A DNA stretch of 64,000 bases from Acidobacterium capsulatum ATCC 51196 (GTDB lineage Bacteria > Acidobacteriota > Terriglobia > Terriglobales > Acidobacteriaceae), in NCBI RefSeq assembly GCF_000022565.1, contig NC_012483.1:1116001-1180000 (forward strand), written 5' to 3'. The position numbers were made by a program, and so were the translations under genes. How positions within the stretch are numbered: position 1 is the first letter of the stretch; each line of letters begins with the position of its first letter. Below, piece by piece: positions 1 to 64,000 of this stretch. Under the pieces are notes generated by a model. That model saw only the letters and a program-made list of their open reading frames with translations, made no database searches and had not been told where the DNA came from.

Positions 1-164
1 CGCTGACGTATGGCGTGGTGGGTCTGCAGCAGGCGCTGCTGGGCCAATCGAAGGCTCCGCTGAATCTGGATACCAACCTGGCGCTGACGGCAATCTTCTG
101 CGTGGTCTTCTTTGCGATCTCGTGGGCGATTGTGAACCGCCGCACACACAAGCCGGCGGCCTGA
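1..164 (+). CDS. C-terminal end of an ABC-2-type transport permease (partial)
   Basis: The reading frame enters from outside the window (first full codon at position 3) and stops with TGA at 162-164. The visible 53 residues begin LTYGVVGLQQALLG and end in a hydrophobic helix (FCVVFFAISWAIV) followed by a short basic tail. This is the layout of the last transmembrane segment of ABC-2 family permeases, which carry a 'P-L-T-Y-x-V-x-x-L' stretch just before it. The substrate cannot be judged from this fragment. It ends 55 bp before the next gene on the same strand. Confidence 0.55.
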   Translation, partial: LTYGVVGLQQALLGQSKAPLNLDTNLALTAIFCVVFFAISWAIVNRRTHKPAA

Positions 165-219
165 GCTGGAACTGCAACATAGCCAACGAAAGGACGAGTC
201 AAACGCGACTCAAACGCAT

Positions 220-765
220 ATGAACCAGCAGGCTGTGCCTCGTACGAATAGCTCCGCCGCCATTGCCGGAATTGTGGCGGTAAGCCTGGTTGCGCTTGGT
301 TTTTTATGCTGGCTGCTGTTTGTGCACCAGGCAGTGCCCACGGCCAGCGGCAGATTTGATTTTCTGCTGCCGCTGGAAGGTGTTTTCAATGGCGCGAGCG
401 CGGTAGCGCTGATCGTGGGGCTGCGCATGATCAAGCGGCGGCGCATCACGGCGCACCGCAATGCGATGCTCTCGGCGTTTGTATTTTCGTCGCTGTTCCT
501 GATCTGCTACATCGTGCACCATGCCCTGCATGGCGATCAGCTTTTTGCCGGGCATGGCGCGATTCGTGCGATTTATCTCGGCATTCTGATCAGCCACATT
601 GTGCTCTCGGCCGTGGCGCTGCCGCTGATTCTGGTCACCTTCTTCTTTGCCCTGACGGGGCGCTTTGGCGCGCACCGCAAACTGGCTCCGGTCACCTATC
701 CGATCTGGCTGTATGTGTCCGTCACCGGCGTGGTGGTCTATGCCATGCTATCGGCGTGGAGATAG
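220..765 (+). CDS. DUF420 family membrane protein
   Basis: A 181-residue integral membrane protein with four or five predicted hydrophobic helices (about residues 14-35, 53-65, 85-103, 116-143, 157-176). The histidine-bearing helices (CYIVHHALHG, GILISHIVLS) and the basic loop MIKRRRITAHRN match DUF420 (YozB-like) proteins, which often lie beside cytochrome oxidase assembly or ABC transporter genes. Biochemical function is not established for the family. It follows an ABC permease end and precedes another small membrane protein, so the three may be co-transcribed. The ATG was chosen because the first helix follows directly. Confidence 0.75.
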   Translation: MNQQAVPRTNSSAAIAGIVAVSLVALGFLCWLLFVHQAVPTASGRFDFLLPLEGVFNGASAVALIVGLRMIKRRRITAHRNAMLSAFVFSSLFLICYIVHHALHGDQLFAGHGAIRAIYLGILISHIVLSAVALPLILVTFFFALTGRFGAHRKLAPVTYPIWLYVSVTGVVVYAMLSAWR

Positions 766-775
766 CGAGCCCGCC

Positions 776-1108
776 ATGACTCCAACGACACAATCCACGG
801 GCAAGACGCCAGCATCTTCGGCCGTGGAGCGAGCCTTATGGAAAAAACTGAACGCGCAGGATGGAACGCTGGCCCTGTTGCGCACGGGCGGCTGGACGCT
901 GTTTGCCTGCGGGCTCGCCTACGTGCTGGCCGGCACAGTGCTGGGCGGAATGACGCCGCAGGGCCCACGCACCATTGCCGGCTGGATGGCCGTGATTGTT
1001 TCGCTGATGACGCTGCCCTTTGGCGTGCTGGTCTTTTTGCTGGGGCTGGCCAAGGCGCTGCGCAACCGGCGTCTGGCCCGGCACGCGGCGGACGAATCGC
1101 GCGGCTGA
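776..1108 (+). CDS. Small two-helix membrane protein, unknown function
   Basis: A 110-residue protein that I do not recognise. It has a polar N-terminus of about 35 residues, then two hydrophobic segments (about residues 39-56, and 70-92 including MAVIVSLMTLPFGVLVFLLGLA), then a basic C-terminus (ALRNRRLARH), consistent with a hairpin inner-membrane protein. The ATG at 776 lies 10 bp after the DUF420 stop. The longer upstream reading would overlap that gene by 100 bp and is less likely. The close spacing suggests one transcript with the DUF420 gene. Confidence 0.5.
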   Translation: MTPTTQSTGKTPASSAVERALWKKLNAQDGTLALLRTGGWTLFACGLAYVLAGTVLGGMTPQGPRTIAGWMAVIVSLMTLPFGVLVFLLGLAKALRNRRLARHAADESRG

Positions 1109-1189
1109 GGCACACCCGTCCCTATCTGCTATGCTGCTAGGGATTCTCCCTGCGCCGGCGAACACGGCGGGGGAACACAAGGAGTATTT

Positions 1190-1657
1190 ATGGCGAAAAG
1201 CGTGAACAAGGTGATTCTACTGGGCAATGTAGGCAAAGACCCGGAAGTGAAATTTGCGGCCAGCGGCACGGCGATCGCCAGCTTTACTCTCGCCACGTCC
1301 GAGCGGTTCAAGGACAAAAGCGGTGAATGGCAGGATCGCACCGAGTGGCACGCGCTGACTGCCTTTGGCAAGGTTGCCGAAATCATTCGCGACTATGTGA
1401 AGAAGGGCTCAAAGCTCTACGTGGAAGGCAGCCTGCGCACGACCTCATGGGACGATAAGCAGTCCGGTCAAAAGCGCTACAAGACGGAAATTGTCGTGGG
1501 CGATATTTCGCTGCTCTCCGGCCGCGGTGAGGGCGAGAGCGGTGGAGGCGGCTACAGCCGGTCCAGCAGTGCGAGCAGCTATGACCAGCGCGGTCCCAGC
1601 TCGAACGACGAGCTGATGCACTCGGCCGAAATCACTGACGACGACATTCCCTTCTAG
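1190..1657 (+). CDS. ssb: Single-stranded DNA-binding protein
   Basis: A 155-residue SSB. The N-terminal OB fold (about residues 1-110) starts MAKSVNKVILLGNVGKDPEV and contains the typical ERFKDKSGEWQDRTEWHAL segment. A Gly/Ser-rich linker follows (about 112-140), then the acidic tip ending DDDIPF that recruits SSB partners. SSB coats single-stranded DNA during replication, recombination and repair. An AAGGAG Shine-Dalgarno lies 7-12 bp upstream of the ATG. The length is normal for the family. It stands alone rather than between rpsF and rpsR, and a hairpin follows it. Confidence 0.95.
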   Translation: MAKSVNKVILLGNVGKDPEVKFAASGTAIASFTLATSERFKDKSGEWQDRTEWHALTAFGKVAEIIRDYVKKGSKLYVEGSLRTTSWDDKQSGQKRYKTEIVVGDISLLSGRGEGESGGGGYSRSSSASSYDQRGPSSNDELMHSAEITDDDIPF

Positions 1658-2056
1658 CGTTTTGCAAGCGCGGCAGCAGAAGCCGTACCCCGGTTTCTGC
1701 CGCCGTGGCTGAATTCTTTCAATCGCGTCATCCCCTCTTCTCCTTCCCTTCTTCTCATCTTTTTCTTCCCCTCAACGCAGCCCCGCGCTCTGCGCGCATG
1801 CGTCCGAAAATCCGCATAAAAACTGGCTTTTCCCTGCTGACGCCTGCCTCATGTAATGCCACGGCGCAGACGATGAAGCTGTTGTCCCCGGTACTTTCCG
1901 CAATCGATCTGCATGCGGAAGGCCCGTCAGCCATTGCATGGCAGTGAGAGCGATGCGCGGGGATCTCCATGGCGCATGCTCCGCCGGATTCGGGACGCAG
2001 GCAGCAGGCGGAAGAGCCCCCAAGCTCTTTCCGCTCCAGAAAAAGCAGGAGGAGAC
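1658..2056. other. Intergenic region before the chemotaxis operon
   Basis: About 400 bp without a convincing gene. It holds the ssb hairpin, a long C/T-rich tract (about 1728-1780), and the leader of cheW. Short frames cross it in several directions, but none has a recognisable product or a good ribosome site. The promoter of the chemotaxis locus should lie here. I could not fix it with confidence; the best sigma-28-like match is weak and is listed among the rejected items. Confidence 0.5.
1672..1704 (+). terminator. Hairpin downstream of ssb
   Basis: A 14-bp stem with one mismatch (arms 1672-1685 and 1691-1704) and a TACCC loop lies 15 bp after the ssb stop. No strong T-run follows, so it could be a weak intrinsic terminator or a processing/stability hairpin. 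Confidence 0.5.
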
Positions 2057-2581
2057 ATGGCAAGTGCAGTGATGGAAAGGCCGGAGGCGGCAGCGGCCGT
2101 CGACGATCGCAGCGGCAAATACCTGACATTTCTGCTCGGGCGCGAGGAATACGCGATCCGGGTGCTGCAGGTCAAGGAGATCATGGGCATCCAGGACATC
2201 ACCTCGGTGCCGCAGACTCCCAGCTACGTCAAGGGCGTGATCAACCTGCGCGGCAAGGTGATTCCCGTGATGGACCTGCGGCTCAAGTTTGGCCTGCAGG
2301 AGATTCCCTACACGCAGCGCACCTGCATCATCGTGGTCCAGGTGCAGACCGGGCGGATCTCGCTCTCGACCGGCATCGTGGTCGATGAGGTCTCCGAGGT
2401 GCTGAACCTGGTGGCGAGCGATATCGAAGATACGCCCGACTTTGGCGAAGGAAGCAATGTGGCCCGCTCTTATCTGCTGGGCATGGCCAAGGTCAAAGGC
2501 AAAGTAAAAATCCTGCTCGATATTGATCGTGTGCTGAGCGGGCAGGAACTGCAGGGGCTCGAAGCACTGGCCCGGGATTGA
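2057..2581 (+). CDS. cheW: Chemotaxis coupling protein CheW
   Basis: A 174-residue CheW, the adaptor that links receptor signalling tips to the CheA kinase. The conserved blocks are visible: KYLTFLLGREEYAIRVLQVKEI near the N-terminus, VKGVINLRGKVIPVMDLR in the middle, and a C-terminal ILLDIDRVL strand. The ATG at 2057 has a strong AGGAGG sequence just upstream (2048-2053). The reading frame is open further upstream, but that part lacks family similarity and a ribosome site. First gene of the chemotaxis locus. Confidence 0.93.
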   Translation: MASAVMERPEAAAAVDDRSGKYLTFLLGREEYAIRVLQVKEIMGIQDITSVPQTPSYVKGVINLRGKVIPVMDLRLKFGLQEIPYTQRTCIIVVQVQTGRISLSTGIVVDEVSEVLNLVASDIEDTPDFGEGSNVARSYLLGMAKVKGKVKILLDIDRVLSGQELQGLEALARD

Positions 2582-2656
2582 GACGGCAGCAGAACAGAAG
2601 CAGTTCAAGGGGAAGGGACCAACGCAGTCAGGAAGCAGAAAGGATAAGGGGAAATT

Positions 2657-4261
2657 ATGGCATCGCAAATGACAATGGGGAAGAAGCTGTTCGCAGCCAA
2701 CGGGGCGCTGGTAGCACTCGTGCTGCTCATCGGAGGACTGGCGGTTCGCAACATCACCAGCCTGGGAAACACGGTGCGTGAGCTGGGGCACCATTACATT
2801 CAGATGATGTATCTGGCGGGCAATGTGGATAACATCACAACCGACATGCAGTTTCGCATTCGCTCGGAAAATATGGCGTTTGAGAACAAGAATGCTGAAG
2901 AAGGACGCCAGAATCACGATCAGTTTGCCCAGGACGTCAACACTGCACGTCAGCAGATGACCGAGTTCGCCACAGGCACTACAAGTTCGCAGCTCCGCGA
3001 CCTGGCACAAACCGCAATCCTCGACAAACTGCCCCAGCTACAGTCGGATGAGAACCAGGTCTTCGCGCTGGCGAGCAAGGGCGACGTGGCGGGCGCCGAG
3101 GCCTATGCAGCGCAGAAGCTCTATCCCGTTGTGGATGCGGTGAGCAATGACTCTGACCAGGTCTTCCAGAAAGAAAAAGCAGATGCCGGAGTGTTCGCCG
3201 ACAAGGCGGATGGCGTAGTGAATTCGGCGCGCGTCCTCAGCATCATCATGATCCTGCTGGGGCTTCTGGTGGCAGGCGTGGTGATCTGGATTGTGCGCGG
3301 CATCAATGCGAAGCTGCGAGGCTTTATCACCGAGCTTTCTGAGGGCGCAGGACAGGTGGCCAGCGCCGCGGGACAAATCTCGGCGTCGAGCCAGACGCTG
3401 GCGCAGGGCGCCTCAGAACAGGCGGCGTCGCTTGAAGAGACCTCGGCCTCCAGCGAAGAGATCAATTCGATGGCACGCAAGAATGCCGAAAACTCGCAGG
3501 AAGCCAATGGGCTCGTGACCCAGTCACAGCGCAAGTTTGAGGAGACCAACCAGAGCCTCGAAGCCATGGTGCGGGCGATGGGCGAGATCAAGGATTCGAG
3601 CGACAAGGTCTCGAAGATCATCAAGGTGATCGATGAGATCGCCTTCCAGACCAACATTCTCGCGTTGAACGCCGCCGTGGAGGCCGCACGCGCCGGCGAG
3701 GCGGGCATGGGCTTTGCCGTGGTCGCCGACGAGGTGCGCAGCCTGGCGCAGCGCAGCGCGCAGGCGGCCAAGGACACGGCTTCGCTCATCGAGGAGTCGA
3801 TCACCAAATCCAACGAGGGCCGCACCCGCGTCGATCAGGTGGCGGTGGCCATTCGCGCCATCTCAGAGGAGTCGGCCAGTGTGAAGACGCTGGTCGAAGA
3901 GGTGAGTCTCGGCAGCCAGGAGCAGACGCGCGGCATTGAGCAGGTGGCCAAGGCCCTCACCCAGATGGAGCAGGTGACGCAACAATCAGCCGCGAATGCC
4001 GAGGAGAGCGCCGCCGCGGCCGAGGAGCTGACCGCGCAGGCCTCCACGCTGATGGAGCTGGTGCATCAGCTAAAGACGATGGTGGGCGGCTCGGAGCTGG
4101 CGGAGACGCATCGCGCCGAACAGCACGCCCCGGCCTGGCACCAGACACCGATGGCGGCCGCAAAGAAGTCGCTGAAGATCACGCGGCCGCATTCGCTCTC
4201 GGTCACACCGGCGGCGGCGAACTCCTTCCCGATGGAAGAAGACTTCAAGGCGATGGTGTAA
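2657..4261 (+). CDS. Methyl-accepting chemotaxis protein
   Basis: A 534-residue transmembrane chemoreceptor. TM1 is at about residues 12-30. A mainly helical periplasmic sensor domain of the four-helix-bundle type follows (about 31-190), then TM2 (about 192-212). The cytoplasmic signalling domain has the near-invariant hairpin tip [20 protein letters not shown] and flanking methylation helices rich in E/Q pairs. Few residues separate TM2 from the signalling helices, so a full HAMP domain is not obvious. The ligand is unknown. AGGGGAAATT precedes the ATG. It lies between cheW and cheA and is probably their dedicated receptor. Confidence 0.93.
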
Positions 4262-4358
4262 ACGGATCGTTCCTTTGTTCCTTCTTACGCGGCGCGATGG
4301 CCGGCTGGAAGTCCGCGCCGCGTGAGTTTCCCAGAATCTCCAGCAGGAGTAAGGATGG

Positions 4359-6488
4359 ATGTCTTCGACAATTGCACCCATTTCTCATGAGAAGAACGGG
4401 CTGGCCCCCAGCCTGCAGGAACGGATCGAAGAGCTGGCAGGCAAGCTGGTTCTGGGCGGCCTGCCGATCGATGCCTACCGGGCCATGCTGGCCGGGATAG
4501 AAGAAGCAGCACGACTGGCTGGAGCCGAACGCCTGGAGCCGATGGCGGCCGAAGCACGGGCCGCGCTGGCTTCGGTTCAGTCTGGCGCCGAGGCCGAAGG
4601 GCTGCTCGGCAGCCGGGTGGAAGCCATGCAACGCACCTTCTGGGAGCCGGAGATGCCCGTGACGGCGACGGCGGCCACAGCCAGTGTGTCCGGCGCAACG
4701 TTGACGATCGATGACCCGCAACTGATGGGCGACTTTGTCACCGAGTCGCTCGAACACCTGTCGCAGGTCGAGATTCAGATGCTGATTCTCGAAAAGGATC
4801 CGGAAGACAAGCCGGCCATCGATACGGTTTTTCGCGGCTTTCACACGATCAAGGGCCTGGCGGGCTTTCTGGACCTGACCGATATTCGCGAGGTGGCGCA
4901 CGAGACCGAGACGCTGCTCGATCTGGCGCGCAAGGGGCAGTTGCGCATCAGCCCGGCGGTGGTGGACATTGTGCTGGCGGCGGCGGACTTTCTGAAGGCC
5001 TGGCTGAACCGGATCACAGCAGTGCTGGAGGGCCAGGAACCGGAGCAGGAGCCGGAGAAAGAGGCGCTGCTGGTGCGCATTCGCGCCGGTGCGCAGAATG
5101 ATGCCACGCCGCAGACCGCGGCGGAGAGCGCCGCGCCCGCGCCGAAGCCCGTCGCTCAGGCAGCGGCCGCAGAGCCGCAGCCAGCGATAGCACCAAAGCT
5201 TGCACCAGAAGCCGCGCAGCCGGCAGTCCCCGCGCCTGTGTCTTCTGCGACCGAGGAAGCGGCCCGAAGCGGTGCGGGAGAGCGGAAGCCAGCGGCGGCC
5301 GAAAAGGTGGCCGGCGAAGATATCCGCACGGTGAAGGTGCAGACCTCGAAGCTCGATTTTCTGGTGGATATGGCAGGCGAGCTGGTCATCGTGCAGTCGA
5401 TGGTGCGGCATCATCCGGAGCTCGCGGCCTTGCACAATCCGGCCGCGCTGAGAAATCTGGCGCAACTGGAACGCATTACGGGCGAGCTGCAGAAGACGGC
5501 GATGTCGATGCGCATGGTGCCGGTGGGCGGGCTCTTTCAAAAGATGAGCCGCCTGGTGCGGGACCTCGCACGCAAGACTGGCAAGCAGGTCGAGATGGAG
5601 TCGTTCGGCGCCGACACGGAGCTGGACCGCAATGTGGTCGAGGAGCTGGCCGATCCGCTGATGCACATGATTCGCAATGCCGTCGATCACGGCGTTGAAG
5701 CTCCGGAGGGAAGGCTGGCGGCCGGCAAGAGCGTGGTGGGCAAGGTAACGCTGCGCGCCTCGCATCAGGCCGGGCATATTGTGATTGCCATCTCCGACGA
5801 CGGGCGCGGACTGGTGCGGGCCAAGATTGTCGAGAAGGCGAAGAAAACGGGGCTGATCGAGACCGATCAGGGCATGAGCGACCGCGAGGTCTTTGACCTG
5901 ATCTTCGCGCCGGGATTTTCAACCGCCGCGGCGGTGACCGATGTGAGCGGCCGCGGAGTGGGCATGGACGTGGTGAAGCAGCAGATTCAGAAGCTGCGCG
6001 GCCATGTCGATATCGAATCGGTTCCCGGCCAGGGCACGACGTTTTATCTGCGGCTGCCGCTGACCCTCGCCATGATCGATGGGCTGGTCGTAGGCGTGGG
6101 TGAGGAGCGATACGTGGTGCCGCTGTTCTCGGTGCGCGAGATGCTGCGGCCGACACCGGAGATGCTCTTCAGTGTTGAGAACCGGCAGGAGATGGGGCTG
6201 GTGCGCAACAACCTGATTCCGGTGGTGCGGCTGCACGAGCGATTCGGGGTTGAGCCGCGCTCACGCGAGGCGACCGACAGCCTCTGGATCGTGGCTGAAG
6301 CGGCGGGCAAGAGCTTCTGCCTGATGGTGGATGAGCTGATCGGCAAGCAGGAGGTCGTGATCAAGAGCCTAGGCGAGAGCCTCAAAAATGTGCCGGGCAT
6401 TGCGGGCGGCGCCATTCTGGGTGACGGACGGGTGGGCCTGATTCTGGATCTGGAGAGCATCTTCCGCTGGGAGGCACGCGTCGCATGA
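4359..6488 (+). CDS. cheA: Chemotaxis sensor histidine kinase CheA
   Basis: A 709-residue histidine kinase that phosphorylates CheY and CheB. Order: an extra helical N-terminal region (about 1-115), an Hpt domain with the phospho-accepting histidine in FHTIKGLAGF (His162), an Ala/Pro-rich linker (about 245-318), the P3 dimerisation domain from about residue 321, the ATPase domain (N box around 432-446, G1 box DDGRG at 480-484, then a GFSTA/GRGVGMD stretch), and a C-terminal CheW-like domain (about 575-706). I see no P2 CheY-docking domain; the Ala/Pro linker sits where it would be. Its stop overlaps the cheR start by 4 bp. Confidence 0.95.
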   Translation: MSSTIAPISHEKNGLAPSLQERIEELAGKLVLGGLPIDAYRAMLAGIEEAARLAGAERLEPMAAEARAALASVQSGAEAEGLLGSRVEAMQRTFWEPEMPVTATAATASVSGATLTIDDPQLMGDFVTESLEHLSQVEIQMLILEKDPEDKPAIDTVFRGFHTIKGLAGFLDLTDIREVAHETETLLDLARKGQLRISPAVVDIVLAAADFLKAWLNRITAVLEGQEPEQEPEKEALLVRIRAGAQNDATPQTAAESAAPAPKPVAQAAAAEPQPAIAPKLAPEAAQPAVPAPVSSATEEAARSGAGERKPAAAEKVAGEDIRTVKVQTSKLDFLVDMAGELVIVQSMVRHHPELAALHNPAALRNLAQLERITGELQKTAMSMRMVPVGGLFQKMSRLVRDLARKTGKQVEMESFGADTELDRNVVEELADPLMHMIRNAVDHGVEAPEGRLAAGKSVVGKVTLRASHQAGHIVIAISDDGRGLVRAKIVEKAKKTGLIETDQGMSDREVFDLIFAPGFSTAAAVTDVSGRGVGMDVVKQQIQKLRGHVDIESVPGQGTTFYLRLPLTLAMIDGLVVGVGEERYVVPLFSVREMLRPTPEMLFSVENRQEMGLVRNNLIPVVRLHERFGVEPRSREATDSLWIVAEAAGKSFCLMVDELIGKQEVVIKSLGESLKNVPGIAGGAILGDGRVGLILDLESIFRWEARVA

Positions 6489-7342
6489 GTCTGGGAGAAT
6501 CCTCTTCGGTTTCCTCCTCGGCCGGCGTCGCGCCGCCCATCCAGCTCACGGCCAAGGAGTTTGCCACCATCTGCTCGCTGGCCAAGGAGGAGTTTGGCCT
6601 GGAACTAGGCCAGGGCAAGGAACAACTGGTCGCCGCGCGCCTGGGCAAGGTGGCGCGGCGGCATGGATTCCGGGACTTCCCGACGTATTACAAGTACCTG
6701 AAGGCCGACCAGAGCGGGCAGGCACTGGTGGAGCTGATCGATGCGCTGACGACCAACCACACCAGCTTCTTTCGCGAGCCGGCGCACTTTGACTTCATGG
6801 TGCGGGAGATTCTGCCGGCAGCGAAGCGTTCGGGCGCGCTGTCGATCTGGAGCGCGGCCTGTTCGACAGGCGAGGAGCCCTACAGCATTGCGCTGACGGC
6901 GCGGGAGCAGGGAGAGACGCCGCAGATTATGGCGACGGACATCTCGACGCGGGCGCTCGACACGGCGCGGCGGGCCGTCTACAGCGCGGAGCGTTTTGAG
7001 CAGCCTCTGCCGGCGTGGCTTCGCAAGCACCTGCTCAAGGGAGAGGGCCAGTGGCAAGGGCATTACCGCATTGGGCCGCAGGTGCAGGCGATGGTGAGCT
7101 TCCGGCGCTTGAACCTGATTGAGCCGTTGCCGTCGCTGGGCCCGTTTCAATTGATCTTCTGCCGGAACGTGATGATCTACTTCAGCCGCGAGACGCAGGA
7201 GCACGTGGTGCGCCAGTTAGAGGAGCGGCTGGAGCCGGGAGGCTATCTCTTTGTGGGGCACTCGGAGAGTTTGACCGGAATACAACACAATCTGCAGCAG
7301 CTTCAACCTGCAATCTACCGGAAGCGAGGCGGCAGCCGATGA
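6485..7342 (+). CDS. cheR: Chemoreceptor glutamate methyltransferase CheR
   Basis: A 285-residue S-adenosylmethionine-dependent methyltransferase that methylates receptor glutamates during adaptation. The N-terminal helical CheR_N domain (about 20-75) is followed by the catalytic domain, with TNHTSFFREPAHF, the SAM-binding IWSAACSTGEEPYSIAL, and FQLIFCRNVMIYF. The first 16 residues are Ser-rich and probably disordered. It overlaps cheA by 4 bp (ATGA) and cheD by 4 bp, which implies translational coupling. Confidence 0.95.
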   Translation: MSLGESSSVSSSAGVAPPIQLTAKEFATICSLAKEEFGLELGQGKEQLVAARLGKVARRHGFRDFPTYYKYLKADQSGQALVELIDALTTNHTSFFREPAHFDFMVREILPAAKRSGALSIWSAACSTGEEPYSIALTAREQGETPQIMATDISTRALDTARRAVYSAERFEQPLPAWLRKHLLKGEGQWQGHYRIGPQVQAMVSFRRLNLIEPLPSLGPFQLIFCRNVMIYFSRETQEHVVRQLEERLEPGGYLFVGHSESLTGIQHNLQQLQPAIYRKRGGSR

Positions 7343-7863
7343 AGCAATTAGTCGTAGGTGTGGGAGATGGGGGCGCGACCCGGGATCCGGATGCGGTGCT
7401 GGTGACCTATGCGCTGGGCTCGTGTGTGGCGGTGATGATGCATGACAGCGCGGCGGGGGTGGCCGGCATGGTGCATTACATGCTGCCGGAGGCGCCGCGC
7501 GAGGAGGCTCAAGCCGCGGCCCGGCCATGGATGTATGCCGATACCGGCATCGGAGAGCTGTTGCGACTGGTGCAGCAGCAGGGCGCGGACAAACGCCGCC
7601 TGACGATTTATGCGGCGGGCGGAGCGCAGGTGATGAACGACAACAGCATGTTCAACATCGGCAAGCGGAACTGCCTGGCGCTGCGCAAGGCGCTGTGGAA
7701 GTACGGGCTGGTGGCGCATGCCGAGGAGACGGGCGGGACGACGGCGCGCACAGTGCGCATGGAAGCTGCCTCGGGGCGGGTCTGGCTGCATGCCCCGGGC
7801 GGAGAACCTAGAGAGATGCAACGCCGCGCAAGTTCGGCCGGCATGGCACGGCAGGGAGGGTAA
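7339..7863 (+). CDS. cheD: Chemoreceptor glutamine deamidase CheD
   Basis: A 174-residue CheD, which deamidates receptor glutamines and in many bacteria is controlled by CheC-type phosphatases. The catalytic triad is visible with the spacing known from Thermotoga CheD: Thr23 and Cys29 in VTYALGSCV, and His46 in GMVHYMLP. The FNIGKRN segment and a C-terminal strand are also present. Two CheX/CheC-like genes in the same locus fit this regulatory link. It overlaps cheR by 4 bp. Confidence 0.93.
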   Translation: MKQLVVGVGDGGATRDPDAVLVTYALGSCVAVMMHDSAAGVAGMVHYMLPEAPREEAQAAARPWMYADTGIGELLRLVQQQGADKRRLTIYAAGGAQVMNDNSMFNIGKRNCLALRKALWKYGLVAHAEETGGTTARTVRMEAASGRVWLHAPGGEPREMQRRASSAGMARQGG

Positions 7864-7864
7864 G

Positions 7865-8243
7865 GTGGCGCTCAATATTTTGATTGTCGATGATTCTCCG
7901 GTGATGCGGTCGTTTATCCGCAAAGCCATCACGCTCACGGGGCTCGATGTGGGCGATTGCTATGAAGCGGGCAACGGAGAGGACGCATTGCGTTCGCTGG
8001 CCGGCCAATGGGTCGATCTGATTCTGACCGACATCAACATGCCGGAGATGAATGGCGAGGAGCTGATTGCGAGGCTTGAGGCCGACGATCTGTTGCGATC
8101 CATTCCTGTGATCGTAGTCTCGACCGATGCGACGCAGGGGCGAGTGGAGCGCCTGATGACAATGGGCGCGCGGGGCTATGTAACCAAACCGTTTCTTCCC
8201 GAAACGCTGCGGGATGAAGTGGAGAAAGTGCTGGGAATCGCAC

Positions 8244-8251
<8 letters not shown>
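7865..8251 (+). CDS. cheY: Single-domain response regulator CheY (first copy)
   Basis: A 128-residue receiver domain with no output domain. The acidic pair is in ILIVDDSP, the phospho-acceptor Asp in LILTDINMPEMNG, the switch Thr/Ser in VVSTDA, and the conserved Lys in YVTKPF. The GTG at 7865 starts 1 bp after the cheD stop; upstream codons in the same frame lie inside cheD and have no family similarity. Phospho-CheY should bind the motor switch protein encoded just downstream. It overlaps the CheX-like gene by 8 bp. Confidence 0.92.
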
Positions 8252-9766
<1,515 letters not shown>

Positions 9767-9977
9767 TCTCCCTCCCCCCCTGACTCCGGACTCTTCTCCT
9801 CCCCCGCCCGGAGATTTCTAAGATTTCTCTCACGTATTTCTTCTTCCGACTGGCCCTCCTCCTGCAGGGATGAAGAGCAAAAGCAACTTCGCAGGCCGAG
9901 TGGCTCTTGCCGGTTGCCCGCTTTCGGGTTCCGGGAGATTTCATCGCGCCGGCGTGTTGGATCAGGAGCATGCCCCA

Positions 9978-10928
9978 ATGGACAAGAGCCTTGCGCAGGA
10001 GCAGATTGATGCCCTCTTCAAGTCCGCCAAAGCCACCGCGCAGCCGGCCCAGCCGGAAGCCGATGCGAATGTGCGGCCCTACAACTACTCGCGGGCCGGG
10101 CAGATCAGCCGGGAGCAGCTTCGTTCGATCAGCTCTCTGAACGACCTCTTTGCGCGCAACCTGGGCATCAACCTCGGCGCGTGGCTGGGAATGCAATGCC
10201 GCATTCAACTGGTTTCGGCCGAGCAGATTCCCTTTGAAGAATTTGTGATGCGCGGCGCGGATTTGTCGTTTATCGCATCGCTGCGCCTGGAGCCACTGCG
10301 CGCGGTGGCGATTCTGCAGATGGAGCTGGCTCCGGTGCCTTCGATGATTGACGCGCTGCTGGGCGGCATTGGACAGCCGGGCGAGGTGCGGGAGCTGACC
10401 TCGATTGAAGAAGCCATCGTGGCGCATGTGGTGGAGCTGATCTGCCGGGAGCTGAGCTCCGCCTGGCAGTCGATTGGTCTGAGCTTTTACTTTGAGAGCC
10501 GTCAAATGCAGACGCAGATGGCCCGGCTGCTGCCCATCAAGGAGCGGGCGCTTTGCCTGAGCTTTGAGATCCGGCTGCCGAGCGCCAGCGGGCTGTTGCA
10601 CATCGCCCTGCCGGCCGTCGTTTCGAACACCGTACTGCGCAGCCTGCGCGGCGACCTGCACCCACAGAAGGAACACTCCGAAGAGACACGCGCGAAGATG
10701 CGAGGTCTGGTGAAGAAGGTCAGCGTCGGAACGGCGCTGCAATTGGCTCCAGCGCGGATTCCGATGCGGGAGCTGGAGGGGCTGGAGGCAGGCCAGGTGG
10801 TGGTTTTTCCGGTGACGGCCAAGACTCGTCCCGAGTTGCTGGTGGCCGGCGTCCCGCTCTTTCAGGCGGTGCCGGTGCGCAGCGGCGAGCGGCGGGCGGC
10901 GCACATTGAAAGCCTTCCGCCGGAGTAG
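9978..10928 (+). CDS. fliM: Flagellar motor switch protein FliM
   Basis: A 316-residue FliM, the C-ring protein that binds phospho-CheY and sets rotation direction. The N-terminal CheY-binding motif is LAQEQIDALF (close to the usual LSQ-x-EIDALL), residues 5-14. The middle domain follows (FARNLGINLGAWLGMQC, VPSMIDALLGGIG), and a C-terminal SpoA/FliN-like domain begins near residue 235. The ATG at 9978 is preceded by AGGAG at 9963-9967. The longer reading from 9870 has no ribosome site. No other flagellar gene is in the window, so it has been moved next to the che genes. Confidence 0.9.
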   Translation: MDKSLAQEQIDALFKSAKATAQPAQPEADANVRPYNYSRAGQISREQLRSISSLNDLFARNLGINLGAWLGMQCRIQLVSAEQIPFEEFVMRGADLSFIASLRLEPLRAVAILQMELAPVPSMIDALLGGIGQPGEVRELTSIEEAIVAHVVELICRELSSAWQSIGLSFYFESRQMQTQMARLLPIKERALCLSFEIRLPSASGLLHIALPAVVSNTVLRSLRGDLHPQKEHSEETRAKMRGLVKKVSVGTALQLAPARIPMRELEGLEAGQVVVFPVTAKTRPELLVAGVPLFQAVPVRSGERRAAHIESLPPE

Positions 10929-11009
10929 TGCGCGGCCATCAAGGTTCCGCCGTGGCTGTCGATAAACGCAGTACCGCGAAATAAATTACGACTGCATTTC
11001 GGAGGTGCC

Positions 11010-11399
11010 ATGCGGGAAATAAAAGTGTTGATCGTCGATGACTCGGCGGTGATGAGAAAGATTGTGGAGCGCTCGCTGCGCTCGGCCGGCCTGGCGCTGG
11101 CGCAGGTATGGGAAGCGGGAAGCGGCAAAGAGGCATTGGAAGTATTGCAGGCGCAGCAGGTCGATCTGATTTTCTCTGACATCAATATGCCGGAGATGAA
11201 CGGGCTGGAGTTCCTGGCGCAGGTCAGTGCGAAGCAGCTCGCTCCGGGAGTCCCGATTGTGATGATCACGACCGAGGGCAGCGAGGAGCATGTGGTGCAG
11301 GCTGTGCAGGCCGGTGCACGGGGATACATCCTGAAGCCCTTTACGGCGGAGCAGATCAAGGACCGGGTGATTCCGCTGGTCGAGGCCGTTGCATCATGA
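11010..11399 (+). CDS. Single-domain response regulator CheY (second copy)
   Basis: A 129-residue receiver with the full set of CheY residues: [12 protein letters not shown], phospho-acceptor Asp in LIFSDINMPEMNG, MITTEG, and ILKPFTAEQIK. It is closely related to the CheY encoded at 7865-8251, including a near-identical DINMPEMNG segment, so the pair probably arose by duplication. A GGAGGTG ribosome site precedes the ATG. It lies between fliM and a second CheX-like gene, forming a fliM-cheY-cheX set. Confidence 0.9.
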   Translation: MREIKVLIVDDSAVMRKIVERSLRSAGLALAQVWEAGSGKEALEVLQAQQVDLIFSDINMPEMNGLEFLAQVSAKQLAPGVPIVMITTEGSEEHVVQAVQAGARGYILKPFTAEQIKDRVIPLVEAVAS

Positions 11400-11430
11400 T
11401 CGCCACGGGACGGGGGTGCGGAGACGGAGT

Positions 11431-11910
11431 ATGACAATGACATTGAGCCAGACAATTCAGCAGCAGTTCCCCGCCGAACTGGATCGCGCCGTACAGGATG
11501 TCTTCGGCACCATGCTGGGCGTGGAATGCTCGCCCGGAGATGCACCGCTGAAGGCAGAGCCGGAGAGCTTTTCGGTTCTGATCGGACTTGCGGGAGTGAT
11601 CAGCGGCTCGTGCATGCTGCGAGCGGACAAGACGTCGAGCCACTACATCGCAAGCCTTCTCACGGGAGCCGAGGGATCCAGCGAAGATACGGTCAAAGAT
11701 GCCCTGGGCGAGGTCTGCAACATGGTGGCGGGCACGTGGAAGCGAAGCGTGCCGGAGCTTTCGTCGATGTGCATGCTTTCGCCGCCAACGGTGATCTCGG
11801 GTACGGACTACTCGCTGCACTCGATGCCGGGCGAGATTCGCATGCACCGCTACTACAGCATCGGCAATACCGGTTTTGCCGTCATGCTGCACTGTAGCGA
11901 AGGGCAATGA
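11431..11910 (+). CDS. CheX/CheC-like chemotaxis phosphatase-fold protein (second copy)
   Basis: A 159-residue member of the CheC/CheX superfamily. The active-site E-x-x-N is in DALGEVCNMVAG, and the fold's N-terminal VQDVFGTMLGVE and C-terminal beta strands are present. It differs strongly in sequence from the first CheX-like protein (8244-8705), so the two are not recent duplicates. The ATG was placed at 11431 (MTMTLSQ); an in-frame start 42 bp earlier would overlap cheY. It is the last gene of the chemotaxis locus and a likely phospho-CheY phosphatase. Confidence 0.78.
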   Translation: MTMTLSQTIQQQFPAELDRAVQDVFGTMLGVECSPGDAPLKAEPESFSVLIGLAGVISGSCMLRADKTSSHYIASLLTGAEGSSEDTVKDALGEVCNMVAGTWKRSVPELSSMCMLSPPTVISGTDYSLHSMPGEIRMHRYYSIGNTGFAVMLHCSEGQ

Positions 11911-12075
11911 CCGAGAGCGCAGGCAATCCGCCGCAAGGAATGAGCGGGAAGGATTCAGCTACACTGTTTCTGGCCATATGCGGCCGCTTCGGAAAGGCAG
12001 GCGACCCGTGACAATCGCCTGCCCTGTTGTTCGGGGCTGGCTCGCTACACTCTGATCTGGCCGGGAGAAATACCC

Positions 12076-12459
12076 TTGCGATGCTTTCAATGGATGACGG
12101 TGGCAGTCGTGGGAGCGTTGCTGCTTTGCGCCTCCCCGGCGGCCCGTGCGGCGAACAGGGCTGCCAACATGCAGAAGACCGCCCTGAAACTGCAAAACGA
12201 CCTGGACCAGTCACTGTCTGAGAGCAATTTCGATGCACTGCGCAGAATGGTGCTCCGCAAGGATGCGGCCACGCTGGTGGACGCGGCCAATGCCCGCGCG
12301 CAGGGTCACCGGCCCAAGCGGGGACCGCTGCACAAGGCGGAAAAAGATCTGGAGAAGGCTTTCTCCTCGGGATTGCTGAACACTGACGACGCCACTCAGT
12401 TGAACCTGGACTTGGCCGACTTCAAGGACGCGGTCAAGAACAAATACCACAAGCCGTAA
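12076..12459 (+). CDS. Secreted small helical protein, unknown function
   Basis: A 127-residue protein that I do not recognise. It opens with a signal peptide (hydrophobic VAVVGALLLCASPAARA, cleavage likely after ARA near residue 25). The mature part is charged and mostly helical, with many Lys, Asp and Leu residues and no cysteine. The TTG at 12076 is favoured because GGGAG lies 9 bp upstream; the in-frame ATG at 12094 is too far from it and would cut the basic n-region of the signal peptide. It is convergent with the next gene across a 10-bp gap. Confidence 0.6.
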   Translation: MRCFQWMTVAVVGALLLCASPAARAANRAANMQKTALKLQNDLDQSLSESNFDALRRMVLRKDAATLVDAANARAQGHRPKRGPLHKAEKDLEKAFSSGLLNTDDATQLNLDLADFKDAVKNKYHKP

Positions 12460-12469
12460 GCGCCGCTGA

Positions 12470-14059
12470 CTACTCGCGCACGACCTTGGTCATCAGGTTT
12501 TTGCCGAGCACGACAGAAGCCGCAATGACGCCGCCGAATAAAGCGCCAGCCACTCCGGCCGTAGCAACATCCTGCCCGGTGAGGTAGAGCGAGCGCACCG
12601 GTGTGCGCGCGCCTAGCTGGCGCAGCTTGTACCGCTGGGGCGTGGCGGCAAGGCCGTAGATTTCTCCGTGACTGTAATTCAAAAAGTGCCGGGTGCTGAG
12701 CGGGGTGGAGAGCTCAGCGTGCTCGATATGGTTGCGCGCCGCCGGCACCTGCTCCTCAAGCACTGCCCGCAAGCGCGCGGCCAGCGCGGCCTTGAGAGAT
12801 TCGTAGTCCTCGTCGCGATGCTTCCAGGCGCTCTCCTGCCAGCGGGCAAAGGGCGCATACGGAACCATGGTGATGGCCTCCATCGTGCTCTTGCCGGGAT
12901 GACGGCGGGCAAAGTCGGGATCTTTGGCGGATGGAAACGAGAGATAGACCAACGGCAGCGGAGCGTCGAGATCCTGCTCGAAGCGCGAGACATTTGCATC
13001 ATGATCGAACGAGGGATACACCCACAGATTCGCCGGATCGGTGTGGAGAGCCGCATCATCTTGCGAAAGCCCCACGTAGAGGCTCAAGTGGGCGCAGGAA
13101 GGTGAGAGTTTTTGCAGGCGGCTGCGGAACTTCTGCGCGGCGGCCAGATCGGCGGGCAGCAAGCGGTCAAAGGTCGTCCTGGCTCCGGCATCGCTGACAA
13201 TATGCCTGGCGCGAAATTCGCGGCCATCGGCCATGCGAACACCCACGGCGCGTCCGCGCTCACACAGGATGCGGTCCACTGCCGCGTCGATTACGACGGC
13301 TCCGCCAGCCTGCTCGATGATGGGAGCCATGGCGGCGGCAATGACAGAGGCTCCGCCGACCGGATAGGCCGCGCCGTTGAGGTAATGGCCCACAATCGTG
13401 GCATGCGCGGCAAAGCTGCTCTGCGCGGGCGGCAGGCCATAATCACCCCACTGCGCAGTGAGCACACCGATCAGCTCCGGGCTGGCGTGGAAACCTTCCA
13501 GCATCTGGCGCGTCGTCTGGCCGACCCAATGCAGGTGAGCGCCGCGCAGCGAGCGGCCCATGAAGGGCGAAAGCCATGGCGGCAGGGCCTTTTCCGCGTA
13601 GTAGTACATGCTGGAGTGGTTGGAATTCTCGACGGCCTTGAGATAGAGGTCGATGGCGCGCACTTCGGCCGGGAACCACTCTACGAGGCGCGCGCGGAAG
13701 TTTTCAGCCCCGGCAGGAAAGTCATAGCGCTGGCCCGCAATGGATACGCGGTCATAAACAGCGGGCATCGCGTTCCATTGCACGGCGCGGCCCGTTACAT
13801 GGTCAAAGGCACGCCGGACAGCTTCGCTGCGGTGCATCTGCCCGATGTAGTGCAGCCCGATGTCCCATTCAAAGCCGGGACGGTGAAAGGTATGCGTGCA
13901 TCCGCCGGCCGTGTAATGCCGCTCCAGCACCAGCACGCGCTGGCCCGCATGGCGCGCCAGAAGAACTGCTGTGGTGAGCCCGCCCATGCCGGAGCCGATG
14001 ACGATCGCGTCCCACTGCTCGCCGAGCTGCGCAGTCTTGTAAGGGGTGCCGGTGGCCAT
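12470..14059 (-). CDS. FAD-dependent oxidoreductase of the phytoene desaturase / retinol saturase superfamily
   Basis: A 529-residue flavoprotein. The N-terminal dinucleotide-binding motif (GSGMGGLTTAVLLARH, then an E-R-H-x-x-x-G-G stretch) and the C-terminal FAD-contact segment YLTGQDVATAGVAGAL are those of CrtI-like carotenoid desaturases and isomerases and all-trans-retinol 13,14-reductases. The length and the GCTHTF segment near residue 50 suit the retinol-saturase/CrtISO branch. No phytoene synthase or other carotenoid gene is nearby, so the substrate is open. The ATG start is at 14059. Confidence 0.8.
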   Translation of the reverse strand: MATGTPYKTAQLGEQWDAIVIGSGMGGLTTAVLLARHAGQRVLVLERHYTAGGCTHTFHRPGFEWDIGLHYIGQMHRSEAVRRAFDHVTGRAVQWNAMPAVYDRVSIAGQRYDFPAGAENFRARLVEWFPAEVRAIDLYLKAVENSNHSSMYYYAEKALPPWLSPFMGRSLRGAHLHWVGQTTRQMLEGFHASPELIGVLTAQWGDYGLPPAQSSFAAHATIVGHYLNGAAYPVGGASVIAAAMAPIIEQAGGAVVIDAAVDRILCERGRAVGVRMADGREFRARHIVSDAGARTTFDRLLPADLAAAQKFRSRLQKLSPSCAHLSLYVGLSQDDAALHTDPANLWVYPSFDHDANVSRFEQDLDAPLPLVYLSFPSAKDPDFARRHPGKSTMEAITMVPYAPFARWQESAWKHRDEDYESLKAALAARLRAVLEEQVPAARNHIEHAELSTPLSTRHFLNYSHGEIYGLAATPQRYKLRQLGARTPVRSLYLTGQDVATAGVAGALFGGVIAASVVLGKNLMTKVVRE

Positions 14060-14201
14060 GATGAGTGCTCCTTTTTGGATGGGTCAGCAGTTATGCTATC
14101 GTGCCCCGGCGCGAGAGATGAAATGAGGAGAGAATGGAATTTGATGATGCCAGAGCAAGAATTCGTGCCTTCAGCAGCATCGGATAGACAGGAGATGCAC
14201 C

Positions 14202-14642
14202 TTGAACGAGCCGGAAATCATGCGGGAAATGCTCGAAAATACCAAAACCATCGCCGTCGTGGGATTGACGGATCGCGACGGCCGCGCCAGCTACGGAGTC
14301 TCCCGCTTCATGCAACAGCAGGGCTACCGCATTGTGCCGGTGAATCCCAGAATCACCGAATCCCTGGGCGAGAAGGCCTACCCCACGCTTGAGGCGGCGG
14401 TGGCGGCGCATCCGCGAGGATCAGAGAGCGAAATTCAGATGGTGAATGTCTTTCGCGCGCCCGAGTTCGTACCGGAGATTGTCGAAGAGGCAATCCGGCT
14501 CAAGCTGCCTTACCTGTGGCTGCAGGAGGGCGTGGTGCATGAGGAGGCCGCCGCGCGCGCCGAAGCTGCGGGCATGCGGGTGGTGATGGACCATTGTCTG
14601 CTGAAGGCATACATGGCCGAAGGGTGGGGCCGGCGCGTCTGA
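14202..14642 (+). CDS. CoA-binding domain protein (YccU-like)
   Basis: A 146-residue single-domain protein with a Rossmann-type CoA-binding fold: TIAVVGLTDRDGRASYGVSRF, then YRIVPVNPRITES, and the C-terminal MDHCLLK segment typical of YccU-like proteins. The family resembles the CoA-binding domain of succinyl-CoA synthetase alpha subunits, but the physiological role is unknown. A TTG start at 14202 is supported by an AGGAG sequence at 14189-14193. It is divergent from the FAD oxidoreductase gene across about 140 bp that must hold both promoters. Confidence 0.85.
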   Translation: MNEPEIMREMLENTKTIAVVGLTDRDGRASYGVSRFMQQQGYRIVPVNPRITESLGEKAYPTLEAAVAAHPRGSESEIQMVNVFRAPEFVPEIVEEAIRLKLPYLWLQEGVVHEEAAARAEAAGMRVVMDHCLLKAYMAEGWGRRV

Positions 14643-14727
14643 TCGCGTCAACATTTCGCCTCATGGCAGCGGACGTTCCTGCCGGATGTAACCATTGCTC
14701 GCCCTGGCCGTCCTAGAATAAAGACGT

Positions 14728-16926
14728 ATGCCGAACTTTCCCGCCTGGCCTGGCCGGGCCTCCCGTTTTGTGTGGCAGGCAATGTTGTGCCTGATGCTGC
14801 TCTGCACCCTTGCGGCCTGCACGCCGGCGCGGGCACAGGACTCCCTGAGCGCGCAGCATCTGCGCCTGACGCTGCTGATGCCCCCGGCGCAGTTGTATCC
14901 GGGGCAGACGTTTACGGCCGGGCTCGACTTTCAGATGGACCCGGGCTGGCACATCTACTGGATCAATGCGGGCGATTCGGGCGAGCCACCCAACGTGAAA
15001 TGGATGCTACCCAAGGGTGTCACTGCGGGCGAATTGCAATATCCGCCGCCGCAACGATTGCCGCTCGGCCCCCTGATGGACTTCGGCTATGAGAACGAGG
15101 TGGTGCTGCCGGTCACGATGCATGTGGCGCCGGGCTTTCATCCGGGCAGCACGCATGCGGAGATTCTCGCCGACGTAAGCTGGCTGGTCTGCCAGAATGT
15201 CTGCCTGCCCGGGCAAGGCACGCTGAAGATCACGCGAGAGACGCTGCCGCGCGCGCCCGCGATTCCGACGGTAAATATTCAGGCGCAGCAGAAGATTGCC
15301 TCCTTTGAGGCAAAGATGCCGCAGCCGCTGCCACGCGGAGATATGGCGCGCTTTCAGACGACCGCCAAGGGCTTTCGGCTGGCCGTGCTGCTGGGGCATA
15401 AGGAAGCCAAGGCGGAGTTCTTCCCGCTCGACTTCACGGTGATTGCGAACGCTGCGCCGCAGCCTGTAGAACCGCTGCAGAAGGGTGTAGCGCTGTCCCT
15501 GACGAAAGACGACAGCATGCAGCAGGCTCCCAAGCGGCTGCATGGCGTGCTCGAAGTTGGCAGCGGGCAGGCGTACCTGATTTCAGCGCTGCCCGGAAGC
15601 CTGCCCGCATCGGCGATGGAGCAAGGCAGTTCGGTGATGCCCATGCTGCGGGCCGTGCTACTGGCTCTGGTGGGCGGCATGCTACTGAACCTGATGCCGT
15701 GTGTCTTTCCGGTTCTGTTTATCAAGGGCCTCGCACTGGTGCAGTCGTCACAGCATGAGCGCAAAAAGATGCGCGCCCATGGCTGGGTCTATACGCTGGG
15801 CATTCTGGTTTCGTTCTGGGCCGTGGTGGCCGTGCTGCTGATTCTGCGCGCCGCCGGGCAGCAACTGGGCTGGGGATTCCAGTTCCAGTCGCCGCTCTTT
15901 CTGGCCCTGATGGCGATGCTGCTCTTCTTTATGGGGCTTTCGCTGGCCGGACAGTTTGAAATTGGCCTCACGCTGACGAGTGCGGGCGGCAGTCTGGCGC
16001 AGAAGCAGGGCTATGCGGGCAGCTTCTTTACCGGAGTGCTGGCGATGGTGGTGGCCACGCCGTGCACGGCTCCTTTCATGGGGCCTGCGATTGGCTACGC
16101 CCTGGCTCACTCGGCGATGACCAGCTTTGCGGTCTTCACGGGCGTTGGGCTGGGACTGGCGCTGCCCTACCTGCTGCTGGCCTACAACCCCGGCTGGACG
16201 CGCCTGCTGCCCAAACCCGGCGCGTGGATGGAAATTCTGAAGCAGGCCGTCTCGATTCCCATCTTTGGCACGGTGATCTGGATGGTGTGGCTCTACACCG
16301 AATCGGCGGGCAGCTATGCCTTGATGGCGCTGCTGTCGGCCTTTCTGCTGCTGGCCATTGCCGGCTGGACGCTGGGACGCTGGCCCGCCAAACGCGTGGC
16401 CACGCTGGTGGCGCTGCTGATCATTGCCGCCGCGATTGCCCTGCCCTGGTATGTGGGCCGCGTGCTCGGCGACTCCACGCAGCAGACGAAGACCGCCGCT
16501 TCACGAGCTGGCGCACAGACGGAATGGCAGCCTTACAGCCCGGCGCTGCTGCAGCAGTACCTGAGCGAGGGCAAGCCAGTCTTTGTGGACTTTACCGCCG
16601 ACTGGTGCCTGAGCTGCCAGGTGAATCAGCGCGTGGTGCTGGACCGGGATGACGTGCAGAAGGCGCTGAAGTCGAGCGGCGTGGAACTGCTCAAGGCCGA
16701 CTGGACGCACCATGACAAGAACATCTCCGAAGCGCTGCAGCAACTGGGCCGCAGCGGCATCCCGACTTATGCGCTCTATTCAGGACAAGCAGGCGCGCCG
16801 CCGCAACTGTTGCCCGAGGTGCTGACGCCGGGCATTGTTTTCAACGCGCTCAATTCCCTGCCGCACACGGCTACGGTGGGCTCGGCAGGTTCCGCGAGTG
16901 CGAGTTCTGCCACCACGGCAAAGTAG
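14728..16926 (+). CDS. DsbD/ScsB-like thiol:disulfide interchange protein
   Basis: A 732-residue membrane reductase that should pass electrons from cytoplasmic thioredoxin to periplasmic thiols. Order: signal segment with a possible lipobox (LAAC, Cys31), an N-terminal beta domain with a Cys pair (Cys155 and Cys159), a multi-helix cytochrome c biogenesis-type membrane domain with the two redox cysteines (Cys325 in NLMPCVFPV and Cys446 in ATPCTAPF), and a C-terminal thioredoxin domain with the C-L-S-C motif (Cys627, Cys630). The N-terminal domain is larger than in E. coli DsbD and more like ScsB-type proteins. The partner substrates are unknown. Confidence 0.88.
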   Translation: MPNFPAWPGRASRFVWQAMLCLMLLCTLAACTPARAQDSLSAQHLRLTLLMPPAQLYPGQTFTAGLDFQMDPGWHIYWINAGDSGEPPNVKWMLPKGVTAGELQYPPPQRLPLGPLMDFGYENEVVLPVTMHVAPGFHPGSTHAEILADVSWLVCQNVCLPGQGTLKITRETLPRAPAIPTVNIQAQQKIASFEAKMPQPLPRGDMARFQTTAKGFRLAVLLGHKEAKAEFFPLDFTVIANAAPQPVEPLQKGVALSLTKDDSMQQAPKRLHGVLEVGSGQAYLISALPGSLPASAMEQGSSVMPMLRAVLLALVGGMLLNLMPCVFPVLFIKGLALVQSSQHERKKMRAHGWVYTLGILVSFWAVVAVLLILRAAGQQLGWGFQFQSPLFLALMAMLLFFMGLSLAGQFEIGLTLTSAGGSLAQKQGYAGSFFTGVLAMVVATPCTAPFMGPAIGYALAHSAMTSFAVFTGVGLGLALPYLLLAYNPGWTRLLPKPGAWMEILKQAVSIPIFGTVIWMVWLYTESAGSYALMALLSAFLLLAIAGWTLGRWPAKRVATLVALLIIAAAIALPWYVGRVLGDSTQQTKTAASRAGAQTEWQPYSPALLQQYLSEGKPVFVDFTADWCLSCQVNQRVVLDRDDVQKALKSSGVELLKADWTHHDKNISEALQQLGRSGIPTYALYSGQAGAPPQLLPEVLTPGIVFNALNSLPHTATVGSAGSASASSATTAK

Positions 16927-16996
16927 CGGTGGAGCTTTGGCAAGCTTTTTCTCAGCATGGTGCGACGCGGAGCGTCTCGTTTTCGTCTATCTCACA

Positions 16997-17860
16997 ATGC
17001 TTTGCCGCTGCGCACGCTTTCTGATCTTTCCCTTTGCCGCACTCTGCCTGTTGCCGGCCAGCCTGCCCGTGTGCGCGCAATCCATGATCGCGCCTCATCC
17101 GAATGCCATGGTGCGGCGTGCAGTGCAGATTCAGATTGCGAATGATGAGCGGACCGTCGCCATGCGCTACCGGTTCACAAAGGTGACGGACCACGGCACA
17201 TTCGTGAAAGATGTCATCGAGACGCATGACGGCGAAGTGTCGCGGCTCATCGCCATCAATGGAAAGCCTCTCGATGCCCAGCAGGAACGCCAGGAAGAGC
17301 AGCGGCTCAAGGCGCTGCTCGCCGACCCGGCCTCGCAGCGCCGCCACCACCAGCACGAAACGGAAGAGCAGCAGCGTGTGGACCGCCTGATGCGCGAACT
17401 GCCGGACGCCTTCCTCTTTCACTATGCAGGCGAAGAGCCGGGAATGAATGGCCCGATTCTGCACTTCACTTTTGTGCCGAATCCGAAGTTTTCGCCCCCC
17501 GATCTGGAATCGCGCATGTTCGAGGGCATGACCGGCGACCTGTGGATCAACCAGTTAAACATGCGCTTTGTGCGTCTGCAGGCTCACCTGATTCACAATG
17601 TGCGCTGGGGACTGGGACTGCTGGCGACCTTTGACAAAGGTGGCCACGTCAGCATGGAAAACGATGAGGTGCTGCCCGGCTACTGGGCGGTGACGCACAT
17701 GCGCCTCGATGTCGAAGGTACGGCGCTGATCTTCAAGGCACTCTCGTTTCACATGACCGAAAATCAGAGCGATTTCACGCTGCTGCCACCGGAGACCACC
17801 TGGCGTGAGGCCGTGAAGCTGCTGCAGAAAGACAGCCCAACCATTCTGGCGCGTCGCTAG
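16997..17860 (+). CDS. Secreted protein of unknown function
   Basis: A 287-residue exported protein that I do not recognise. A signal peptide (FLIFPFAALCLLPASLPVCAQ) is followed by a mature domain with two charged regions, including a His/Glu-rich helical stretch (RRHHQHETEEQQR, about residues 115-128) and a beta-rich C-terminal half (PILHFTFVPNPKFSPPDLESRMFEGMTG begins it). The ATG at 16997 gives the standard signal peptide; the open frame upstream runs into the DsbD-like gene. It lies 70 bp after that gene, so the two may share a transcript and an envelope role. Confidence 0.55.
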   Translation: MLCRCARFLIFPFAALCLLPASLPVCAQSMIAPHPNAMVRRAVQIQIANDERTVAMRYRFTKVTDHGTFVKDVIETHDGEVSRLIAINGKPLDAQQERQEEQRLKALLADPASQRRHHQHETEEQQRVDRLMRELPDAFLFHYAGEEPGMNGPILHFTFVPNPKFSPPDLESRMFEGMTGDLWINQLNMRFVRLQAHLIHNVRWGLGLLATFDKGGHVSMENDEVLPGYWAVTHMRLDVEGTALIFKALSFHMTENQSDFTLLPPETTWREAVKLLQKDSPTILARR

Positions 17861-19203
17861 CGCTTGCCGCGTTTCGCTGCGCGAATGCGGCGAATCTCTT
17901 CCATTCGCTGACGCAGCAGCTTTTCGCGGCCCTCTTCTGTCGGCTGATAGTAGCGGCGTCCGGCAAGGCTGGGCGGCAGGCACTCCATGTCGGCGACTTT
18001 ACCCTCTTCGTCGTGGGCATACTGATAGCCCTTGCCATAATCCATTTCTTTCATCAGCCGGGTTGGCGCGTTGCGCAGATGCAGCGGAACAGGCTCGGCG
18101 CGCGTAGCCTCGATGTCACCCAGCACTGCTCCATAGGCCGTGTAAACGGCATTCGACTTGGGCGCCAGCGCCAGATAAACGACGGCCTGCGCCAGCGCGA
18201 GGTCACCCTCGGGCATACCGAGAAATTCGAAGGCGTCGCGTGCCGAAAGCGTGAGATTCAGCGCCTCGGGCGAGGCAAGGCCGACGTCTTCGACGGCCAT
18301 GCGCACCACGCGGCGGGCCACGTACATACGATCTTCGCCCGCCTGCAGCATGCGGCCCAGCCAGTAGAGGGCCGCGTCAGGGTCGCTGTTGCGCACGGAC
18401 TTGTGCAGTGCCGAGATCAGGTTGTAGTGCTCTTCGCCCTGTTTGTCATAGAGCAGCACACGCTGTTGCAGCGCCTCCTGCGCCAGTTCGCGAGAGACGC
18501 GAGGATTCTCTTCGCGCGATTGCGCCAGCTTGGCAGCGACTTCGAGTGCATTGAGCGCGTTGCGGGCGTCGCCCGAAGAATAGTCGGCGATCAAGGCAAG
18601 CGCATCGGCATCGAAGGTCACGCCCATGTTGCCGAGTCCGCGTTCGCGGTCGGCAGCCGCGCGCTCGAGCAGAGAGACCAGATCGTCTTCCGTGAGCGCC
18701 TGCAGCGTATAGACGCGGCAACGGGAGAGCAGCGCCGCGTTCACCTCAAACGACGGATTCTCAGTCGTCGCGCCAATCAGGCGGATGGTGCCGCGCTCCA
18801 CGTATGGCAGAAAGGCATCCTGCTGGGCGCGGTTGAAGCGGTGAATTTCATCGACAAAAAGAATCGTGCGCGAGCCGTAGGTCGAGGCCTTTTCGGCATC
18901 GGCCATGACCTGCTTGATCTCCTTGATGCCTGAGAGCACGGCGGAGAATTCAATGAAGCTGGCGTGCGTGGTTTCCGCAACGATCTTGGCAAGGGTGGTT
19001 TTGCCTACTCCCGGAGGTCCCCAGAAAATCATTGAGGCGGCATCGTCGCGCTCGATCTGCACACGGAGTGGCTTGCCCAGCCCCAAAAGATGCTGCTGAC
19101 CGCGAAACTCGTCGAGCGTGCGCGGACGCATGCGCTCGGCCAGAGGGCGCGTGCCCGCTGGCGGCGTGGATTCAGATCCGGAAACGGGAGCAAAAAGATT
19201 CAT
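17857..19203 (-). CDS. rarA: Replication-associated recombination protein RarA (MgsA family AAA+ ATPase)
   Basis: A 448-residue AAA+ ATPase related to clamp loaders that acts at stalled replication forks. Walker A is GPPGVGKTT (residues 62-70), Walker B is [11 protein letters not shown], and sensor regions follow. The C-terminal half has the RarA-type helical tetramerisation domain ([20 protein letters not shown], then GSYQYAHD-like [12 protein letters not shown]). The ATG at 19203 was chosen over an open extension because AAAGGGAGC lies upstream and the family begins here. Its stop codon overlaps the stop of the convergent upstream gene by 4 bp. Confidence 0.93.
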
Positions 19204-19207
19204 AAGG

Positions 19208-20059
19208 CTACTGCTCCCTTTGAGATGCCGCGCGCTGGCGCGAGGCCTCATAGAGCAGAATGCTGCCGGCGATGGCCGCATTGAGTGATTCGACCGGGCC
19301 CGGCGTAGGAATGGCCAGGCGCGCATCGGCCGCCTGTAGGAGGTGAGGCGTAAGCCCCGCGCCCTCATTGCCGATGAGCAGCGCACAGGGCTGCGTCAGA
19401 GCGGCCTGTGTGGCTGGCAGATCGCCATCGGCGGTGGTGGCAAAGAGGGTGACGCCCTGGGCGGCAAGCCGCGCGAGCACCTCTTCTTCGCAGCGAGCGA
19501 CGACCGGCATGCGAAAGACCGACCCCGCCGAAGCCCGCACCACTTTTGCGTTCCAGAGATTCACCGTGCCGGGCAGCGTAAGAATGCCACTCGCGCCGAA
19601 GGCTTCGGCCGAGCGAATCAGTGTGCCCAGATTTCCGGGGTCCTGCAGGCTGGCAGTGACGAGCAGCAGCGCCGGCGCGTGGGCCGGGAAAAGGTCGTCC
19701 CAATCAAAACGCGGCGGCGCGAGCAATGCAGCGATGCCCTGCGGAGACTCCGTATCAACAGCGCTTGAAAATATGTCGGCGGGCAATTCCAGTATTTCCG
19801 CGGTATCCAGAGCGGCACGCGATGGGGCCTTGGCCGCGACGCGCTCCAGCGCTTCCCACTGGCCGCTACGAATAAACACGGCGGCCGGAGCCAGGCCACT
19901 GCGCAGAGCCTCGGCGAGCAGCAGTTCGCCTTCGAGGGCGATGTATCCCCGCTCTCCCTTACCGGGATGCGAAAAGGCCGCACGCAATTCCTTCACGCGG
20001 GAGTTGTGCCGGCTTTGTACAATGCGTGTAGTGCGTGCGCGCTCTGTGGCATTCGGCAT
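19208..20059 (-). CDS. TrmH/SpoU family RNA 2'-O-methyltransferase
   Basis: A 283-residue RNA ribose methyltransferase with a trefoil-knot fold. Motif 1 is NLGTLIRSAEAFGASG, motif 2 LLIGNEGAGL, and motif 3 IPTPGPVESLNAAIAGSILLYE. The N-terminal 100 residues form an L30e-like substrate-binding domain (SRHNSRVKELRAAFSHPG). This layout is that of the 23S rRNA methyltransferase RlmB/TsnR-like group, but the exact target base cannot be read from sequence. It is followed by rarA after 4 bp on the same strand. Confidence 0.88.
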   Translation of the reverse strand: MPNATERARTTRIVQSRHNSRVKELRAAFSHPGKGERGYIALEGELLLAEALRSGLAPAAVFIRSGQWEALERVAAKAPSRAALDTAEILELPADIFSSAVDTESPQGIAALLAPPRFDWDDLFPAHAPALLLVTASLQDPGNLGTLIRSAEAFGASGILTLPGTVNLWNAKVVRASAGSVFRMPVVARCEEEVLARLAAQGVTLFATTADGDLPATQAALTQPCALLIGNEGAGLTPHLLQAADARLAIPTPGPVESLNAAIAGSILLYEASRQRAASQREQ

Positions 20060-20127
20060 GCGTGGATTTTACGCTGTTTGCCGGTGGAACCTCCGCTCAC
20101 AGGGGCCGCGCTTCTTTGGGAGATGCC

Positions 20128-20772
20128 TTGTACGCAGAGATGCTGCGCATCCATCCGGATGAGCCAGAGCCTGACCGAATACAGTACGTGGTCTCTTGTA
20201 TTCGCAGCGGCAAAGTTGTTGGCATGCCGACCGATACGTTCTATGGCCTCGCCGTAGACCCGGTGAACCTGCGGGCCGTGGAGAGTATCTATGAGCTGAA
20301 GTCGCGGCAGAAGCACAAGCCGCTATCGTTGCTCATCGCCAATCCCGGGCAGGCTTATGAACTGGCCCGCGAGGTGGACAACCACTTCGACCGGCTGGCC
20401 GAGCGCTTCTGGCCCGGACCGCTGACTGTGATCGTCAAAGCGGGCTCGCGCCTGCCGCTGCGCAGTACGGCCAACACGGGCAACGTGGCACTGCGTGTGC
20501 CCGACGCCGAGATTCCCCGCGCTGTGGTGGAGGCCCTGGGCCTGCCGATCACGGCCACGTCTGCCAACCTGCAGAACGCCGCCGAATGCACCTATGCCTC
20601 GTGCGTACGCGACCAGCTTGGCGAGCGCATTCCTCTGATTGTGGATGGAGGCCCGACTCCCCGCAGCCTGCCCACGACCATTGTGGATCTCTCGGCCGGA
20701 GGCGGGCAGTGGCAGATTCTGCGCGAAGGCGCTATTCCCACTTATGCCATCGCCCTGGCGTTGCAGCAATGA
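20128..20772 (+). CDS. L-threonylcarbamoyladenylate synthase (Sua5/YciO/YrdC family)
   Basis: A 214-residue protein that makes threonylcarbamoyl-AMP from threonine, bicarbonate and ATP for the t6A37 modification of ANN-decoding tRNAs. Hallmarks: GKVVGMPTDTFYGLAVD, the lysine-rich LKSRQKHKPLSLLI loop, ERFWPGPLTVI, and ATSANLQNA. The start is uncertain: the TTG at 20128 sits 5 bp after GGGAG, and the in-frame ATG at 20140 is an alternative. Its partner tsaB lies at 60841-61476 in the same window. The ydcF-like gene starts inside its stop codon. Confidence 0.88.
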   Translation: MYAEMLRIHPDEPEPDRIQYVVSCIRSGKVVGMPTDTFYGLAVDPVNLRAVESIYELKSRQKHKPLSLLIANPGQAYELAREVDNHFDRLAERFWPGPLTVIVKAGSRLPLRSTANTGNVALRVPDAEIPRAVVEALGLPITATSANLQNAAECTYASCVRDQLGERIPLIVDGGPTPRSLPTTIVDLSAGGGQWQILREGAIPTYAIALALQQ

Positions 20773-21428
20773 TGGATGCGCACGACCCGGCACCCGCCGG
20801 AGCACCGAAAAGCCGCTCCGCCGCAGCCTCCGCCAGAGGACGCCAAAGGGTGATCCGCCTGCTGGGGGCTCTTTGCCTGCTGGGAGGTGCCGCGTGGACA
20901 GCTTGGGTCTACAGCCAGATTCGCTCCTATGAGACGCACGATGAGGCGCGCCCCGCCGGCGCCATTGCCGTCTTTGGCGCGGCAGAGTACGACGGAACGC
21001 CTTCCCCGGTGCTGCGCGCGCGGCTCGATCACGCCCTTGCGCTCTATCAGGAAGGGCTCGCTCCGCTGGTCATCACGCTCGGAGGCCGGGAGAACGGCGA
21101 CACGCACACCGAGGGCGGAGTGGGTCGCGACTACCTGATGGCGCATGGAGTTCCCGAAGCCAGCATCATCGCCGAAACCAAGAGCGACGATACCGAAGAG
21201 TCCGTGGCGCGGCTGGCCGTCATCGTGCGTAAAAATCACATCGAAACGCTGGACGTCGTGAGCGACGGATCGCACCTGTTCCGGATTCATGCGCTTTGTG
21301 TCGCCGCAGGGCTGAAGGTTTTTACCTCGCCCCGCCCTGATTTGCGGCCCGCACCACTTGAGTACCTGATTCGCCGCCGGCTGCATGAGATTGCCAGCTA
21401 CACGGCGTGGCGGCTGCATCTGCATTGA
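20769..21428 (+). CDS. YdcF-like membrane protein (DUF218)
   Basis: A 219-residue protein with a basic N-terminus, one transmembrane helix (about residues 29-47), and a DUF218 domain: AIAVFGAAEYDGTPSPVLRAR, LVITLGGRENGD, SIIAETKSDDTEESV, and VVSDGSHLFRIHALC. DUF218 proteins include E. coli SanA and YdcF and are linked to envelope or cell-wall functions; the reaction is unresolved. The ATG overlaps the upstream stop by 4 bp (ATGA), so it is translationally coupled to the Sua5-type gene. Confidence 0.82.
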   Translation: MMDAHDPAPAGAPKSRSAAASARGRQRVIRLLGALCLLGGAAWTAWVYSQIRSYETHDEARPAGAIAVFGAAEYDGTPSPVLRARLDHALALYQEGLAPLVITLGGRENGDTHTEGGVGRDYLMAHGVPEASIIAETKSDDTEESVARLAVIVRKNHIETLDVVSDGSHLFRIHALCVAAGLKVFTSPRPDLRPAPLEYLIRRRLHEIASYTAWRLHLH

Positions 21429-21517
21429 GCCACTCCGCAGGCAGTTGCCGATTATCAGTCCCCAGTTGGCAGTCCGCAGTTTTGAGTCAGAGAATCTCTT
21501 CGGCTCCCGGCACTCCA

Positions 21518-22378
21518 CTACTTCAAGAGGCTCATGGCGGCAACGGCAGCGAGGGCGGCGGCGAGCGTGGAAAGAGTATTCACCGCATCGTTGTTGAGCC
21601 ATCCGCGCCGCTCGATCCATTCGCCGAGCAGGCTGTCGAGGAAGAGTCCCAGGATGGCCGCGCCAAAGGCCAGGCCAGCCTCCCGCCAGTTCAGGGGCAA
21701 TGCTACCCGGGCGACTTCGGCCACGATGGCGGCTCCGGCACATCCGCTGAGGGTTCCGGCAAGGGTGATGGCTCCGTCGGTGCCGGGCGGAACACGGCGC
21801 AGCGTGGTGAGCAGGCGCGGTTCACCGCCAATCACCTGCCCAATTTCAGAGGAAAGCGTATCGGCGGTGGCCTCGGCCAGCGCCGCAGTCATGGCCACCA
21901 GCCAAAGATGCGGCACAGGCGAATGCTGATAGACCAGCGCCATCGAAAAGGGCACGCCACAGAGAGCCGCAACCCCGAGGTTGGCCATTACCTGCGCGGC
22001 GGTACGTCCGTGCTTGTCCTCGGCGAGCCCGAGCTTCTCCTTGGCGGAACGGCCCGCGCGTGTGGCCAATAATGTAAGCACCAGCAGCGCTGCCAGTGGC
22101 CAGAGTGCCGTGCGCCGGCCGGGTGTCCAGAGCGAGAGGCTGGCGGCGACGATGGCTCCGGCGGCGGCTCCGCCCGGCGTGGCCGCACGCACCAGCCAGA
22201 CAATAACGCCAAACATGGCGGCGATGCCAAAGGCGATGTAGACCCTGAGGGTGTCACCTGATTCCAGCCGATACCCGGCGTCCAGCAGCAAATGCGCGGC
22301 CAGAACGGGCAGAAAGACCAGCAAAACCGCCTTGGATTGCCAGCGGAGCGGCGGAGAGGGGCGCGGCGTCTGGTTCAC
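21518..22378 (-). CDS. DUF92 family membrane protein
   Basis: A 286-residue integral membrane protein with about six to eight helices. The GRTAAQVMANLGVAALCG, ADTLSSEIGQVIGG and VPPGTDGAITLAGTLSG segments are those of DUF92 (TIGR00297/TMEM19-like). Plant members act as phytyl-phosphate kinases; the bacterial role is unproven, though a lipid-phosphate kinase is a fair guess. It is convergent with the ydcF-like gene and divergent from the beta-propeller gene. Confidence 0.82.
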   Translation of the reverse strand: MNQTPRPSPPLRWQSKAVLLVFLPVLAAHLLLDAGYRLESGDTLRVYIAFGIAAMFGVIVWLVRAATPGGAAAGAIVAASLSLWTPGRRTALWPLAALLVLTLLATRAGRSAKEKLGLAEDKHGRTAAQVMANLGVAALCGVPFSMALVYQHSPVPHLWLVAMTAALAEATADTLSSEIGQVIGGEPRLLTTLRRVPPGTDGAITLAGTLSGCAGAAIVAEVARVALPLNWREAGLAFGAAILGLFLDSLLGEWIERRGWLNNDAVNTLSTLAAALAAVAAMSLLK

Positions 22379-22479
22379 CAGGAGGTCCTTTCTGGCTTTT
22401 CCCCTGTGCGGAGATCAAAGGGAGTTTGTACACTGATTTACAATCAAGTTCTACAGCACAACCGGTAGTGAGGTAATTT

Positions 22480-24039
22480 TTGCGAGTGCGAAGCATGGTG
22501 TGGCTGGCGGCCGGGGGGCTGCTGGCGGTAGTTGCAACCGTCGGTTGCGGCAATCAATATCAACCAGTCATTACCCCTATTCAGCCGACGGGGCCGGCCG
22601 GGCAGCCTACGGCGTATGCGCTCGTGACTTCAGAGCCGCACTATAACCTGCTGGATGTTCCAGCAGATAATCCGTGCATTCTGAACAACTCGGATACACC
22701 CCCGAGCCCACAAGCCTACACTGACCCCGGTGTAGCGACGCTGATCGATACGTCCGGCGACAGCATCATGAACACAGCGCTGATCGGCAACGGACCCATC
22801 AATATGGGCATGGACCCCACGGGCGGCCTCGCCTATGTGCCGAATTGCGATGGCACCATGAGCTACGTGGAAGCCAACAGCACGCTGCAGACCAACAAAA
22901 TTCAGACCAGCACCTTCCTGAACAGCTACAACGGTGCCAAGGCCTATCCAGTGCCGAACAACGTGCTGGCCATGAACGGCACCATTTTTGTGACGGAGAA
23001 GGGCCACAACGCCATTGCCGAGATGAGCGCCAACGCGCCTCCGGCCTTGGAGCAGGAGATTCCCGTCGCTCCGGCCCTCATCAACCTGGTGGGCATTGAC
23101 GACGCCCAGCGGATTTATGCGATCAGCCAGGGCAATTCCAGCACGGGCGGCAACCTCGCATGGGGCGCATGCAGCAATCCCTCGTCGGTCAACACCAACG
23201 GCGAAGCGGATGGCCTCGACCTGCTGATCAGCACGACCAACAAGGTCACAAGTGTCGCGAACCAGAGCATTTCGTCACGTCTGCCGCTCGGCGTTTGCCC
23301 GGTCTATGGCGTGATGTCAAGCAACGGAGAGCGCGCCTTCATCATGAACCGCGGCAGCGGCACGGTTACGGTGATCGATGCGCAGAAGAATGCGATTGAC
23401 ACCACTAACAACGGCTACCTGACCGGCAACGGCACGATCAATCTCTGCCCCGGGCAAACCAGCTGCAATGCGGGTCCGGTTTTCGCGGATGTCTATAACA
23501 ACGGCCAGCTCATGGTCACGGCCAACTACGACAACAACACCATCAGCGTGATCGACATCAGCCAGGACGTCTACGGCAATGACAGCGCGACCTTCGGTAA
23601 GATCCTCGCTACCATTCCGGTGGGCGAGCACCCGGCGGCGCTGAGCATTCTGCAGAGTGACACTGATCCCCGCGTCTATGTGGCCGATCAGGGCACCACG
23701 AGCGGCAGCGGAAGCAACTTGACTTACAACGATGATGGCGCGGTTACGATCGTGAATCTGAACAATGATTCCGTCATCAAGACCATCTCGCTCGACATGA
23801 ATCCGCGTGAGATTGCCTCGGTGTACAACTACCCCACGGGCAAGGTTCTGGTGGCTGGTCCAAACAGCCCGTTTGTCACGGTAATTCGCACTGATACGGA
23901 CACGCTCGACACCACGATCGAAGTACAGGGCAACATCACGGGCCTGCGCACCAGTACACAGTATGCTGGCGCATCAAGCGAGGTGCTCTCCAACAACAGC
24001 ATCATTGAAAGCCACGCGCCGGGTTCGGGCGAACCATAG
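22480..24039 (+). CDS. Beta-propeller lipoprotein (YVTN-type repeats), first of two
   Basis: A 519-residue exported protein. The signal segment WLAAGGLLAVVATVGC ends in a lipobox-like cysteine, so it is probably a lipoprotein. The mature part is rich in Asn, Ser, Thr and Val and repeats the pattern 'V-x-V-I-D/N-x-x-x-N-x-x' (GTVTVIDAQKN, NTISVIDISQD, GAVTIVNLNND), typical of YVTN beta-propeller blades. No catalytic motif was seen. The TTG at 22480 follows GTGAGG; an ATG at 22495 is also possible. A distant paralogue is encoded at 44559-46061. A strong hairpin terminator follows. Confidence 0.72.
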   Translation: MRVRSMVWLAAGGLLAVVATVGCGNQYQPVITPIQPTGPAGQPTAYALVTSEPHYNLLDVPADNPCILNNSDTPPSPQAYTDPGVATLIDTSGDSIMNTALIGNGPINMGMDPTGGLAYVPNCDGTMSYVEANSTLQTNKIQTSTFLNSYNGAKAYPVPNNVLAMNGTIFVTEKGHNAIAEMSANAPPALEQEIPVAPALINLVGIDDAQRIYAISQGNSSTGGNLAWGACSNPSSVNTNGEADGLDLLISTTNKVTSVANQSISSRLPLGVCPVYGVMSSNGERAFIMNRGSGTVTVIDAQKNAIDTTNNGYLTGNGTINLCPGQTSCNAGPVFADVYNNGQLMVTANYDNNTISVIDISQDVYGNDSATFGKILATIPVGEHPAALSILQSDTDPRVYVADQGTTSGSGSNLTYNDDGAVTIVNLNNDSVIKTISLDMNPREIASVYNYPTGKVLVAGPNSPFVTVIRTDTDTLDTTIEVQGNITGLRTSTQYAGASSEVLSNNSIIESHAPGSGEP

Positions 24040-24067
24040 AGCGCGGCCTGCTTTCGCAGACAATTCA

Positions 24068-24105
24068 AGAGGCGGTGGAAAGTTTCCACCGCCTCTGCTT
24101 TTTGC
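24068..24105 (+). terminator. Intrinsic terminator after the beta-propeller lipoprotein
   Basis: A long GC-rich stem (arms about 24068-24081 and 24083-24096, the inner pairs opening to form the loop) is followed by CTTTTT. It lies 29 bp after the stop of the lipoprotein gene and just before the stop of the convergent GH13 gene. Confidence 0.85.
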
Positions 24106-24117
24106 GCGAAAGAAGCG

Positions 24118-27100
24118 CTACTTGCCGGCCTTCTTTTTGGAGGCTTTGCCCGGCTTCTCTGCCGCCTTGCCGCGCGGACTGGTCTTGTTCACGGCGGCAG
24201 GCTTTGAGGCCTTGGCGCTGCCCTGGGAACCCGAGCCGGCACTTGCATCCGGACTCGGACGCCGTGACTTGCCCCCGTTCGCTTTGCCCGGACCCGCTTT
24301 GTCTGCTGAACCCGACTTCCCGGCGTCGGCCTTCCTGAGGCCAGACGAAGACTTCGCCGGCTTAGGCGGCGGCGTCACCATGGTATCGACGCAGTACTTC
24401 AGGGCTGCCATCTCCTGACAGGCCGCGCGCACTTCCGTATCGATTTCCGTTGCAATCCGGCGATCGGGCACCTTGCGTCCGCTCAGACGGCAGAGGCGCG
24501 GCATGCGGAGCCACCACAGCATCTGCTCATAAGACTCCCGAGCGATATAGGTGTGCCCCTGCCACTCGTTCCATCCCAGCAACCAGCGCATCTCAGGGTC
24601 TTCCCATTGTGCGCGAGTGAGGCCATAGGCCTGCCGAGACACGGGATTCTTTTCTGCGAGAAGCACCTGGCGAACGCGCGCTGCTGCGCGCCATCCCTCC
24701 TCGGGCGGCAGACCAAGATGGTGAAACGCCTTGGCCAGCGGGTCGCGGAATCGAAGGCCATCAAAGATGGTCCCGGCATCCAGCACGGGCTGCTTCTTCC
24801 CGGCGCCGGAAAGCGATTCCAGCAGCAAGGCCAGTGTGCGCCACGCCAGGACAGGGGCCCAGAGCGAGGCCGCCATAACTTCAGGGCTGTAGCCAGGCAG
24901 AATGCGGCGTGCCTCGGGCGGCCAAAGCTCAGGGAAGAGCGCCTCCGCGGAGGGCAATCGCAGCATGGCCGTGAAGCTCTCCTGAAAATCGGCTTCCATG
25001 GTGGCCGGATCGCGGAAGACAGGCAGCGTCTGCGCGGCTTTTTCCTGCAATGTCGATCCGCGCTCCAACTGCGTGCGATAGGCGGCCTGCGCTTCTTCGA
25101 GAAAGATGCGGACGAGCTGCCAGAGCGAGGTCAACGCCTCTCTGCGCGCGGTGCGGACCTTGGCGGCAGCGCGCGCATCCCCTACTGGCACAGGCTGCGC
25201 CGCGAGGTCGGCGAGGTGACGTACCACCGGCGCGTCCAGCACCTGGCGCAGGGCATCGTGCGCCGGTTGCAGCTCCAGATGCAGCAGGGCCTCGTCCAGA
25301 TTGGGCACGCCTTCGCCCTTCAAAGCGTCGCAGAGGCGGTCCCAGGGCTGCTCGACCGTGGCACGCAGTTCCTGCCAATCGAGCAGCACATGGTATTCAT
25401 AGGCCTGCAGCCGGATGCGGAAGCCCTGCCCGGCCAGCTCGCTGGCGCGGCCCAGATGCTCAAGCCCAGTGCTGGCGTCGCGATAACGCAGCAACAGGCT
25501 CGAGTCTCCGCCAAAGCCCAGCCCCTCCTGCAGGGACTGGCGGCGAAGCTGGCCCGACCCTTTGTCCGCATAGGCGGCCGAGATGTGGACGGTGCCCTCG
25601 GTCTCCGCATAACGGTTGTGATAGAGAACCAGTGCGCGCTCATCGCCCCGGCGGTTGGAGTAGGCGAAGACGTTCTCATCCACCGTACCGTCAGCGCGGT
25701 AGAAGTCATACAGCAGAAAATTGCCGCTCTCGGCAAAGAGCGAGCGCCGGTGCAGCAGCGGAGCAATCTGCCGCTCGTGCCGCTCCACCAGCCACGGGTT
25801 TGCGTTCTCTTCATAGCGAGGGCGGCGATACTCCATGCCGTACTTCTCGGTGAAGCCCTCGATCTGGCCATGGCCAAACATGGGCAGGCCCGGCAGCGTG
25901 GCCATGAGCGTGGCAACGCCAAAGCACTTGTCTCCGCTGCCGAACTGGTCAATGGCCGTGCGCTCGTCGGGATTGCTCATGAAGTTGACGTAGCGCTTCA
26001 GAATGTCCGGATCAAACTCAATGGTGTTCTTGATCACCGAGCGATACTTGGCATTCTCCTCATCGCGCAGCATGTTCATGAAGGCGCTGTTGTAGACACG
26101 ATGCATGCCCAGTGTGCGGACGAAGTAGCCCTCCATGAGCCAGAAGGCTTCGGCCAGCAGCAGCGTGCCCGGCACCTCGGCCGCGACGCGATCCACCACT
26201 TCGCGCCAGAACTCATGCGGCATGGCGCGATTGAACTCCTCATCGGTCAGACCGTATTCGGCGCGCGAAGGAATGGCCCCGCTCGCGCCCGGCCCGGGGA
26301 ACCAGAGCCGGTGGAAATGCCGCTTCGCGAGCGTCATAGCGGCGTCAAAACGAATCACGGGGAACATGCGCGCCACATGCAGAATGGTCTGGATCAGATG
26401 CTCGCGCACCGCCGGATTCAGATAATCGAGCTGCGCCGTGTCATTCCACGGAAAGCTGGTGCCGTCATTGCCGTGATAGATGTAGCGCACCTCGCCGGTG
26501 GCGCGGTCGCGGCGGCGAAAGACCACGGCCGCATCGGTCTGGTCATAATAGTGGCGCTCAATCTGAATCTCGACGCGGCCATCGGCAGAAAGATCAGGCC
26601 CGTCAAAGGAATAATTCGGATAAGGCGTGTCCCAGCGCGACAGAAACCACTCCGGATGTTCGACCACCCAGGGCGAATCAATGCCCATGTGATTGGCCAC
26701 CATGTCGCTGGCCAGCCGGATGCCGCGCTGCGCCGCGCGGTCGCGCAGTTGGTTATAAGCCGCCTCGCCGCCCAGGTCGTCGGCAATGCGATAGTCAAAG
26801 AGCGAATAGGCCGAGGCCACTGCGTCAGCGTTGCCGCAAAGCTGCTTGATAGTTTTGCTGGCGCGGCTGCGCTCCCACAGGCCGATCAGCCAGAGCGCGG
26901 TGAAGCCGCGCCGGGCCAGCGCGTCGAGTTCTTCATCCGGAATCTGATCGAGCCGCTCGATCGCGCGGCCATACCAGCGCGAGAGTTGGTTGAGCCAAAC
27001 ATACGTGCTCTTGGCCATAAGCACAGTACGGGGCATCCATTCGACGTCCGCGCTGAATTTTTCATATTCCACGTCGCGCACGCCACTGAAGGTGGGCACT

Positions 27101-27981
27101 TCTGACTCGCTGACCGGGCCGCCCCCGTGCTGGCCGTGGCGGCGGCGCTCCTCGGCCAGGCGCGCCGGATCCCATGCGGGATGAAACTGCGTCCAGATGG
27201 CCAGCTCTTCCTCGTGCAACACTTCCCCGGCCACCATCAGCAGACGATCGATGGCCGATCCCAGCAAGCCGCCCCAGCGCTTGCGAATCACTGCAAGCTG
27301 ATCGCGCAACGAGCCCGGGGCCGTGAGCGACGGCACCAGCAGCAGCCGCAGCAGGTCCATGGGGCTAGCGTCAGGAATAGGAATGAGCGGCCGCGTCGCG
27401 AAGTACTCCGGCAGGCTCTGCGCGGCCTGGCGGTAAATGGTGTGTTCGGCAAGCGGGGTGTCGTCAAACAGCTCCACAAAGGGCTGAAAGGCCGGATTGC
27501 GATTGGCCATCCAGAGCAGAATCATCTCTTCAAAGGCCACGTCGCGGTGCGATACGCCGTCGGTGGAGCCGGTGAGCCACTTCTCCGGCGTCTGCTCGCC
27601 GCGATAAACGGCGATGCCCGGGTAATGCTGCACAAAAGCCAGCAGCAGCTTTTCGACCTTTTCCTCATGAAAGCGGCCGGCCAGCCAGGCCAGCCCCTCG
27701 GTCATGACCTGCGGATCATACTGCTTGCGATACTGGGCCACGAGCGCATGGCAGGCCTCATCAATGAGGCCCATGGCATAGAGAGCGGCGGGGTGAACGC
27801 GCTGCTCGGGGTGGCGCTCCACATCGCGCACCTGATTCATACGATGGGCAAACTCGCGGCACGCAGGCAGGCTGGCAAATACGACATTCCCGTTGAATGA
27901 AAACAATGTCTCCGCAAATTGATAGCGCTCGCGGACACGGCGGGAGATGTGAAATTCAAAGATCGGCAATCTAGCCCCCAA
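24118..27981 (-). CDS. Very large GH13 alpha-amylase family protein
   Basis: A 1287-residue protein. The first 350 or so residues are helical and not recognised. A GH13 catalytic barrel follows, with the nucleophile Asp546 in VIRFDAAMTL, acid/base Glu611 in LLLAEAFW, and the NHMG (about 430) and GLPMFGHGQ segments. About 370 further residues of mixed helical sequence follow, then an 80-residue Lys/Ala/Ser/Gly-rich tail. The TTG at 27981 gives the longest frame; a second TTG four codons in is possible, and no clear ribosome site favours either. No signal peptide is seen, so it probably acts on cytoplasmic alpha-glucan. Confidence 0.8.
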   Translation of the reverse strand: MGARLPIFEFHISRRVRERYQFAETLFSFNGNVVFASLPACREFAHRMNQVRDVERHPEQRVHPAALYAMGLIDEACHALVAQYRKQYDPQVMTEGLAWLAGRFHEEKVEKLLLAFVQHYPGIAVYRGEQTPEKWLTGSTDGVSHRDVAFEEMILLWMANRNPAFQPFVELFDDTPLAEHTIYRQAAQSLPEYFATRPLIPIPDASPMDLLRLLLVPSLTAPGSLRDQLAVIRKRWGGLLGSAIDRLLMVAGEVLHEEELAIWTQFHPAWDPARLAEERRRHGQHGGGPVSESEVPTFSGVRDVEYEKFSADVEWMPRTVLMAKSTYVWLNQLSRWYGRAIERLDQIPDEELDALARRGFTALWLIGLWERSRASKTIKQLCGNADAVASAYSLFDYRIADDLGGEAAYNQLRDRAAQRGIRLASDMVANHMGIDSPWVVEHPEWFLSRWDTPYPNYSFDGPDLSADGRVEIQIERHYYDQTDAAVVFRRRDRATGEVRYIYHGNDGTSFPWNDTAQLDYLNPAVREHLIQTILHVARMFPVIRFDAAMTLAKRHFHRLWFPGPGASGAIPSRAEYGLTDEEFNRAMPHEFWREVVDRVAAEVPGTLLLAEAFWLMEGYFVRTLGMHRVYNSAFMNMLRDEENAKYRSVIKNTIEFDPDILKRYVNFMSNPDERTAIDQFGSGDKCFGVATLMATLPGLPMFGHGQIEGFTEKYGMEYRRPRYEENANPWLVERHERQIAPLLHRRSLFAESGNFLLYDFYRADGTVDENVFAYSNRRGDERALVLYHNRYAETEGTVHISAAYADKGSGQLRRQSLQEGLGFGGDSSLLLRYRDASTGLEHLGRASELAGQGFRIRLQAYEYHVLLDWQELRATVEQPWDRLCDALKGEGVPNLDEALLHLELQPAHDALRQVLDAPVVRHLADLAAQPVPVGDARAAAKVRTARREALTSLWQLVRIFLEEAQAAYRTQLERGSTLQEKAAQTLPVFRDPATMEADFQESFTAMLRLPSAEALFPELWPPEARRILPGYSPEVMAASLWAPVLAWRTLALLLESLSGAGKKQPVLDAGTIFDGLRFRDPLAKAFHHLGLPPEEGWRAAARVRQVLLAEKNPVSRQAYGLTRAQWEDPEMRWLLGWNEWQGHTYIARESYEQMLWWLRMPRLCRLSGRKVPDRRIATEIDTEVRAACQEMAALKYCVDTMVTPPPKPAKSSSGLRKADAGKSGSADKAGPGKANGGKSRRPSPDASAGSGSQGSAKASKPAAVNKTSPRGKAAEKPGKASKKKAGK

Positions 27982-28061
27982 AAAAGTTCTATCGATACTC
28001 TGTCTGATGCACAGGCTTACGATATTTGTAGCCGCGCCACCGGGCAGGAGGGTTGAGAGGA

Positions 28062-29447
28062 TTGATCGTCAATTTTGCAGAACGTGCTCACAATCACAAC
28101 TGGAGTCTCGACCCGATCATACGCTCCCTGCTCGATGTGGACTTTTACAAGTTATTGATGCTGCAGTTTATCTGGAAGCATTTTCCGTCTGCCAGGGTGA
28201 CTTTCACCACCGTCAATCGCACCTCGCAGGTGCGGCTGGGCGACATGATTCTGCGCGAAGAACTCGTGCAGCAACTGGAGCATGTGCGCCGCCTGCGCTT
28301 TGGCCGCTCAGAGCTGGTGTGGCTGGCCGGCAACACTTTTTATGGCGTACGCGGCATCTTTGAGCCGGCATTTATCGAGTGGCTGGCCGAGGACTTTCGC
28401 CTGCCCGATTATGACGTGAGCGTGCGCGATGGCCAGTTTGTGCTCACCTTTGAGGGCCGCTGGACTGAAACCACCCTCTGGGAGCTGTATTCGCTCTCCA
28501 TTTTGACGGAACTAAAAACCCGCGCCATGCTCAAGCATCGCGGCGAACTGGCGCTCGACATTCTTTACGCCCGCGCCAAGAGCCGCCTGTGGAGCAAGAT
28601 GGAGCGGTTGCGCGGCGTTCCCGGGCTCAAAATCGCCGACTTCGGCACCCGCCGCCGCCACAGCTTTCTATGGCAGGAGTACGTCGTCAAGGCCATGCGC
28701 GACACGCTCGGCGAGTGCTTCACCGGCACGTCGAACACATTTCTGGCCTACAAGCATGACCTTGAAGCCATCGGCACCAACGCCCATGAAATCCCCATGG
28801 CGCTGGCCGCAATGGCCGATGATGAGTCGTCGCTGCGGCACGCGCAATACCGCATGCTCGAGCTCTGGCAGGAGACCTATGCCGGTGCCCTGCTGATCAT
28901 GCTGCCGGATACCTTCGGCACAACCCAGTTTCTCGATGGCGCGCCCGAGTGGGTGGCCAACTGGACCGGCCAGCGCGTCGACAGCAAAGACCCGTTTGTT
29001 GCTGGGGATGAATACATCGCGTGGCTCGAAAAACATGGCCGCGACCCGCGCAAAAAACTGCTCATCGCATCCGACGGGCTCGACGTGGACGACATTCTCG
29101 CCCTGCACGCCTACTTCGCAGGCACCATTCAGAATGGCGCGCGACCGTACGAGTTTCGCTCTGCTGCAGATTTTCAGGACGCCGCGCGCTGGACGCCCGA
29201 ACGGCGGCTGCGCTTCAGCGCGGGCTGGGGCACACTGCTCACCAATGACTTTCGCGATTGCGACCCGGAATCCAATAGGGACTTTGATCCCATCAGCCTC
29301 GTCTGCAAAGTGGCGAGCGTCAATGGACGGCCTGCGGTCAAGCTCTCTGACAACTACGCCAAATCACTCGGGCCGGCCAGCGAAGTGGCACGTTACCGCA
29401 GAATCTTCGGCACGGCCGGCATGGCGAACGTTCCAGCGATTGTCTGA
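28062..29447 (+). CDS. pncB: Nicotinate phosphoribosyltransferase
   Basis: A 461-residue enzyme of NAD salvage that converts nicotinate and PRPP to nicotinate mononucleotide. Family segments: LLDVDFYKLLMLQF near the N-terminus, IADFGTRRRHSFLWQ (active-site region), FTGTSNTFLAYKHD, and IASDGLDVDDILALHAYF. The TTG at 28062 was chosen because AGGAGGG at 28046-28052 sits 9 bp upstream; the TTG at 28053 directly abuts that site and could not be used. It is divergent from the GH13 gene. Confidence 0.93.
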   Translation: MIVNFAERAHNHNWSLDPIIRSLLDVDFYKLLMLQFIWKHFPSARVTFTTVNRTSQVRLGDMILREELVQQLEHVRRLRFGRSELVWLAGNTFYGVRGIFEPAFIEWLAEDFRLPDYDVSVRDGQFVLTFEGRWTETTLWELYSLSILTELKTRAMLKHRGELALDILYARAKSRLWSKMERLRGVPGLKIADFGTRRRHSFLWQEYVVKAMRDTLGECFTGTSNTFLAYKHDLEAIGTNAHEIPMALAAMADDESSLRHAQYRMLELWQETYAGALLIMLPDTFGTTQFLDGAPEWVANWTGQRVDSKDPFVAGDEYIAWLEKHGRDPRKKLLIASDGLDVDDILALHAYFAGTIQNGARPYEFRSAADFQDAARWTPERRLRFSAGWGTLLTNDFRDCDPESNRDFDPISLVCKVASVNGRPAVKLSDNYAKSLGPASEVARYRRIFGTAGMANVPAIV

Positions 29448-29510
29448 TAGACAATCGATTGCGCGGTTCGATAAAGTTGCGCTGGCATTTGGTTGTGAAG
29501 GAGTTCGAGG

Positions 29511-30725
29511 ATGAAAAGAATCTGTTCTTCGTTGTTGTTGCTGATGTTTTCTCTGCCCGCCATGGCCATGACGGGGTTTGTGCACACGCAGGGCACGCAG
29601 CTCGTGGATGGCCAGGGAGCACCGCTGCATCTGCGCGGCATCAACCTCGGCAACTGGTTTGAGCCGGAAGGATATATGTTTCACTTCGACGGCGGCCCGC
29701 AGGCCCCGCGCGAAATTTATGACCTGACCAGGTCGCTGCTGGGGCCTGACCAGGCCAAGGTCTTCTGGCAGAAGTATCGCGAAGCCTACATCACCCGCAA
29801 AGATATTGCCTTTCTGAAGCGCGCCGGTTTCAACTCAGTGCGCGTGCCGATTGACTACGAATTCTTCACCACCGATAACTCCGCTGGCTTCCAGTTGCTC
29901 GATCAACTGGTGCAGTGGTGCCAGCAGGAAGGCATCTACGTCATCATCGACATGCATGATGCGCCCGGCGGTCAAACCGGCGCGAACATCGACAATGCGT
30001 GGAATTACCCCTGGCTTTACTCGAGCGTGGAAGAGCAGAACGAACTGGTTTCGGTGTGGACGCGCATCGCCAACCGCTACAAGAACAATCCCGCCGTACT
30101 CGGCTATGACCTGCTCAACGAACCCATCGCAAACTACCCCAGCATTGAGAAGTTCAACAAGGACCTTGAGCCGGTCTACAAGAAAGTTGCCGCGGGCATT
30201 CGCAGCGTAGACACGCACCACGTACTGATTGTGGGGGGCGCACAGTGGGACACGAATTTCTCGATCTTCGGGCCTCCGTTTGACTCAAATCTTATGTACA
30301 CTTTCCACGCCTACTGGATGCCGCCAGTCAAGGCGTCCATCCAGAAGTATCTGGATTTTCGCGCGAAGAATCATGTGCCCATCTGGTTGGGTGAGTCGGG
30401 CGAAAACAAGGATGCGTGGATTGCGCAGTTTGTGAACACCCTCAACGCCAACGATGTGGGCTGGTGCTTCTGGCCGTACAAGAAGATGGATGCCACATCG
30501 AGCGTCGTAGACTTTGCGCGGCCGCCTCACTGGGATGAGATTGTTGCCTACGCCAAGCTGCCGCAGAGTACCGGCAACTCCAAGGCCCTCGAAGCCGCGC
30601 GGCCTCCGCAGGCGGACATCGACGCAGCCTTCGCGGGCCTGTTAAAGAACATTCGCTATCAGAATGAAAGGGTCAACCAAGGCTATCTGCAGGCGCTGGG
30701 GTTGCACGCCAACGCCGCACACTAA
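29511..30725 (+). CDS. Secreted GH5 family glycoside hydrolase
   Basis: A 404-residue exported beta-glycosidase. The signal peptide is SLLLLMFSLPAMA. The GH5 barrel begins with HLRGINLGNWFEPEG, has an FNSVRVPIDYEFF strand, the acid/base Glu204 in YDLLNEPIAN, a VLIVGGAQWD strand, and the nucleophile Glu295 in IWLGESGEN. Typical substrates are cellulose, beta-mannan or beta-1,3/1,6-glucans; the exact one cannot be inferred. With the GH9 enzyme at 54868-56691 it points to plant or fungal polysaccharide use. Its stop overlaps the stop of the convergent thpR gene. Confidence 0.88.
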   Translation: MKRICSSLLLLMFSLPAMAMTGFVHTQGTQLVDGQGAPLHLRGINLGNWFEPEGYMFHFDGGPQAPREIYDLTRSLLGPDQAKVFWQKYREAYITRKDIAFLKRAGFNSVRVPIDYEFFTTDNSAGFQLLDQLVQWCQQEGIYVIIDMHDAPGGQTGANIDNAWNYPWLYSSVEEQNELVSVWTRIANRYKNNPAVLGYDLLNEPIANYPSIEKFNKDLEPVYKKVAAGIRSVDTHHVLIVGGAQWDTNFSIFGPPFDSNLMYTFHAYWMPPVKASIQKYLDFRAKNHVPIWLGESGENKDAWIAQFVNTLNANDVGWCFWPYKKMDATSSVVDFARPPHWDEIVAYAKLPQSTGNSKALEAARPPQADIDAAFAGLLKNIRYQNERVNQGYLQALGLHANAAH

Positions 30726-31279
30726 CCGCGCAGCAGAAACCGTTCCATGACCTCGTAGCGCGAGCCAGCCGGCCCCGGCACCGACTCGTAAAGCACAAAC
30801 TCTGACACCTTCACTGAGCCGGATGGATGCTCCTGAAAATGGGGCAATGTCCGGCTCAGAATTTCCTGCCACTCGGCCTGATCGCGGCGGCTGCGGCGGC
30901 GCGCCAGTGTCACGTGCGGATGATATGGCCGCTCCTCCGGCAGAAATCCGCAAGCGCGGCTCACCTTGACGACCGCGCGCTGCAGCGCATCCAGATCGGC
31001 ATTGGGCTGCACCTCGGCCAGCAGCACGCCGGCGCGCTCAAAGAAGCCGATTCCGCGAATCTGCAGCGACGACAAACTGCCGCGCACCTGCGCCAACGCC
31101 TGCCGCAAACAGGCTTCCTGCGCGGTTGTCACCATGCCATAAAACTGCAGCGTCACATGCCACCCGTTGCGTTCGCTCCAACGCAACTGACCGTGCTGCG
31201 CGGCCAGCGCTTCGGAGCACTCCAGCAATTCAGGCACCTCCGCTGCGGGAATCGCAATGCCGGTGAAGAGCCGCTTCAT
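30722..31279 (-). CDS. thpR: RNA 2',3'-cyclic phosphodiesterase (ThpR/LigT)
   Basis: A 185-residue member of the 2H phosphoesterase superfamily. The two H-x-T-x motifs are present: HVTLQFYG near residue 42 and HVTLARRR near residue 127. These enzymes open 2',3'-cyclic phosphates on RNA. The start MKRLFTGIAIP is the conserved beginning of the family; an in-frame ATG 8 codons upstream is less likely. Confidence 0.9.
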   Translation of the reverse strand: MKRLFTGIAIPAAEVPELLECSEALAAQHGQLRWSERNGWHVTLQFYGMVTTAQEACLRQALAQVRGSLSSLQIRGIGFFERAGVLLAEVQPNADLDALQRAVVKVSRACGFLPEERPYHPHVTLARRRSRRDQAEWQEILSRTLPHFQEHPSGSVKVSEFVLYESVPGPAGSRYEVMERFLLRG

Positions 31280-31303
31280 CCCTGTTTCTCCTCTGCGAAG
31301 CAA

Positions 31304-31335
31304 AACGGCTGCCCCGCCTGCGCGGAACAGCCGTT
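31304..31335 (-). terminator. Intrinsic terminator of the M61 peptidase gene
   Basis: Arms AACGGCTG (31304-31311) and CAGCCGTT (31328-31335) pair across a GC-rich loop. Read on the minus strand, the stem is followed by TTTTGC. It lies 19 bp past the stop of the M61 gene. Confidence 0.7.
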
Positions 31336-31353
31336 ACGGTTAAGATGCCGCTG

Positions 31354-33327
31354 TTAGAACTTCGGCAGCGGGCTCTTGCTGGGAGCAAGAATCTGGTCAA
31401 GGTAATCCGTCTTGCCGTCCACGCGCTCCAGGTGCGGAATGCGCAGACCACCGTAGTATGGAATCGAGACCGTCTTGTAGTCCTTGCCGCGACGGTACTG
31501 GATCTCAATCGGCTTGTGATCCTTCTCCGCCGCGAGAATAGCTTCCCGCAGTCCCTTGGCGGTATAGGCCTCGCCATTCACTGAGACCAGTTGCGTGTCA
31601 GGAACCAGACCCGCCTTGAAGGCCGGGCTTCCCCACCAGACGTTGCCGATCATGGCTGCGCCGCCACCATGAGGCGCGCCAACGGAAAGGCCCAGCGAAG
31701 TGGAAAAGTCCGCGAAGCCATACTTCGCAAACTCTGTCTGCTCCCACTCGATCGGCGTGTCGTTGTAGACCAGCTTGTAGCCGCCGCGAGTGATGCCGCC
31801 CTCGGGCACCTGCGGATGCAGATCGTAGATGCGCGTGCGCAGGAACTTGGCCCAGTCATAGGGAGCGACTGCGTTCAGGTCATTCACGATGTCTTGAAAG
31901 TCATACTGATCGGTGATCATGCTGCCGTTGTAGACGCCCAGAAACTTCTTGCAGAAGTCGTCGAGCGACTTCTTATCGTCGGTCAATTGGCGAATCTTTG
32001 TGTCCACTGACAGCCAGATCAGCTCGCCTTCGGTGTAGTAGTCCTCTGGGCGCTGCCAGCTCACCCAGCTCACTGGAGTGCGCTGCGAGATGATGGGCTG
32101 ATTCGTCGTATCCACCAGAGGCCGCCAGTCGCGGCCCTTGCTGGCCTCAAAGCCAGCGGCCACGCGCGCAAAGATATCGCGCGTCTGCTCGGGGGTCCGC
32201 ATCCCGGCGCGAGCCGTCAACACATTGCCCCAATACTGTGTCATGCCTTCATATACCCACAGCAGATTGTCGCGCATGGGCACGTTGAAGTTCGGGGTCC
32301 AAAGATCGTTGGGACGGCGGAACTTGCCATTCCACGAGTGCGTGGACTCATGCGCGAGCAGATCGCGCTCCAGCACGCCATCCTTCCAGTCGGTCAGGTA
32401 GTCTTCGCCTAATCCGTCTTCGCTGGACTGGTGATGCTCCAGGCCAACGCCGCCGACCTTGTTGCTCAACAGCAGCAGAAAGTCATAGTGCTTGTAGTGG
32501 TGCGAGCCGTAGAGCTTGTCTTCCTGCAGGGTAAGGTTCTTGTGAAGCTGCAGCTCTTCGGGAGTCATCTTCAAGTCTTCGGGCTTGTCCGCGAAGATGT
32601 TCAGATGCACCATGTCGGTCTTGGTCGGCGACAGGTCAAAACGTGCATAGTAGCGGCCGGCGTAGAGCGGCGAATCTACCAGAGTGTTCAGCGGAGTCTG
32701 CTGGAATTTCACCGTGCTGCCGTGATCTGACGCCGTTTCGAGCGCGGTGGCATACTTCCATCCATCCGGCAGGTGCAACGTCACATCAAAAGGAATGTCG
32801 CGCGAAAAGTATCCTGCCGGATACATGAGCACTTCGTTCCACTCAAGATCGGCCAGATTCTGGTCCATCTCAATGCGGCCCGCGCTGGGCTTGATGGGCG
32901 AGAGGTAGTCAAAGTCCACCCCAACGGTCTTGGCCCCCGGCGTTAGCGGAATATGGAACGCGTACATGTGGACGCGGTCTCGCACCCATTGCACTCGCTG
33001 GCCATCGACGGTCGTGATGATGCCGCCCAGCATCTTGATGGGGCCATCAGGCTCGTGATCGCCCGGCAGCCACTGCGGGTAAAGCAGAATCATCTGCTTT
33101 GCGCCCGGCACGACCGGAATCACCTCGTGCACATGCTCCACACGGTCAGTGAGATTGGTGATGTTCACATCGAGCTTCACCGGCCCCACATAAGGCTTGT
33201 CGAGCGGCTGGGGAATGGGGGGAGGCATCGGAACCGGCTGGGGTTGCGGTTGCGGCTGCTCCTGCGCAAGTGCGCAGGAGGCGAATACAAGACTGGATGC
33301 AATAGCCAGGCAGGCAATTTTCCTCAT
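31354..33327 (-). CDS. M61 family metallopeptidase with PDZ domain
   Basis: A 657-residue exported zinc aminopeptidase of the M61 (glycyl aminopeptidase) family. The signal peptide is CLAIASSLVFASCALA, followed by a Gln/Pro repeat (about residues 24-42). The N-terminal beta domain is followed by the catalytic domain with the zinc site H-E-S-T-H (His326 on) and WVYEGMTQYW. A C-terminal PDZ-like domain has AFKAGLVPDTQLVSVNGEAY. The start was moved to ATG 33327, which gives the normal signal peptide. Likely periplasmic peptide turnover. Confidence 0.9.
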   Translation of the reverse strand: MRKIACLAIASSLVFASCALAQEQPQPQPQPVPMPPPIPQPLDKPYVGPVKLDVNITNLTDRVEHVHEVIPVVPGAKQMILLYPQWLPGDHEPDGPIKMLGGIITTVDGQRVQWVRDRVHMYAFHIPLTPGAKTVGVDFDYLSPIKPSAGRIEMDQNLADLEWNEVLMYPAGYFSRDIPFDVTLHLPDGWKYATALETASDHGSTVKFQQTPLNTLVDSPLYAGRYYARFDLSPTKTDMVHLNIFADKPEDLKMTPEELQLHKNLTLQEDKLYGSHHYKHYDFLLLLSNKVGGVGLEHHQSSEDGLGEDYLTDWKDGVLERDLLAHESTHSWNGKFRRPNDLWTPNFNVPMRDNLLWVYEGMTQYWGNVLTARAGMRTPEQTRDIFARVAAGFEASKGRDWRPLVDTTNQPIISQRTPVSWVSWQRPEDYYTEGELIWLSVDTKIRQLTDDKKSLDDFCKKFLGVYNGSMITDQYDFQDIVNDLNAVAPYDWAKFLRTRIYDLHPQVPEGGITRGGYKLVYNDTPIEWEQTEFAKYGFADFSTSLGLSVGAPHGGGAAMIGNVWWGSPAFKAGLVPDTQLVSVNGEAYTAKGLREAILAAEKDHKPIEIQYRRGKDYKTVSIPYYGGLRIPHLERVDGKTDYLDQILAPSKSPLPKF

Positions 33328-33436
33328 GAAAAGAAGTGTAACGCCAGCGAGGAAAATTCGCCCCTGCAGCAAGGGCCATGGCTGCGCTTCACGCATGCCG
33401 TGGCCCCTTTCTGCATTTCATTTGTACAGTGAAGCC

Positions 33437-34945
33437 TTACTGTCCCTGACCGAGAGAGTAGCCTGGCTTTCCGTCAAAGTTGTAGAGCTGCTCGGTTTTG
33501 ATGAAATCAATACCGGCATGAGCCAGATTTGCGAGCAGGCCGGCGACGTCCGCGTTCCTGGGATTGGCTCCCTCAAACCGGCAGCGCCAGTGGTCGGTGC
33601 AGAGCGTTTCTTCCCGTCCATTGGGCCATACTTTTACCCCGCGATTGGTAATCATCTTCAGCGTGAACTCGCCGGTAGACGCGGCCTGCAGCTTCGCCGC
33701 CAGCGCGTCGGGCAACACACCTGCCTCGTCAACGAACACATCCACGCCCACAAGCGTCTTTTTCTCGACCGGCGTGTTGAGCACGGACGTCGGGTTTGCA
33801 GAGACACCTGTTTCGAGCGGCTCCGTGCTCTGAGTGGCAGGCTCATCCACGGCAGCCAACTGCACAGGACGCCGCCCGAGGCGCTCAATCACGGCCTCGG
33901 TGAAGCGCCGCGTACCAGCGCGCTCCTTGGTGTGAGCACCCGCGATGTCCACAGTATGAATGCCCTCTTCCAGTGTGCAGAGCCATGCATTCATGACCTT
34001 CGCGGCAATTGAATCCAGCTTGAGGTGGCGCAGCATCTCCACCGCCGCCAGCAGCAGCCCTGAGGGATTGGCCACATCGCGCGCCAGGTCAGGCGCCGAA
34101 CCATGGATGGCCTCAAAGATCGCTCCGCCCGAACCGATATTGACCGAGCCGCCCAGGCCCACCGAACCCGTCATCTGCGCCGCAATGTCAGAGAGGATGT
34201 CGCCATACAGATTGGGCAGCAGCACGACATCGTAATCTTCAGGACGATGCACAAAGTTGGCCATGCCAAAGTCCACGATCTGGCTATGAGCCTGAATCTC
34301 GGGATACTCGCGCGCAACCTCATCGAAGACGCGATGGAAAAGCCCATCGGTCAGCTTCATGATGTTGTCCTTGATCATGCACGTGATCTTGGAGCGGCCA
34401 TGCTGGCGGGCATACTCAAAGGCATAGCGCGCGATGCGCTCAGAACCGCTGCGCGTGATCAGCTTGAGGCACTGTGCCACGTCCTGCGTCTGGCGATGCT
34501 CAATGCCGGCATATAGGTCTTCCTCGTTCTCGCGGACAATCACCACATCCATGTCGGGGTGCCGCGTCGTGACGATAGGCTTGTAGGTGCGACAGGGGCG
34601 CACATTCGCATACAAACCCAGTGTCTTGCGCATCGTCACATTCAGCGACTTGTAACCGCCGCCCTGCGGAGTCGTAATCGGCCCCTTCAGCATGACGCGC
34701 GTCCGCGCGATCGAGTCCCAGGCCTCCTGCGGAATGCCCGAAGTGTTGCCGCGCAGATAAACCTGCTCGCCGACTTCTACATACTCCGCATCCAGATGAG
34801 CACCGGCAGCGGAGAGAATGGACATAACCGCGGCCGTGATCTCGGGGCCGATGCCATCGCCGGCGGCTACTGTGACAGGAATGGGAGTCAGCTTGGAATC
34901 CTGGGCGAGTTCGGCCTGCTCCAGATCAGTGGACGGAGAATGCAC
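33437..34945 (-). CDS. icd: Isocitrate dehydrogenase, Thermus-like long form
   Basis: A 502-residue isocitrate/isopropylmalate dehydrogenase family enzyme for oxidative decarboxylation of isocitrate. Hallmarks: AAGDGIGPEIT, IVRENEEDLYAGIEHRQT (substrate and metal site), the catalytic Lys in CMIKDNIMKLTDG, and the glycine-rich NIGSGGAIFEAIHGSAPD near the cofactor. After the core (about 340 residues) there is a C-terminal domain (about 360-502, with FEGANPRNADVAGLLANL), as in Thermus-type ICDH. The GTG at 34945 is supported by GGAGG at 34955-34959, 9 bp upstream. It is divergent from a winged-helix regulator. Confidence 0.92.
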   Translation of the reverse strand: MHSPSTDLEQAELAQDSKLTPIPVTVAAGDGIGPEITAAVMSILSAAGAHLDAEYVEVGEQVYLRGNTSGIPQEAWDSIARTRVMLKGPITTPQGGGYKSLNVTMRKTLGLYANVRPCRTYKPIVTTRHPDMDVVIVRENEEDLYAGIEHRQTQDVAQCLKLITRSGSERIARYAFEYARQHGRSKITCMIKDNIMKLTDGLFHRVFDEVAREYPEIQAHSQIVDFGMANFVHRPEDYDVVLLPNLYGDILSDIAAQMTGSVGLGGSVNIGSGGAIFEAIHGSAPDLARDVANPSGLLLAAVEMLRHLKLDSIAAKVMNAWLCTLEEGIHTVDIAGAHTKERAGTRRFTEAVIERLGRRPVQLAAVDEPATQSTEPLETGVSANPTSVLNTPVEKKTLVGVDVFVDEAGVLPDALAAKLQAASTGEFTLKMITNRGVKVWPNGREETLCTDHWRCRFEGANPRNADVAGLLANLAHAGIDFIKTEQLYNFDGKPGYSLGQGQ

Positions 34946-34989
34946 TTGGTAATACCTCCAGCGATAAACTATGAACAACCAACGATTCT

Positions 34990-35017
34990 CAATATACGAT
35001 ATATATGTCGTGTATTG
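34990..35017. promoter_or_regulatory. Palindromic operator candidate between icd and the regulator
   Basis: An inverted repeat with 10-bp arms (CAATATACGA at 34990-34999 and TCGTGTATTG at 35008-35017, one mismatch) around an 8-bp AT spacer. It sits in the 96-bp divergent region, 25 bp upstream of the regulator ATG and 45 bp from the icd start. It is the most AT-rich stretch nearby. Its position suits an operator bound by the adjacent winged-helix protein. Confidence 0.6.
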
Positions 35018-35041
35018 CAAATCGTCATTGAGCGAGCACCT

Positions 35042-35431
35042 ATGCCTTTGAAAAAGAAAGCGCCTTCTGCTGTGAGCAAGTCCATCAAAGCGGTGAGAAC
35101 CCCGAAGCCGGTGGCGGCCCCTGCATCGGCATCAGCAGCGGCTCCGGCATCCAACAGCAAGGCTCCCTGGACGTTTCTTACCAACCATTCGCATGTTCTT
35201 CTGCTGATTGCGCGCGATCCGGAAAGCCGCATGCGTGATGTAGCCCAGCAAGTGGGCATCACCGAACGCGCCGTGCAGCGTATCGTGGATGATCTCCAGG
35301 AATACGGCGTTCTCTCTGTCGTCAAGCGCGGACGCCGCAATACCTACACGGTGAATATGCGCCTGCCGCTCCGGCATCCCGTGGAAAACCGGCGCAAGGT
35401 CGGCGATCTCATAGAAATGGTCAACGACTAG
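35042..35431 (+). CDS. Winged-helix transcriptional regulator
   Basis: A 129-residue DNA-binding protein. The N-terminal 40 residues are Lys/Ala/Pro-rich (histone-like tail). The rest is a winged helix: WTFLTNHSHVLLLIARDPES, MRDVAQQVGITERAVQRIVD (recognition helix), YGVLSVVKRGRRNTYTVN (wing). Its MarR/ArsR-like form has no visible ligand or metal site. It is divergent from icd with a palindrome between them, so autoregulation and control of icd are a reasonable inference, not shown. The ATG at 35042 starts the unique tail. Confidence 0.72.
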   Translation: MPLKKKAPSAVSKSIKAVRTPKPVAAPASASAAAPASNSKAPWTFLTNHSHVLLLIARDPESRMRDVAQQVGITERAVQRIVDDLQEYGVLSVVKRGRRNTYTVNMRLPLRHPVENRRKVGDLIEMVND

Positions 35432-35533
35432 CGGGTAAGAAAGAGAGAACGGCGGGTTCGGCAAGGTTGTGGCAACTCACTGGAACCCATAGGCATCTAG
35501 CCTTCGATATTGACCTATTTTCGGGAGGAACCG

Positions 35534-35941
35534 ATGCCCCAATCCAATCTGCGCAAGCAATACCTGCGTGCGCTTGCCGTCCTCATGATGATTCCCATGC
35601 TGGCGCTGCCGCTCAAGGCGCAAACCAGTGATCACATTGTCAGCAGCCAGGTGTTGCAGCAGAAGGTACAGTCACAATCCAATGCGCGGCAGCAGAATAT
35701 CCAGACAGTACAAAAATTCTTTGCCACCCCTCTGGCCCACCGCGCTATGCAGGTGGAGCAGGTAAGTCCCGAACAGATTCAGAAGGCCATTCCAACGCTG
35801 TCGAGTTCTGAACTCGCAAACCTGTCTGCGCGCGCCTCGCACGCTCAACAACAGTTTGCCGCCGGCGCACTCACCACCAGCCAGATGCTGCTGTTGATCA
35901 TCGTGCTCTTGATTGTCGTCATTCTGGTTGCGGTTCACTAA
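35534..35941 (+). CDS. PA2779-like small exported membrane protein
   Basis: A 135-residue protein. A signal peptide (LAVLMMIPMLALPLKA) is followed by a helical charged region (residues 30-105; QVLQQKVQSQSNARQQ, and a VEQVSPEQIQKAIPTLSSSELANL segment) and a C-terminal hydrophobic helix (MLLLIIVLLIVVILVAV). This layout and the E/Q-rich 'LSSxELxxL' region match PA2779-type proteins of Pseudomonas, which are encoded beside a C39-type peptidase, as here. Function unknown. GGGAGGAA precedes the ATG. Confidence 0.7.
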   Translation: MPQSNLRKQYLRALAVLMMIPMLALPLKAQTSDHIVSSQVLQQKVQSQSNARQQNIQTVQKFFATPLAHRAMQVEQVSPEQIQKAIPTLSSSELANLSARASHAQQQFAAGALTTSQMLLLIIVLLIVVILVAVH

Positions 35942-35944
35942 ACG

Positions 35945-36490
35945 ATGATGCTGACAAAAGGAGCAGCGCTGCTGCTCCTTTTCTTCGCCCTCAGTTCGTC
36001 TGCGTCTCGCGCCATCTGGATCAACGTTCCCTTTGTCGCACAGCCGCGGGACGGCTGCGGAGCCGCCTCGGTAGCCATGGTGATGCAGTATTGGGCTGCG
36101 CAGCAGCACCAGTCTACGAGCGCGGACGCTGAGGTTGCAGTCATCCAGAAACAGGTTTTTTCGCGACGGAGGCATGGAGCCACTCCCGGAGCGCTGGAAG
36201 CCTATCTGCACCAGCACGGCTTTCTCGTCTTTGGAGTGCAGGGAAACTGGCAATTGCTCCAGGAGCAGTTACAGAAGGGACGGCCGCTCATTGTCGCCCT
36301 GCGGCCGCCTGCGCAGCACGCGCTACATTACGTAGTGATTGTCGGCGTCGATCCGGTAAAGGGCCAGATCCTGATGAATGATCCGGAAGAGCGGAAGCTG
36401 CTGCCCGAGGGCCGTGAAGAATTTGAGAAAGACTGGAGCGCTACTCACCAATGGATGCTGCTTGCCGTACCTCGCCCGGCATCCTCGTGA
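35945..36490 (+). CDS. C39-like cysteine peptidase (PA2778-like N-terminal part)
   Basis: A 181-residue exported papain-fold peptidase. After a signal peptide (LLLLFFALSSSASRA), the catalytic Cys38 is in QPRDGCGAASVAMVMQYW, His128 in HALHYVVIVGVD, and Asp146 in MNDPEER. These are the three residues of the bacteriocin-processing C39 family. PA2778-type proteins in other bacteria join such a peptidase to TPR repeats; here the TPR part is in the next gene. The start is 3 bp after the PA2779-like stop. Confidence 0.82.
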   Translation: MMLTKGAALLLLFFALSSSASRAIWINVPFVAQPRDGCGAASVAMVMQYWAAQQHQSTSADAEVAVIQKQVFSRRRHGATPGALEAYLHQHGFLVFGVQGNWQLLQEQLQKGRPLIVALRPPAQHALHYVVIVGVDPVKGQILMNDPEERKLLPEGREEFEKDWSATHQWMLLAVPRPASS

Positions 36491-36503
36491 CCTGCCAGCG
36501 CTT

Positions 36504-38123
36504 ATGAACAGAGCCACAAGAGCCATTCTGCCTCTGCTTTTCGGGGCAGCGTTTATATTGTTACCGTTTCGGTTACAAGCACAGTGCTCCGCGCGCCAGG
36601 CAGACGCGGACTTCGCCCGCGGCATGGCCTTGGCGCATCAAAAGCAGTGGCAACCGGCCTCCTCGGCGCTCAAGGCAGGCGAAAATCTATGCCCGGCGCA
36701 AAAGCGGTTCCCTGAAGAACTGGCGGGCGTGGCCTTTGAGCAGAAGCGATATCCACGAGCAGCGCACTGGTTGCGCCGCGCTTTGCAGATCGATCCCACC
36801 GACCAATATGCAAATAATTTCGCCGGTACGGTCTACTACCTCATGGGCAATCTGCCTGCGGCGCTGTTGTACTGGAACCGCGTGCACAGGCCGCAGATAC
36901 ATGATCTTAATTTCGATCCCGATCTAAGAATTCGCCCTCTCATTCTGGGACGCGCCTTTACCTTTTCGCCGCATTCATTGCTTACCCGCCGGCAATTTGA
37001 GACGACAGAAGCGCGCCTCCATGGACTCGGCATCTTTCCCGCATACAGAATTGCGCTCAGCCCTCGCCCGGACGGTTCTTTCGATGCAGACTTTCATGCT
37101 GTCGAGCAAAATGGATTCGGAAACAGCCGTCTGCAGAGCGCCTTGTCCATTCTGAGTGGTGTGCCGTACCAGACGATTTATCCGTCCTACTTCAACATCC
37201 ATCGCTCGGCGATCAATGTCACGTCCCTACTCCGGTGGGATAGTCAAAAACGGCGCGCCTGGGTCAATGTCTCAGGACCATTGCACGATTTGCCACAACG
37301 GCGGTGGCAAATTAGTTTTGACGCGCGCAACGAAAACTGGGCGATCCGCCGGTCTTTCACCGGCTATGCTCCGGTGCTCGGCTCTTTGAATCTTCAGAAG
37401 CAGGCCGCCGCATTTCTCGTCACAGACATTGTGAGCGGACGCTGGCAGTGGGCCACGGGGGCGGAGCTTTCGCATCGCACGTACCGCGACGTGCAGCGCG
37501 GCAGCGCGCTCAACACAAACATAGTGCTGCCGGGCACCGAGTTGAAGTATCTGCTTTCGATATCCGGTAAGCCCATCGACCTGCCCCAGCATCGCCTCGC
37601 GGTGACCACTTCCGCGCATTCACAAATAGCGCGCCTCTGGTCACAATCCTCGTCGCAAGTTTTTGAAAAGCTGCAGGGCTCGGCGCGCCTGCGCTGGTTG
37701 CCATCACAGAACTCTGATCGATGGGAGATCACGCAGCAGGTGCGTGGCGGCGGACTACTTGGCGCATCACCCTTCGATGAACTGTTTATGCTTGGCGTAG
37801 AGCGCGACAACAACCTGTGGTTGCGCGGCGACATTGGCGTGCGTGGTGGCCGCAAAGGCAGCGCTCCCCTTGGCACCCGCTATTTGCTCACCAACAGCGA
37901 TTTCTATCGCCGCATCTACAGCAACGGCCTCATTCGCATTCAGGCAGGCCCACTTTTTGACGTCGGTCGCATGGCCGCTCCCACAAGCGGTCTCGCCAGC
38001 AATCGCTGGATGTTTGATACCGGACTCGAAGCCCGCATCACCGTGCTCGGCACCCGGGTCCTCCTCACCTGGGGATACGACCTGCGCACAGGCCACAACG
38101 CATGGTTTGGCACAGCGAGATGA
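36504..38123 (+). CDS. TPR/POTRA-like outer-membrane beta-barrel protein
   Basis: A 539-residue exported protein. A signal peptide (ILPLLFGAAFILLPFRLQA) is followed by TPR-like helices (about 30-125; ALRRALQ-type repeats, e.g. HWLRRALQIDPTDQYANNF). A segment around 155-205 resembles a POTRA domain (GLGIFPAYRIALSPRPDGSF). From about 210 there are alternating amphipathic strands ending in WGYDLRTGHNAWFGTAR, as in an Omp85-type barrel. The ATG at 36504 is 14 bp after the peptidase stop, so the gene forms a three-gene operon with the two before it. Export or assembly of an envelope component is inferred. Confidence 0.65.
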   Translation: MNRATRAILPLLFGAAFILLPFRLQAQCSARQADADFARGMALAHQKQWQPASSALKAGENLCPAQKRFPEELAGVAFEQKRYPRAAHWLRRALQIDPTDQYANNFAGTVYYLMGNLPAALLYWNRVHRPQIHDLNFDPDLRIRPLILGRAFTFSPHSLLTRRQFETTEARLHGLGIFPAYRIALSPRPDGSFDADFHAVEQNGFGNSRLQSALSILSGVPYQTIYPSYFNIHRSAINVTSLLRWDSQKRRAWVNVSGPLHDLPQRRWQISFDARNENWAIRRSFTGYAPVLGSLNLQKQAAAFLVTDIVSGRWQWATGAELSHRTYRDVQRGSALNTNIVLPGTELKYLLSISGKPIDLPQHRLAVTTSAHSQIARLWSQSSSQVFEKLQGSARLRWLPSQNSDRWEITQQVRGGGLLGASPFDELFMLGVERDNNLWLRGDIGVRGGRKGSAPLGTRYLLTNSDFYRRIYSNGLIRIQAGPLFDVGRMAAPTSGLASNRWMFDTGLEARITVLGTRVLLTWGYDLRTGHNAWFGTAR

Positions 38124-38154
38124 GCAATCGCACAGCCGCATAAGAATCAAGCAT

Positions 38155-38886
38155 TCATCCCGCGGCAGGATAATTCACCCGCTGGCCCGCCTCCGCATAG
38201 AGTGAATCCAGCAGTCGGCGAGTCACACGGTAGCACTCGCAACTGGCCGCCTCAAGCGCAGATCGTTGCAGGATTCGCAGTGTGCCGCGCTCATGGGCCA
38301 GGATGCCTTTGTGTTCCAATTCGCCGCATACTTCTGTCACCGTGGTTCGCTGAGCTCCCAGAGTTCCGGCCAGCGATGCCTGCGTGAGCTTCAGCACGCC
38401 ATCTCCCATGCGATCTTGCAACATCAGCAGCCTCCGTGCCAGCCGCTCCCTCACTCCGTGTAAACGGCCGCAGGCCACGAACTGGGCTGTGATCAAGTTC
38501 TGATATTGCGCATACGCGAGCAGCGCCCGGCGAAGATGCTCGTCTTTCGCCTGCATGCGCAGGAGCACGCGGTAATCCATGCGCAGCGCAGTCCCCGCAA
38601 TCTGCATGAAACAGCGTGTCGGCACAGAGATTGGAGCAAGCAGATGGATCCCCTGTGGTGCACCTTCACGGCCCACCACGGCCACTTCCACCCTCTGGCC
38701 GTCCGACATGATGTTCACCGCTGAGGCGATCCCTGAAGTCAGAAAATGCGCGTATTGGGGAGTTTCATTTTCCTCGTACAGAATGGTTTGCGCCGGCAGA
38801 GGCACGCGCATCAGTTGGGAGGAAAGTGAACGGACGGTTTCAACAGGCAGCATATCGAGCAGAACATTGCTGAGCGCGTACGTCAT
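38155..38886 (-). CDS. Crp/Fnr family transcriptional regulator
   Basis: A 243-residue regulator. The N-terminal cyclic-nucleotide-binding-type beta roll (about 25-120; ILYEENETPQYAHFLTSGIASAV) is followed by a dimer helix and a C-terminal helix-turn-helix (TQASLAGTLGAQRTTVTEVCGELE). It lacks the N-terminal cysteine cluster of FNR, so it does not look like a [4Fe-4S] oxygen sensor. It is divergent from the YciE-like and Mn-catalase genes, with a 6-2-6 palindrome between, and may control that oxidative-stress pair. The ATG at 38886 starts the family-like N-terminus. Confidence 0.88.
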   Translation of the reverse strand: MTYALSNVLLDMLPVETVRSLSSQLMRVPLPAQTILYEENETPQYAHFLTSGIASAVNIMSDGQRVEVAVVGREGAPQGIHLLAPISVPTRCFMQIAGTALRMDYRVLLRMQAKDEHLRRALLAYAQYQNLITAQFVACGRLHGVRERLARRLLMLQDRMGDGVLKLTQASLAGTLGAQRTTVTEVCGELEHKGILAHERGTLRILQRSALEAASCECYRVTRRLLDSLYAEAGQRVNYPAAG

Positions 38887-38917
38887 GGGGTCACACCAAA
38901 GGTTTGTTGCCGTAACG

Positions 38918-38931
38918 GTCGGCCAGCCGAC
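38918..38931. promoter_or_regulatory. Palindrome between the Crp-family gene and the YciE/catalase genes
   Basis: A perfect 6-2-6 inverted repeat (GTCGGC-CA-GCCGAC) lies 32 bp from the regulator's ATG and about 70 bp from the YciE-like ATG. It does not match the E. coli CRP half-site (TGTGA). Operator function is a guess from position. Confidence 0.3.
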
Positions 38932-38999
38932 ACAGCGTCGATCGCAGGGTTCCATCGAAGTAAAAAGACAGTTCTTACTCCTCCGAAAGGAAACACCGT

Positions 39000-39491
39000 A
39001 TGAGCCTGCACGATGTGATGCTGGAAGAGCTGCGCAGTCTGTACAGCGCAGAAAACCAAATTGTGAAAGCACTCCCCAAACTGATCAAGCATGCAAAAAA
39101 TGAGGAGCTGAAGAATGGCTTTTCACAGCACCTCGCCCAGACAGAAGAGCATGTGGAACGCCTGAAAAAGATCTTTGAACAACTGGATCAGAAGCCCACA
39201 GGCAAGGACTGCAAGGGCATGGAAGGAATTCTCGAAGAGGGAAAAGAAGTCCTCAACGAAGACGAGAGCGGCGACTCCTACGATGTCGGCCTTATCGGTG
39301 CCGCCTCTCGCGTGGAGCACTATGAGATCGCCGGCTATACCTGGGCCATCACAGTGGCCACCGCTCTTGGAATGAAGGAGGCCGTAACTCTGCTCGAAGA
39401 AACGCTGGGAGAAGAGGAAGAGACCCGCGATGAGCTGGAGGATCTTCTGAATCAATTCCTGGAGCGCAGCGTCAAGCGCACCGCTGCGTAA
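39000..39491 (+). CDS. YciE/YciF-like ferritin-fold protein (DUF892)
   Basis: A 163-residue four-helix-bundle protein of DUF892. Family segments: MLEELRSLYSAENQIVKALPKL at the start, QLDQKPTGKDCKGMEGIL, and AASRVEHYEIAGYTWAI. The glutamates and histidines of these helices form a di-iron-type site in family members. These proteins are linked to stress responses, and here it precedes a Mn-catalase, which supports a peroxide or desiccation role. AAAGGA lies upstream of the ATG. Confidence 0.88.
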   Translation: MSLHDVMLEELRSLYSAENQIVKALPKLIKHAKNEELKNGFSQHLAQTEEHVERLKKIFEQLDQKPTGKDCKGMEGILEEGKEVLNEDESGDSYDVGLIGAASRVEHYEIAGYTWAITVATALGMKEAVTLLEETLGEEEETRDELEDLLNQFLERSVKRTAA

Positions 39492-39498
39492 CTGCCGC

Positions 39499-39530
39499 TT
39501 GCCCCGCCACAGACCTCTGTGTGCGGGCAA
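39499..39530 (+). other. Hairpin between the YciE-like gene and the Mn-catalase gene
   Basis: Arms TTGCCC (39499-39504) and GGGCAA (39525-39530) pair and are extended inward by GC and ACAGA/TCTGT pairs. No T-run follows, so it may be a processing site or partial terminator between two co-transcribed genes. Confidence 0.35.
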
Positions 39531-39580
39531 ACGGTTTCGGCGCCTGCAAACCACAACTTTAGCTACCCTTGGGAGAAGTC

Positions 39581-40432
39581 ATGTATCACCACGTGAAGAA
39601 GTTGATGTATACCGTCGAAGTCGGCGAACCCGATCCCCGGTTTGGACGCATGCTGCTGGAGCAGTTCGGCGGAGCCAATGGTGAGTTGGCTGCCGCCATG
39701 CAGTATTCCATTCAGGGTATGAACTGTGAAGACCCCGGCCGCAAAGATCTCCTGATGGATATCGGGACCGAAGAGCTGAGCCACCTCGAGATCGTTGGCG
39801 CGCTCATCCGCATGCATCTCAAGCCGCTCAAAAGCGAGCGCGAGGCGGCCGATGCCGATCCCCTCGTTGCCATCGCCGGCGGCGGCGGAGTCGCGCTCTT
39901 TGATTCCATGGGGAACGCGTGGACGGGCAACTATTTGAAGATCACCGGCGATCTGGCCGTGGACCTGCGCAGCAACATTGCGGCCGAGGCGCGCGCCAAA
40001 ATCGTTTACGAACGCCTCATCGGCTTCACGCAAGATGTAGGGTCACGGCAGGCTCTGCAGTTTCTGATGACACGTGAAATCACCCACTTGCGAGCCTTCA
40101 GCGCGGCGCTCGAAAGCATGGAAAAACCACCGTTCTCGATCGGGATCACAGAGCCTACGCCCGGCCTGGTGGACCAGTACTTTAACGCCTCGACCGGAGA
40201 AAATCAGTACGGAGAAAGCGACTTCCGTGGCCCGTGGAACAGCGCCCACGGCCTGCATCCGGTGGAATCAGAAATCAACGGCGGCAAGGGGCTCGACGCA
40301 AAGCCCTACAATCCCCAGCCCGGCACAGAAAGACGCTCTCAGTACGATTCCACCCCGGTGGGCGAGTACATCGGCAAGGCCGCCGAGGAGCGAGACAAGC
40401 GAGACCGGGAGAAGACCGCAAAGGTTGCCTGA
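39581..40432 (+). CDS. Manganese-containing (non-haem) catalase
   Basis: A 283-residue di-manganese catalase, which converts hydrogen peroxide to water and oxygen. Metal-ligand helices: GGANGELAAAMQYSIQGM, DIGTEELSHLEIVGALI, and LMTREITHLRAFSAALE. The N-terminus MYHHVKKLMYTVEV is standard for the family. The C-terminal 60 residues are charged and loosely conserved (KAAEERDKRDREK). GGGAG precedes the ATG. It is probably co-transcribed with the YciE-like gene. Confidence 0.93.
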   Translation: MYHHVKKLMYTVEVGEPDPRFGRMLLEQFGGANGELAAAMQYSIQGMNCEDPGRKDLLMDIGTEELSHLEIVGALIRMHLKPLKSEREAADADPLVAIAGGGGVALFDSMGNAWTGNYLKITGDLAVDLRSNIAAEARAKIVYERLIGFTQDVGSRQALQFLMTREITHLRAFSAALESMEKPPFSIGITEPTPGLVDQYFNASTGENQYGESDFRGPWNSAHGLHPVESEINGGKGLDAKPYNPQPGTERRSQYDSTPVGEYIGKAAEERDKRDREKTAKVA

Positions 40433-40447
40433 GTCCATTACTCATTC

Positions 40448-40484
40448 AGCAGCAGAGCCGGCAGCATTTTGCCGGCTTTGCTGC
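40448..40484 (+). terminator. Hairpin terminator after the Mn-catalase gene
   Basis: Arms 40448-40463 and 40470-40484 form a strong GC-rich stem (core AGCCGGCA/TGCCGGCT) around a short T-rich loop, 15 bp past the catalase stop. The downstream T-run is weak (CTTCTGG). Confidence 0.65.
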
Positions 40485-40571
40485 TTCTGGCAAGCCATAG
40501 CCATTGAAGTTTGCAAAGAGGCAAAAGATGCCGCGAAGACTGCGACTATCGGGAAATATTTAGTGAGATTT

Positions 40572-40648
<77 letters not shown>

Positions 40649-40658
40649 ATGAGGGCTG

Positions 40659-40695
40659 GAGTTCGCTCCGGAACCGGAGCAACTCTCTAAGTATA
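40659..40695 (-). promoter_or_regulatory. Promoter -10 and leader hairpin of tRNA-Glu
   Basis: Read on the minus strand, a TATACT -10 hexamer (40690-40695) is followed by GAGTT-GCTCCGG-TT-CCGGAGC-g-AACTC (40659-40685), a near-perfect stem with a single bulged base. It ends 10 nt before the mature tRNA 5' end. The -35 is poor. Confidence 0.5.
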
Positions 40696-40757
40696 GCAGA
40701 ATCTTTGTTGTGAAAAGAGGCAGTTGCGCCAGGGATGCGGCACAATTCCGGCTGACC

Positions 40758-41039
40758 TTAGTGGTCGATGCCCAGCTTCTTCACTTCATCGGTGTAGTAC
40801 TTGCGATACAGAATGTCCCACTCCTGGCTGCCTTCCAGGATGATCTTCCGCTGCGACTCAATCTTCTTCCGCGCCGCGGCGTCAATCTTCATCTCTTCGA
40901 GCAGTTCCTGCTCCATGGCCTTGCGAGCTTCCTGGCGAATGGTATTGCGGTCTTCCTTGAACTCGACTTCGTCGATCTCGGCCAGGGTGTCGGCCACGGT
41001 GTGGGCCAGTTTATTCAGCTTGTCGCGGGAAATTCTCAC
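40758..41039 (-). CDS. DUF507 family protein, second of a tandem pair
   Basis: A 93-residue, highly charged helical protein. The opening MRISRDKLNKLAHTVADTL and the EVEFKEDRNTIRQEARKAMEQEL segment match DUF507. No catalytic motif or function is known to me for this family. Its start overlaps the stop of the upstream DUF507 gene by 4 bp, which points to coupled translation and perhaps a heterodimer. Confidence 0.8.
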   Translation of the reverse strand: MRISRDKLNKLAHTVADTLAEIDEVEFKEDRNTIRQEARKAMEQELLEEMKIDAAARKKIESQRKIILEGSQEWDILYRKYYTDEVKKLGIDH

Positions 41040-41314
41040 AGCACCGCCTTGTATTTCCGGGCGAGTTCCATCTTTACCTTCTTGAACATCTCCGGGTAAC
41101 TGGCGCCGGTGCGGCGCATCTCTTCCTGGTAAGCCTCGAGAATGACGCGCACCTCTTCATTGATGCGGTCTTCGAGCGAGAGCTCCTCGAGCATCGCCTG
41201 GTAGACACGCTCCTCGACCTGCTTCACCTTGTCGGTGCTGATCATCTTTGCGTCGATGAGGTGCTGGACGGCGCGGCGGGCGAGGTAGCCGACGTATTCA
41301 CGGGAAAAGATCAT
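41036..41314 (-). CDS. DUF507 family protein, first of a tandem pair
   Basis: A 92-residue charged helical protein of DUF507, starting MIFSREYVGYLARRAVQHL and followed by VEERVYQAMLEELSLEDRIN. The ATG at 41314 gives the family's usual N-terminus; a longer frame to 41452 has no similarity and runs into the divergent gene's promoter. The two DUF507 proteins share length, helix layout and charge pattern but little identity, so they are old paralogues. Confidence 0.8.
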   Translation of the reverse strand: MIFSREYVGYLARRAVQHLIDAKMISTDKVKQVEERVYQAMLEELSLEDRINEEVRVILEAYQEEMRRTGASYPEMFKKVKMELARKYKAVL

Positions 41315-41443
41315 GTATCTTGTTTCAAAATATAGCACAGCGACCCGGACTGCCTCGAATGACGGCCCCGCCAGGATCAGGCAATAGCTGCCATCACTCT
41401 GCGAGGCACGGGGGCAATAGTCTGCGAAAATAGAGGCGAGACT

Positions 41444-41929
41444 ATGAATCACGATAATTTACTGACGCTCAAAGACGACATGATCGCTTACATCGCAGGA
41501 CACGGCATGCGCCGCATTCCTGCGCACGCCGGCGAAGAGGTTCCTGCAATCCTGTGGGAAGACGAAGAGAATGCTGATGGCTGGAAAGAGTTTGTGGAAA
41601 CCGCCAAAGCCGCGGGCGCCCCGTTTCTCACCATGGCTGAGGTTGTGCTCGAGCGCATCGACGCGGAACTGCTGCTGGAGCATCTGCAGGAAGTCAACTT
41701 CCCCGAATCTGAGACCGGTGACGTTGAGGAAGCGCAGGCGCTGCTCGCCCATGTGGGCAAGATTGGCTACATTCAGCTTGGCTTTGCGCATCAGGGCATG
41801 ATGTTTCTGCATGAAAGCACCACAGCCTGGTATGAGCGCTATCAGGAGCTGATCGAAGCCCTGGAAGACTTCAGCGACATCATCTTCGAGCAAGACGATG
41901 AAGACTCCGACGAAGACGCGAGGCTGTGA
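41444..41929 (+). CDS. Acidic protein of unknown function, coupled to recJ
   Basis: A 161-residue protein that I do not recognise. It is strongly acidic, mostly helical, has no signal peptide or membrane helix, and ends in an Asp/Glu-rich tail (EQDDEDSDEDARL). Two cores look folded: the first around HGMRRIPAHAGEEVPAILWEDEE, the second around LLAHVGKIGYIQLGFAHQGM. Its TGA lies within the GTG start of recJ (GTGA), so the two are translated together, which hints at a link to DNA repair. Confidence 0.6.
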   Translation: MNHDNLLTLKDDMIAYIAGHGMRRIPAHAGEEVPAILWEDEENADGWKEFVETAKAAGAPFLTMAEVVLERIDAELLLEHLQEVNFPESETGDVEEAQALLAHVGKIGYIQLGFAHQGMMFLHESTTAWYERYQELIEALEDFSDIIFEQDDEDSDEDARL

Positions 41930-43704
41930 GCACGCAGCAATTCACTCAGGCGCCCTCGCGGCGCGGCTCCTCCCGGCGCTGGCTTCTTGACGCCGTGGAC
42001 CCTGCAGTGGCCGCGGCTCTGGCCCGTGAAGCCCGTCTGCCACTGCTGATCGCCGAGTTGCTGGCCGCACGCGGCGCCAGCTCGGCAGAGGCGGCCCGGG
42101 CCTTTCTTGCGCCCAGCCTCGATGACCTGCTCGATCCCTACTCCATGCGCGGAATGGCCGAGGCCGTTGCCCGCATCGAGCAAGCCGCTGCGCGCCATGA
42201 AACCATGCTGATCTACGGCGACTATGACGTAGACGGCACTACCGCAACCGTACTGCTCAAGACGGCCATCGAGCGGTTGGGCGGCACCGTGCGCTTTCAT
42301 GTGCCGCATCGCCTGCGCGAGGGCTACGGCATGCAGCGCGAGATTCTGGAGTCGGCCGCGGCCGATGGCGTGCGCCTGGTCATCAGCGTGGATACAGGCA
42401 TTCGCGCCTTTGCCGCCGCCGAGGCCGCCGCGGAACTGGGCCTGGACCTGATCGTCACCGACCACCATCTGCCCGAGGACGGCACCGGCATTCCCCGTGC
42501 GCTCGCCGTGCTCAATCCCAATCAACCCGGGTGTGAATACGCCTGCAAATACCTCTGCGGAGCCGGAGTGGCCTTCAAGCTGTCACAGGCTCTGCTTGAA
42601 AAGCAGGATCGCACGCTGGCACGCACAAAGATTCTGCCCTCGTTTTTGAAGATGCTGGCCATTGCCACCGTCGCCGACGCCGTACCCCTGCTCGGTGAAA
42701 ACCGCACCATCGTTTCCATCGGACTCGCGGAGCTGCGCCGCCCGGTCAACGCAGGCCTGCGTGCCCTGCTCACCGAGGCCAAGCTTGATCCGGCGCGCAA
42801 AGCGATCACCGCAACGGACGTGGCCTTTCGTCTCGCGCCGCGCATCAACGCGGCCGGCCGCATGGACATCGCCTCTGAAGTTGTGGAGCTCTTCACCACC
42901 CGCGACCCGCAGCGCGCTCGCGATCTCGCCGCCAAGCTGGAGCAACTGAATCAGGATCGCCGCGCCACAGAGGCTGCGATCCTTGAGCGCATTCTGGAGC
43001 GGCTGGCCGAGCCGCACTTTGCTGAAGCCCGCTGCATCGTCATGGATGGCGAAGGCTGGCATCGCGGCGTGCTTGGCATCCTGGCCTCCCGCATTCTGGA
43101 CCAGACCGGCAAGCCTGCACTCGTGATTTCGCACGAAGATGGCGAGGCGCATGGCTCAGGCCGCTCGATTACGGGCTATCATCTGCTGGAAGCGCTCGAA
43201 AGCTGCCATGATCTGTTCACAAAGTTTGGCGGCCATGCGCATGCGGTTGGCTTTTCGATGCCCTCAGAACGTGTACCCGAGCTGCGCGCGCGCCTTGTAG
43301 AGCACGCGGCCGAGCGCATTACGGAGCAGGATCTTGGCGGTCCCCTGGTCTGCCATGCCGAGCTGGCGCTCGACCACATCACGGCCGCCGCCTTCTCATG
43401 GCTGCGGCGGCTGGAGCCTTTCGGCATGGGCAACGAAGAGCCAGTCTTCGTGGCGCGCAAGGTTCGCCTGGCTGGCCCCGTACGCACCATGAAAGAGAAG
43501 CATGTACGGCTATCGCTCTCGCACGGCCCGCGCGGCGTGCGCATCTCTGCCCTGGGATGGCACTGGGCCGAACGCGTGGCCGCGCTGGGCATTCAGGAAG
43601 ATGACCTGCTCAACATAGCCTATCGGCTGCGCGAGAATGAGCACCCCGAATACGGCGGCCTGGAACTCGAAATTGTCGATCTGCAACCGGCCGATTCTGA
43701 ATAG
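41926..43704 (+). CDS. recJ: Single-stranded-DNA-specific exonuclease RecJ
   Basis: A 592-residue 5'-3' exonuclease of the DHH phosphoesterase family, used in recombination and mismatch repair. Motif I is YGDYDVDGTT (residues 97-106), the DHH motif is Asp179-His180-His181 in VTDHHLPEDG, and the DHHA1 domain has the conserved FGGHAHAVGFSM. A C-terminal OB-like domain follows (about 470-585). GTG start at 41926, overlapping the upstream gene. Confidence 0.95.
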   Translation: MSTQQFTQAPSRRGSSRRWLLDAVDPAVAAALAREARLPLLIAELLAARGASSAEAARAFLAPSLDDLLDPYSMRGMAEAVARIEQAAARHETMLIYGDYDVDGTTATVLLKTAIERLGGTVRFHVPHRLREGYGMQREILESAAADGVRLVISVDTGIRAFAAAEAAAELGLDLIVTDHHLPEDGTGIPRALAVLNPNQPGCEYACKYLCGAGVAFKLSQALLEKQDRTLARTKILPSFLKMLAIATVADAVPLLGENRTIVSIGLAELRRPVNAGLRALLTEAKLDPARKAITATDVAFRLAPRINAAGRMDIASEVVELFTTRDPQRARDLAAKLEQLNQDRRATEAAILERILERLAEPHFAEARCIVMDGEGWHRGVLGILASRILDQTGKPALVISHEDGEAHGSGRSITGYHLLEALESCHDLFTKFGGHAHAVGFSMPSERVPELRARLVEHAAERITEQDLGGPLVCHAELALDHITAAAFSWLRRLEPFGMGNEEPVFVARKVRLAGPVRTMKEKHVRLSLSHGPRGVRISALGWHWAERVAALGIQEDDLLNIAYRLRENEHPEYGGLELEIVDLQPADSE

Positions 43705-43730
43705 CTCGCGCCAGAGACTGCTCTCAGCCG

Positions 43731-44486
43731 TTAGATCGAGGCCACGCCCAGCATCGCAATATCCTCCACCAGCCCAACTTCCTTCTGAACGAACGGCTCG
43801 GCGTAGCGCACCCCGGCCAGCATGCCAAAGTAGCGCGCCATGGCAAACGTTCGTTCGCGAATCTCTTCCTCCGGCACAAACAGTCCGCTGCCCTGCGCCT
43901 GATTGGCATACTGCGACGTGTAGGCCATCAGCGCCCGATGCCGCTCTTCGATGTGCGGCGTGATATCGACCACAAAGCTGGGCCGCACATCGGCATAGAG
44001 GCTCGCGTAGAGAATCTTGAAGGGCCGGTGCGGCGGCGCATCGGTTTCCACCTTGGCCAGCCCGGCCAGAAAGCATGCCTCGTAGCCGAGCGTCGCCGTG
44101 GTGTAGTGGTCCGGATGCCGGCCCGTCCAGTAAGGCAGAATCACCACGCGCGGGCGCAGGCGGCGCAGCACCGCGACAATTTTGAGCCGGTTTTCATAGG
44201 TATTCTCGACACGACCATCGGGAATATCGAGTGCACCACGCCATCCGGCCCCCAGAATCCGCGCGGCGGCGGCGGCTTCTTTCGCGCGCGATTCGGCGTT
44301 GCCTCGCGTGCCTGCCTCGCCCTGCGTCATATCCAGAATGGCGGTGCGGTATCCCTGAGCGCGCATGCGCAACAAGGTGCCGCCGCAGGTCTGCTCCACA
44401 TCGTCACGATGGGCGGCCATCGCGAGCACATCGGCCTGGGTCTCGGTCTGGGCTTTGCTATGGACATGGGACTGAGCCTCGGTCAT
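43731..44486 (-). CDS. bshB1: Bacillithiol biosynthesis deacetylase BshB1
   Basis: A 251-residue PIG-L/LmbE-type zinc deacetylase. The metal site begins with His26 and Asp28-Asp29 in AAHRDDVEQTCGGTL; the third ligand lies in GRHPDHYTTA. The overall order (AAAAARILGAG, DIPDGRV, YTSQYA, GVRYAEPFVQK) closely follows Bacillus BshB1, which deacetylates GlcNAc-malate. It suggests this organism makes bacillithiol or a similar thiol. The ATG at 44486 is preceded by AGGAGAG. The first 17 residues are extra and polar. Confidence 0.85.
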   Translation of the reverse strand: MTEAQSHVHSKAQTETQADVLAMAAHRDDVEQTCGGTLLRMRAQGYRTAILDMTQGEAGTRGNAESRAKEAAAAARILGAGWRGALDIPDGRVENTYENRLKIVAVLRRLRPRVVILPYWTGRHPDHYTTATLGYEACFLAGLAKVETDAPPHRPFKILYASLYADVRPSFVVDITPHIEERHRALMAYTSQYANQAQGSGLFVPEEEIRERTFAMARYFGMLAGVRYAEPFVQKEVGLVEDIAMLGVASI

Positions 44487-44510
44487 CGCACTCTCCTTAC
44501 AAAAAGCAGA

Positions 44511-44539
44511 AAGGCACGGCGCTTGCGGCACCGTGCCTT
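44511..44539 (-). terminator. Intrinsic terminator after the second beta-propeller lipoprotein
   Basis: Arms AAGGCACGG (44511-44519) and CCGTGCCTT (44531-44539) pair. Read on the minus strand the stem is followed by TCTGCTTTTTG. It lies 20 bp past the lipoprotein stop and 25 bp before the bshB1 start. Confidence 0.75.
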
Positions 44540-44558
44540 CCATTGTCTCGCAGTGGAA

Positions 44559-46061
44559 CTAGTAGTCGGTATTATTCGCGTCGGTTTCACCGTCGATATA
44601 GGCCACATCGGTCACGGTGCCGGCCACGGTCACGTTGGTGTTATCGAGCTGCGCCATGTTGGCCGTGCTGTAGATGTAAACCTGGCCACCCTCAGCCGTG
44701 TAGACCTTGTTGAAGTTGGTCACCGCTGCAATGCCCGTGGCATTGCCCTTGTAGGAGTCCACCGTCACCGCGCCGTTCGAAGTGTTGAACATCGTCAGGC
44801 AGCCATAAGGGATATTCTGGCCTGACGTTGCGGCGGCATACCGCACACCCTGGTTGCAGTCATTCGATCCGATCCAGAGCGTGTTCTCATCGGCGAGCAG
44901 CATCTTTTCATGGTCCCCATCGCTGATGGAGTAGGTACCCGTGATGCTGTTGCTCGACGTGTCATACGCCGTGAGATATCCGGCGAAGAGGCCGCTGCAT
45001 CCAGCCCCGGTAGTATATGTGCCCGAACATTTCTGCCCGGCCAGATACATGGTGTTGCCGTTGAAGAGCGCATCGGTGACCCCGTCAGGGATGGGCGTAA
45101 AGCTGGTCGCCGTCAGGTTGATGCCGCTGGCGCCAACGTTGCCGGTATTCAGCGAAGGCGCCGTGATAGGAATCGCCGTGATTCCGGCCTCAGTACCGCC
45201 GCACTCCGGACCACAATCAAGCACGTAGATCGTGGACCCATCCGAGGAGAAGACTGCCTTGACCGGATGATCAAATTTCGCGCCGCTGGCCGTGCTGACC
45301 GGGAAGAGACAGTAGCCAGGCAGATTCTGGGGCTCGCAGTCCTCTGCGGTGTTGGTGACGCCGTTCGGGCCGGTGTAGGTGTAATGAGGATTATTCGCCG
45401 CAGCCAGAGACTGCGACTGGGTCAGCTTCACCACGCTGTATACCGAGAAGTCACCATTCGGCGTGCCGTTCTGTGTCGACTGGCTGGCCGCCTGATCGCT
45501 GTTCTTGATGAATGCCAGCGCAATCGTGCCCCCCGGATTTACCGAAATCGAATCGACATTGGGCAGATTCAGCACATAAGAACCCTTGGCCGGAGAATCG
45601 TAGATCGACACGACGTGATTCGCATCATTCGCGGCATACAGGTAGTTCAAATCGTGCGAGACAAACACACTGTTGGCATAGCCACCAGGAATCGTAAGCG
45701 TCTGGCTGACCTTCTCCTGCGCGTAGTTGACCAGGATCAGGCTGCTGCTGTTAGCGCTGCTGATCGCACCCGTCTGCTGGTCTGGCATGTTTTGGATGGC
45801 TACCGGCAGTGTGCCCGAGAAACCGCTGATGCTGAACTGAGCCACTGTACCGCTGGTATTGTGGCGCACGTCATAATAGGCATCCACAAACGGCAGTGCG
45901 CTCGGATTCTGCTCAGCAAACATCACGCGGTTGAGAATCCCGCTGGGGGGCAGCGAACGGCCCGCGATGTAAAAGTCTTTCCCGCAGGCCAGGAGCATCA
46001 GGCACAGGGCACAACTCATGCTCACAAGAGCAGAAACACGCACGACACTTCTTTTCTTCAA
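44559..46061 (-). CDS. Beta-propeller lipoprotein (YVTN-type repeats), second of two
   Basis: A 500-residue exported protein. The signal segment ends in a good lipobox (LCLMLLAC). The mature part is Asn/Ser/Thr/Gly-rich with blade-like repeats (NSVFVSHDLNYLYAANDANHVVSIYD; GAVTVDSYKGNATGIAAV). It has several cysteine pairs and no catalytic motif. The TTG at 46061 was chosen because GGTGAGG lies 9 bp upstream. It resembles the lipoprotein at 22480-24039 in layout and composition, so both may be surface-exposed binding proteins. Confidence 0.72.
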   Translation of the reverse strand: MKKRSVVRVSALVSMSCALCLMLLACGKDFYIAGRSLPPSGILNRVMFAEQNPSALPFVDAYYDVRHNTSGTVAQFSISGFSGTLPVAIQNMPDQQTGAISSANSSSLILVNYAQEKVSQTLTIPGGYANSVFVSHDLNYLYAANDANHVVSIYDSPAKGSYVLNLPNVDSISVNPGGTIALAFIKNSDQAASQSTQNGTPNGDFSVYSVVKLTQSQSLAAANNPHYTYTGPNGVTNTAEDCEPQNLPGYCLFPVSTASGAKFDHPVKAVFSSDGSTIYVLDCGPECGGTEAGITAIPITAPSLNTGNVGASGINLTATSFTPIPDGVTDALFNGNTMYLAGQKCSGTYTTGAGCSGLFAGYLTAYDTSSNSITGTYSISDGDHEKMLLADENTLWIGSNDCNQGVRYAAATSGQNIPYGCLTMFNTSNGAVTVDSYKGNATGIAAVTNFNKVYTAEGGQVYIYSTANMAQLDNTNVTVAGTVTDVAYIDGETDANNTDY

Positions 46062-46174
46062 AATCTTCAACCTCACCAGCTCTGCAAAACCCGCGTGGGA
46101 TAGCCAAGTATAACAAAGGGATGGCAACGCTGGCTTTCAATGCCGCCTTGTCATAGCATGACCCCAAGGCTCCG

Positions 46175-48085
46175 ATGAATAACCGTTTAAAAGAGATCTT
46201 TGGTGACCGGCCCGTCCTGTGCGACGGCGCCATGGGAACCAGCCTGTACGCCCGCGGAATTTTCATCAACCGCTGCTTTGACGAGCTGAACCTTTCGCAG
46301 CCCGAACTGGTGCGCTCCGTGCATGAGGATTACCTGCAAGCCGGGGCGGAAATCATTGAAACCAACACCTTCGGGGCCAATGCCATCCGCTTGCGCCGCT
46401 ATGGCCTGCAGGACAAAGTGGCCGAAATCAACCAGGCCGGAGCCCGCATCGCCCGCGCCGCCGTCGCCCAACTGGCCGACAAGCAGGCCGGCAATGCCTG
46501 GGTCGCCGGCTCGGTGGGGCCGCTCGGCGTTCGCCTGGAGCCCCTGGGCAAGGTCGGCCTCGACGAAGCTCAGGCCATCTTTGCCGAGCAGATCGAGGGC
46601 CTGGTCGCCGGCGGAGTCGACCTGCTCGTCATCGAGACCATGCCGGCGCTCAATGAGGCGCAGCAGGCCATTCGAGCCGCCCGCGCTGTCGCGCCTGAAC
46701 TGCCCGTCATCGCCATGGTCACCGTCGATGAGGAATCCCGCTGCCTCGACGGCACCGCGCCCGAAGTCGCCGCCGCCCGCCTTGCCGGTTGGGGAGCCGA
46801 TGCCGTCGGCGTCAACTGCAGCACCGGCCCGGCCGCCGTGCTGACCGCCATCGAGTGCATGGCCGAGGCCACTGACCTGCCGCTGGCCGCCATGCCCAAC
46901 GCCGGCATGCCGCGCGCCGTGGACGGCCGCAACATCTACCTGTGCTCGCCCGAGTACATGGCCAGCTTCGCCCGCAAATTTCACAAGTCCGGGGTACAGT
47001 TCCTGGGCGGCTGCTGTGGAACCACCCCCAACCACATCCGGGCCATGAAGTCGTTCCTGCGCGCCTCCGAGGCGCAGAAGGCCGCGGTGCAGCACTCCCG
47101 CTCCGCGCCCATCGTAACGGAAACGCCCCCCGCTCCCATCGAGCAGCGCTCGCGGCTCGGCCAGATGATTCACGACCGCACCTTTGTCACCATGGTCGAG
47201 ATCGTGCCGCCCCGCGGCATTGACTGCCAGAAGGAGATCGACGGAGCCACCATGCTGGCCGGCCTGGGCGTGCACGTCATCAATGTGCCCGACTCACCCC
47301 GCGCCTCAGCCCGCATGAGCGCGCAAAGCCTCTGCATCCAGCTTCAGCAGAAGTCCGGCATCGAGACGCTGCTGCACTACACCTGCCGCGACCGCAACGT
47401 CCTGAGCATCCAGAGCGACCTGCTCGGCGCGTCCTCGATCGGCCTGCGCAACATTCTCTGCCTCACTGGCGACCCACCCAAGCTCGGCAATTATCCCGAC
47501 GCCACGGCGGTTTTTGATGTGGACGCCATCGGCCTGGTCAATATTGTGCGGCGGCTCAATCACGGCCTCGACATTGGCGGAAACCCCATCGGTGCCTCCA
47601 CCGGCTTCACCATCGGGTGCGCGGCCAACCCCGGTGTGCCTGACATTGACAACGAAGTGCGCCGCTTCGCCTACAAGGTGGAAGCAGGGGCCGAGTACGC
47701 CATCACGCAGCCGGTCTTTGACCTGCGCATTCTTGAGAGCTTCCTCAAGCGCATCGAGGGCTTCCGCATCCCGGTCATCGCCGGTATCTGGCCGCTGACC
47801 AGCCTGCGCAATGCCGAGTTCATGCGGAACGATCTGCGCGTCAGCGTGCCCGACAGCATCCTGCTGCGCATGCAGCAGGCCGCCACGCCTGAGCTGGCCC
47901 GCGCCGAGGGCATTCGCATCGCCCAGGAGATGCTCGAAACCGCGCGCCCCATGGTCGAGGGCGTGCAGGTCAGCGCTCCCTTTGGCCGCTACACAGCCGC
48001 CGCTGAAGTGCTCGCGGGCATCCTGCCGGGTACGTCAAAATCAGATAAGGCGCAGCCCGCCTCCGAAGGAATGCAAATTGGCTAG
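46175..48085 (+). CDS. Bifunctional homocysteine S-methyltransferase / methylenetetrahydrofolate reductase
   Basis: A 636-residue fusion for methionine synthesis. Residues 1-295: homocysteine methyltransferase barrel with the zinc cysteines Cys215 (GVNCST) and Cys280-Cys281 (GGCCGTTPNH). Residues 325-620: MTHFR-type flavoprotein (EIVPPRGIDCQKEIDGA, LTGDPPKLGNYPDA, YAITQPVFDLR). This matches YitJ-like proteins, in which one chain makes methyl-THF and passes the methyl to homocysteine. It starts near the divergent lipoprotein gene and overlaps xseB by 8 bp. Confidence 0.92.
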   Translation: MNNRLKEIFGDRPVLCDGAMGTSLYARGIFINRCFDELNLSQPELVRSVHEDYLQAGAEIIETNTFGANAIRLRRYGLQDKVAEINQAGARIARAAVAQLADKQAGNAWVAGSVGPLGVRLEPLGKVGLDEAQAIFAEQIEGLVAGGVDLLVIETMPALNEAQQAIRAARAVAPELPVIAMVTVDEESRCLDGTAPEVAAARLAGWGADAVGVNCSTGPAAVLTAIECMAEATDLPLAAMPNAGMPRAVDGRNIYLCSPEYMASFARKFHKSGVQFLGGCCGTTPNHIRAMKSFLRASEAQKAAVQHSRSAPIVTETPPAPIEQRSRLGQMIHDRTFVTMVEIVPPRGIDCQKEIDGATMLAGLGVHVINVPDSPRASARMSAQSLCIQLQQKSGIETLLHYTCRDRNVLSIQSDLLGASSIGLRNILCLTGDPPKLGNYPDATAVFDVDAIGLVNIVRRLNHGLDIGGNPIGASTGFTIGCAANPGVPDIDNEVRRFAYKVEAGAEYAITQPVFDLRILESFLKRIEGFRIPVIAGIWPLTSLRNAEFMRNDLRVSVPDSILLRMQQAATPELARAEGIRIAQEMLETARPMVEGVQVSAPFGRYTAAAEVLAGILPGTSKSDKAQPASEGMQIG

Positions 48086-48299
48086 CTTTGAAGAATCCCT
48101 GCAGCGGCTCGAACAGCTCGTCAATCAGCTCGAGCGCGGAGACCTGCCGCTGGAAGAAGCCATCAAGCTTTTTGAGGAAGGCACGCGCCTCTCAGAAGAA
48201 TGCCAGAAGCATCTCTCCGAGGCCGAAGGCAAGGTCGAAATTCTCATCAAGCAGCGGGACGCGGCCATGAAGCGCGCGCCCTTCCCGCCTGCCGAATAA
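48078..48299 (+). CDS. xseB: Exodeoxyribonuclease VII small subunit
   Basis: A 73-residue protein with the standard XseB helices: SFEESLQRLEQLVNQLERGD, LPLEEAIKLFEEGTRL, and a Lys/Arg-rich end. It binds XseA to form exonuclease VII. The TTG at 48078 has GAAGGA 7 bp upstream and sits inside the last codons of the previous gene. No xseA is in the window. Confidence 0.9.
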   Translation: MASFEESLQRLEQLVNQLERGDLPLEEAIKLFEEGTRLSEECQKHLSEAEGKVEILIKQRDAAMKRAPFPPAE

Positions 48300-48303
48300 C
48301 GCC

Positions 48304-49467
48304 CTACGAAATCGCAGCCAGAGCCTGGTCCAGATCGGCCAGAATGTCTTCGACATCCTCGATGCCGACGGAGATACGCACCAGTCCGTCGGTGATTCCG
48401 AGCTTCGCCCGCATCTCTTCGCCAATCGCGGCGTGCGTCATCGTGGCCGGATGCGAAATCAGCGTCTCCACGCCCCCCAGAGACTCGCCCAGCGTGCAGA
48501 CCTTCACCCGCTTGAGCATTGCATTGGCGTTGGCGAGCGATCCGGTCTCAAAGGCAATCATTGACCCGAAACCACTGGCCTGCTGCTGCGCCAGTGCATG
48601 CTGCGGATGAGAGGCGAGGCCCGGATAGTACACGCGCGACACCTTGGGATGCGCCGCCAGATATTCCGCCACCTTGCGTCCGCTCTCATCGTGCTGCTTC
48701 ATGCGCACGGCCAGCGTCTTGACGCCGCGCAGAATCAAATAGCACTCGAACGGTGACAAAATGCCGCCCGTGCATTTCTGCACAAACGCAAAGGTCTCTT
48801 TGTGCTCCGGCTTGGTGCCCACCAGCACGCCGCCCAGCCCGTCGCTGTGGCCGTTCAGAAACTTGGTGGTCGAGTGCATCACAATGTCCGCGCCAAACTC
48901 AATGGGCCGCTGAAAGTACGGCGTTAGAAACGTGTTGTCCACGCTCAACTCCACGCCCTGCTCGTGGCAGACGTCCGCCACGGCGCGAATATCCGTAATC
49001 GTCATCAGCGGATTGGTCGGCGTCTCAATGTGCACCAGCCGCGTCGTGGGACGAATCGCCCGCCGCACATTTTCCGGGTCCGACGTGTCCACATAGCTGA
49101 ACTCGATGCCGTAACGCGTTGCAATCTGGTTGAACATGCGCGGCGTGCCGCCATATACGTTCTCGCCGCAGATCACATGGTCGCCCGTGCGCAGCATGGT
49201 GATCAGCGCCGTGATGGCGGCCATGCCGCTCGCGAACACATGCGCGCTGGTGCCGCCCTCGAGCGCGGCCATATTCACTTCAAGCGCATCGCGTGTGGGG
49301 TTAGAGACGCGCGAGTATTCGTAACCCTTATGCTTGCCAATCTCTTCCTGCGCATAGGTCGAGGTGAGATAAATCGGCACATTCACCGCGCCGGTCAGCG
49401 GGTCCGGCTCCTGCCCGGCATGAATCGCCCGCGTCGCAAATCCCATCGTCTGCTTGCTGTCGCTCAC
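48304..49467 (-). CDS. Cystathionine gamma-synthase/gamma-lyase-type PLP enzyme
   Basis: A 387-residue PLP enzyme of the Cys/Met metabolism family. The PLP lysine is Lys202 in HSTTKFLNGHSD. Other hallmarks: YEYSRVSNPTRDALE, SGMAAITAL, and SLGGVETLISHPATMTH, which suits gamma-synthases and gamma-lyases. Whether it makes or splits cystathionine cannot be settled from sequence. It is followed upstream by a CBS/cysteine-synthase gene on the same strand, so together they form a transsulfuration pair. Confidence 0.9.
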   Translation of the reverse strand: MSDSKQTMGFATRAIHAGQEPDPLTGAVNVPIYLTSTYAQEEIGKHKGYEYSRVSNPTRDALEVNMAALEGGTSAHVFASGMAAITALITMLRTGDHVICGENVYGGTPRMFNQIATRYGIEFSYVDTSDPENVRRAIRPTTRLVHIETPTNPLMTITDIRAVADVCHEQGVELSVDNTFLTPYFQRPIEFGADIVMHSTTKFLNGHSDGLGGVLVGTKPEHKETFAFVQKCTGGILSPFECYLILRGVKTLAVRMKQHDESGRKVAEYLAAHPKVSRVYYPGLASHPQHALAQQQASGFGSMIAFETGSLANANAMLKRVKVCTLGESLGGVETLISHPATMTHAAIGEEMRAKLGITDGLVRISVGIEDVEDILADLDQALAAIS

Positions 49468-49497
49468 ATCTTCTCCTGAAAAATACTGCTCGCTGCC

Positions 49498-50433
49498 CTA
49501 AAGGCCGCCCTCAAAAATGTTCTTGGAAAGATACCGTTCGGCCGAGTCCGGCACAATCGTCGCCACGCGCTTGCCCGGCCCGAGCCGCTTCGCGACCTCG
49601 ACAGCCGCATACATCATGGCGCCCGCGCTTGAGCCGCCCAGCAGCCCCTCTTCAGCGGCCATGCGCTTCACCATCGCGAAGGCATCGGCATCGCTCACTG
49701 CCACAATCTCGTCCGCGGCCTCGCGGTCAAAGGTATTCGGGACAAAATGCACGCCGATGCCTTCCACCTTGTGCGGCCCCGGCTGGCCGCCCTGCAGAAT
49801 CGAACCCTCCGTCTCGACCGCCACCGTGAGCACGCCGGGATTCTTCTCCTTCAAAAAGCGGGCAATGCCAGAGAAGGTGCCGCCCGTGCCCACTCCCGCC
49901 AGAAAAGCATCCACCCGGCCCTCCATCTGCTCCCAAAGCTCTTCGGCCGTGGTGTCGTGGTGAAAGCGCGGATTCGCCGGGTTATCGAATTGCAGAGCCG
50001 CGAAGACGTTCGGATCATCTTTCGCCATCGCCAGAGCGCGGCGAATCGCGCCGGCCATGCCCTCGGCTTCCGGCGTGCGATGCACCTCGGCGCCAAAGCC
50101 GCGCATCAGAATGCACTTCTCCTCGGCAAAGCCTTCCGGCACAAACAGAATCACCCGATAGCCGCGATTTACACCCACCAGCGCCAGGCCCACGCCCGTA
50201 TTGCCGGCCGTCGCCTCCACAATGGTCGCGCCGGGCTTCAGCTTGCCCTGCCGCTCGGCCTCAAGAATCATCCCGAGCGCGGCGCGGTCCTTGATGCTGC
50301 CGCCAGGATTCAGAAACTCCAGCTTCGCGAAAATCTCCGCGGCTCCAGCCGGAGCAAGTCTGCCAATCCTCAACAACGGGGTGCATCCAATCAGCTCGGT
50401 CACGCTGTTGGCTACACGCAGCTTCTCATTCAT
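49498..50433 (-). CDS. Cysteine synthase / cystathionine beta-synthase family enzyme
   Basis: A 311-residue PLP fold-type II enzyme. The PLP lysine is Lys48 in NPGGSIKDRAAL. The substrate loop reads EATAGNTGVGLALV, and GVGTGGTFSGIARFLKE and GGSSAGAMM follow. The TAGNTGxGLA form is, as I recall, more like CBS-type MccA than CysK (TSGNTGIALA), so it could feed the cystathionine enzyme beside it in reverse transsulfuration. The ATG at 50433 was preferred to an open frame 7 codons longer. It lacks the C-terminal CBS regulatory domains. Confidence 0.85.
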   Translation of the reverse strand: MNEKLRVANSVTELIGCTPLLRIGRLAPAGAAEIFAKLEFLNPGGSIKDRAALGMILEAERQGKLKPGATIVEATAGNTGVGLALVGVNRGYRVILFVPEGFAEEKCILMRGFGAEVHRTPEAEGMAGAIRRALAMAKDDPNVFAALQFDNPANPRFHHDTTAEELWEQMEGRVDAFLAGVGTGGTFSGIARFLKEKNPGVLTVAVETEGSILQGGQPGPHKVEGIGVHFVPNTFDREAADEIVAVSDADAFAMVKRMAAEEGLLGGSSAGAMMYAAVEVAKRLGPGKRVATIVPDSAERYLSKNIFEGGL

Positions 50434-50512
50434 GCTCCATCCACTCCCTTGCAAAACTCGCTAGTGTAGCAGGAGAAGGCGCAGGCCTGCCCTTCCGTCT
50501 TTCGAGGCCGCT

Positions 50513-51679
50513 TCAACGTTTCGCATTCGGCGTGGCAAGATAGCCGGTGCGCGTGCGCACAATCAGGCGTCCGTGACCCGGTGCCTTGGCTTCCACCCGT
50601 ACGGTGCGATAGCCGCCCAGCCGCACCGGCCGCGTGGGATGATAGCCAATCGTGTACTGGTTGCGAATGTCCTTCGCCACTTCGGCCGCGACTTCATCCA
50701 CGTTTTCAAGAGAACGCGGAAAGTACGCGAGCCCGCCCGTCTGTTCGGTGAGCTGCTCCAGAGCCTTGCGCGCGCGATGCGCCTCATCGCCTGAGTCGTC
50801 ATAGAGCAGCCCAATGGCATAGATCTCCGGCCCATGCAACGCCTGCACGCGCTGAATGGCCTGCTGCAGGTTCATGGTGGAAGCATCGTCTTCGCCATCG
50901 GTCACCACCAGCAGCACCTGCTTCGGATGCCTGGCATCCTTGCTCAATTCATCGGCCGAGGCCACAATCGCGTCATACAGCGCCGTTCCGCCGCGCGCCT
51001 CGGTGTGCGCCAGCCCCTGCTCCAGCTTGGCAATGCTTGAGGTAAAGCCCTGATCGAGATAGGCCTGATCAGAAAAATTCACAATGAATGCTTCATCGTC
51101 CGGATTCGACGCCCGCACCAGGTCCAGCGCCGCCTTGTCCACGGCGTTCAGCTTGTTCTGCATGGAGCCGGAATTATCGACCAGAATGCCCATCGAAACC
51201 GGCAAATCCTCATGCGAAAACGAAGCGATCACCTGCGGCTTATTGTCTTCCCAGACATGAAAGTCCTGCCGGGTCAGATCCGTCACCAGGCGGCCCTTCT
51301 TATCGACGACCGTGCAGTTCAGCACCACCTCATCGACATTCCTGCGAATCATGTATTCGTTGCCGCGCAGATGCTGTATCTCGCGCGCCCGCTGCTGGCT
51401 CAGCGGCCTCGACGCGCTCACCGGCTGGTCGTCTTCATAGTCCGGCGACAATACCGGATCGCGATCCACCAGCAAACTCGGCTGCGTCTCCGGCTGCTTC
51501 GGATTCGCAAGCACCGTCTGCGCGGGGGCCACCGCGGGCACCTGGGAACCCGGCCCGCTTTGCGGCTGGGAGGAAGTTGTCTGCGCAACCGCCGCCCAGC
51601 AGAGCCATCCGGACGCAAGCACCAGCCATACCAGGGTCTGGAAGGGCGCGCGCAATGGGAAGAACATCTTTGCCAGCAT
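50513..51679 (-). CDS. Secreted von Willebrand factor type A domain protein (acidobacterial type)
   Basis: A 388-residue exported protein. The signal peptide is TLVWLVLASGWLCWAAVA, followed by a Pro/Gln/Ser-rich stretch. The VWA domain starts near residue 155, with the metal site D-N-S-G-S in GILVDNSGSMQNK. The last part (VEAKAPGHGRLIVRTRTGYLA) is characteristic of a VWFA-related family abundant in Acidobacteria. Function is unknown; adhesion or a protein scaffold is likely. The start ATG at 51679 restores the signal peptide. Confidence 0.85.
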   Translation of the reverse strand: MLAKMFFPLRAPFQTLVWLVLASGWLCWAAVAQTTSSQPQSGPGSQVPAVAPAQTVLANPKQPETQPSLLVDRDPVLSPDYEDDQPVSASRPLSQQRAREIQHLRGNEYMIRRNVDEVVLNCTVVDKKGRLVTDLTRQDFHVWEDNKPQVIASFSHEDLPVSMGILVDNSGSMQNKLNAVDKAALDLVRASNPDDEAFIVNFSDQAYLDQGFTSSIAKLEQGLAHTEARGGTALYDAIVASADELSKDARHPKQVLLVVTDGEDDASTMNLQQAIQRVQALHGPEIYAIGLLYDDSGDEAHRARKALEQLTEQTGGLAYFPRSLENVDEVAAEVAKDIRNQYTIGYHPTRPVRLGGYRTVRVEAKAPGHGRLIVRTRTGYLATPNAKR

Positions 51680-51829
51680 GCATTCTCTTGAGGGCTGCGG
51701 CCAACACACTGCCGGAAGCCGGGGCTTTCCTTCAATGTACGCCATTCAGCCCCTCCCCCGCTGCTGGCCGCGGCACTCGGCCAGCCCAGCCCCTGCGATA
51801 CAATCGGCACGGATAAGCACTCCGCAAGA

Positions 51830-52570
51830 TTGACTTTCCAGTCCATGCGGCACAAGTCTCTCGCTCCTGTTTCTATGCGCTCCTCGAAGCATCTTCGATC
51901 TCTGGCTGCAACGCTGACCCTGCTGGCCGCGCTCGGCACTGCCTGGCCGCTGATGGCCCAGCAACCGCCGGTGCAACGCTTTGTCATCGTGCTCGATCCG
52001 GCCCATGGCGGCAGCGACTCCGGCGCAAAAATCTCGCCCGCGCTCGAAGAAAAAAGCGTCACTCTTGAGATGGCCACTCGCCTGCGCACCCTGCTGCAAT
52101 CGCGGGGCTTCAATGTGGTGATGACGCGCACCGGCGACACAGATCCTGACCTCCTCACGCGCGCCGGCATGGCCAATCATGCGCAGGCAGCAGCCTGTCT
52201 CATCCTGCATGCCACCGCTAGCGGAGTGGGAGTGCATCTCTTCACGTCATCACTCGCACCCGCTCCGCGCACAGCCGTTCCCGCATGGGCCACGGCGCAG
52301 GCCGGTTATGTGAGCGCCAGCATCCGCCTCTCGTCTGACATGGACGCAGCCCTCACACCCACCGGCATTCCGGTCGTCGTCGGCCGCACATTTCTGCAGC
52401 CGCTCGACAATCTCACCTGCCCGGCCGTTGCCGTTGAGCTTGCGCCCATGCAATCCGGCAGCATCACTCGCGGAGAAACGCTCGACGATCCCCACTACCA
52501 GACGCAGGTGCTCACCGCCATCACCGCGGCACTCGTGCAATGGCGGCAGGACTGGAGCGGCCAGCCATGA
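51830..52570 (+). CDS. N-acetylmuramoyl-L-alanine amidase (Amidase_3)
   Basis: A 246-residue exported zinc amidase that cuts the peptide stem from peptidoglycan. The zinc ligands appear as His in VLDPAHGGSDSG, Glu in LEEKSVTLEMATRL, and His in CLILHATAS. The catalytic glutamate is in VAVELAPMQSG. The TTG at 51830 gives the longest frame; starts at ATG 51845 or ATG 51875 are possible, and 51875 gives the cleanest signal peptide (LAATLTLLAALGTAWPLMA). The GerMN gene overlaps its stop by 4 bp. Confidence 0.85.
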   Translation: MTFQSMRHKSLAPVSMRSSKHLRSLAATLTLLAALGTAWPLMAQQPPVQRFVIVLDPAHGGSDSGAKISPALEEKSVTLEMATRLRTLLQSRGFNVVMTRTGDTDPDLLTRAGMANHAQAAACLILHATASGVGVHLFTSSLAPAPRTAVPAWATAQAGYVSASIRLSSDMDAALTPTGIPVVVGRTFLQPLDNLTCPAVAVELAPMQSGSITRGETLDDPHYQTQVLTAITAALVQWRQDWSGQP

Positions 52571-53169
52571 TCACCCGCCTGCAACAGTTCCTGTTTGCGC
52601 TGCTGCTGGTCGGCTGCGTCGCGCTCGCGGCCATTCTGATTCGCATGCGTGAGCAGGCGCAGGACCGCCTCGCAGCCCTGCCGCAACCCACACCTCTCGC
52701 GCAGCCAGACAACGCGCCAGAAGTTTCGGTCACCTGGATGATGCCAAACGATATGACCGGCGCGCTGGCCTCAGAGCAGAAGACGCTGGCGCTGCCCGCT
52801 GACCCATCCGAGCGGGCACGCGATCTGCTCAATCAGCTCATCGCCAGTTGGAGCGCCCCCGGCTCGCAGCATCCCGTCGATGCAAAGGCCGGCGTCGAGA
52901 GCGTCTTTCTGCTGCCCGTGCCCGGTGACCCATCGCACCAGCTCGCCGTCGTCAATTTCAACGCTGCCTTTCCGCCGGCGCAGCCCTCCGGCATAGAGCC
53001 GGAGACACTAACGCTGCTCTCCATCATTCAGACGCTGCATGCTGATTTCCCCTCCATCGAGCAGGTTCGCTTTCTGGTGGATGGGCACGCGCAGCCCACA
53101 CTCGCCGGCCACGCCGATCTGACCCGCACCTACCAGGTAGAGAACGCCGCACCGCAACCCACATCCTGA
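52567..53169 (+). CDS. GerMN domain protein
   Basis: A 200-residue protein with an N-terminal membrane anchor (FLFALLLVGCVALAAILI) and a GerMN domain (about 60-190): SERARDLLNQLIASW, LAVVNFNAAFPP, LTLLSIIQTLHADFPSIEQVRFLVDG. GerMN domains occur in Bacillus GerM and lipoproteins such as LpqB; they bind other proteins or peptidoglycan. It is coupled to the amidase gene (ATGA overlap), so a role with that enzyme in wall turnover is likely. It starts the run amidase-gerMN-murI. Confidence 0.8.
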   Translation: MITRLQQFLFALLLVGCVALAAILIRMREQAQDRLAALPQPTPLAQPDNAPEVSVTWMMPNDMTGALASEQKTLALPADPSERARDLLNQLIASWSAPGSQHPVDAKAGVESVFLLPVPGDPSHQLAVVNFNAAFPPAQPSGIEPETLTLLSIIQTLHADFPSIEQVRFLVDGHAQPTLAGHADLTRTYQVENAAPQPTS

Positions 53170-53173
53170 TCGC

Positions 53174-54004
53174 ATGAATCCTTCTCACTCGCATCCTCTT
53201 CGCATTGGCGTCTTCGATTCCGGCTTCGGCGGCCTCACCGTGCTGCGCGCGCTGCTGCGCGAGCTGCCGCAAGCGGAGTTCCTCTACTTCGGCGACACCG
53301 CACGCCTTCCCTATGGCGCAAAGTCGCGAGAAACCATCGCGCGCTACGCCGTCTCCGCCGCCGAGTTTCTCGTCCGCCAGGGTGCGGAGTATCTCGTGAT
53401 CGCCTGCAACACCGCCAGCGCGCTCGCGCTCGACGACTTGCGTGCCGCGCTCGATATTCCCGTGCTCGGCGTCGTTGAAACCGGCGCAAACGCAGCCCAG
53501 GCTCACTCCCATAGCGGAGATGTGCTCGTCATCGCCACCGCCGCCACCGTGGAAAGCCACGCCTACGCCACCGCCTGCGCCGAGCGCAATCTGCGCGCGG
53601 TGGAGAAAGCCTGCCCGCTGCTCGTTCCGCTCGTCGAAGAGGGATGGATCGACCACCCCGTCACGCGCGAAGTCCTCAGCATCTACTTCACTGAACTCAT
53701 GCACCAATCCAAAGCCGCAGCGCTCGCTCCTGACACACTGCTGCTCGGCTGCACCCACTATCCGCTGCTGCGCGAGCCTATCGAGCAGGCTATCCCCGCC
53801 CAGATTCGCGTCATTGACTCGGCCGAGGTCACCGCCGCGCAGGTCGCCGCCGCTGTGCATGCGCCCCAGGCGGGCACACCCGCCGCTCCACGCTTCTTCG
53901 CCACGGACTCACCGGCCAAATTCCAGCGCCTCGGCAGCCGCTTTCTGGGCCAGCCCATCGAGCATGTAGAGTTGATCGACCTCGAAGCCCTCGAAGCGCT
54001 CTAG
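53174..54004 (+). CDS. murI: Glutamate racemase
   Basis: A 276-residue enzyme making D-glutamate for peptidoglycan. The two catalytic cysteines are Cys78 in IACNTASA and Cys193 in LLGCTHYPLL. The N-terminal IGVFDSGFGGLTVLR is diagnostic. It lies 4 bp after the GerMN gene, in keeping with a wall-synthesis operon. Confidence 0.95.
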   Translation: MNPSHSHPLRIGVFDSGFGGLTVLRALLRELPQAEFLYFGDTARLPYGAKSRETIARYAVSAAEFLVRQGAEYLVIACNTASALALDDLRAALDIPVLGVVETGANAAQAHSHSGDVLVIATAATVESHAYATACAERNLRAVEKACPLLVPLVEEGWIDHPVTREVLSIYFTELMHQSKAAALAPDTLLLGCTHYPLLREPIEQAIPAQIRVIDSAEVTAAQVAAAVHAPQAGTPAAPRFFATDSPAKFQRLGSRFLGQPIEHVELIDLEALEAL

Positions 54005-54048
54005 CCGAGGCTGGTATGCTTTTCCATGGTGCAGACAGAGGAGTTTTC

Positions 54049-54816
54049 ATGATCGATCTCAAAGGCCGCGTCGCCGTCGTCTTCGGAGTCGCCAACAAAC
54101 GCAGCATCGCATGGGGCATCGTGCAGCAGTTGCACGCCGCCGGAGCCACTCTGGCCATCGGCTATCAGAATGAGCGCCTGCGCGCCGAGGCTGAAAGCCT
54201 GATTCAGGAAGTGCCGGGCGCCGAGGCATTCCAGTGCGATGTCTCGCAGGACGAGGAAATCGAGCGCGTCTTCGCGCAGTTCAAAGAGCGCTACGGCAAG
54301 CTCGACATTCTCGTGCATTCGGTCGCCTATGCGCCGGCCGATGCGCTCAAGAACGACTTCGTGCTCACTTCACGCGAAGACTTCCGTGTTGCGCATGACA
54401 TCAGCGTCTACTCGCTCATCGCCCTCAGCCGCGCCGCGGCTCCGCTCATGACCGAGGGCGGCAGCATCATGACCCTCAGCTACTTTGGCGCGGAAAAAGT
54501 AGTGCCCCACTACAACGTGATGGGCGTCGCCAAGGCGGCACTCGAAGCAACCGTGCGCTACCTCGCCGCCGATCTCGGCAAGCAGAACATTCGCGTCAAC
54601 GCCATCTCGGCCGGCCCCATCAAAACGCTGGCCGCGCGCGGCATCGGCGGTCTCGGAGACATGCTCAAGGCCCACGCCGATCGCGCTCCGCTGCATCGCA
54701 ATACCGATCAGTCTGAGGTAGGCGGAGCGGCGGTATTTCTGGCCTCGCCCCTGGCCAGCGGCATCACCGGCGAAACCATTTATGTCGATAGCGGCTACAA
54801 CATCATGGGCTTCTGA
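54049..54816 (+). CDS. fabI: Enoyl-[acyl-carrier-protein] reductase (NADH), FabI type
   Basis: A 255-residue short-chain dehydrogenase-like enzyme for the last step of fatty acid elongation. The nucleotide motif is VVFGVANKRSIAWGI. The FabI catalytic pattern Tyr145, Tyr155 and Lys162 is present (SYFGAEK then YNVMGVAK). The ATG at 54049 gives the family start MIDLKGRVAVVFG, preceded by GAGG. A strong terminator follows. Confidence 0.95.
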   Translation: MIDLKGRVAVVFGVANKRSIAWGIVQQLHAAGATLAIGYQNERLRAEAESLIQEVPGAEAFQCDVSQDEEIERVFAQFKERYGKLDILVHSVAYAPADALKNDFVLTSREDFRVAHDISVYSLIALSRAAAPLMTEGGSIMTLSYFGAEKVVPHYNVMGVAKAALEATVRYLAADLGKQNIRVNAISAGPIKTLAARGIGGLGDMLKAHADRAPLHRNTDQSEVGGAAVFLASPLASGITGETIYVDSGYNIMGF

Positions 54817-54832
54817 TCGAGCCCCGAAATAG

Positions 54833-54866
54833 AAAGTCCCACGCTCACCGAGCGTGGGACTTTTCT
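54833..54866. terminator. Bidirectional intrinsic terminator between fabI and the GH9 gene
   Basis: A perfect 14-bp stem (arms 54833-54846 and 54850-54863) with a 3-nt ACC loop and T-rich tract (TTTTCTTTTA) on the plus side; AAAG on the other side makes it useful from the minus strand too. It separates two convergent genes. Confidence 0.92.
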
Positions 54867-54867
54867 T

Positions 54868-56691
54868 TTACCCCTGTGCGCCCGCCAGCGTAAACACCAG
54901 CGGAGCGTTCCAGTTGATCGCCACCTCGTTCATGCTGAAGGCCTGCCAGTCATCGAGCCACATGCGCATCGGCGGCTGCGTGGGCACTGTCTTCGCTGCC
55001 GGATCCCCCGGATGCCGGTTCGGCCCGCCGGAAAGCAACCCGGGCCACGGAGCCGCGATGCCATCCGCCACACTGGGCCGGTGGTGCGGATGCTGAAACG
55101 GATTCGTGCCCACATGCGTCACCCACGAAACGCCAAAGCAATTGCGCCCCAGCAGATAATGCAGATTGCCCCGCGCAGCCTCGCGATACTCGCCCTGCGG
55201 ATGAAAGCGATGCGCCATCAGCAGCAGCAATCCCTGATTTCCTGCTGTGCCATTCGATCCCCAATCGTAATCGGCCTCGGCCAGCGTCTGCCCATAGCCA
55301 TTCTTCCGGCTCTGCTTCACCAGGCCATCCGCCGCGCCAATGGTCGACGCATGAATCTGCGCTACCAGCTTCGCATCGCCACGCAATTGACCGTGATGCT
55401 CCGCCATCGCATACGTCCACCAGGCCATCGAAGCCACATTGCCCCAGCTCGGCACATCCATCTGCAGCGGCTTTTCGAGTGCCCGCCAGCGGGCCAGCAC
55501 AGGCGCCTCATACTGCGCGTCGCCGGTGGTGCGCCACAACTCGGCGGATGCCCACAGCAACTCATCGCTGTCGTGCGCGTCTCCATAAGCGCCAGTTGAA
55601 ACCGTCGGCGGATTCTTCAGGAACAACGCATCCTTATGCGCCATCGCCCAGGTCCACGCCCGCTTGGCCGCATCAAGACACGCGTCGGCAAAGACCGGAT
55701 CAAACTCGCGATACACTCGCGCTGCAATCGCCATCACGGCGGCAAAATCGGCCGAGGCCGTCGCAATCTTGTAAGGCGGCTCGCCAGAGCCGATCACATA
55801 GCTCACCAGCGCATCATCCTGCGGCATGATGAAACCGCAGAAGTGCAGGCTGGTCTGTTTGTCCCACACGCCGCCGTCCTTGTCCTGCAGCGCCTGCATC
55901 CAGGTCAGGTTCCAGCGCACTTCCGCCAGAAAATCCGGCGTCGATCCGCCCGATTCCGGAATTTGCAACTGCATTGGTTGCAGTTGATCGCGATACATCT
56001 CCCACGCCCACAACAGCGTGCCCGTCGAGATTCCCGAATTCACGATGTAGCGGCCATAGTCGCCCGCATCGTGCCATCCGCCGTAATTCTGAAACAGCCC
56101 GGTCTTGCCCGAGGTCGCGTCAAAAGCATCTTTCAAATGGCAGGGAGGATGCTCATACCCGCCGCCCAGATTCACCTCGCAGCCGCACCGCTGCCCATAA
56201 TAGGCGCGCATCGCCAGCCGCAGCGGATCGCGCAGCACATCATCGCCCACTGCAAACTCCAGTGACGACGCCGATGGGTCGCCATGCTCCACTTCGAGCC
56301 GGTACCGCCCTGCTTCCTTCACCGCTGAAAAATCCGCAAGCTGCACGCGGTCCCCGCTCAACTCGTCCTGCAGCGCCGCGCTCAGCGGCCCTTGATGCAC
56401 GCGCTTGCCCGGCGTGCCGTCCGGCTTCATCTGCAGCACGCGAAACGATCGCGCGTCTCCACGCTCATGAGCAGCCCACTGCACCGTGGCAATCTTCGCC
56501 GCCTGCGCCAGATAACCCACCTGGCTCCCCATCAGTTGATAGGCGGCCGGCGTCAGCGGATCAGGAGAACCCATCGCAAATGTCTTGCTGGCCACACCGG
56601 CAAGCGCGGCGCTCGCGCTGAGTTGTAAGAATCTTCTGCGGTTCAAAGCCGCAGCCTCGACGAAGACACCCGGGCGCGCTACTCTGCTCAT
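54868..56691 (-). CDS. Exported GH9 family cellulase
   Basis: A 607-residue enzyme with a Tat-type signal (NRRRFLQLSASAALAGVASKTFA). An N-terminal Ig-like CelD_N domain (about 45-140) precedes the GH9 (alpha/alpha)6 barrel. The catalytic bases Asp208 and Asp211 are in GGWHDAGDYGRY, a conserved His block is in GTNPFQHPHHRPS, and the acid Glu589 is in NEVAINWNAPLV. Likely endo- or exo-acting on cellulose or beta-glucan. The ATG at 56691 was chosen; open upstream frame belongs to the divergent gene region. Confidence 0.88.
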   Translation of the reverse strand: MSRVARPGVFVEAAALNRRRFLQLSASAALAGVASKTFAMGSPDPLTPAAYQLMGSQVGYLAQAAKIATVQWAAHERGDARSFRVLQMKPDGTPGKRVHQGPLSAALQDELSGDRVQLADFSAVKEAGRYRLEVEHGDPSASSLEFAVGDDVLRDPLRLAMRAYYGQRCGCEVNLGGGYEHPPCHLKDAFDATSGKTGLFQNYGGWHDAGDYGRYIVNSGISTGTLLWAWEMYRDQLQPMQLQIPESGGSTPDFLAEVRWNLTWMQALQDKDGGVWDKQTSLHFCGFIMPQDDALVSYVIGSGEPPYKIATASADFAAVMAIAARVYREFDPVFADACLDAAKRAWTWAMAHKDALFLKNPPTVSTGAYGDAHDSDELLWASAELWRTTGDAQYEAPVLARWRALEKPLQMDVPSWGNVASMAWWTYAMAEHHGQLRGDAKLVAQIHASTIGAADGLVKQSRKNGYGQTLAEADYDWGSNGTAGNQGLLLLMAHRFHPQGEYREAARGNLHYLLGRNCFGVSWVTHVGTNPFQHPHHRPSVADGIAAPWPGLLSGGPNRHPGDPAAKTVPTQPPMRMWLDDWQAFSMNEVAINWNAPLVFTLAGAQG

Positions 56692-56728
56692 GCACACCAT
56701 CATCTCACCAAAGGCAATCGTTCTCCTC

Positions 56729-57226
56729 ATGAGCCTCGCTGAAGATATCGCCCTCGTCGCCCGCCAGGAATCGGCCCTCGTCTTCGAGCACTTTGATGAA
56801 AACACCGCATGGCAGCTTGGCTCACGCCTGCGCCAGATGGCCGTCGAGCGCGGCTACCCGCTGGTGATTGACGTCCGCCGCTTTGGCCAGGTGCTCTTCA
56901 CCGCAGCGCTGCCCGGAGCGGTGCCCGACCAGGCCGAATGGGTTCGCCGCAAGACCAACGTCGTCGCCCGCTTTCATCGCAGCTCCTACGCCATCGGCCT
57001 CGAACTGGCCGAAAAGCAGAGCAGCCTCGAAGAAAAGCAGGGGCTACCCACCGTGGACTTCGCGACCCACGGCGGATGCTTTCCCATTCGCGTGAAAAGT
57101 GCTGGAATCATCGGCTGCGTGACCGTCTCCGGCCTGCCGCAGCGCGCCGACCATGAGCTGGTCGTCGAGGCCATCTGCGCACTGACTGGCCTCGATTACG
57201 CCACATACAAACTGCCCCAAGCATGA
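56729..57226 (+). CDS. UPF0303 / heme-degrading-domain (DUF336-like) protein
   Basis: A 165-residue protein with the UPF0303 layout: DENTAWQLGSRLRQMAVERGYPLVIDVRRFG, KTNVVARFHRSSYAIGLEL, VDFATHGGCFPIRVKSAGIIG, and VTVSGLPQRADHELVVEAI. The family has the HbpS/GlcG-like fold; function unknown, though relatives bind heme. The ATG at 56729 starts MSLAEDIALV. It is divergent from the GH9 gene across 37 bp. Its stop codon is part of a GC-rich tandem repeat. Confidence 0.85.
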   Translation: MSLAEDIALVARQESALVFEHFDENTAWQLGSRLRQMAVERGYPLVIDVRRFGQVLFTAALPGAVPDQAEWVRRKTNVVARFHRSSYAIGLELAEKQSSLEEKQGLPTVDFATHGGCFPIRVKSAGIIGCVTVSGLPQRADHELVVEAICALTGLDYATYKLPQA

Positions 57227-57265
57227 ACCCCGGGGCCTGAACCCCGGGGCCTGAGCCCCGGGCAG
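57224..57265. repeat. Tandem repeat of a 14-bp CCCCGGGG unit
   Basis: Three head-to-tail copies: two identical (TGAACCCCGGGGCC at 57224-57237 and 57238-57251) and one diverged (57252-57265). The first copy begins with the stop codon of the UPF0303 gene. Each unit is internally palindromic, so the array can also act as a terminator between two convergent genes. Confidence 0.85.
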
Positions 57266-57268
57266 TCC

Positions 57269-58306
57269 CTACTGCACCTTGCCCTTGGGCCGCAGGCGCT
57301 GCAACTCCATGGCACAGGCCACAGCATTCAGGCTTGCCAGCTTCAGATTATCGAGCGCCACCCACAGCCAGAACTGGCGCGTAGCCTGCGGCTTATCCTC
57401 GGCGGTGCGCAGCCTCACCAGCACATCGCTCTGCCCGGCTGAGCTGAGATTGGTCGGCGCATCCGCATCGCCCAGAATCAGGTCGATATGCTCGCCCTGC
57501 AGCGCGGCTTCCATGTGCTCCAGTTCAACCGCCTGCTCCATCTCAATCGCCAGCGACAGCGTGTAGCCATGAAAGACCGGCGCATGCACCAACTGCAGCA
57601 TCACCGGATGCTTCCCTGCCCGCAACAAAGAGTAATGCCGCCGCATGCGGCTCTCGCTCGCCTGCAACGGCGTGCGTGCCGCTTCGCCAAAGACCGGCGT
57701 CGCATTGAAGGCCACCTGCGTGTCATAAACCATGCGCGGCAGCGACTGAAAGTTCAGCAGGGTCACCGTCTGCTGGTGCAGCTCATCCATGCCGGCACGG
57801 CCATACTCTGAGGCCGGCTCCAGCACCGTCGCCGCGGCGCAACGCACCTTGCCCAGTTGCTCCACCCTCTGCATCAGCAGCGCCAGCGCCACCGCCGCGG
57901 GATTTGCCGACACCAGGGCCGGAGTCGTCAACCCGGGCATCTCCGCCGGAGCTTCGCCTGCCTCCTGCAGCCACGGCGCGCGCAGCAACACGCCCGGCTC
58001 GTTCTCCATGGCGCCGGTCAGGTCCACAATGCTGGCTCCCGCCTTCTGGGCGCTGTGCCAATGCTTGCGCGTGGCCTCTTCTGAACCGGCAAAGAAAACA
58101 AAGTCAGCGCGCCGGAAAGACTCCGGCTCAATCCGCTGGATCAGGGCGACTTCATCGCCCACCGCCTCCAGCTGGCCGATCTGCTCCTCCTCGTCCATCA
58201 GGACAAAGTCGGCGTTGGCAAAGGGAGATTCCGCAAGCGCTTCATTCAGCTCCTTACCGCGAAGAGACGAAGCGCCGACAATAGCGATTTTGTATAGGTC
58301 TGGCAT
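57269..58306 (-). CDS. Aspartate-semialdehyde dehydrogenase homologue lacking the catalytic cysteine (Usg-like)
   Basis: A 345-residue protein with the full ASADH fold: N-terminal nucleotide domain (KIAIVGASSLRGKEL), VFFAGSEEATRKHW, and C-terminal HAPVFHGYTLSLAIEME and FWLWVALDNLKLAS. The catalytic Cys of real ASADH (SNPNCST) is replaced: here the loop reads SANPAAVALAL (residues 133-143). E. coli Usg, an ASADH-like protein, likewise lacks it. So it probably has no ASADH activity and may have a structural or regulatory role. Its ATG shares one base with the pssA stop. Confidence 0.82.
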   Translation of the reverse strand: MPDLYKIAIVGASSLRGKELNEALAESPFANADFVLMDEEEQIGQLEAVGDEVALIQRIEPESFRRADFVFFAGSEEATRKHWHSAQKAGASIVDLTGAMENEPGVLLRAPWLQEAGEAPAEMPGLTTPALVSANPAAVALALLMQRVEQLGKVRCAAATVLEPASEYGRAGMDELHQQTVTLLNFQSLPRMVYDTQVAFNATPVFGEAARTPLQASESRMRRHYSLLRAGKHPVMLQLVHAPVFHGYTLSLAIEMEQAVELEHMEAALQGEHIDLILGDADAPTNLSSAGQSDVLVRLRTAEDKPQATRQFWLWVALDNLKLASLNAVACAMELQRLRPKGKVQ

Positions 58307-59232
58307 CAATGGGTCGTAGTATCGGGGTCCCCGGCGACAGGTCCTGGTCGCTGGGGTGAGTTATCACTCAAAACTTGGGCGTGTGCTCCTCTGCGATGCC
58401 GCTGCCAGGAATACGCAAGCCGGGCAATCACGCCTGAAAACATATAGGCCAGCGCCATGGCCGCCAGCACGTACCTTGAGAAGAAGACCAGCGCATACAT
58501 CACCAGCCCAAACAGTACTATCCACTGGAAGGGCTGGCGGCTATTGAAGTTGATCTCTTTGCCGCTCCAGAATCTCCAGGTGCTCACCATCAAAAAGCCC
58601 AGAAAGCCCACCAGCACCATCCAGGTAATGGCCACCGCACTCATTGAGACCGGAATACCGCCAAAGAAATGCACCACGGCGGCAATTACCCCGGCCGCTG
58701 CCGGAATCGGCATGCCGACAAAATACTTGCGCCCAGGCCGGCCCGGATTTTTGGGCACCGGATTATGGCTGATATTAAAGCGCGCCAACCGGCTCGCCCC
58801 GCACAGCAGAAACAGGAAGCACAGAAACGCGCCAAACTGCACCAGCTTCTGATGCAGGCCCGCGTCCATGGCCGAGGGCAGCATCTGAAAGCCCCACGTA
58901 AAGGCCAGCACGCTCGGCGCAACGCCAAACGTAATCACATCGGCCAGCGAATCCAGCTCGCGCCCAAAGTCGCTGGTCGTGTTCGTCATGCGCGCAATGC
59001 GCCCGTCCAGCGCGTCAAACGGAATCGCAAACGCAATCGCCAGCGCCGCGTGATCAAAATACTTCGGCTCCAGCGCCGAGCCCTGCAGGCTCTGGGTAAT
59101 GGCAAAGTATCCCGCGCCGATATTCGCCGCCGTAAATATCGACGGCAGAATATACATGCCGCGCCGCCGCTTGCGGTCGCGCTTGCCGTTCTCTCCGGAT
59201 TTCAGGCCAGGCAAGGGTGCCAGTCCATTCAA
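58306..59232 (-). CDS. pssA: CDP-diacylglycerol-serine O-phosphatidyltransferase
   Basis: A 308-residue membrane enzyme making phosphatidylserine. The CDP-alcohol phosphotransferase motif (D-G-x-x-A-R-x8-G-x3-D-x3-D) appears in [12 protein letters not shown] through [10 protein letters not shown]. About eight hydrophobic helices follow. The TTG at 59232 overlaps the psd stop by 4 bp, and the next gene overlaps its stop, so psd-pssA-usg-like form one operon. Confidence 0.93.
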
Positions 59233-59915
59233 ATCGGTCTCTCCGTCGATGCCAGCGTTCCGGGCGCCGTGGGTGCCGCTGCCAGCACGCCTGCTCCTTC
59301 GGCCGCACGCGCCAGAATGGTCGATCCCCCGCTCACGCGCTGCCCCTGCCGCACCAGAATCTCAAACCCCGGCGGCATCAGAATGTCGGTGCGCGATCCA
59401 AACTTGATCAGGCCCACGCGCTGTCCGCGCTCCACCCGGTCACCCACGCGCTTGGTGAATACGATGCGCCGCGCCAGCAATCCGGCAATCTGCTTGAAGG
59501 TGATTTCATAGCCCGCATCGGCACGCACCACGACCGTATTCTGCTCGTTTTTCTTTGCGGAGGCCGGGTCCATCGCGTTCAAATACAGACCTTTCTGATA
59601 GGCAACGCTCGCAATGGTGCCAGCCACCGGCGAGCGGTTCACATGCACATCAAAGACGCTCAAAAAGATGCTGATGCGCTGCAACTCGCCCTGCGGCGTG
59701 CGAATACGCGCCACCTCGGTCACCTTGCCGTCCGCAGGCGACACCACCAAGCCCTCGCCCCCCGGAATCGCCCGCTTGGGATCGCGGAAGAACCACAGGA
59801 AAAACGCCGCCAATAGCAGCGGAAGCACAGCCCAGCTCCATCCGCCTGTCAGCAGATGCACAATCACTGCCACAACCAGCAGCGCCAATCCGTAAAAATA
59901 TCCGTCTCGTACCAT
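59229..59915 (-). CDS. psd: Phosphatidylserine decarboxylase proenzyme, archaeal-type
   Basis: A 228-residue proenzyme that makes phosphatidylethanolamine from phosphatidylserine. The self-cleavage site G-S-T is in VSGGSTILA near residue 200. Other hallmarks: [41 protein letters not shown]. The N-terminal two helices anchor it to the membrane. The size is that of the short (PSD-A) class. It lies upstream of pssA with a 4-bp overlap. Confidence 0.93.
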
Positions 59916-60066
59916 GGCTCAGAACAGACTCGATTATAAGTCTTCGCTTCCGGCACGCTGCGGCATTTCGCCCAACCGGCACGGTACTCCCGGCTGGCAA
60001 GGCACAGGAATGCCCCATACCTTGCCACACCGCAAGTCTCTCAGGAGTTTTAGAAGTGGTTCGCCG

Positions 60067-60279
60067 TCAGGCGTAATGAAGCTGTGCGCCCAGGGACTGA
60101 CGGGCCGCAATTTCGTCTTTAATTCGGAGTTTGATCTTCTTGAGGCGGACTTCCTCAAGCTGTTCGTCTTCTGAGAGGTAGGGTTTCGCGAGCAGAGCTG
60201 CGAGCTGTTGCTCGTAATGGCGATGTTGATCTTCCAGGCTGCGAATCACTTCGCTGGCCGCCTTCTGATCTATATCCAT
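60067..60279 (-). CDS. DUF465 (YdcH-like) small coiled-coil protein
   Basis: A 70-residue, highly charged two-helix protein. The segments SLEDQHRHYEQQLAALLAK and LSEDEQLEEVRLKKIKLRIKDEI match DUF465. Function unknown. The ATG at 60279 has GGAGGT 7 bp upstream (60287-60292); a start 3 codons earlier would overlap that site. Confidence 0.82.
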   Translation of the reverse strand: MDIDQKAASEVIRSLEDQHRHYEQQLAALLAKPYLSEDEQLEEVRLKKIKLRIKDEIAARQSLGAQLHYA

Positions 60280-60319
60280 ACACAGCACCTCCGGTACTAC
60301 TTTTCTAGGACGTCCTACG

Positions 60320-60841
60320 CTAGCACCCGGTTAGCTCTTCTTCAATGGCTTTTTGCGGTCGATTTTCCACCGCCCGCAACTCTTTCGCCATCAGCACCGC
60401 GTCCTCTTCAGGATCAAGATAATAGCGCCGCCGCAATCCCGCCTGGCAAAACCCGGCCCGCCGGTAAAGCGCCTGCGCTGCCTCATTTCCCGCCCGCACT
60501 TCCAGCAGAATGCGCCGTCCGCCCAGCCCGCTGGCCCATTCCTCCAGCGCCTGCAGCAACCGCCGCGCCACGCCCCGGCGGCGAAACGCATCCTCTACGG
60601 CGATCCACTCCAGCTCGCAGGCATTCTCCACTCCGTCCACGAGCAGCCGTGCAATCACCACCCCGGCCCCGCCGCCCTCCTGCCCAGCCACACACGCAAA
60701 ATAGCGCAGCGCCGCCGGCCACTCATCCGGGCGCAGCAGCGACTCATACGTTTGCGCGGACCAATGCGGCGAACCCGGCGTCTTGCGGTCGAGTTCCATC
60801 ACCCACGGCAGATCGGCCGCCTGCATGGAACGCAGCTCCAT
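60320..60841 (-). CDS. rimI: GNAT acetyltransferase, RimI-like
   Basis: A 173-residue N-acetyltransferase. The CoA-binding stretch is FRRRGVARRLLQALEEWA, followed by ILLEVRAGNEAAQALYRRAGF and a C-terminal EDAVLMAKEL. RimI acetylates the N-terminal alanine of ribosomal protein S18, and its gene is often next to tsaB, as here. The ATG at 60841 shares one base with the tsaB stop (TGATG). Confidence 0.85.
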   Translation of the reverse strand: MELRSMQAADLPWVMELDRKTPGSPHWSAQTYESLLRPDEWPAALRYFACVAGQEGGGAGVVIARLLVDGVENACELEWIAVEDAFRRRGVARRLLQALEEWASGLGGRRILLEVRAGNEAAQALYRRAGFCQAGLRRRYYLDPEEDAVLMAKELRAVENRPQKAIEEELTGC

Positions 60842-61476
60842 CAACGCGCGGCCCCATCCGCCACCACCTCGGCTTGCGAACGCCGCAGGTAGTGCGCGTC
60901 CATCGCGGCCAGATCGTCAAACTCACCCCGCCGCAGACGTTCCAGCGCCAGCCGCAGGGCGTCTTCCGCCGTAGGAGCCGCCACCCGCCGCGCCCCCGGC
61001 AGGCTGCGCGCCACGCTGTCTTCACAGCACGCCACATCCGCCTCCGCCACCTGGGCCCGCACCTCATCGGGATGCAGTACAGCCTCGCCGCTCTCCTGCC
61101 CGGCTTTGCCGAAATACACCTCACCGCGCCCGGCATCGAGCGCCGCAGCCCGGCTGCCCGCCGCATGCGCCAGCACCTGCAGGCGCGAGAGCCCCACCAC
61201 CGGCAGCCGCGCCGCCTGTGCCAGTCCCTTGGCTGTGCTCAGCCCCACGCGCACGCCGGTAAAGCTGCCCGGCCCGCGCACCACGACGATGGCATCCAAA
61301 TCCTTCACCGCGAGCGCATGCGTCTCCAGCAGCGCACGAATCGCCGGCATCAGCATCTCCGCGCACGACCTGCCCGCAAGCAGCCTCTGCTCAATCAGCC
61401 GCAATGCGCGCGCGTCCACCTCGGCCAGCGCCACGCTGCCTTCCGCTCCACACGTATCCACCGCCAGCACCCTCAT
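60841..61476 (-). CDS. tsaB: tRNA threonylcarbamoyladenosine biosynthesis protein TsaB
   Basis: A 211-residue ASKHA-fold protein that scaffolds TsaD in t6A37 synthesis. MRVLAVDTCGAEGSVAL and VVVRGPGSFTGVRVGLSTAKGLA are diagnostic. It lacks the metal-binding H-x3-H of TsaD, as expected. It is coupled to mce upstream and rimI downstream. Confidence 0.92.
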   Translation of the reverse strand: MRVLAVDTCGAEGSVALAEVDARALRLIEQRLLAGRSCAEMLMPAIRALLETHALAVKDLDAIVVVRGPGSFTGVRVGLSTAKGLAQAARLPVVGLSRLQVLAHAAGSRAAALDAGRGEVYFGKAGQESGEAVLHPDEVRAQVAEADVACCEDSVARSLPGARRVAAPTAEDALRLALERLRRGEFDDLAAMDAHYLRRSQAEVVADGAAR

Positions 61477-61925
61477 GCCGTCTCGCCCTCATCCACCGCC
61501 ACAGGCTGCACAATCTCCAGCAGCACTCCGCCCGCGCTGGCCGGATGCACAAAGAAATACAAATGCCCGCCCGCGCCCACCTGCACCTGCTCTGAGATCA
61601 ACCGCACGCCGCGCTCCTTGAGCCGCTGCATCGTCGCCGCAATGTTTTCCACCCGCAGCGCCACATGATGCAGCCCCTCGCCACGCTTCGCCAAAAATCG
61701 CCCCACGGCGGAATCCTCCGCCGTCGGCTCCAGCAACTCAATGCGGCTCTCGCCCAGCGGCAGCATCGCCGTCTTCACGCGCTCGTGCTCCACCGTTTCT
61801 TCATGCGTTACTTGAAGTCCCAGCGCCTCATAAAACAACCGCGCCTGGGCAAGGCTCTTCACCGCAACGCCCAGATGGTCAATGCGAATCTCCGGCAGCT
61901 CGCCAATTCCTTCAATCTGTCTCAT
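61473..61925 (-). CDS. mce: Methylmalonyl-CoA epimerase
   Basis: A 150-residue VOC-fold enzyme. The metal/catalytic residues lie in IDHLGVAVKSL, ESRIELLEP, and GLHHVALRVENI; the C-terminal strand is GGVLLEIVQ. It interconverts (2R)- and (2S)-methylmalonyl-CoA. It overlaps meaB by 4 bp, which supports the methylmalonyl pathway assignment. The mutase genes are not in the window. Confidence 0.92.
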   Translation of the reverse strand: MRQIEGIGELPEIRIDHLGVAVKSLAQARLFYEALGLQVTHEETVEHERVKTAMLPLGESRIELLEPTAEDSAVGRFLAKRGEGLHHVALRVENIAATMQRLKERGVRLISEQVQVGAGGHLYFFVHPASAGGVLLEIVQPVAVDEGETA

Positions 61926-62935
61926 TGCTTGCGCCCCTCATCCACCGCGGAAAATCGCTCGGCAACCAGTCGATGCACTAGCGCATACGGGTCCTGCTTC
62001 CCCCGCTCCACCTGCCGGGCATAGGTCTCCAGCTCCTGCTCTGAAAATCCATGCTGCCGCACCTCGCGCAGCAGCTCCGTCCGCATCATCTCCACAATGC
62101 GCTCCCGCCAATAGCGCCGCCGCCGCTTCGCCAGCCGGTCTTCCTGCTTCAGCCACGCATGCATCCCATCGATGGCCGCCATCAGCTCCGCCACACCCTG
62201 CCCGGTCGAGGCCACCGTGCGCACCATCGGCGGAACCCACACATCGTCCCCCGCGTGCTGGCTCACCAGCGACTGCATCGCGCGAATCTCCTTCTCCACG
62301 CGATCCGCGCCCTCGCGGTCGGCCTTGTTGATGACGAAGATATCGGCAATCTCCATGATGCCGGCCTTGATGCTCTGCACGTCGTCGCCCATGCCTGGCA
62401 CCAGCACCACCAGCGTCACATCGGCCAGGCGCACAATGTCCACCTCGTCCTGCCCCACGCCCACCGTCTCAACCAGCACCTTCTGCTTGCCGCTCGCTTC
62501 GAGCACGGTCACCGCATCGGCTGTCGCCTGTGACAGCCCGCCGAGCGAGCCGCGCGTCGCCATGCTGCGCACATAAATGCCGGGGTCGCTCAGCCGCTCC
62601 GCCATGCGAATGCGGTCGCCCAGAATCGCACCGCCCGTAAAAGGGCTGGTGGGATCGACAGCCAGCACCCCAACCGTCTCCTCGCGCTCGCGATACCCCC
62701 GCGCCAGACGGTCCACCAGCGTACTCTTGCCCGCGCCCGGCGAGCCGGTCACGCCAATGCGCAACGAACCGCCGCTGTAAGGAAAGCACGCCGACAGCAC
62801 CGCATGCGCATCGGCGGAATCATCTTCCACCAGAGAAATGGCACGCGCCAGCGCACGCACATTGCCGCCGCGCAGGCGCGCCAGCAGCTCATCCACAGCA
62901 TCGGTTGCGATCAGGGCCACTCCCTTCTTTACCAC
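61922..62935 (-). CDS. meaB: Methylmalonyl-CoA mutase-associated GTPase MeaB (ArgK family)
   Basis: A 337-residue P-loop GTPase that protects and reactivates adenosylcobalamin-dependent methylmalonyl-CoA mutase. The P-loop is GVTGSPGAGKST (61-72). Switch and metal residues follow in DPTSPFTGGAILGDRIRM, and the base-recognition motif is NKAD in FVINKADREG. The GTG at 62935 is the first possible start; no clear Shine-Dalgarno sits before it, and GTG 62932 is an alternative. Confidence 0.92.
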   Translation of the reverse strand: MVKKGVALIATDAVDELLARLRGGNVRALARAISLVEDDSADAHAVLSACFPYSGGSLRIGVTGSPGAGKSTLVDRLARGYREREETVGVLAVDPTSPFTGGAILGDRIRMAERLSDPGIYVRSMATRGSLGGLSQATADAVTVLEASGKQKVLVETVGVGQDEVDIVRLADVTLVVLVPGMGDDVQSIKAGIMEIADIFVINKADREGADRVEKEIRAMQSLVSQHAGDDVWVPPMVRTVASTGQGVAELMAAIDGMHAWLKQEDRLAKRRRRYWRERIVEMMRTELLREVRQHGFSEQELETYARQVERGKQDPYALVHRLVAERFSAVDEGRKQ

Positions 62936-63079
62936 AGAAATGCCCTTGATCGCTCACAGATTGGGGCAGCGCTCTCGGGATTTGGAGTTCTGAATGCAAG
63001 GTCTCAACAACTTACTATCTGGCTTAACTCCGGGCTCAGAGCGAATTCTGTAGCCCAGTACTCACGCAACATATTTCCA

Positions 63080-63107
63080 TTGACATCTAAACCAGATGAT
63101 GTATTAT
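63080..63107 (+). promoter_or_regulatory. Near-consensus sigma-70 promoter of the AIPR-type gene
   Basis: TTGACA (63080-63085) and TATTAT (63102-63107) with 16-bp spacing lie 75 bp upstream of the AIPR-type ATG. It is the best promoter match noticed in the window. Confidence 0.75.
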
Positions 63108-63182
63108 TTTCGCAGTTTCGGACGCACCGTCGTCGAGAGACTGAATACATCCGCCACATCGCTGGCGAGAGAGAGTACGAGA

Positions 63183-64000
63183 ATGACTGAACCTACTTCC
63201 GTTGTTTTGCCTTTCCTTACAGCACGCAAGCTTCAGGATCCATTCAATCCCAAATCCATCCTGACATACGAATTTCGCGTCGATACTCGTTACATCCCAG
63301 ACCTCCCCACAGACGCAAACGCACGCCCTTCAGATGCGGCAAAAAAACGCCGGGTCTACAAGTCGGTGCGGAACGCCGCACTTGACGGGGCACTTGACCC
63401 CGACGAAGATGCGACTCCGGGACTGTTTGGCTACAAGCATCTTGGCATCAATGTCATCGCTGAGTCAGTTGAAGAACTAGACAACAAAACCGCTGTACTT
63501 CATTTCAAACCGGGCCAAGGGGTAATGAACGGAGGACACGGCCTGGCTATCCTGCGTGAGCTACAGCAGTCGCCCGGAATAGACCAGATGCCACCGAACT
63601 TCATTAAGGTTTCTGTGGTTGTTGGATTGGACAGCAATGTGATCCCAGAAGTGGCTGGTGCAAATAACACGTCGGTACAAGTAAAAGCTCAGTCGCTATT
63701 AGAACTCAAGGGAGCTTTTGAGCCGCTAAAGGCTTCATTAAAGGGAACTAGGATCGAGAAAAGCATTCAATGGCGAGAAGGCGATGAAGGCTCGGTCAAA
63801 ATCGAAGATATCGTAGCGACAATGACCTGCTTTAGAAGCGACGTATATCCAATCGGTGACCACCGTCGCACACCGCACAACGCCTATGCCTATAAAACAG
63901 GTCTCATTGACGATTTCCGCAAAGACATTGCTGGGTATCACGCGCTTGCACCGAAACTGAAGGAAATACTCGAACTTCAGGACTACATTCGGACACAGCC
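63183..64000 (+). CDS. AIPR-type (abortive infection) protein, N-terminal part; runs off the window
   Basis: An open frame of 272 codons without a stop. It is best explained as an AIPR family protein, a group linked to phage defence and often found beside restriction-modification genes. Support: VMNGGHGLAILREL, like the family's 'V-N-G-G/Q' block, and GANNTSVQVKAQSLLELKG, like its 'A-N-x-T/Q-x-x-V-K' block. The DNA is visibly AT-richer than its neighbours and uses codons such as TTA, CTA and ATA, which are scarce elsewhere here. GAGAGAG precedes the ATG. The C-terminal half and any partners lie beyond the window. Confidence 0.65.
   Translation, partial: MTEPTSVVLPFLTARKLQDPFNPKSILTYEFRVDTRYIPDLPTDANARPSDAAKKRRVYKSVRNAALDGALDPDEDATPGLFGYKHLGINVIAESVEELDNKTAVLHFKPGQGVMNGGHGLAILRELQQSPGIDQMPPNFIKVSVVVGLDSNVIPEVAGANNTSVQVKAQSLLELKGAFEPLKASLKGTRIEKSIQWREGDEGSVKIEDIVATMTCFRSDVYPIGDHRRTPHNAYAYKTGLIDDFRKDIAGYHALAPKLKEILELQDYIRTQ

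Follow-up and report, generated by a model that had tools for sequence, protein, structure and literature searches.

The window analyzed here, a stretch of 64,000 nucleotides of the Acidobacterium capsulatum genome, contains three tandem open reading frames on its plus strand, 35534-35941, 35945-36490, and 36504-38123, which encode (i) a PA2779-like protein of 135 aa, (ii) a C39 peptidase of 181 aa, and (iii) a TPR-POTRA-barrel protein of 539 aa. These coordinates agree with the tandem arrangement described in the initial annotation and with its first intergenic gap of 3 bp; the second gap, given there as 14 bp, is 13 bp, the third ATG being at position 36504. All three products are predicted to be exported, signal peptides having been judged by eye from the sequence. 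Promoter and terminator scans of the unit gave no signal above the shuffle level. An ORF ending in a winged-helix-like regulator sequence (34559-35431, plus strand) lies approximately 100 bp upstream of the unit and is not retained beside it in relatives.

A clear C39 homolog was found in 21 of 100 relatives, the genome of the window not being counted. The three genes are adjacent and in the same order in 20 of these 21 genomes, and in the remaining one (G035) the third gene is cut off by the contig end. With four additional three-gene loci from another collection, the unit is present in 24 further loci; the initial annotation had named a lack of such linkage in related genomes as grounds for giving up its interpretation. 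None of the flanking genes within about 10 kb is kept in relatives, and none of the window genes from 22 to 52 kb recurs there beside the unit, except for a single match at 50.5 kb. Since the gene order is kept while the flanks are not, the unit travels as three genes, and a chance gene run was rejected on the same grounds.

Peptidase and its candidate substrate

The second gene (35945-36490, plus strand) encodes a cysteine peptidase of the C39 family, its export being read by eye. The matches to Peptidase_C39_2 (E 3.7e-14) and Peptidase_C39 (3.6e-8) are above the gathering score and define a C39 domain with a Gln/Cys/His/Asp active site. Residues Cys38, His128, and Asp146, proposed as a full catalytic set in the initial annotation, are located exactly at these positions and are accompanied by the oxyanion Gln33. 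The stretch from Gln33 to the nucleophile Cys38 occupies 36041-36058, whereas the catalytic His128 and Asp146 are encoded at 36326-36328 and 36380-36382, respectively (all on the plus strand). All four residues are invariant in the alignments: all 26 aligned peptidases have Cys38, His128, and Asp146, and every row of a 25-row alignment has Gln33. The peptidase also matches NF033920, the PA2778 family, with E 3.4e-15 and 56 bits, which is under the cut-off of 150, and the TPR half of the model is absent. Thus, the window peptidase falls outside this family, defined by a score >150 and by C39 and TPR parts in one chain; its TPR part is encoded by another gene. A plasmid search with the window peptidase gave no match. 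Two other assignments were rejected, namely a FapD homolog, as the NCBIfam family search gave no FapD match, and an ABC-exporter bacteriocin cluster, as no conserved ABC gene is found at the unit.

The first gene (35534-35941, plus strand) encodes a protein with a signal peptide, a helical mature part, an [AG]G pair, and a C-terminal membrane helix, as read from NF033919 and the family alignments. It matches NF033919 (PA2779_fam) over nearly the whole model with E 2.1e-8 and 34.3 bits, below the cut-off of 40; by this sequence comparison, it is a relative of the family and not a member by the curated rule. Across all architectures described below, the PA2779-like proteins share little beyond a signal-peptide-like N-terminus, a helical-looking part, and the C-terminal end, where the order is always an [AG]G pair, a hydrophobic helix, and the end of the protein. 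In the window protein, family conservation places the pair at Ala110-Gly111 in an FAAG stretch (35861-35866, plus strand), just before the membrane helix assigned by direct sequence reading and hydropathy to residues 118-134 (35885-35935, plus strand).

All 62 non-redundant PA2779-like proteins have the [AG]G pair before their C-terminal helix, 50 as AG and 12 as GG. It is usually located 5-10 residues ahead of the helix core and precedes the last 24-27 residues. For comparison, [AG]G was seen in a segment of that size in 14% of shuffled tails (0.14 per sequence), and elsewhere in the mature part it occupies 4 of 1643 positions in 28 proteins; no p-value is claimed, because the sequences are related. 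True GG is found at the fusion loci and also in Azoarcus, a betaproteobacterium with a PA2779/PA2778 pair. The segment behind the [AG]G pair has the look of an ordinary membrane helix and, its hydrophobicity aside, varies freely. The usual cleavage site of C39 peptidases is GG, with GA as an occasional one (PMC5557850). The PA2779-like protein is a likely substrate of the C39 peptidase, a role absent from the initial annotation, with Ala110-Gly111 as the proposed cleavage site.

TPR-POTRA-Omp85 protein

The third gene (36504-38123, plus strand) encodes a predicted outer-membrane protein, whose domains were assigned using the family alignment, profiles, and fold search. The family alignment (34 rows) is characterized by TPR, followed by a POTRA-like stretch and a conserved barrel-like sequence with LRG[HD]. 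The TPR domain, residues about 28-137 (36585-36914, plus strand), matches Pfam TPR_2 with E 5.3e-8 and TPR structures with structural Z 16-18, and the TPR helices seen in the initial annotation are confirmed by the Pfam match and by Z 18. A domain search with the single sequence revealed TPR only, and the best matches listed for the full-length family profile against PDB were only TPR and other helical repeats; the C-terminal part was therefore searched alone. The profile of the post-TPR part matched the POTRA domains of Tlr1789 (2x8x, 1.9e-4), Alr2269, BamA, and 9ccg with E 7e-5 to 5e-3, the best whole-chain values being 7.1e-5 and 1.9e-4; POTRA matches also include 3mc8 and 4k3b. These matches define a single POTRA at residues about 142-205 (36927-37118, plus strand), only half of which is modeled as such in the low-confidence structure model.

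The remaining residues, about 220-539 (37161-38120, plus strand), are assigned to an Omp85-type beta-barrel by hhalign and fold search. NCBIfam Omp85_fam (NF047779) is matched by 14 of the 34 family members, the best at 5e-6, and some members also match the BamA or TamA models; PF01103 is matched by a few members and is not reached by the window protein alone. The hhalign comparison of the family with ordinary Omp85 proteins of relatives gave E 1.1e-5 and probability 81.5 over 330 columns, whereas the control against TonB-receptor barrels failed (E 0.19 over 30 columns). The same method aligns LRGD of the window protein (37821-37832, plus strand) with LRGF of Omp85 proteins, making it the putative counterpart of the loop-6 motif (V/I/L)RG(F/Y). 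In most relatives the counterpart is LRGH; Arg441 is nearly invariant, and the last place is occupied by H or D, not by F/Y.

The AlphaFold model of the full protein, built on a 5-row alignment, has pLDDT 51, and only its TPR part was searchable by structure. The model of residues 138-539 is also of low confidence (pLDDT 54.7, pTM 0.49); its top 50 matches in the fold search are all Omp85 proteins (BamA, TamA, FhaC, CdiB, and Sam50), with VIA Z up to 18.6 and Foldseek E 2e-7. The number of strands counted in these low-confidence models is 14-15, compared with 16 in the Omp85 superfamily. Taken from profiles and predicted models, and strand number aside, the third protein is established as a divergent member of the Omp85 superfamily. 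Sequence profiles and fold search thus support both the POTRA and the barrel, on which the initial annotation had also made its reading depend.

Architectures and gene copies across Acidobacteriota

The phylum was searched with the PA2778 model and then with the family profiles; as the TPR half of the model drew many matches, the N-terminal C39 matches alone were used. Three architectures were found: (i) C39-TPR alone, in open frames of 317-564 aa (L085-L096), several of which adjoin a PA2779-like gene, (ii) C39-TPR-POTRA-barrel in a single chain of 670-748 aa, in six genomes (L097, L100, L101, L107, L108, and L112), and (iii) the split form, as in the window. A separate clade of C39-TPR proteins of 345-375 aa (L089, L091-L095) has no detectable PA2779-like neighbor. 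Every fusion locus has a neighboring PA2779-like gene, upstream in four and downstream in two. The fused proteins form one clade in the C39 tree with support 100/96, and fusion and fission are not distinguishable, since the root of this tree is not known. The C39-TPR fusions and split versions for which the initial annotation had proposed a search are present, together with the all-in-one form. Its proposal that the TPR part had moved onto an Omp85-like barrel holds for the presence of TPR on such a barrel; the direction of the move is one of two, given the all-in-one form and the unrooted C39 tree.

The natural single-chain protein makes the functional tie between peptidase and barrel much firmer, and it supports a shared site of action for the two. 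TPR-Omp85 proteins without C39 were found in four genomes of one family (L077, L078, L080, and L081). In three of these loci (L077:264-1940, L080:3-1580, and L081:6379-8178), the TPR-POTRA-Omp85 relatives are located near genes that by eye have M23-type peptidase-like and SecA-like starts, and this barrel type may have another role there.

All 19 genomes with PA2779-like genes in the 247-genome phylum sample also have C39 (by-eye count). As C39 is present in at most 35 of the 247 genomes (by eye), the co-occurrence would have p about 3e-19 on the assumption of independent genomes, which does not hold. Four loci (L025, L066, L072, and L111) have two PA2779-like genes in tandem, and PA2779-like genes are also found elsewhere in the genome in G002, G035, G049 (two), G054, G121 (four), G146 (three), G312 (two), and G333, whereas a single C39 gene was found in each of nine genomes counted. 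In four draft assemblies (G121, G146, G312, and G333), the C39 gene adjoins the barrel gene and no PA2779-like gene lies directly beside them; in G146, one of the three copies is about 4 kb away from this pair. One protease accompanied by several substrate-like gene copies is, by analogy with rhombosortase (PMC3237569), the arrangement of an enzyme that sorts or processes a set of substrates. Two unlinked PA2779-like genes (L195:7605-8021 and L194:6344-6760) lie directly downstream of a gene whose large exported product, about 1156-1159 aa long, reads by eye as TonB-receptor-type; these are two genomes of one genus. In an 83% complete genome (G059), a PA2779-like gene (L228:5458-5937) was found and C39 was not detected.

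Possible function and comparison with known systems

The conserved three-gene unit of soil Acidobacteriota suggests an envelope system, not described so far, for processing or export. We tentatively favor, while giving it somewhat less than an even chance, a dedicated envelope module, for which we infer the cleavage, the complex, and the passage: the C39 peptidase would free the PA2779-like domain at [AG]G, and the TPR-Omp85 protein would hold the protease and receive the product. The steps of this putative pathway are as follows: (i) all three products would be exported by Sec, (ii) the PA2779-like protein would be tethered to the inner membrane via its C-terminal helix, with the mature part in the periplasm, (iii) the periplasmic C39 peptidase would cut it after [AG]G next to the helix, and a helical domain of about 80 residues would be released from the inner membrane, (iv) the TPRs of the TPR-POTRA-Omp85 protein would hold the protease at the outer membrane, and (v) the latter protein would accept the product and either pass it through the outer membrane or assemble it there. 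The peptidase would thereby be placed at an outer-membrane site. A wider reading, in which a C-terminal signal composed of [AG]G and a membrane helix, release by C39, and export of the domain by a docked or fused TPR-POTRA-Omp85 translocon form a new sorting and export route of diderms, seems unlikely at present.

Several observations count against the module. The usual pair is [AG]G and not GG, and its spacing departs from that of canonical double-glycine leaders. PA2778-type systems lack a barrel both in Proteobacteria and in other Acidobacteriota (L085-L096); these systems and the C39-less TPR-Omp85 genomes indicate that neither part needs the other everywhere. Finally, the AlphaFold models are weak, and the PA2779-like gene of G059 has no detected C39.

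The strongest alternative, which we regard as rather unlikely, is that the PA2779-like protein, instead of being a substrate, anchors the peptidase in the membrane or regulates it, and that [AG]G is a helix-packing or capping feature, with the peptidase acting on unlinked proteins, e.g. barrel proteins in assembly, as BepA does. Conserved glycines at the membrane border are common, and the constant partnership of the PA2779-like protein with C39 across all architectures would suit an anchor. Also in favor of this alternative, BepA and other TPR-bearing proteases act at the BAM complex (PMC8423444). Against it, additional PA2779-like genes at a distance from the only C39 gene are more readily explained as substrates than as a subunit, and [AG]G, a rare pair in the remainder of the protein, agrees with what is known of C39 specificity. 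If the barrel protein were an accessory assembly factor of the Omp85 type and the peptidase a general periplasmic enzyme, joined in one operon by descent only and sharing no substrate, this would explain why each part is found without the other in some genomes; given the single-chain fusions and the order conserved in 24 loci whose flanks are not, we consider this improbable. Least probable by our estimate is the release of a short hydrophobic C-terminal peptide (about 24 residues), bacteriocin- or signal-like and exported by the Omp85 protein: maturation of bacteriocin-like peptides, by cleavage after a GG leader, is the classical task of C39 enzymes (PMC5557850), and [AG]G does precede the last 24-27 residues, but this segment has the features of an ordinary membrane helix, and the three genes alone are conserved, with no immunity gene or ABC exporter.

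The module can be compared with several known systems. The PA2779/PA2778 pair (NF033919/NF033920) of Pseudomonas and other Proteobacteria similarly combines a small exported protein with a C-terminal helix and an exported C39 peptidase, and is homologous to the unit by profile, although the window proteins score under both curated cut-offs. In the Azoarcus pair, PAGG precedes the helix of the PA2779 protein. In contrast to the window peptidase, PA2778 proteins carry their own TPRs, and they have no barrel. We found no functional paper on PA2778/PA2779 among the open-licence papers searched. On the Azoarcus plasmid NC_020548.1, an annotated rhomboid-family protease (L211:8117-8663) is located a few genes from the pair, probably by chance.

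In the Fap system, export through the barrel FapF depends on FapD, a C39 peptidase of the periplasm, and on its active Cys; the target of FapD was left unclear (PMC5557850). Similarly to the unit, as read from the genes, Fap has a dedicated Sec-exported C39 peptidase with a dedicated outer-membrane barrel (PMC5557850). However, FapF is trimeric and 12-stranded and has a coiled coil, unlike the Omp85 barrel of the unit, and the amyloid-repeat genes have no counterpart conserved at the unit, where three genes alone are kept. By this analogy, Fap is the closest working precedent for the unit, but the unit is not Fap.

The GlyGly-CTERM/rhombosortase system has one protease and several substrates, and single-substrate genomes keep both genes adjacent (PMC3237569). 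Like the PA2779-like proteins, its substrates end with a Gly motif and a membrane helix (PMC3237569). The differences are that (i) rhombosortase is an intramembrane serine protease, whereas the linked protease of the unit is C39 and not rhomboid-family, (ii) the basic tail is weak or absent in PA2779-like proteins, and (iii) the candidate substrates here are one homologous family, whereas GlyGly-CTERM substrates are unrelated proteins sharing a tail. Thus, the unit is neither Fap nor GlyGly-CTERM, despite its resemblance to both.

The natural fusions resemble PlpD-type Omp85 proteins (patatin-POTRA-barrel, type Vd) in that an enzyme domain is combined with one POTRA and an Omp85 barrel. The PlpD enzyme domain stays in the periplasm (PMC11116518), so an enzyme joined to a POTRA-Omp85 barrel can remain periplasmic. 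PlpD differs from the unit by a lipase-like domain in place of a cysteine protease and by the lack of both TPR and a partner substrate gene. Heinz and Lithgow (2014) list ten Omp85 architectures, and the words TPR, tetratricopeptide, and peptidase are absent from their text (PMC4104836); the third protein shares the POTRA and Omp85 barrel class with these architectures.

The new observations are the one-chain C39-TPR-POTRA-barrel, the [AG]G pair in all 62 PA2779-like proteins, and the single C39 gene with extra unlinked PA2779-like copies in several genomes. With a protease as part of an Omp85 protein, a superfamily known for outer-membrane protein assembly and translocation would gain a new architecture, and the uncharacterized PA2778/PA2779 families gain a concrete, testable hypothesis of cleavage after [AG]G. 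After Fap, the unit would be a second example of a C39 peptidase that works in the periplasm for the outer membrane, here with a clear candidate substrate.
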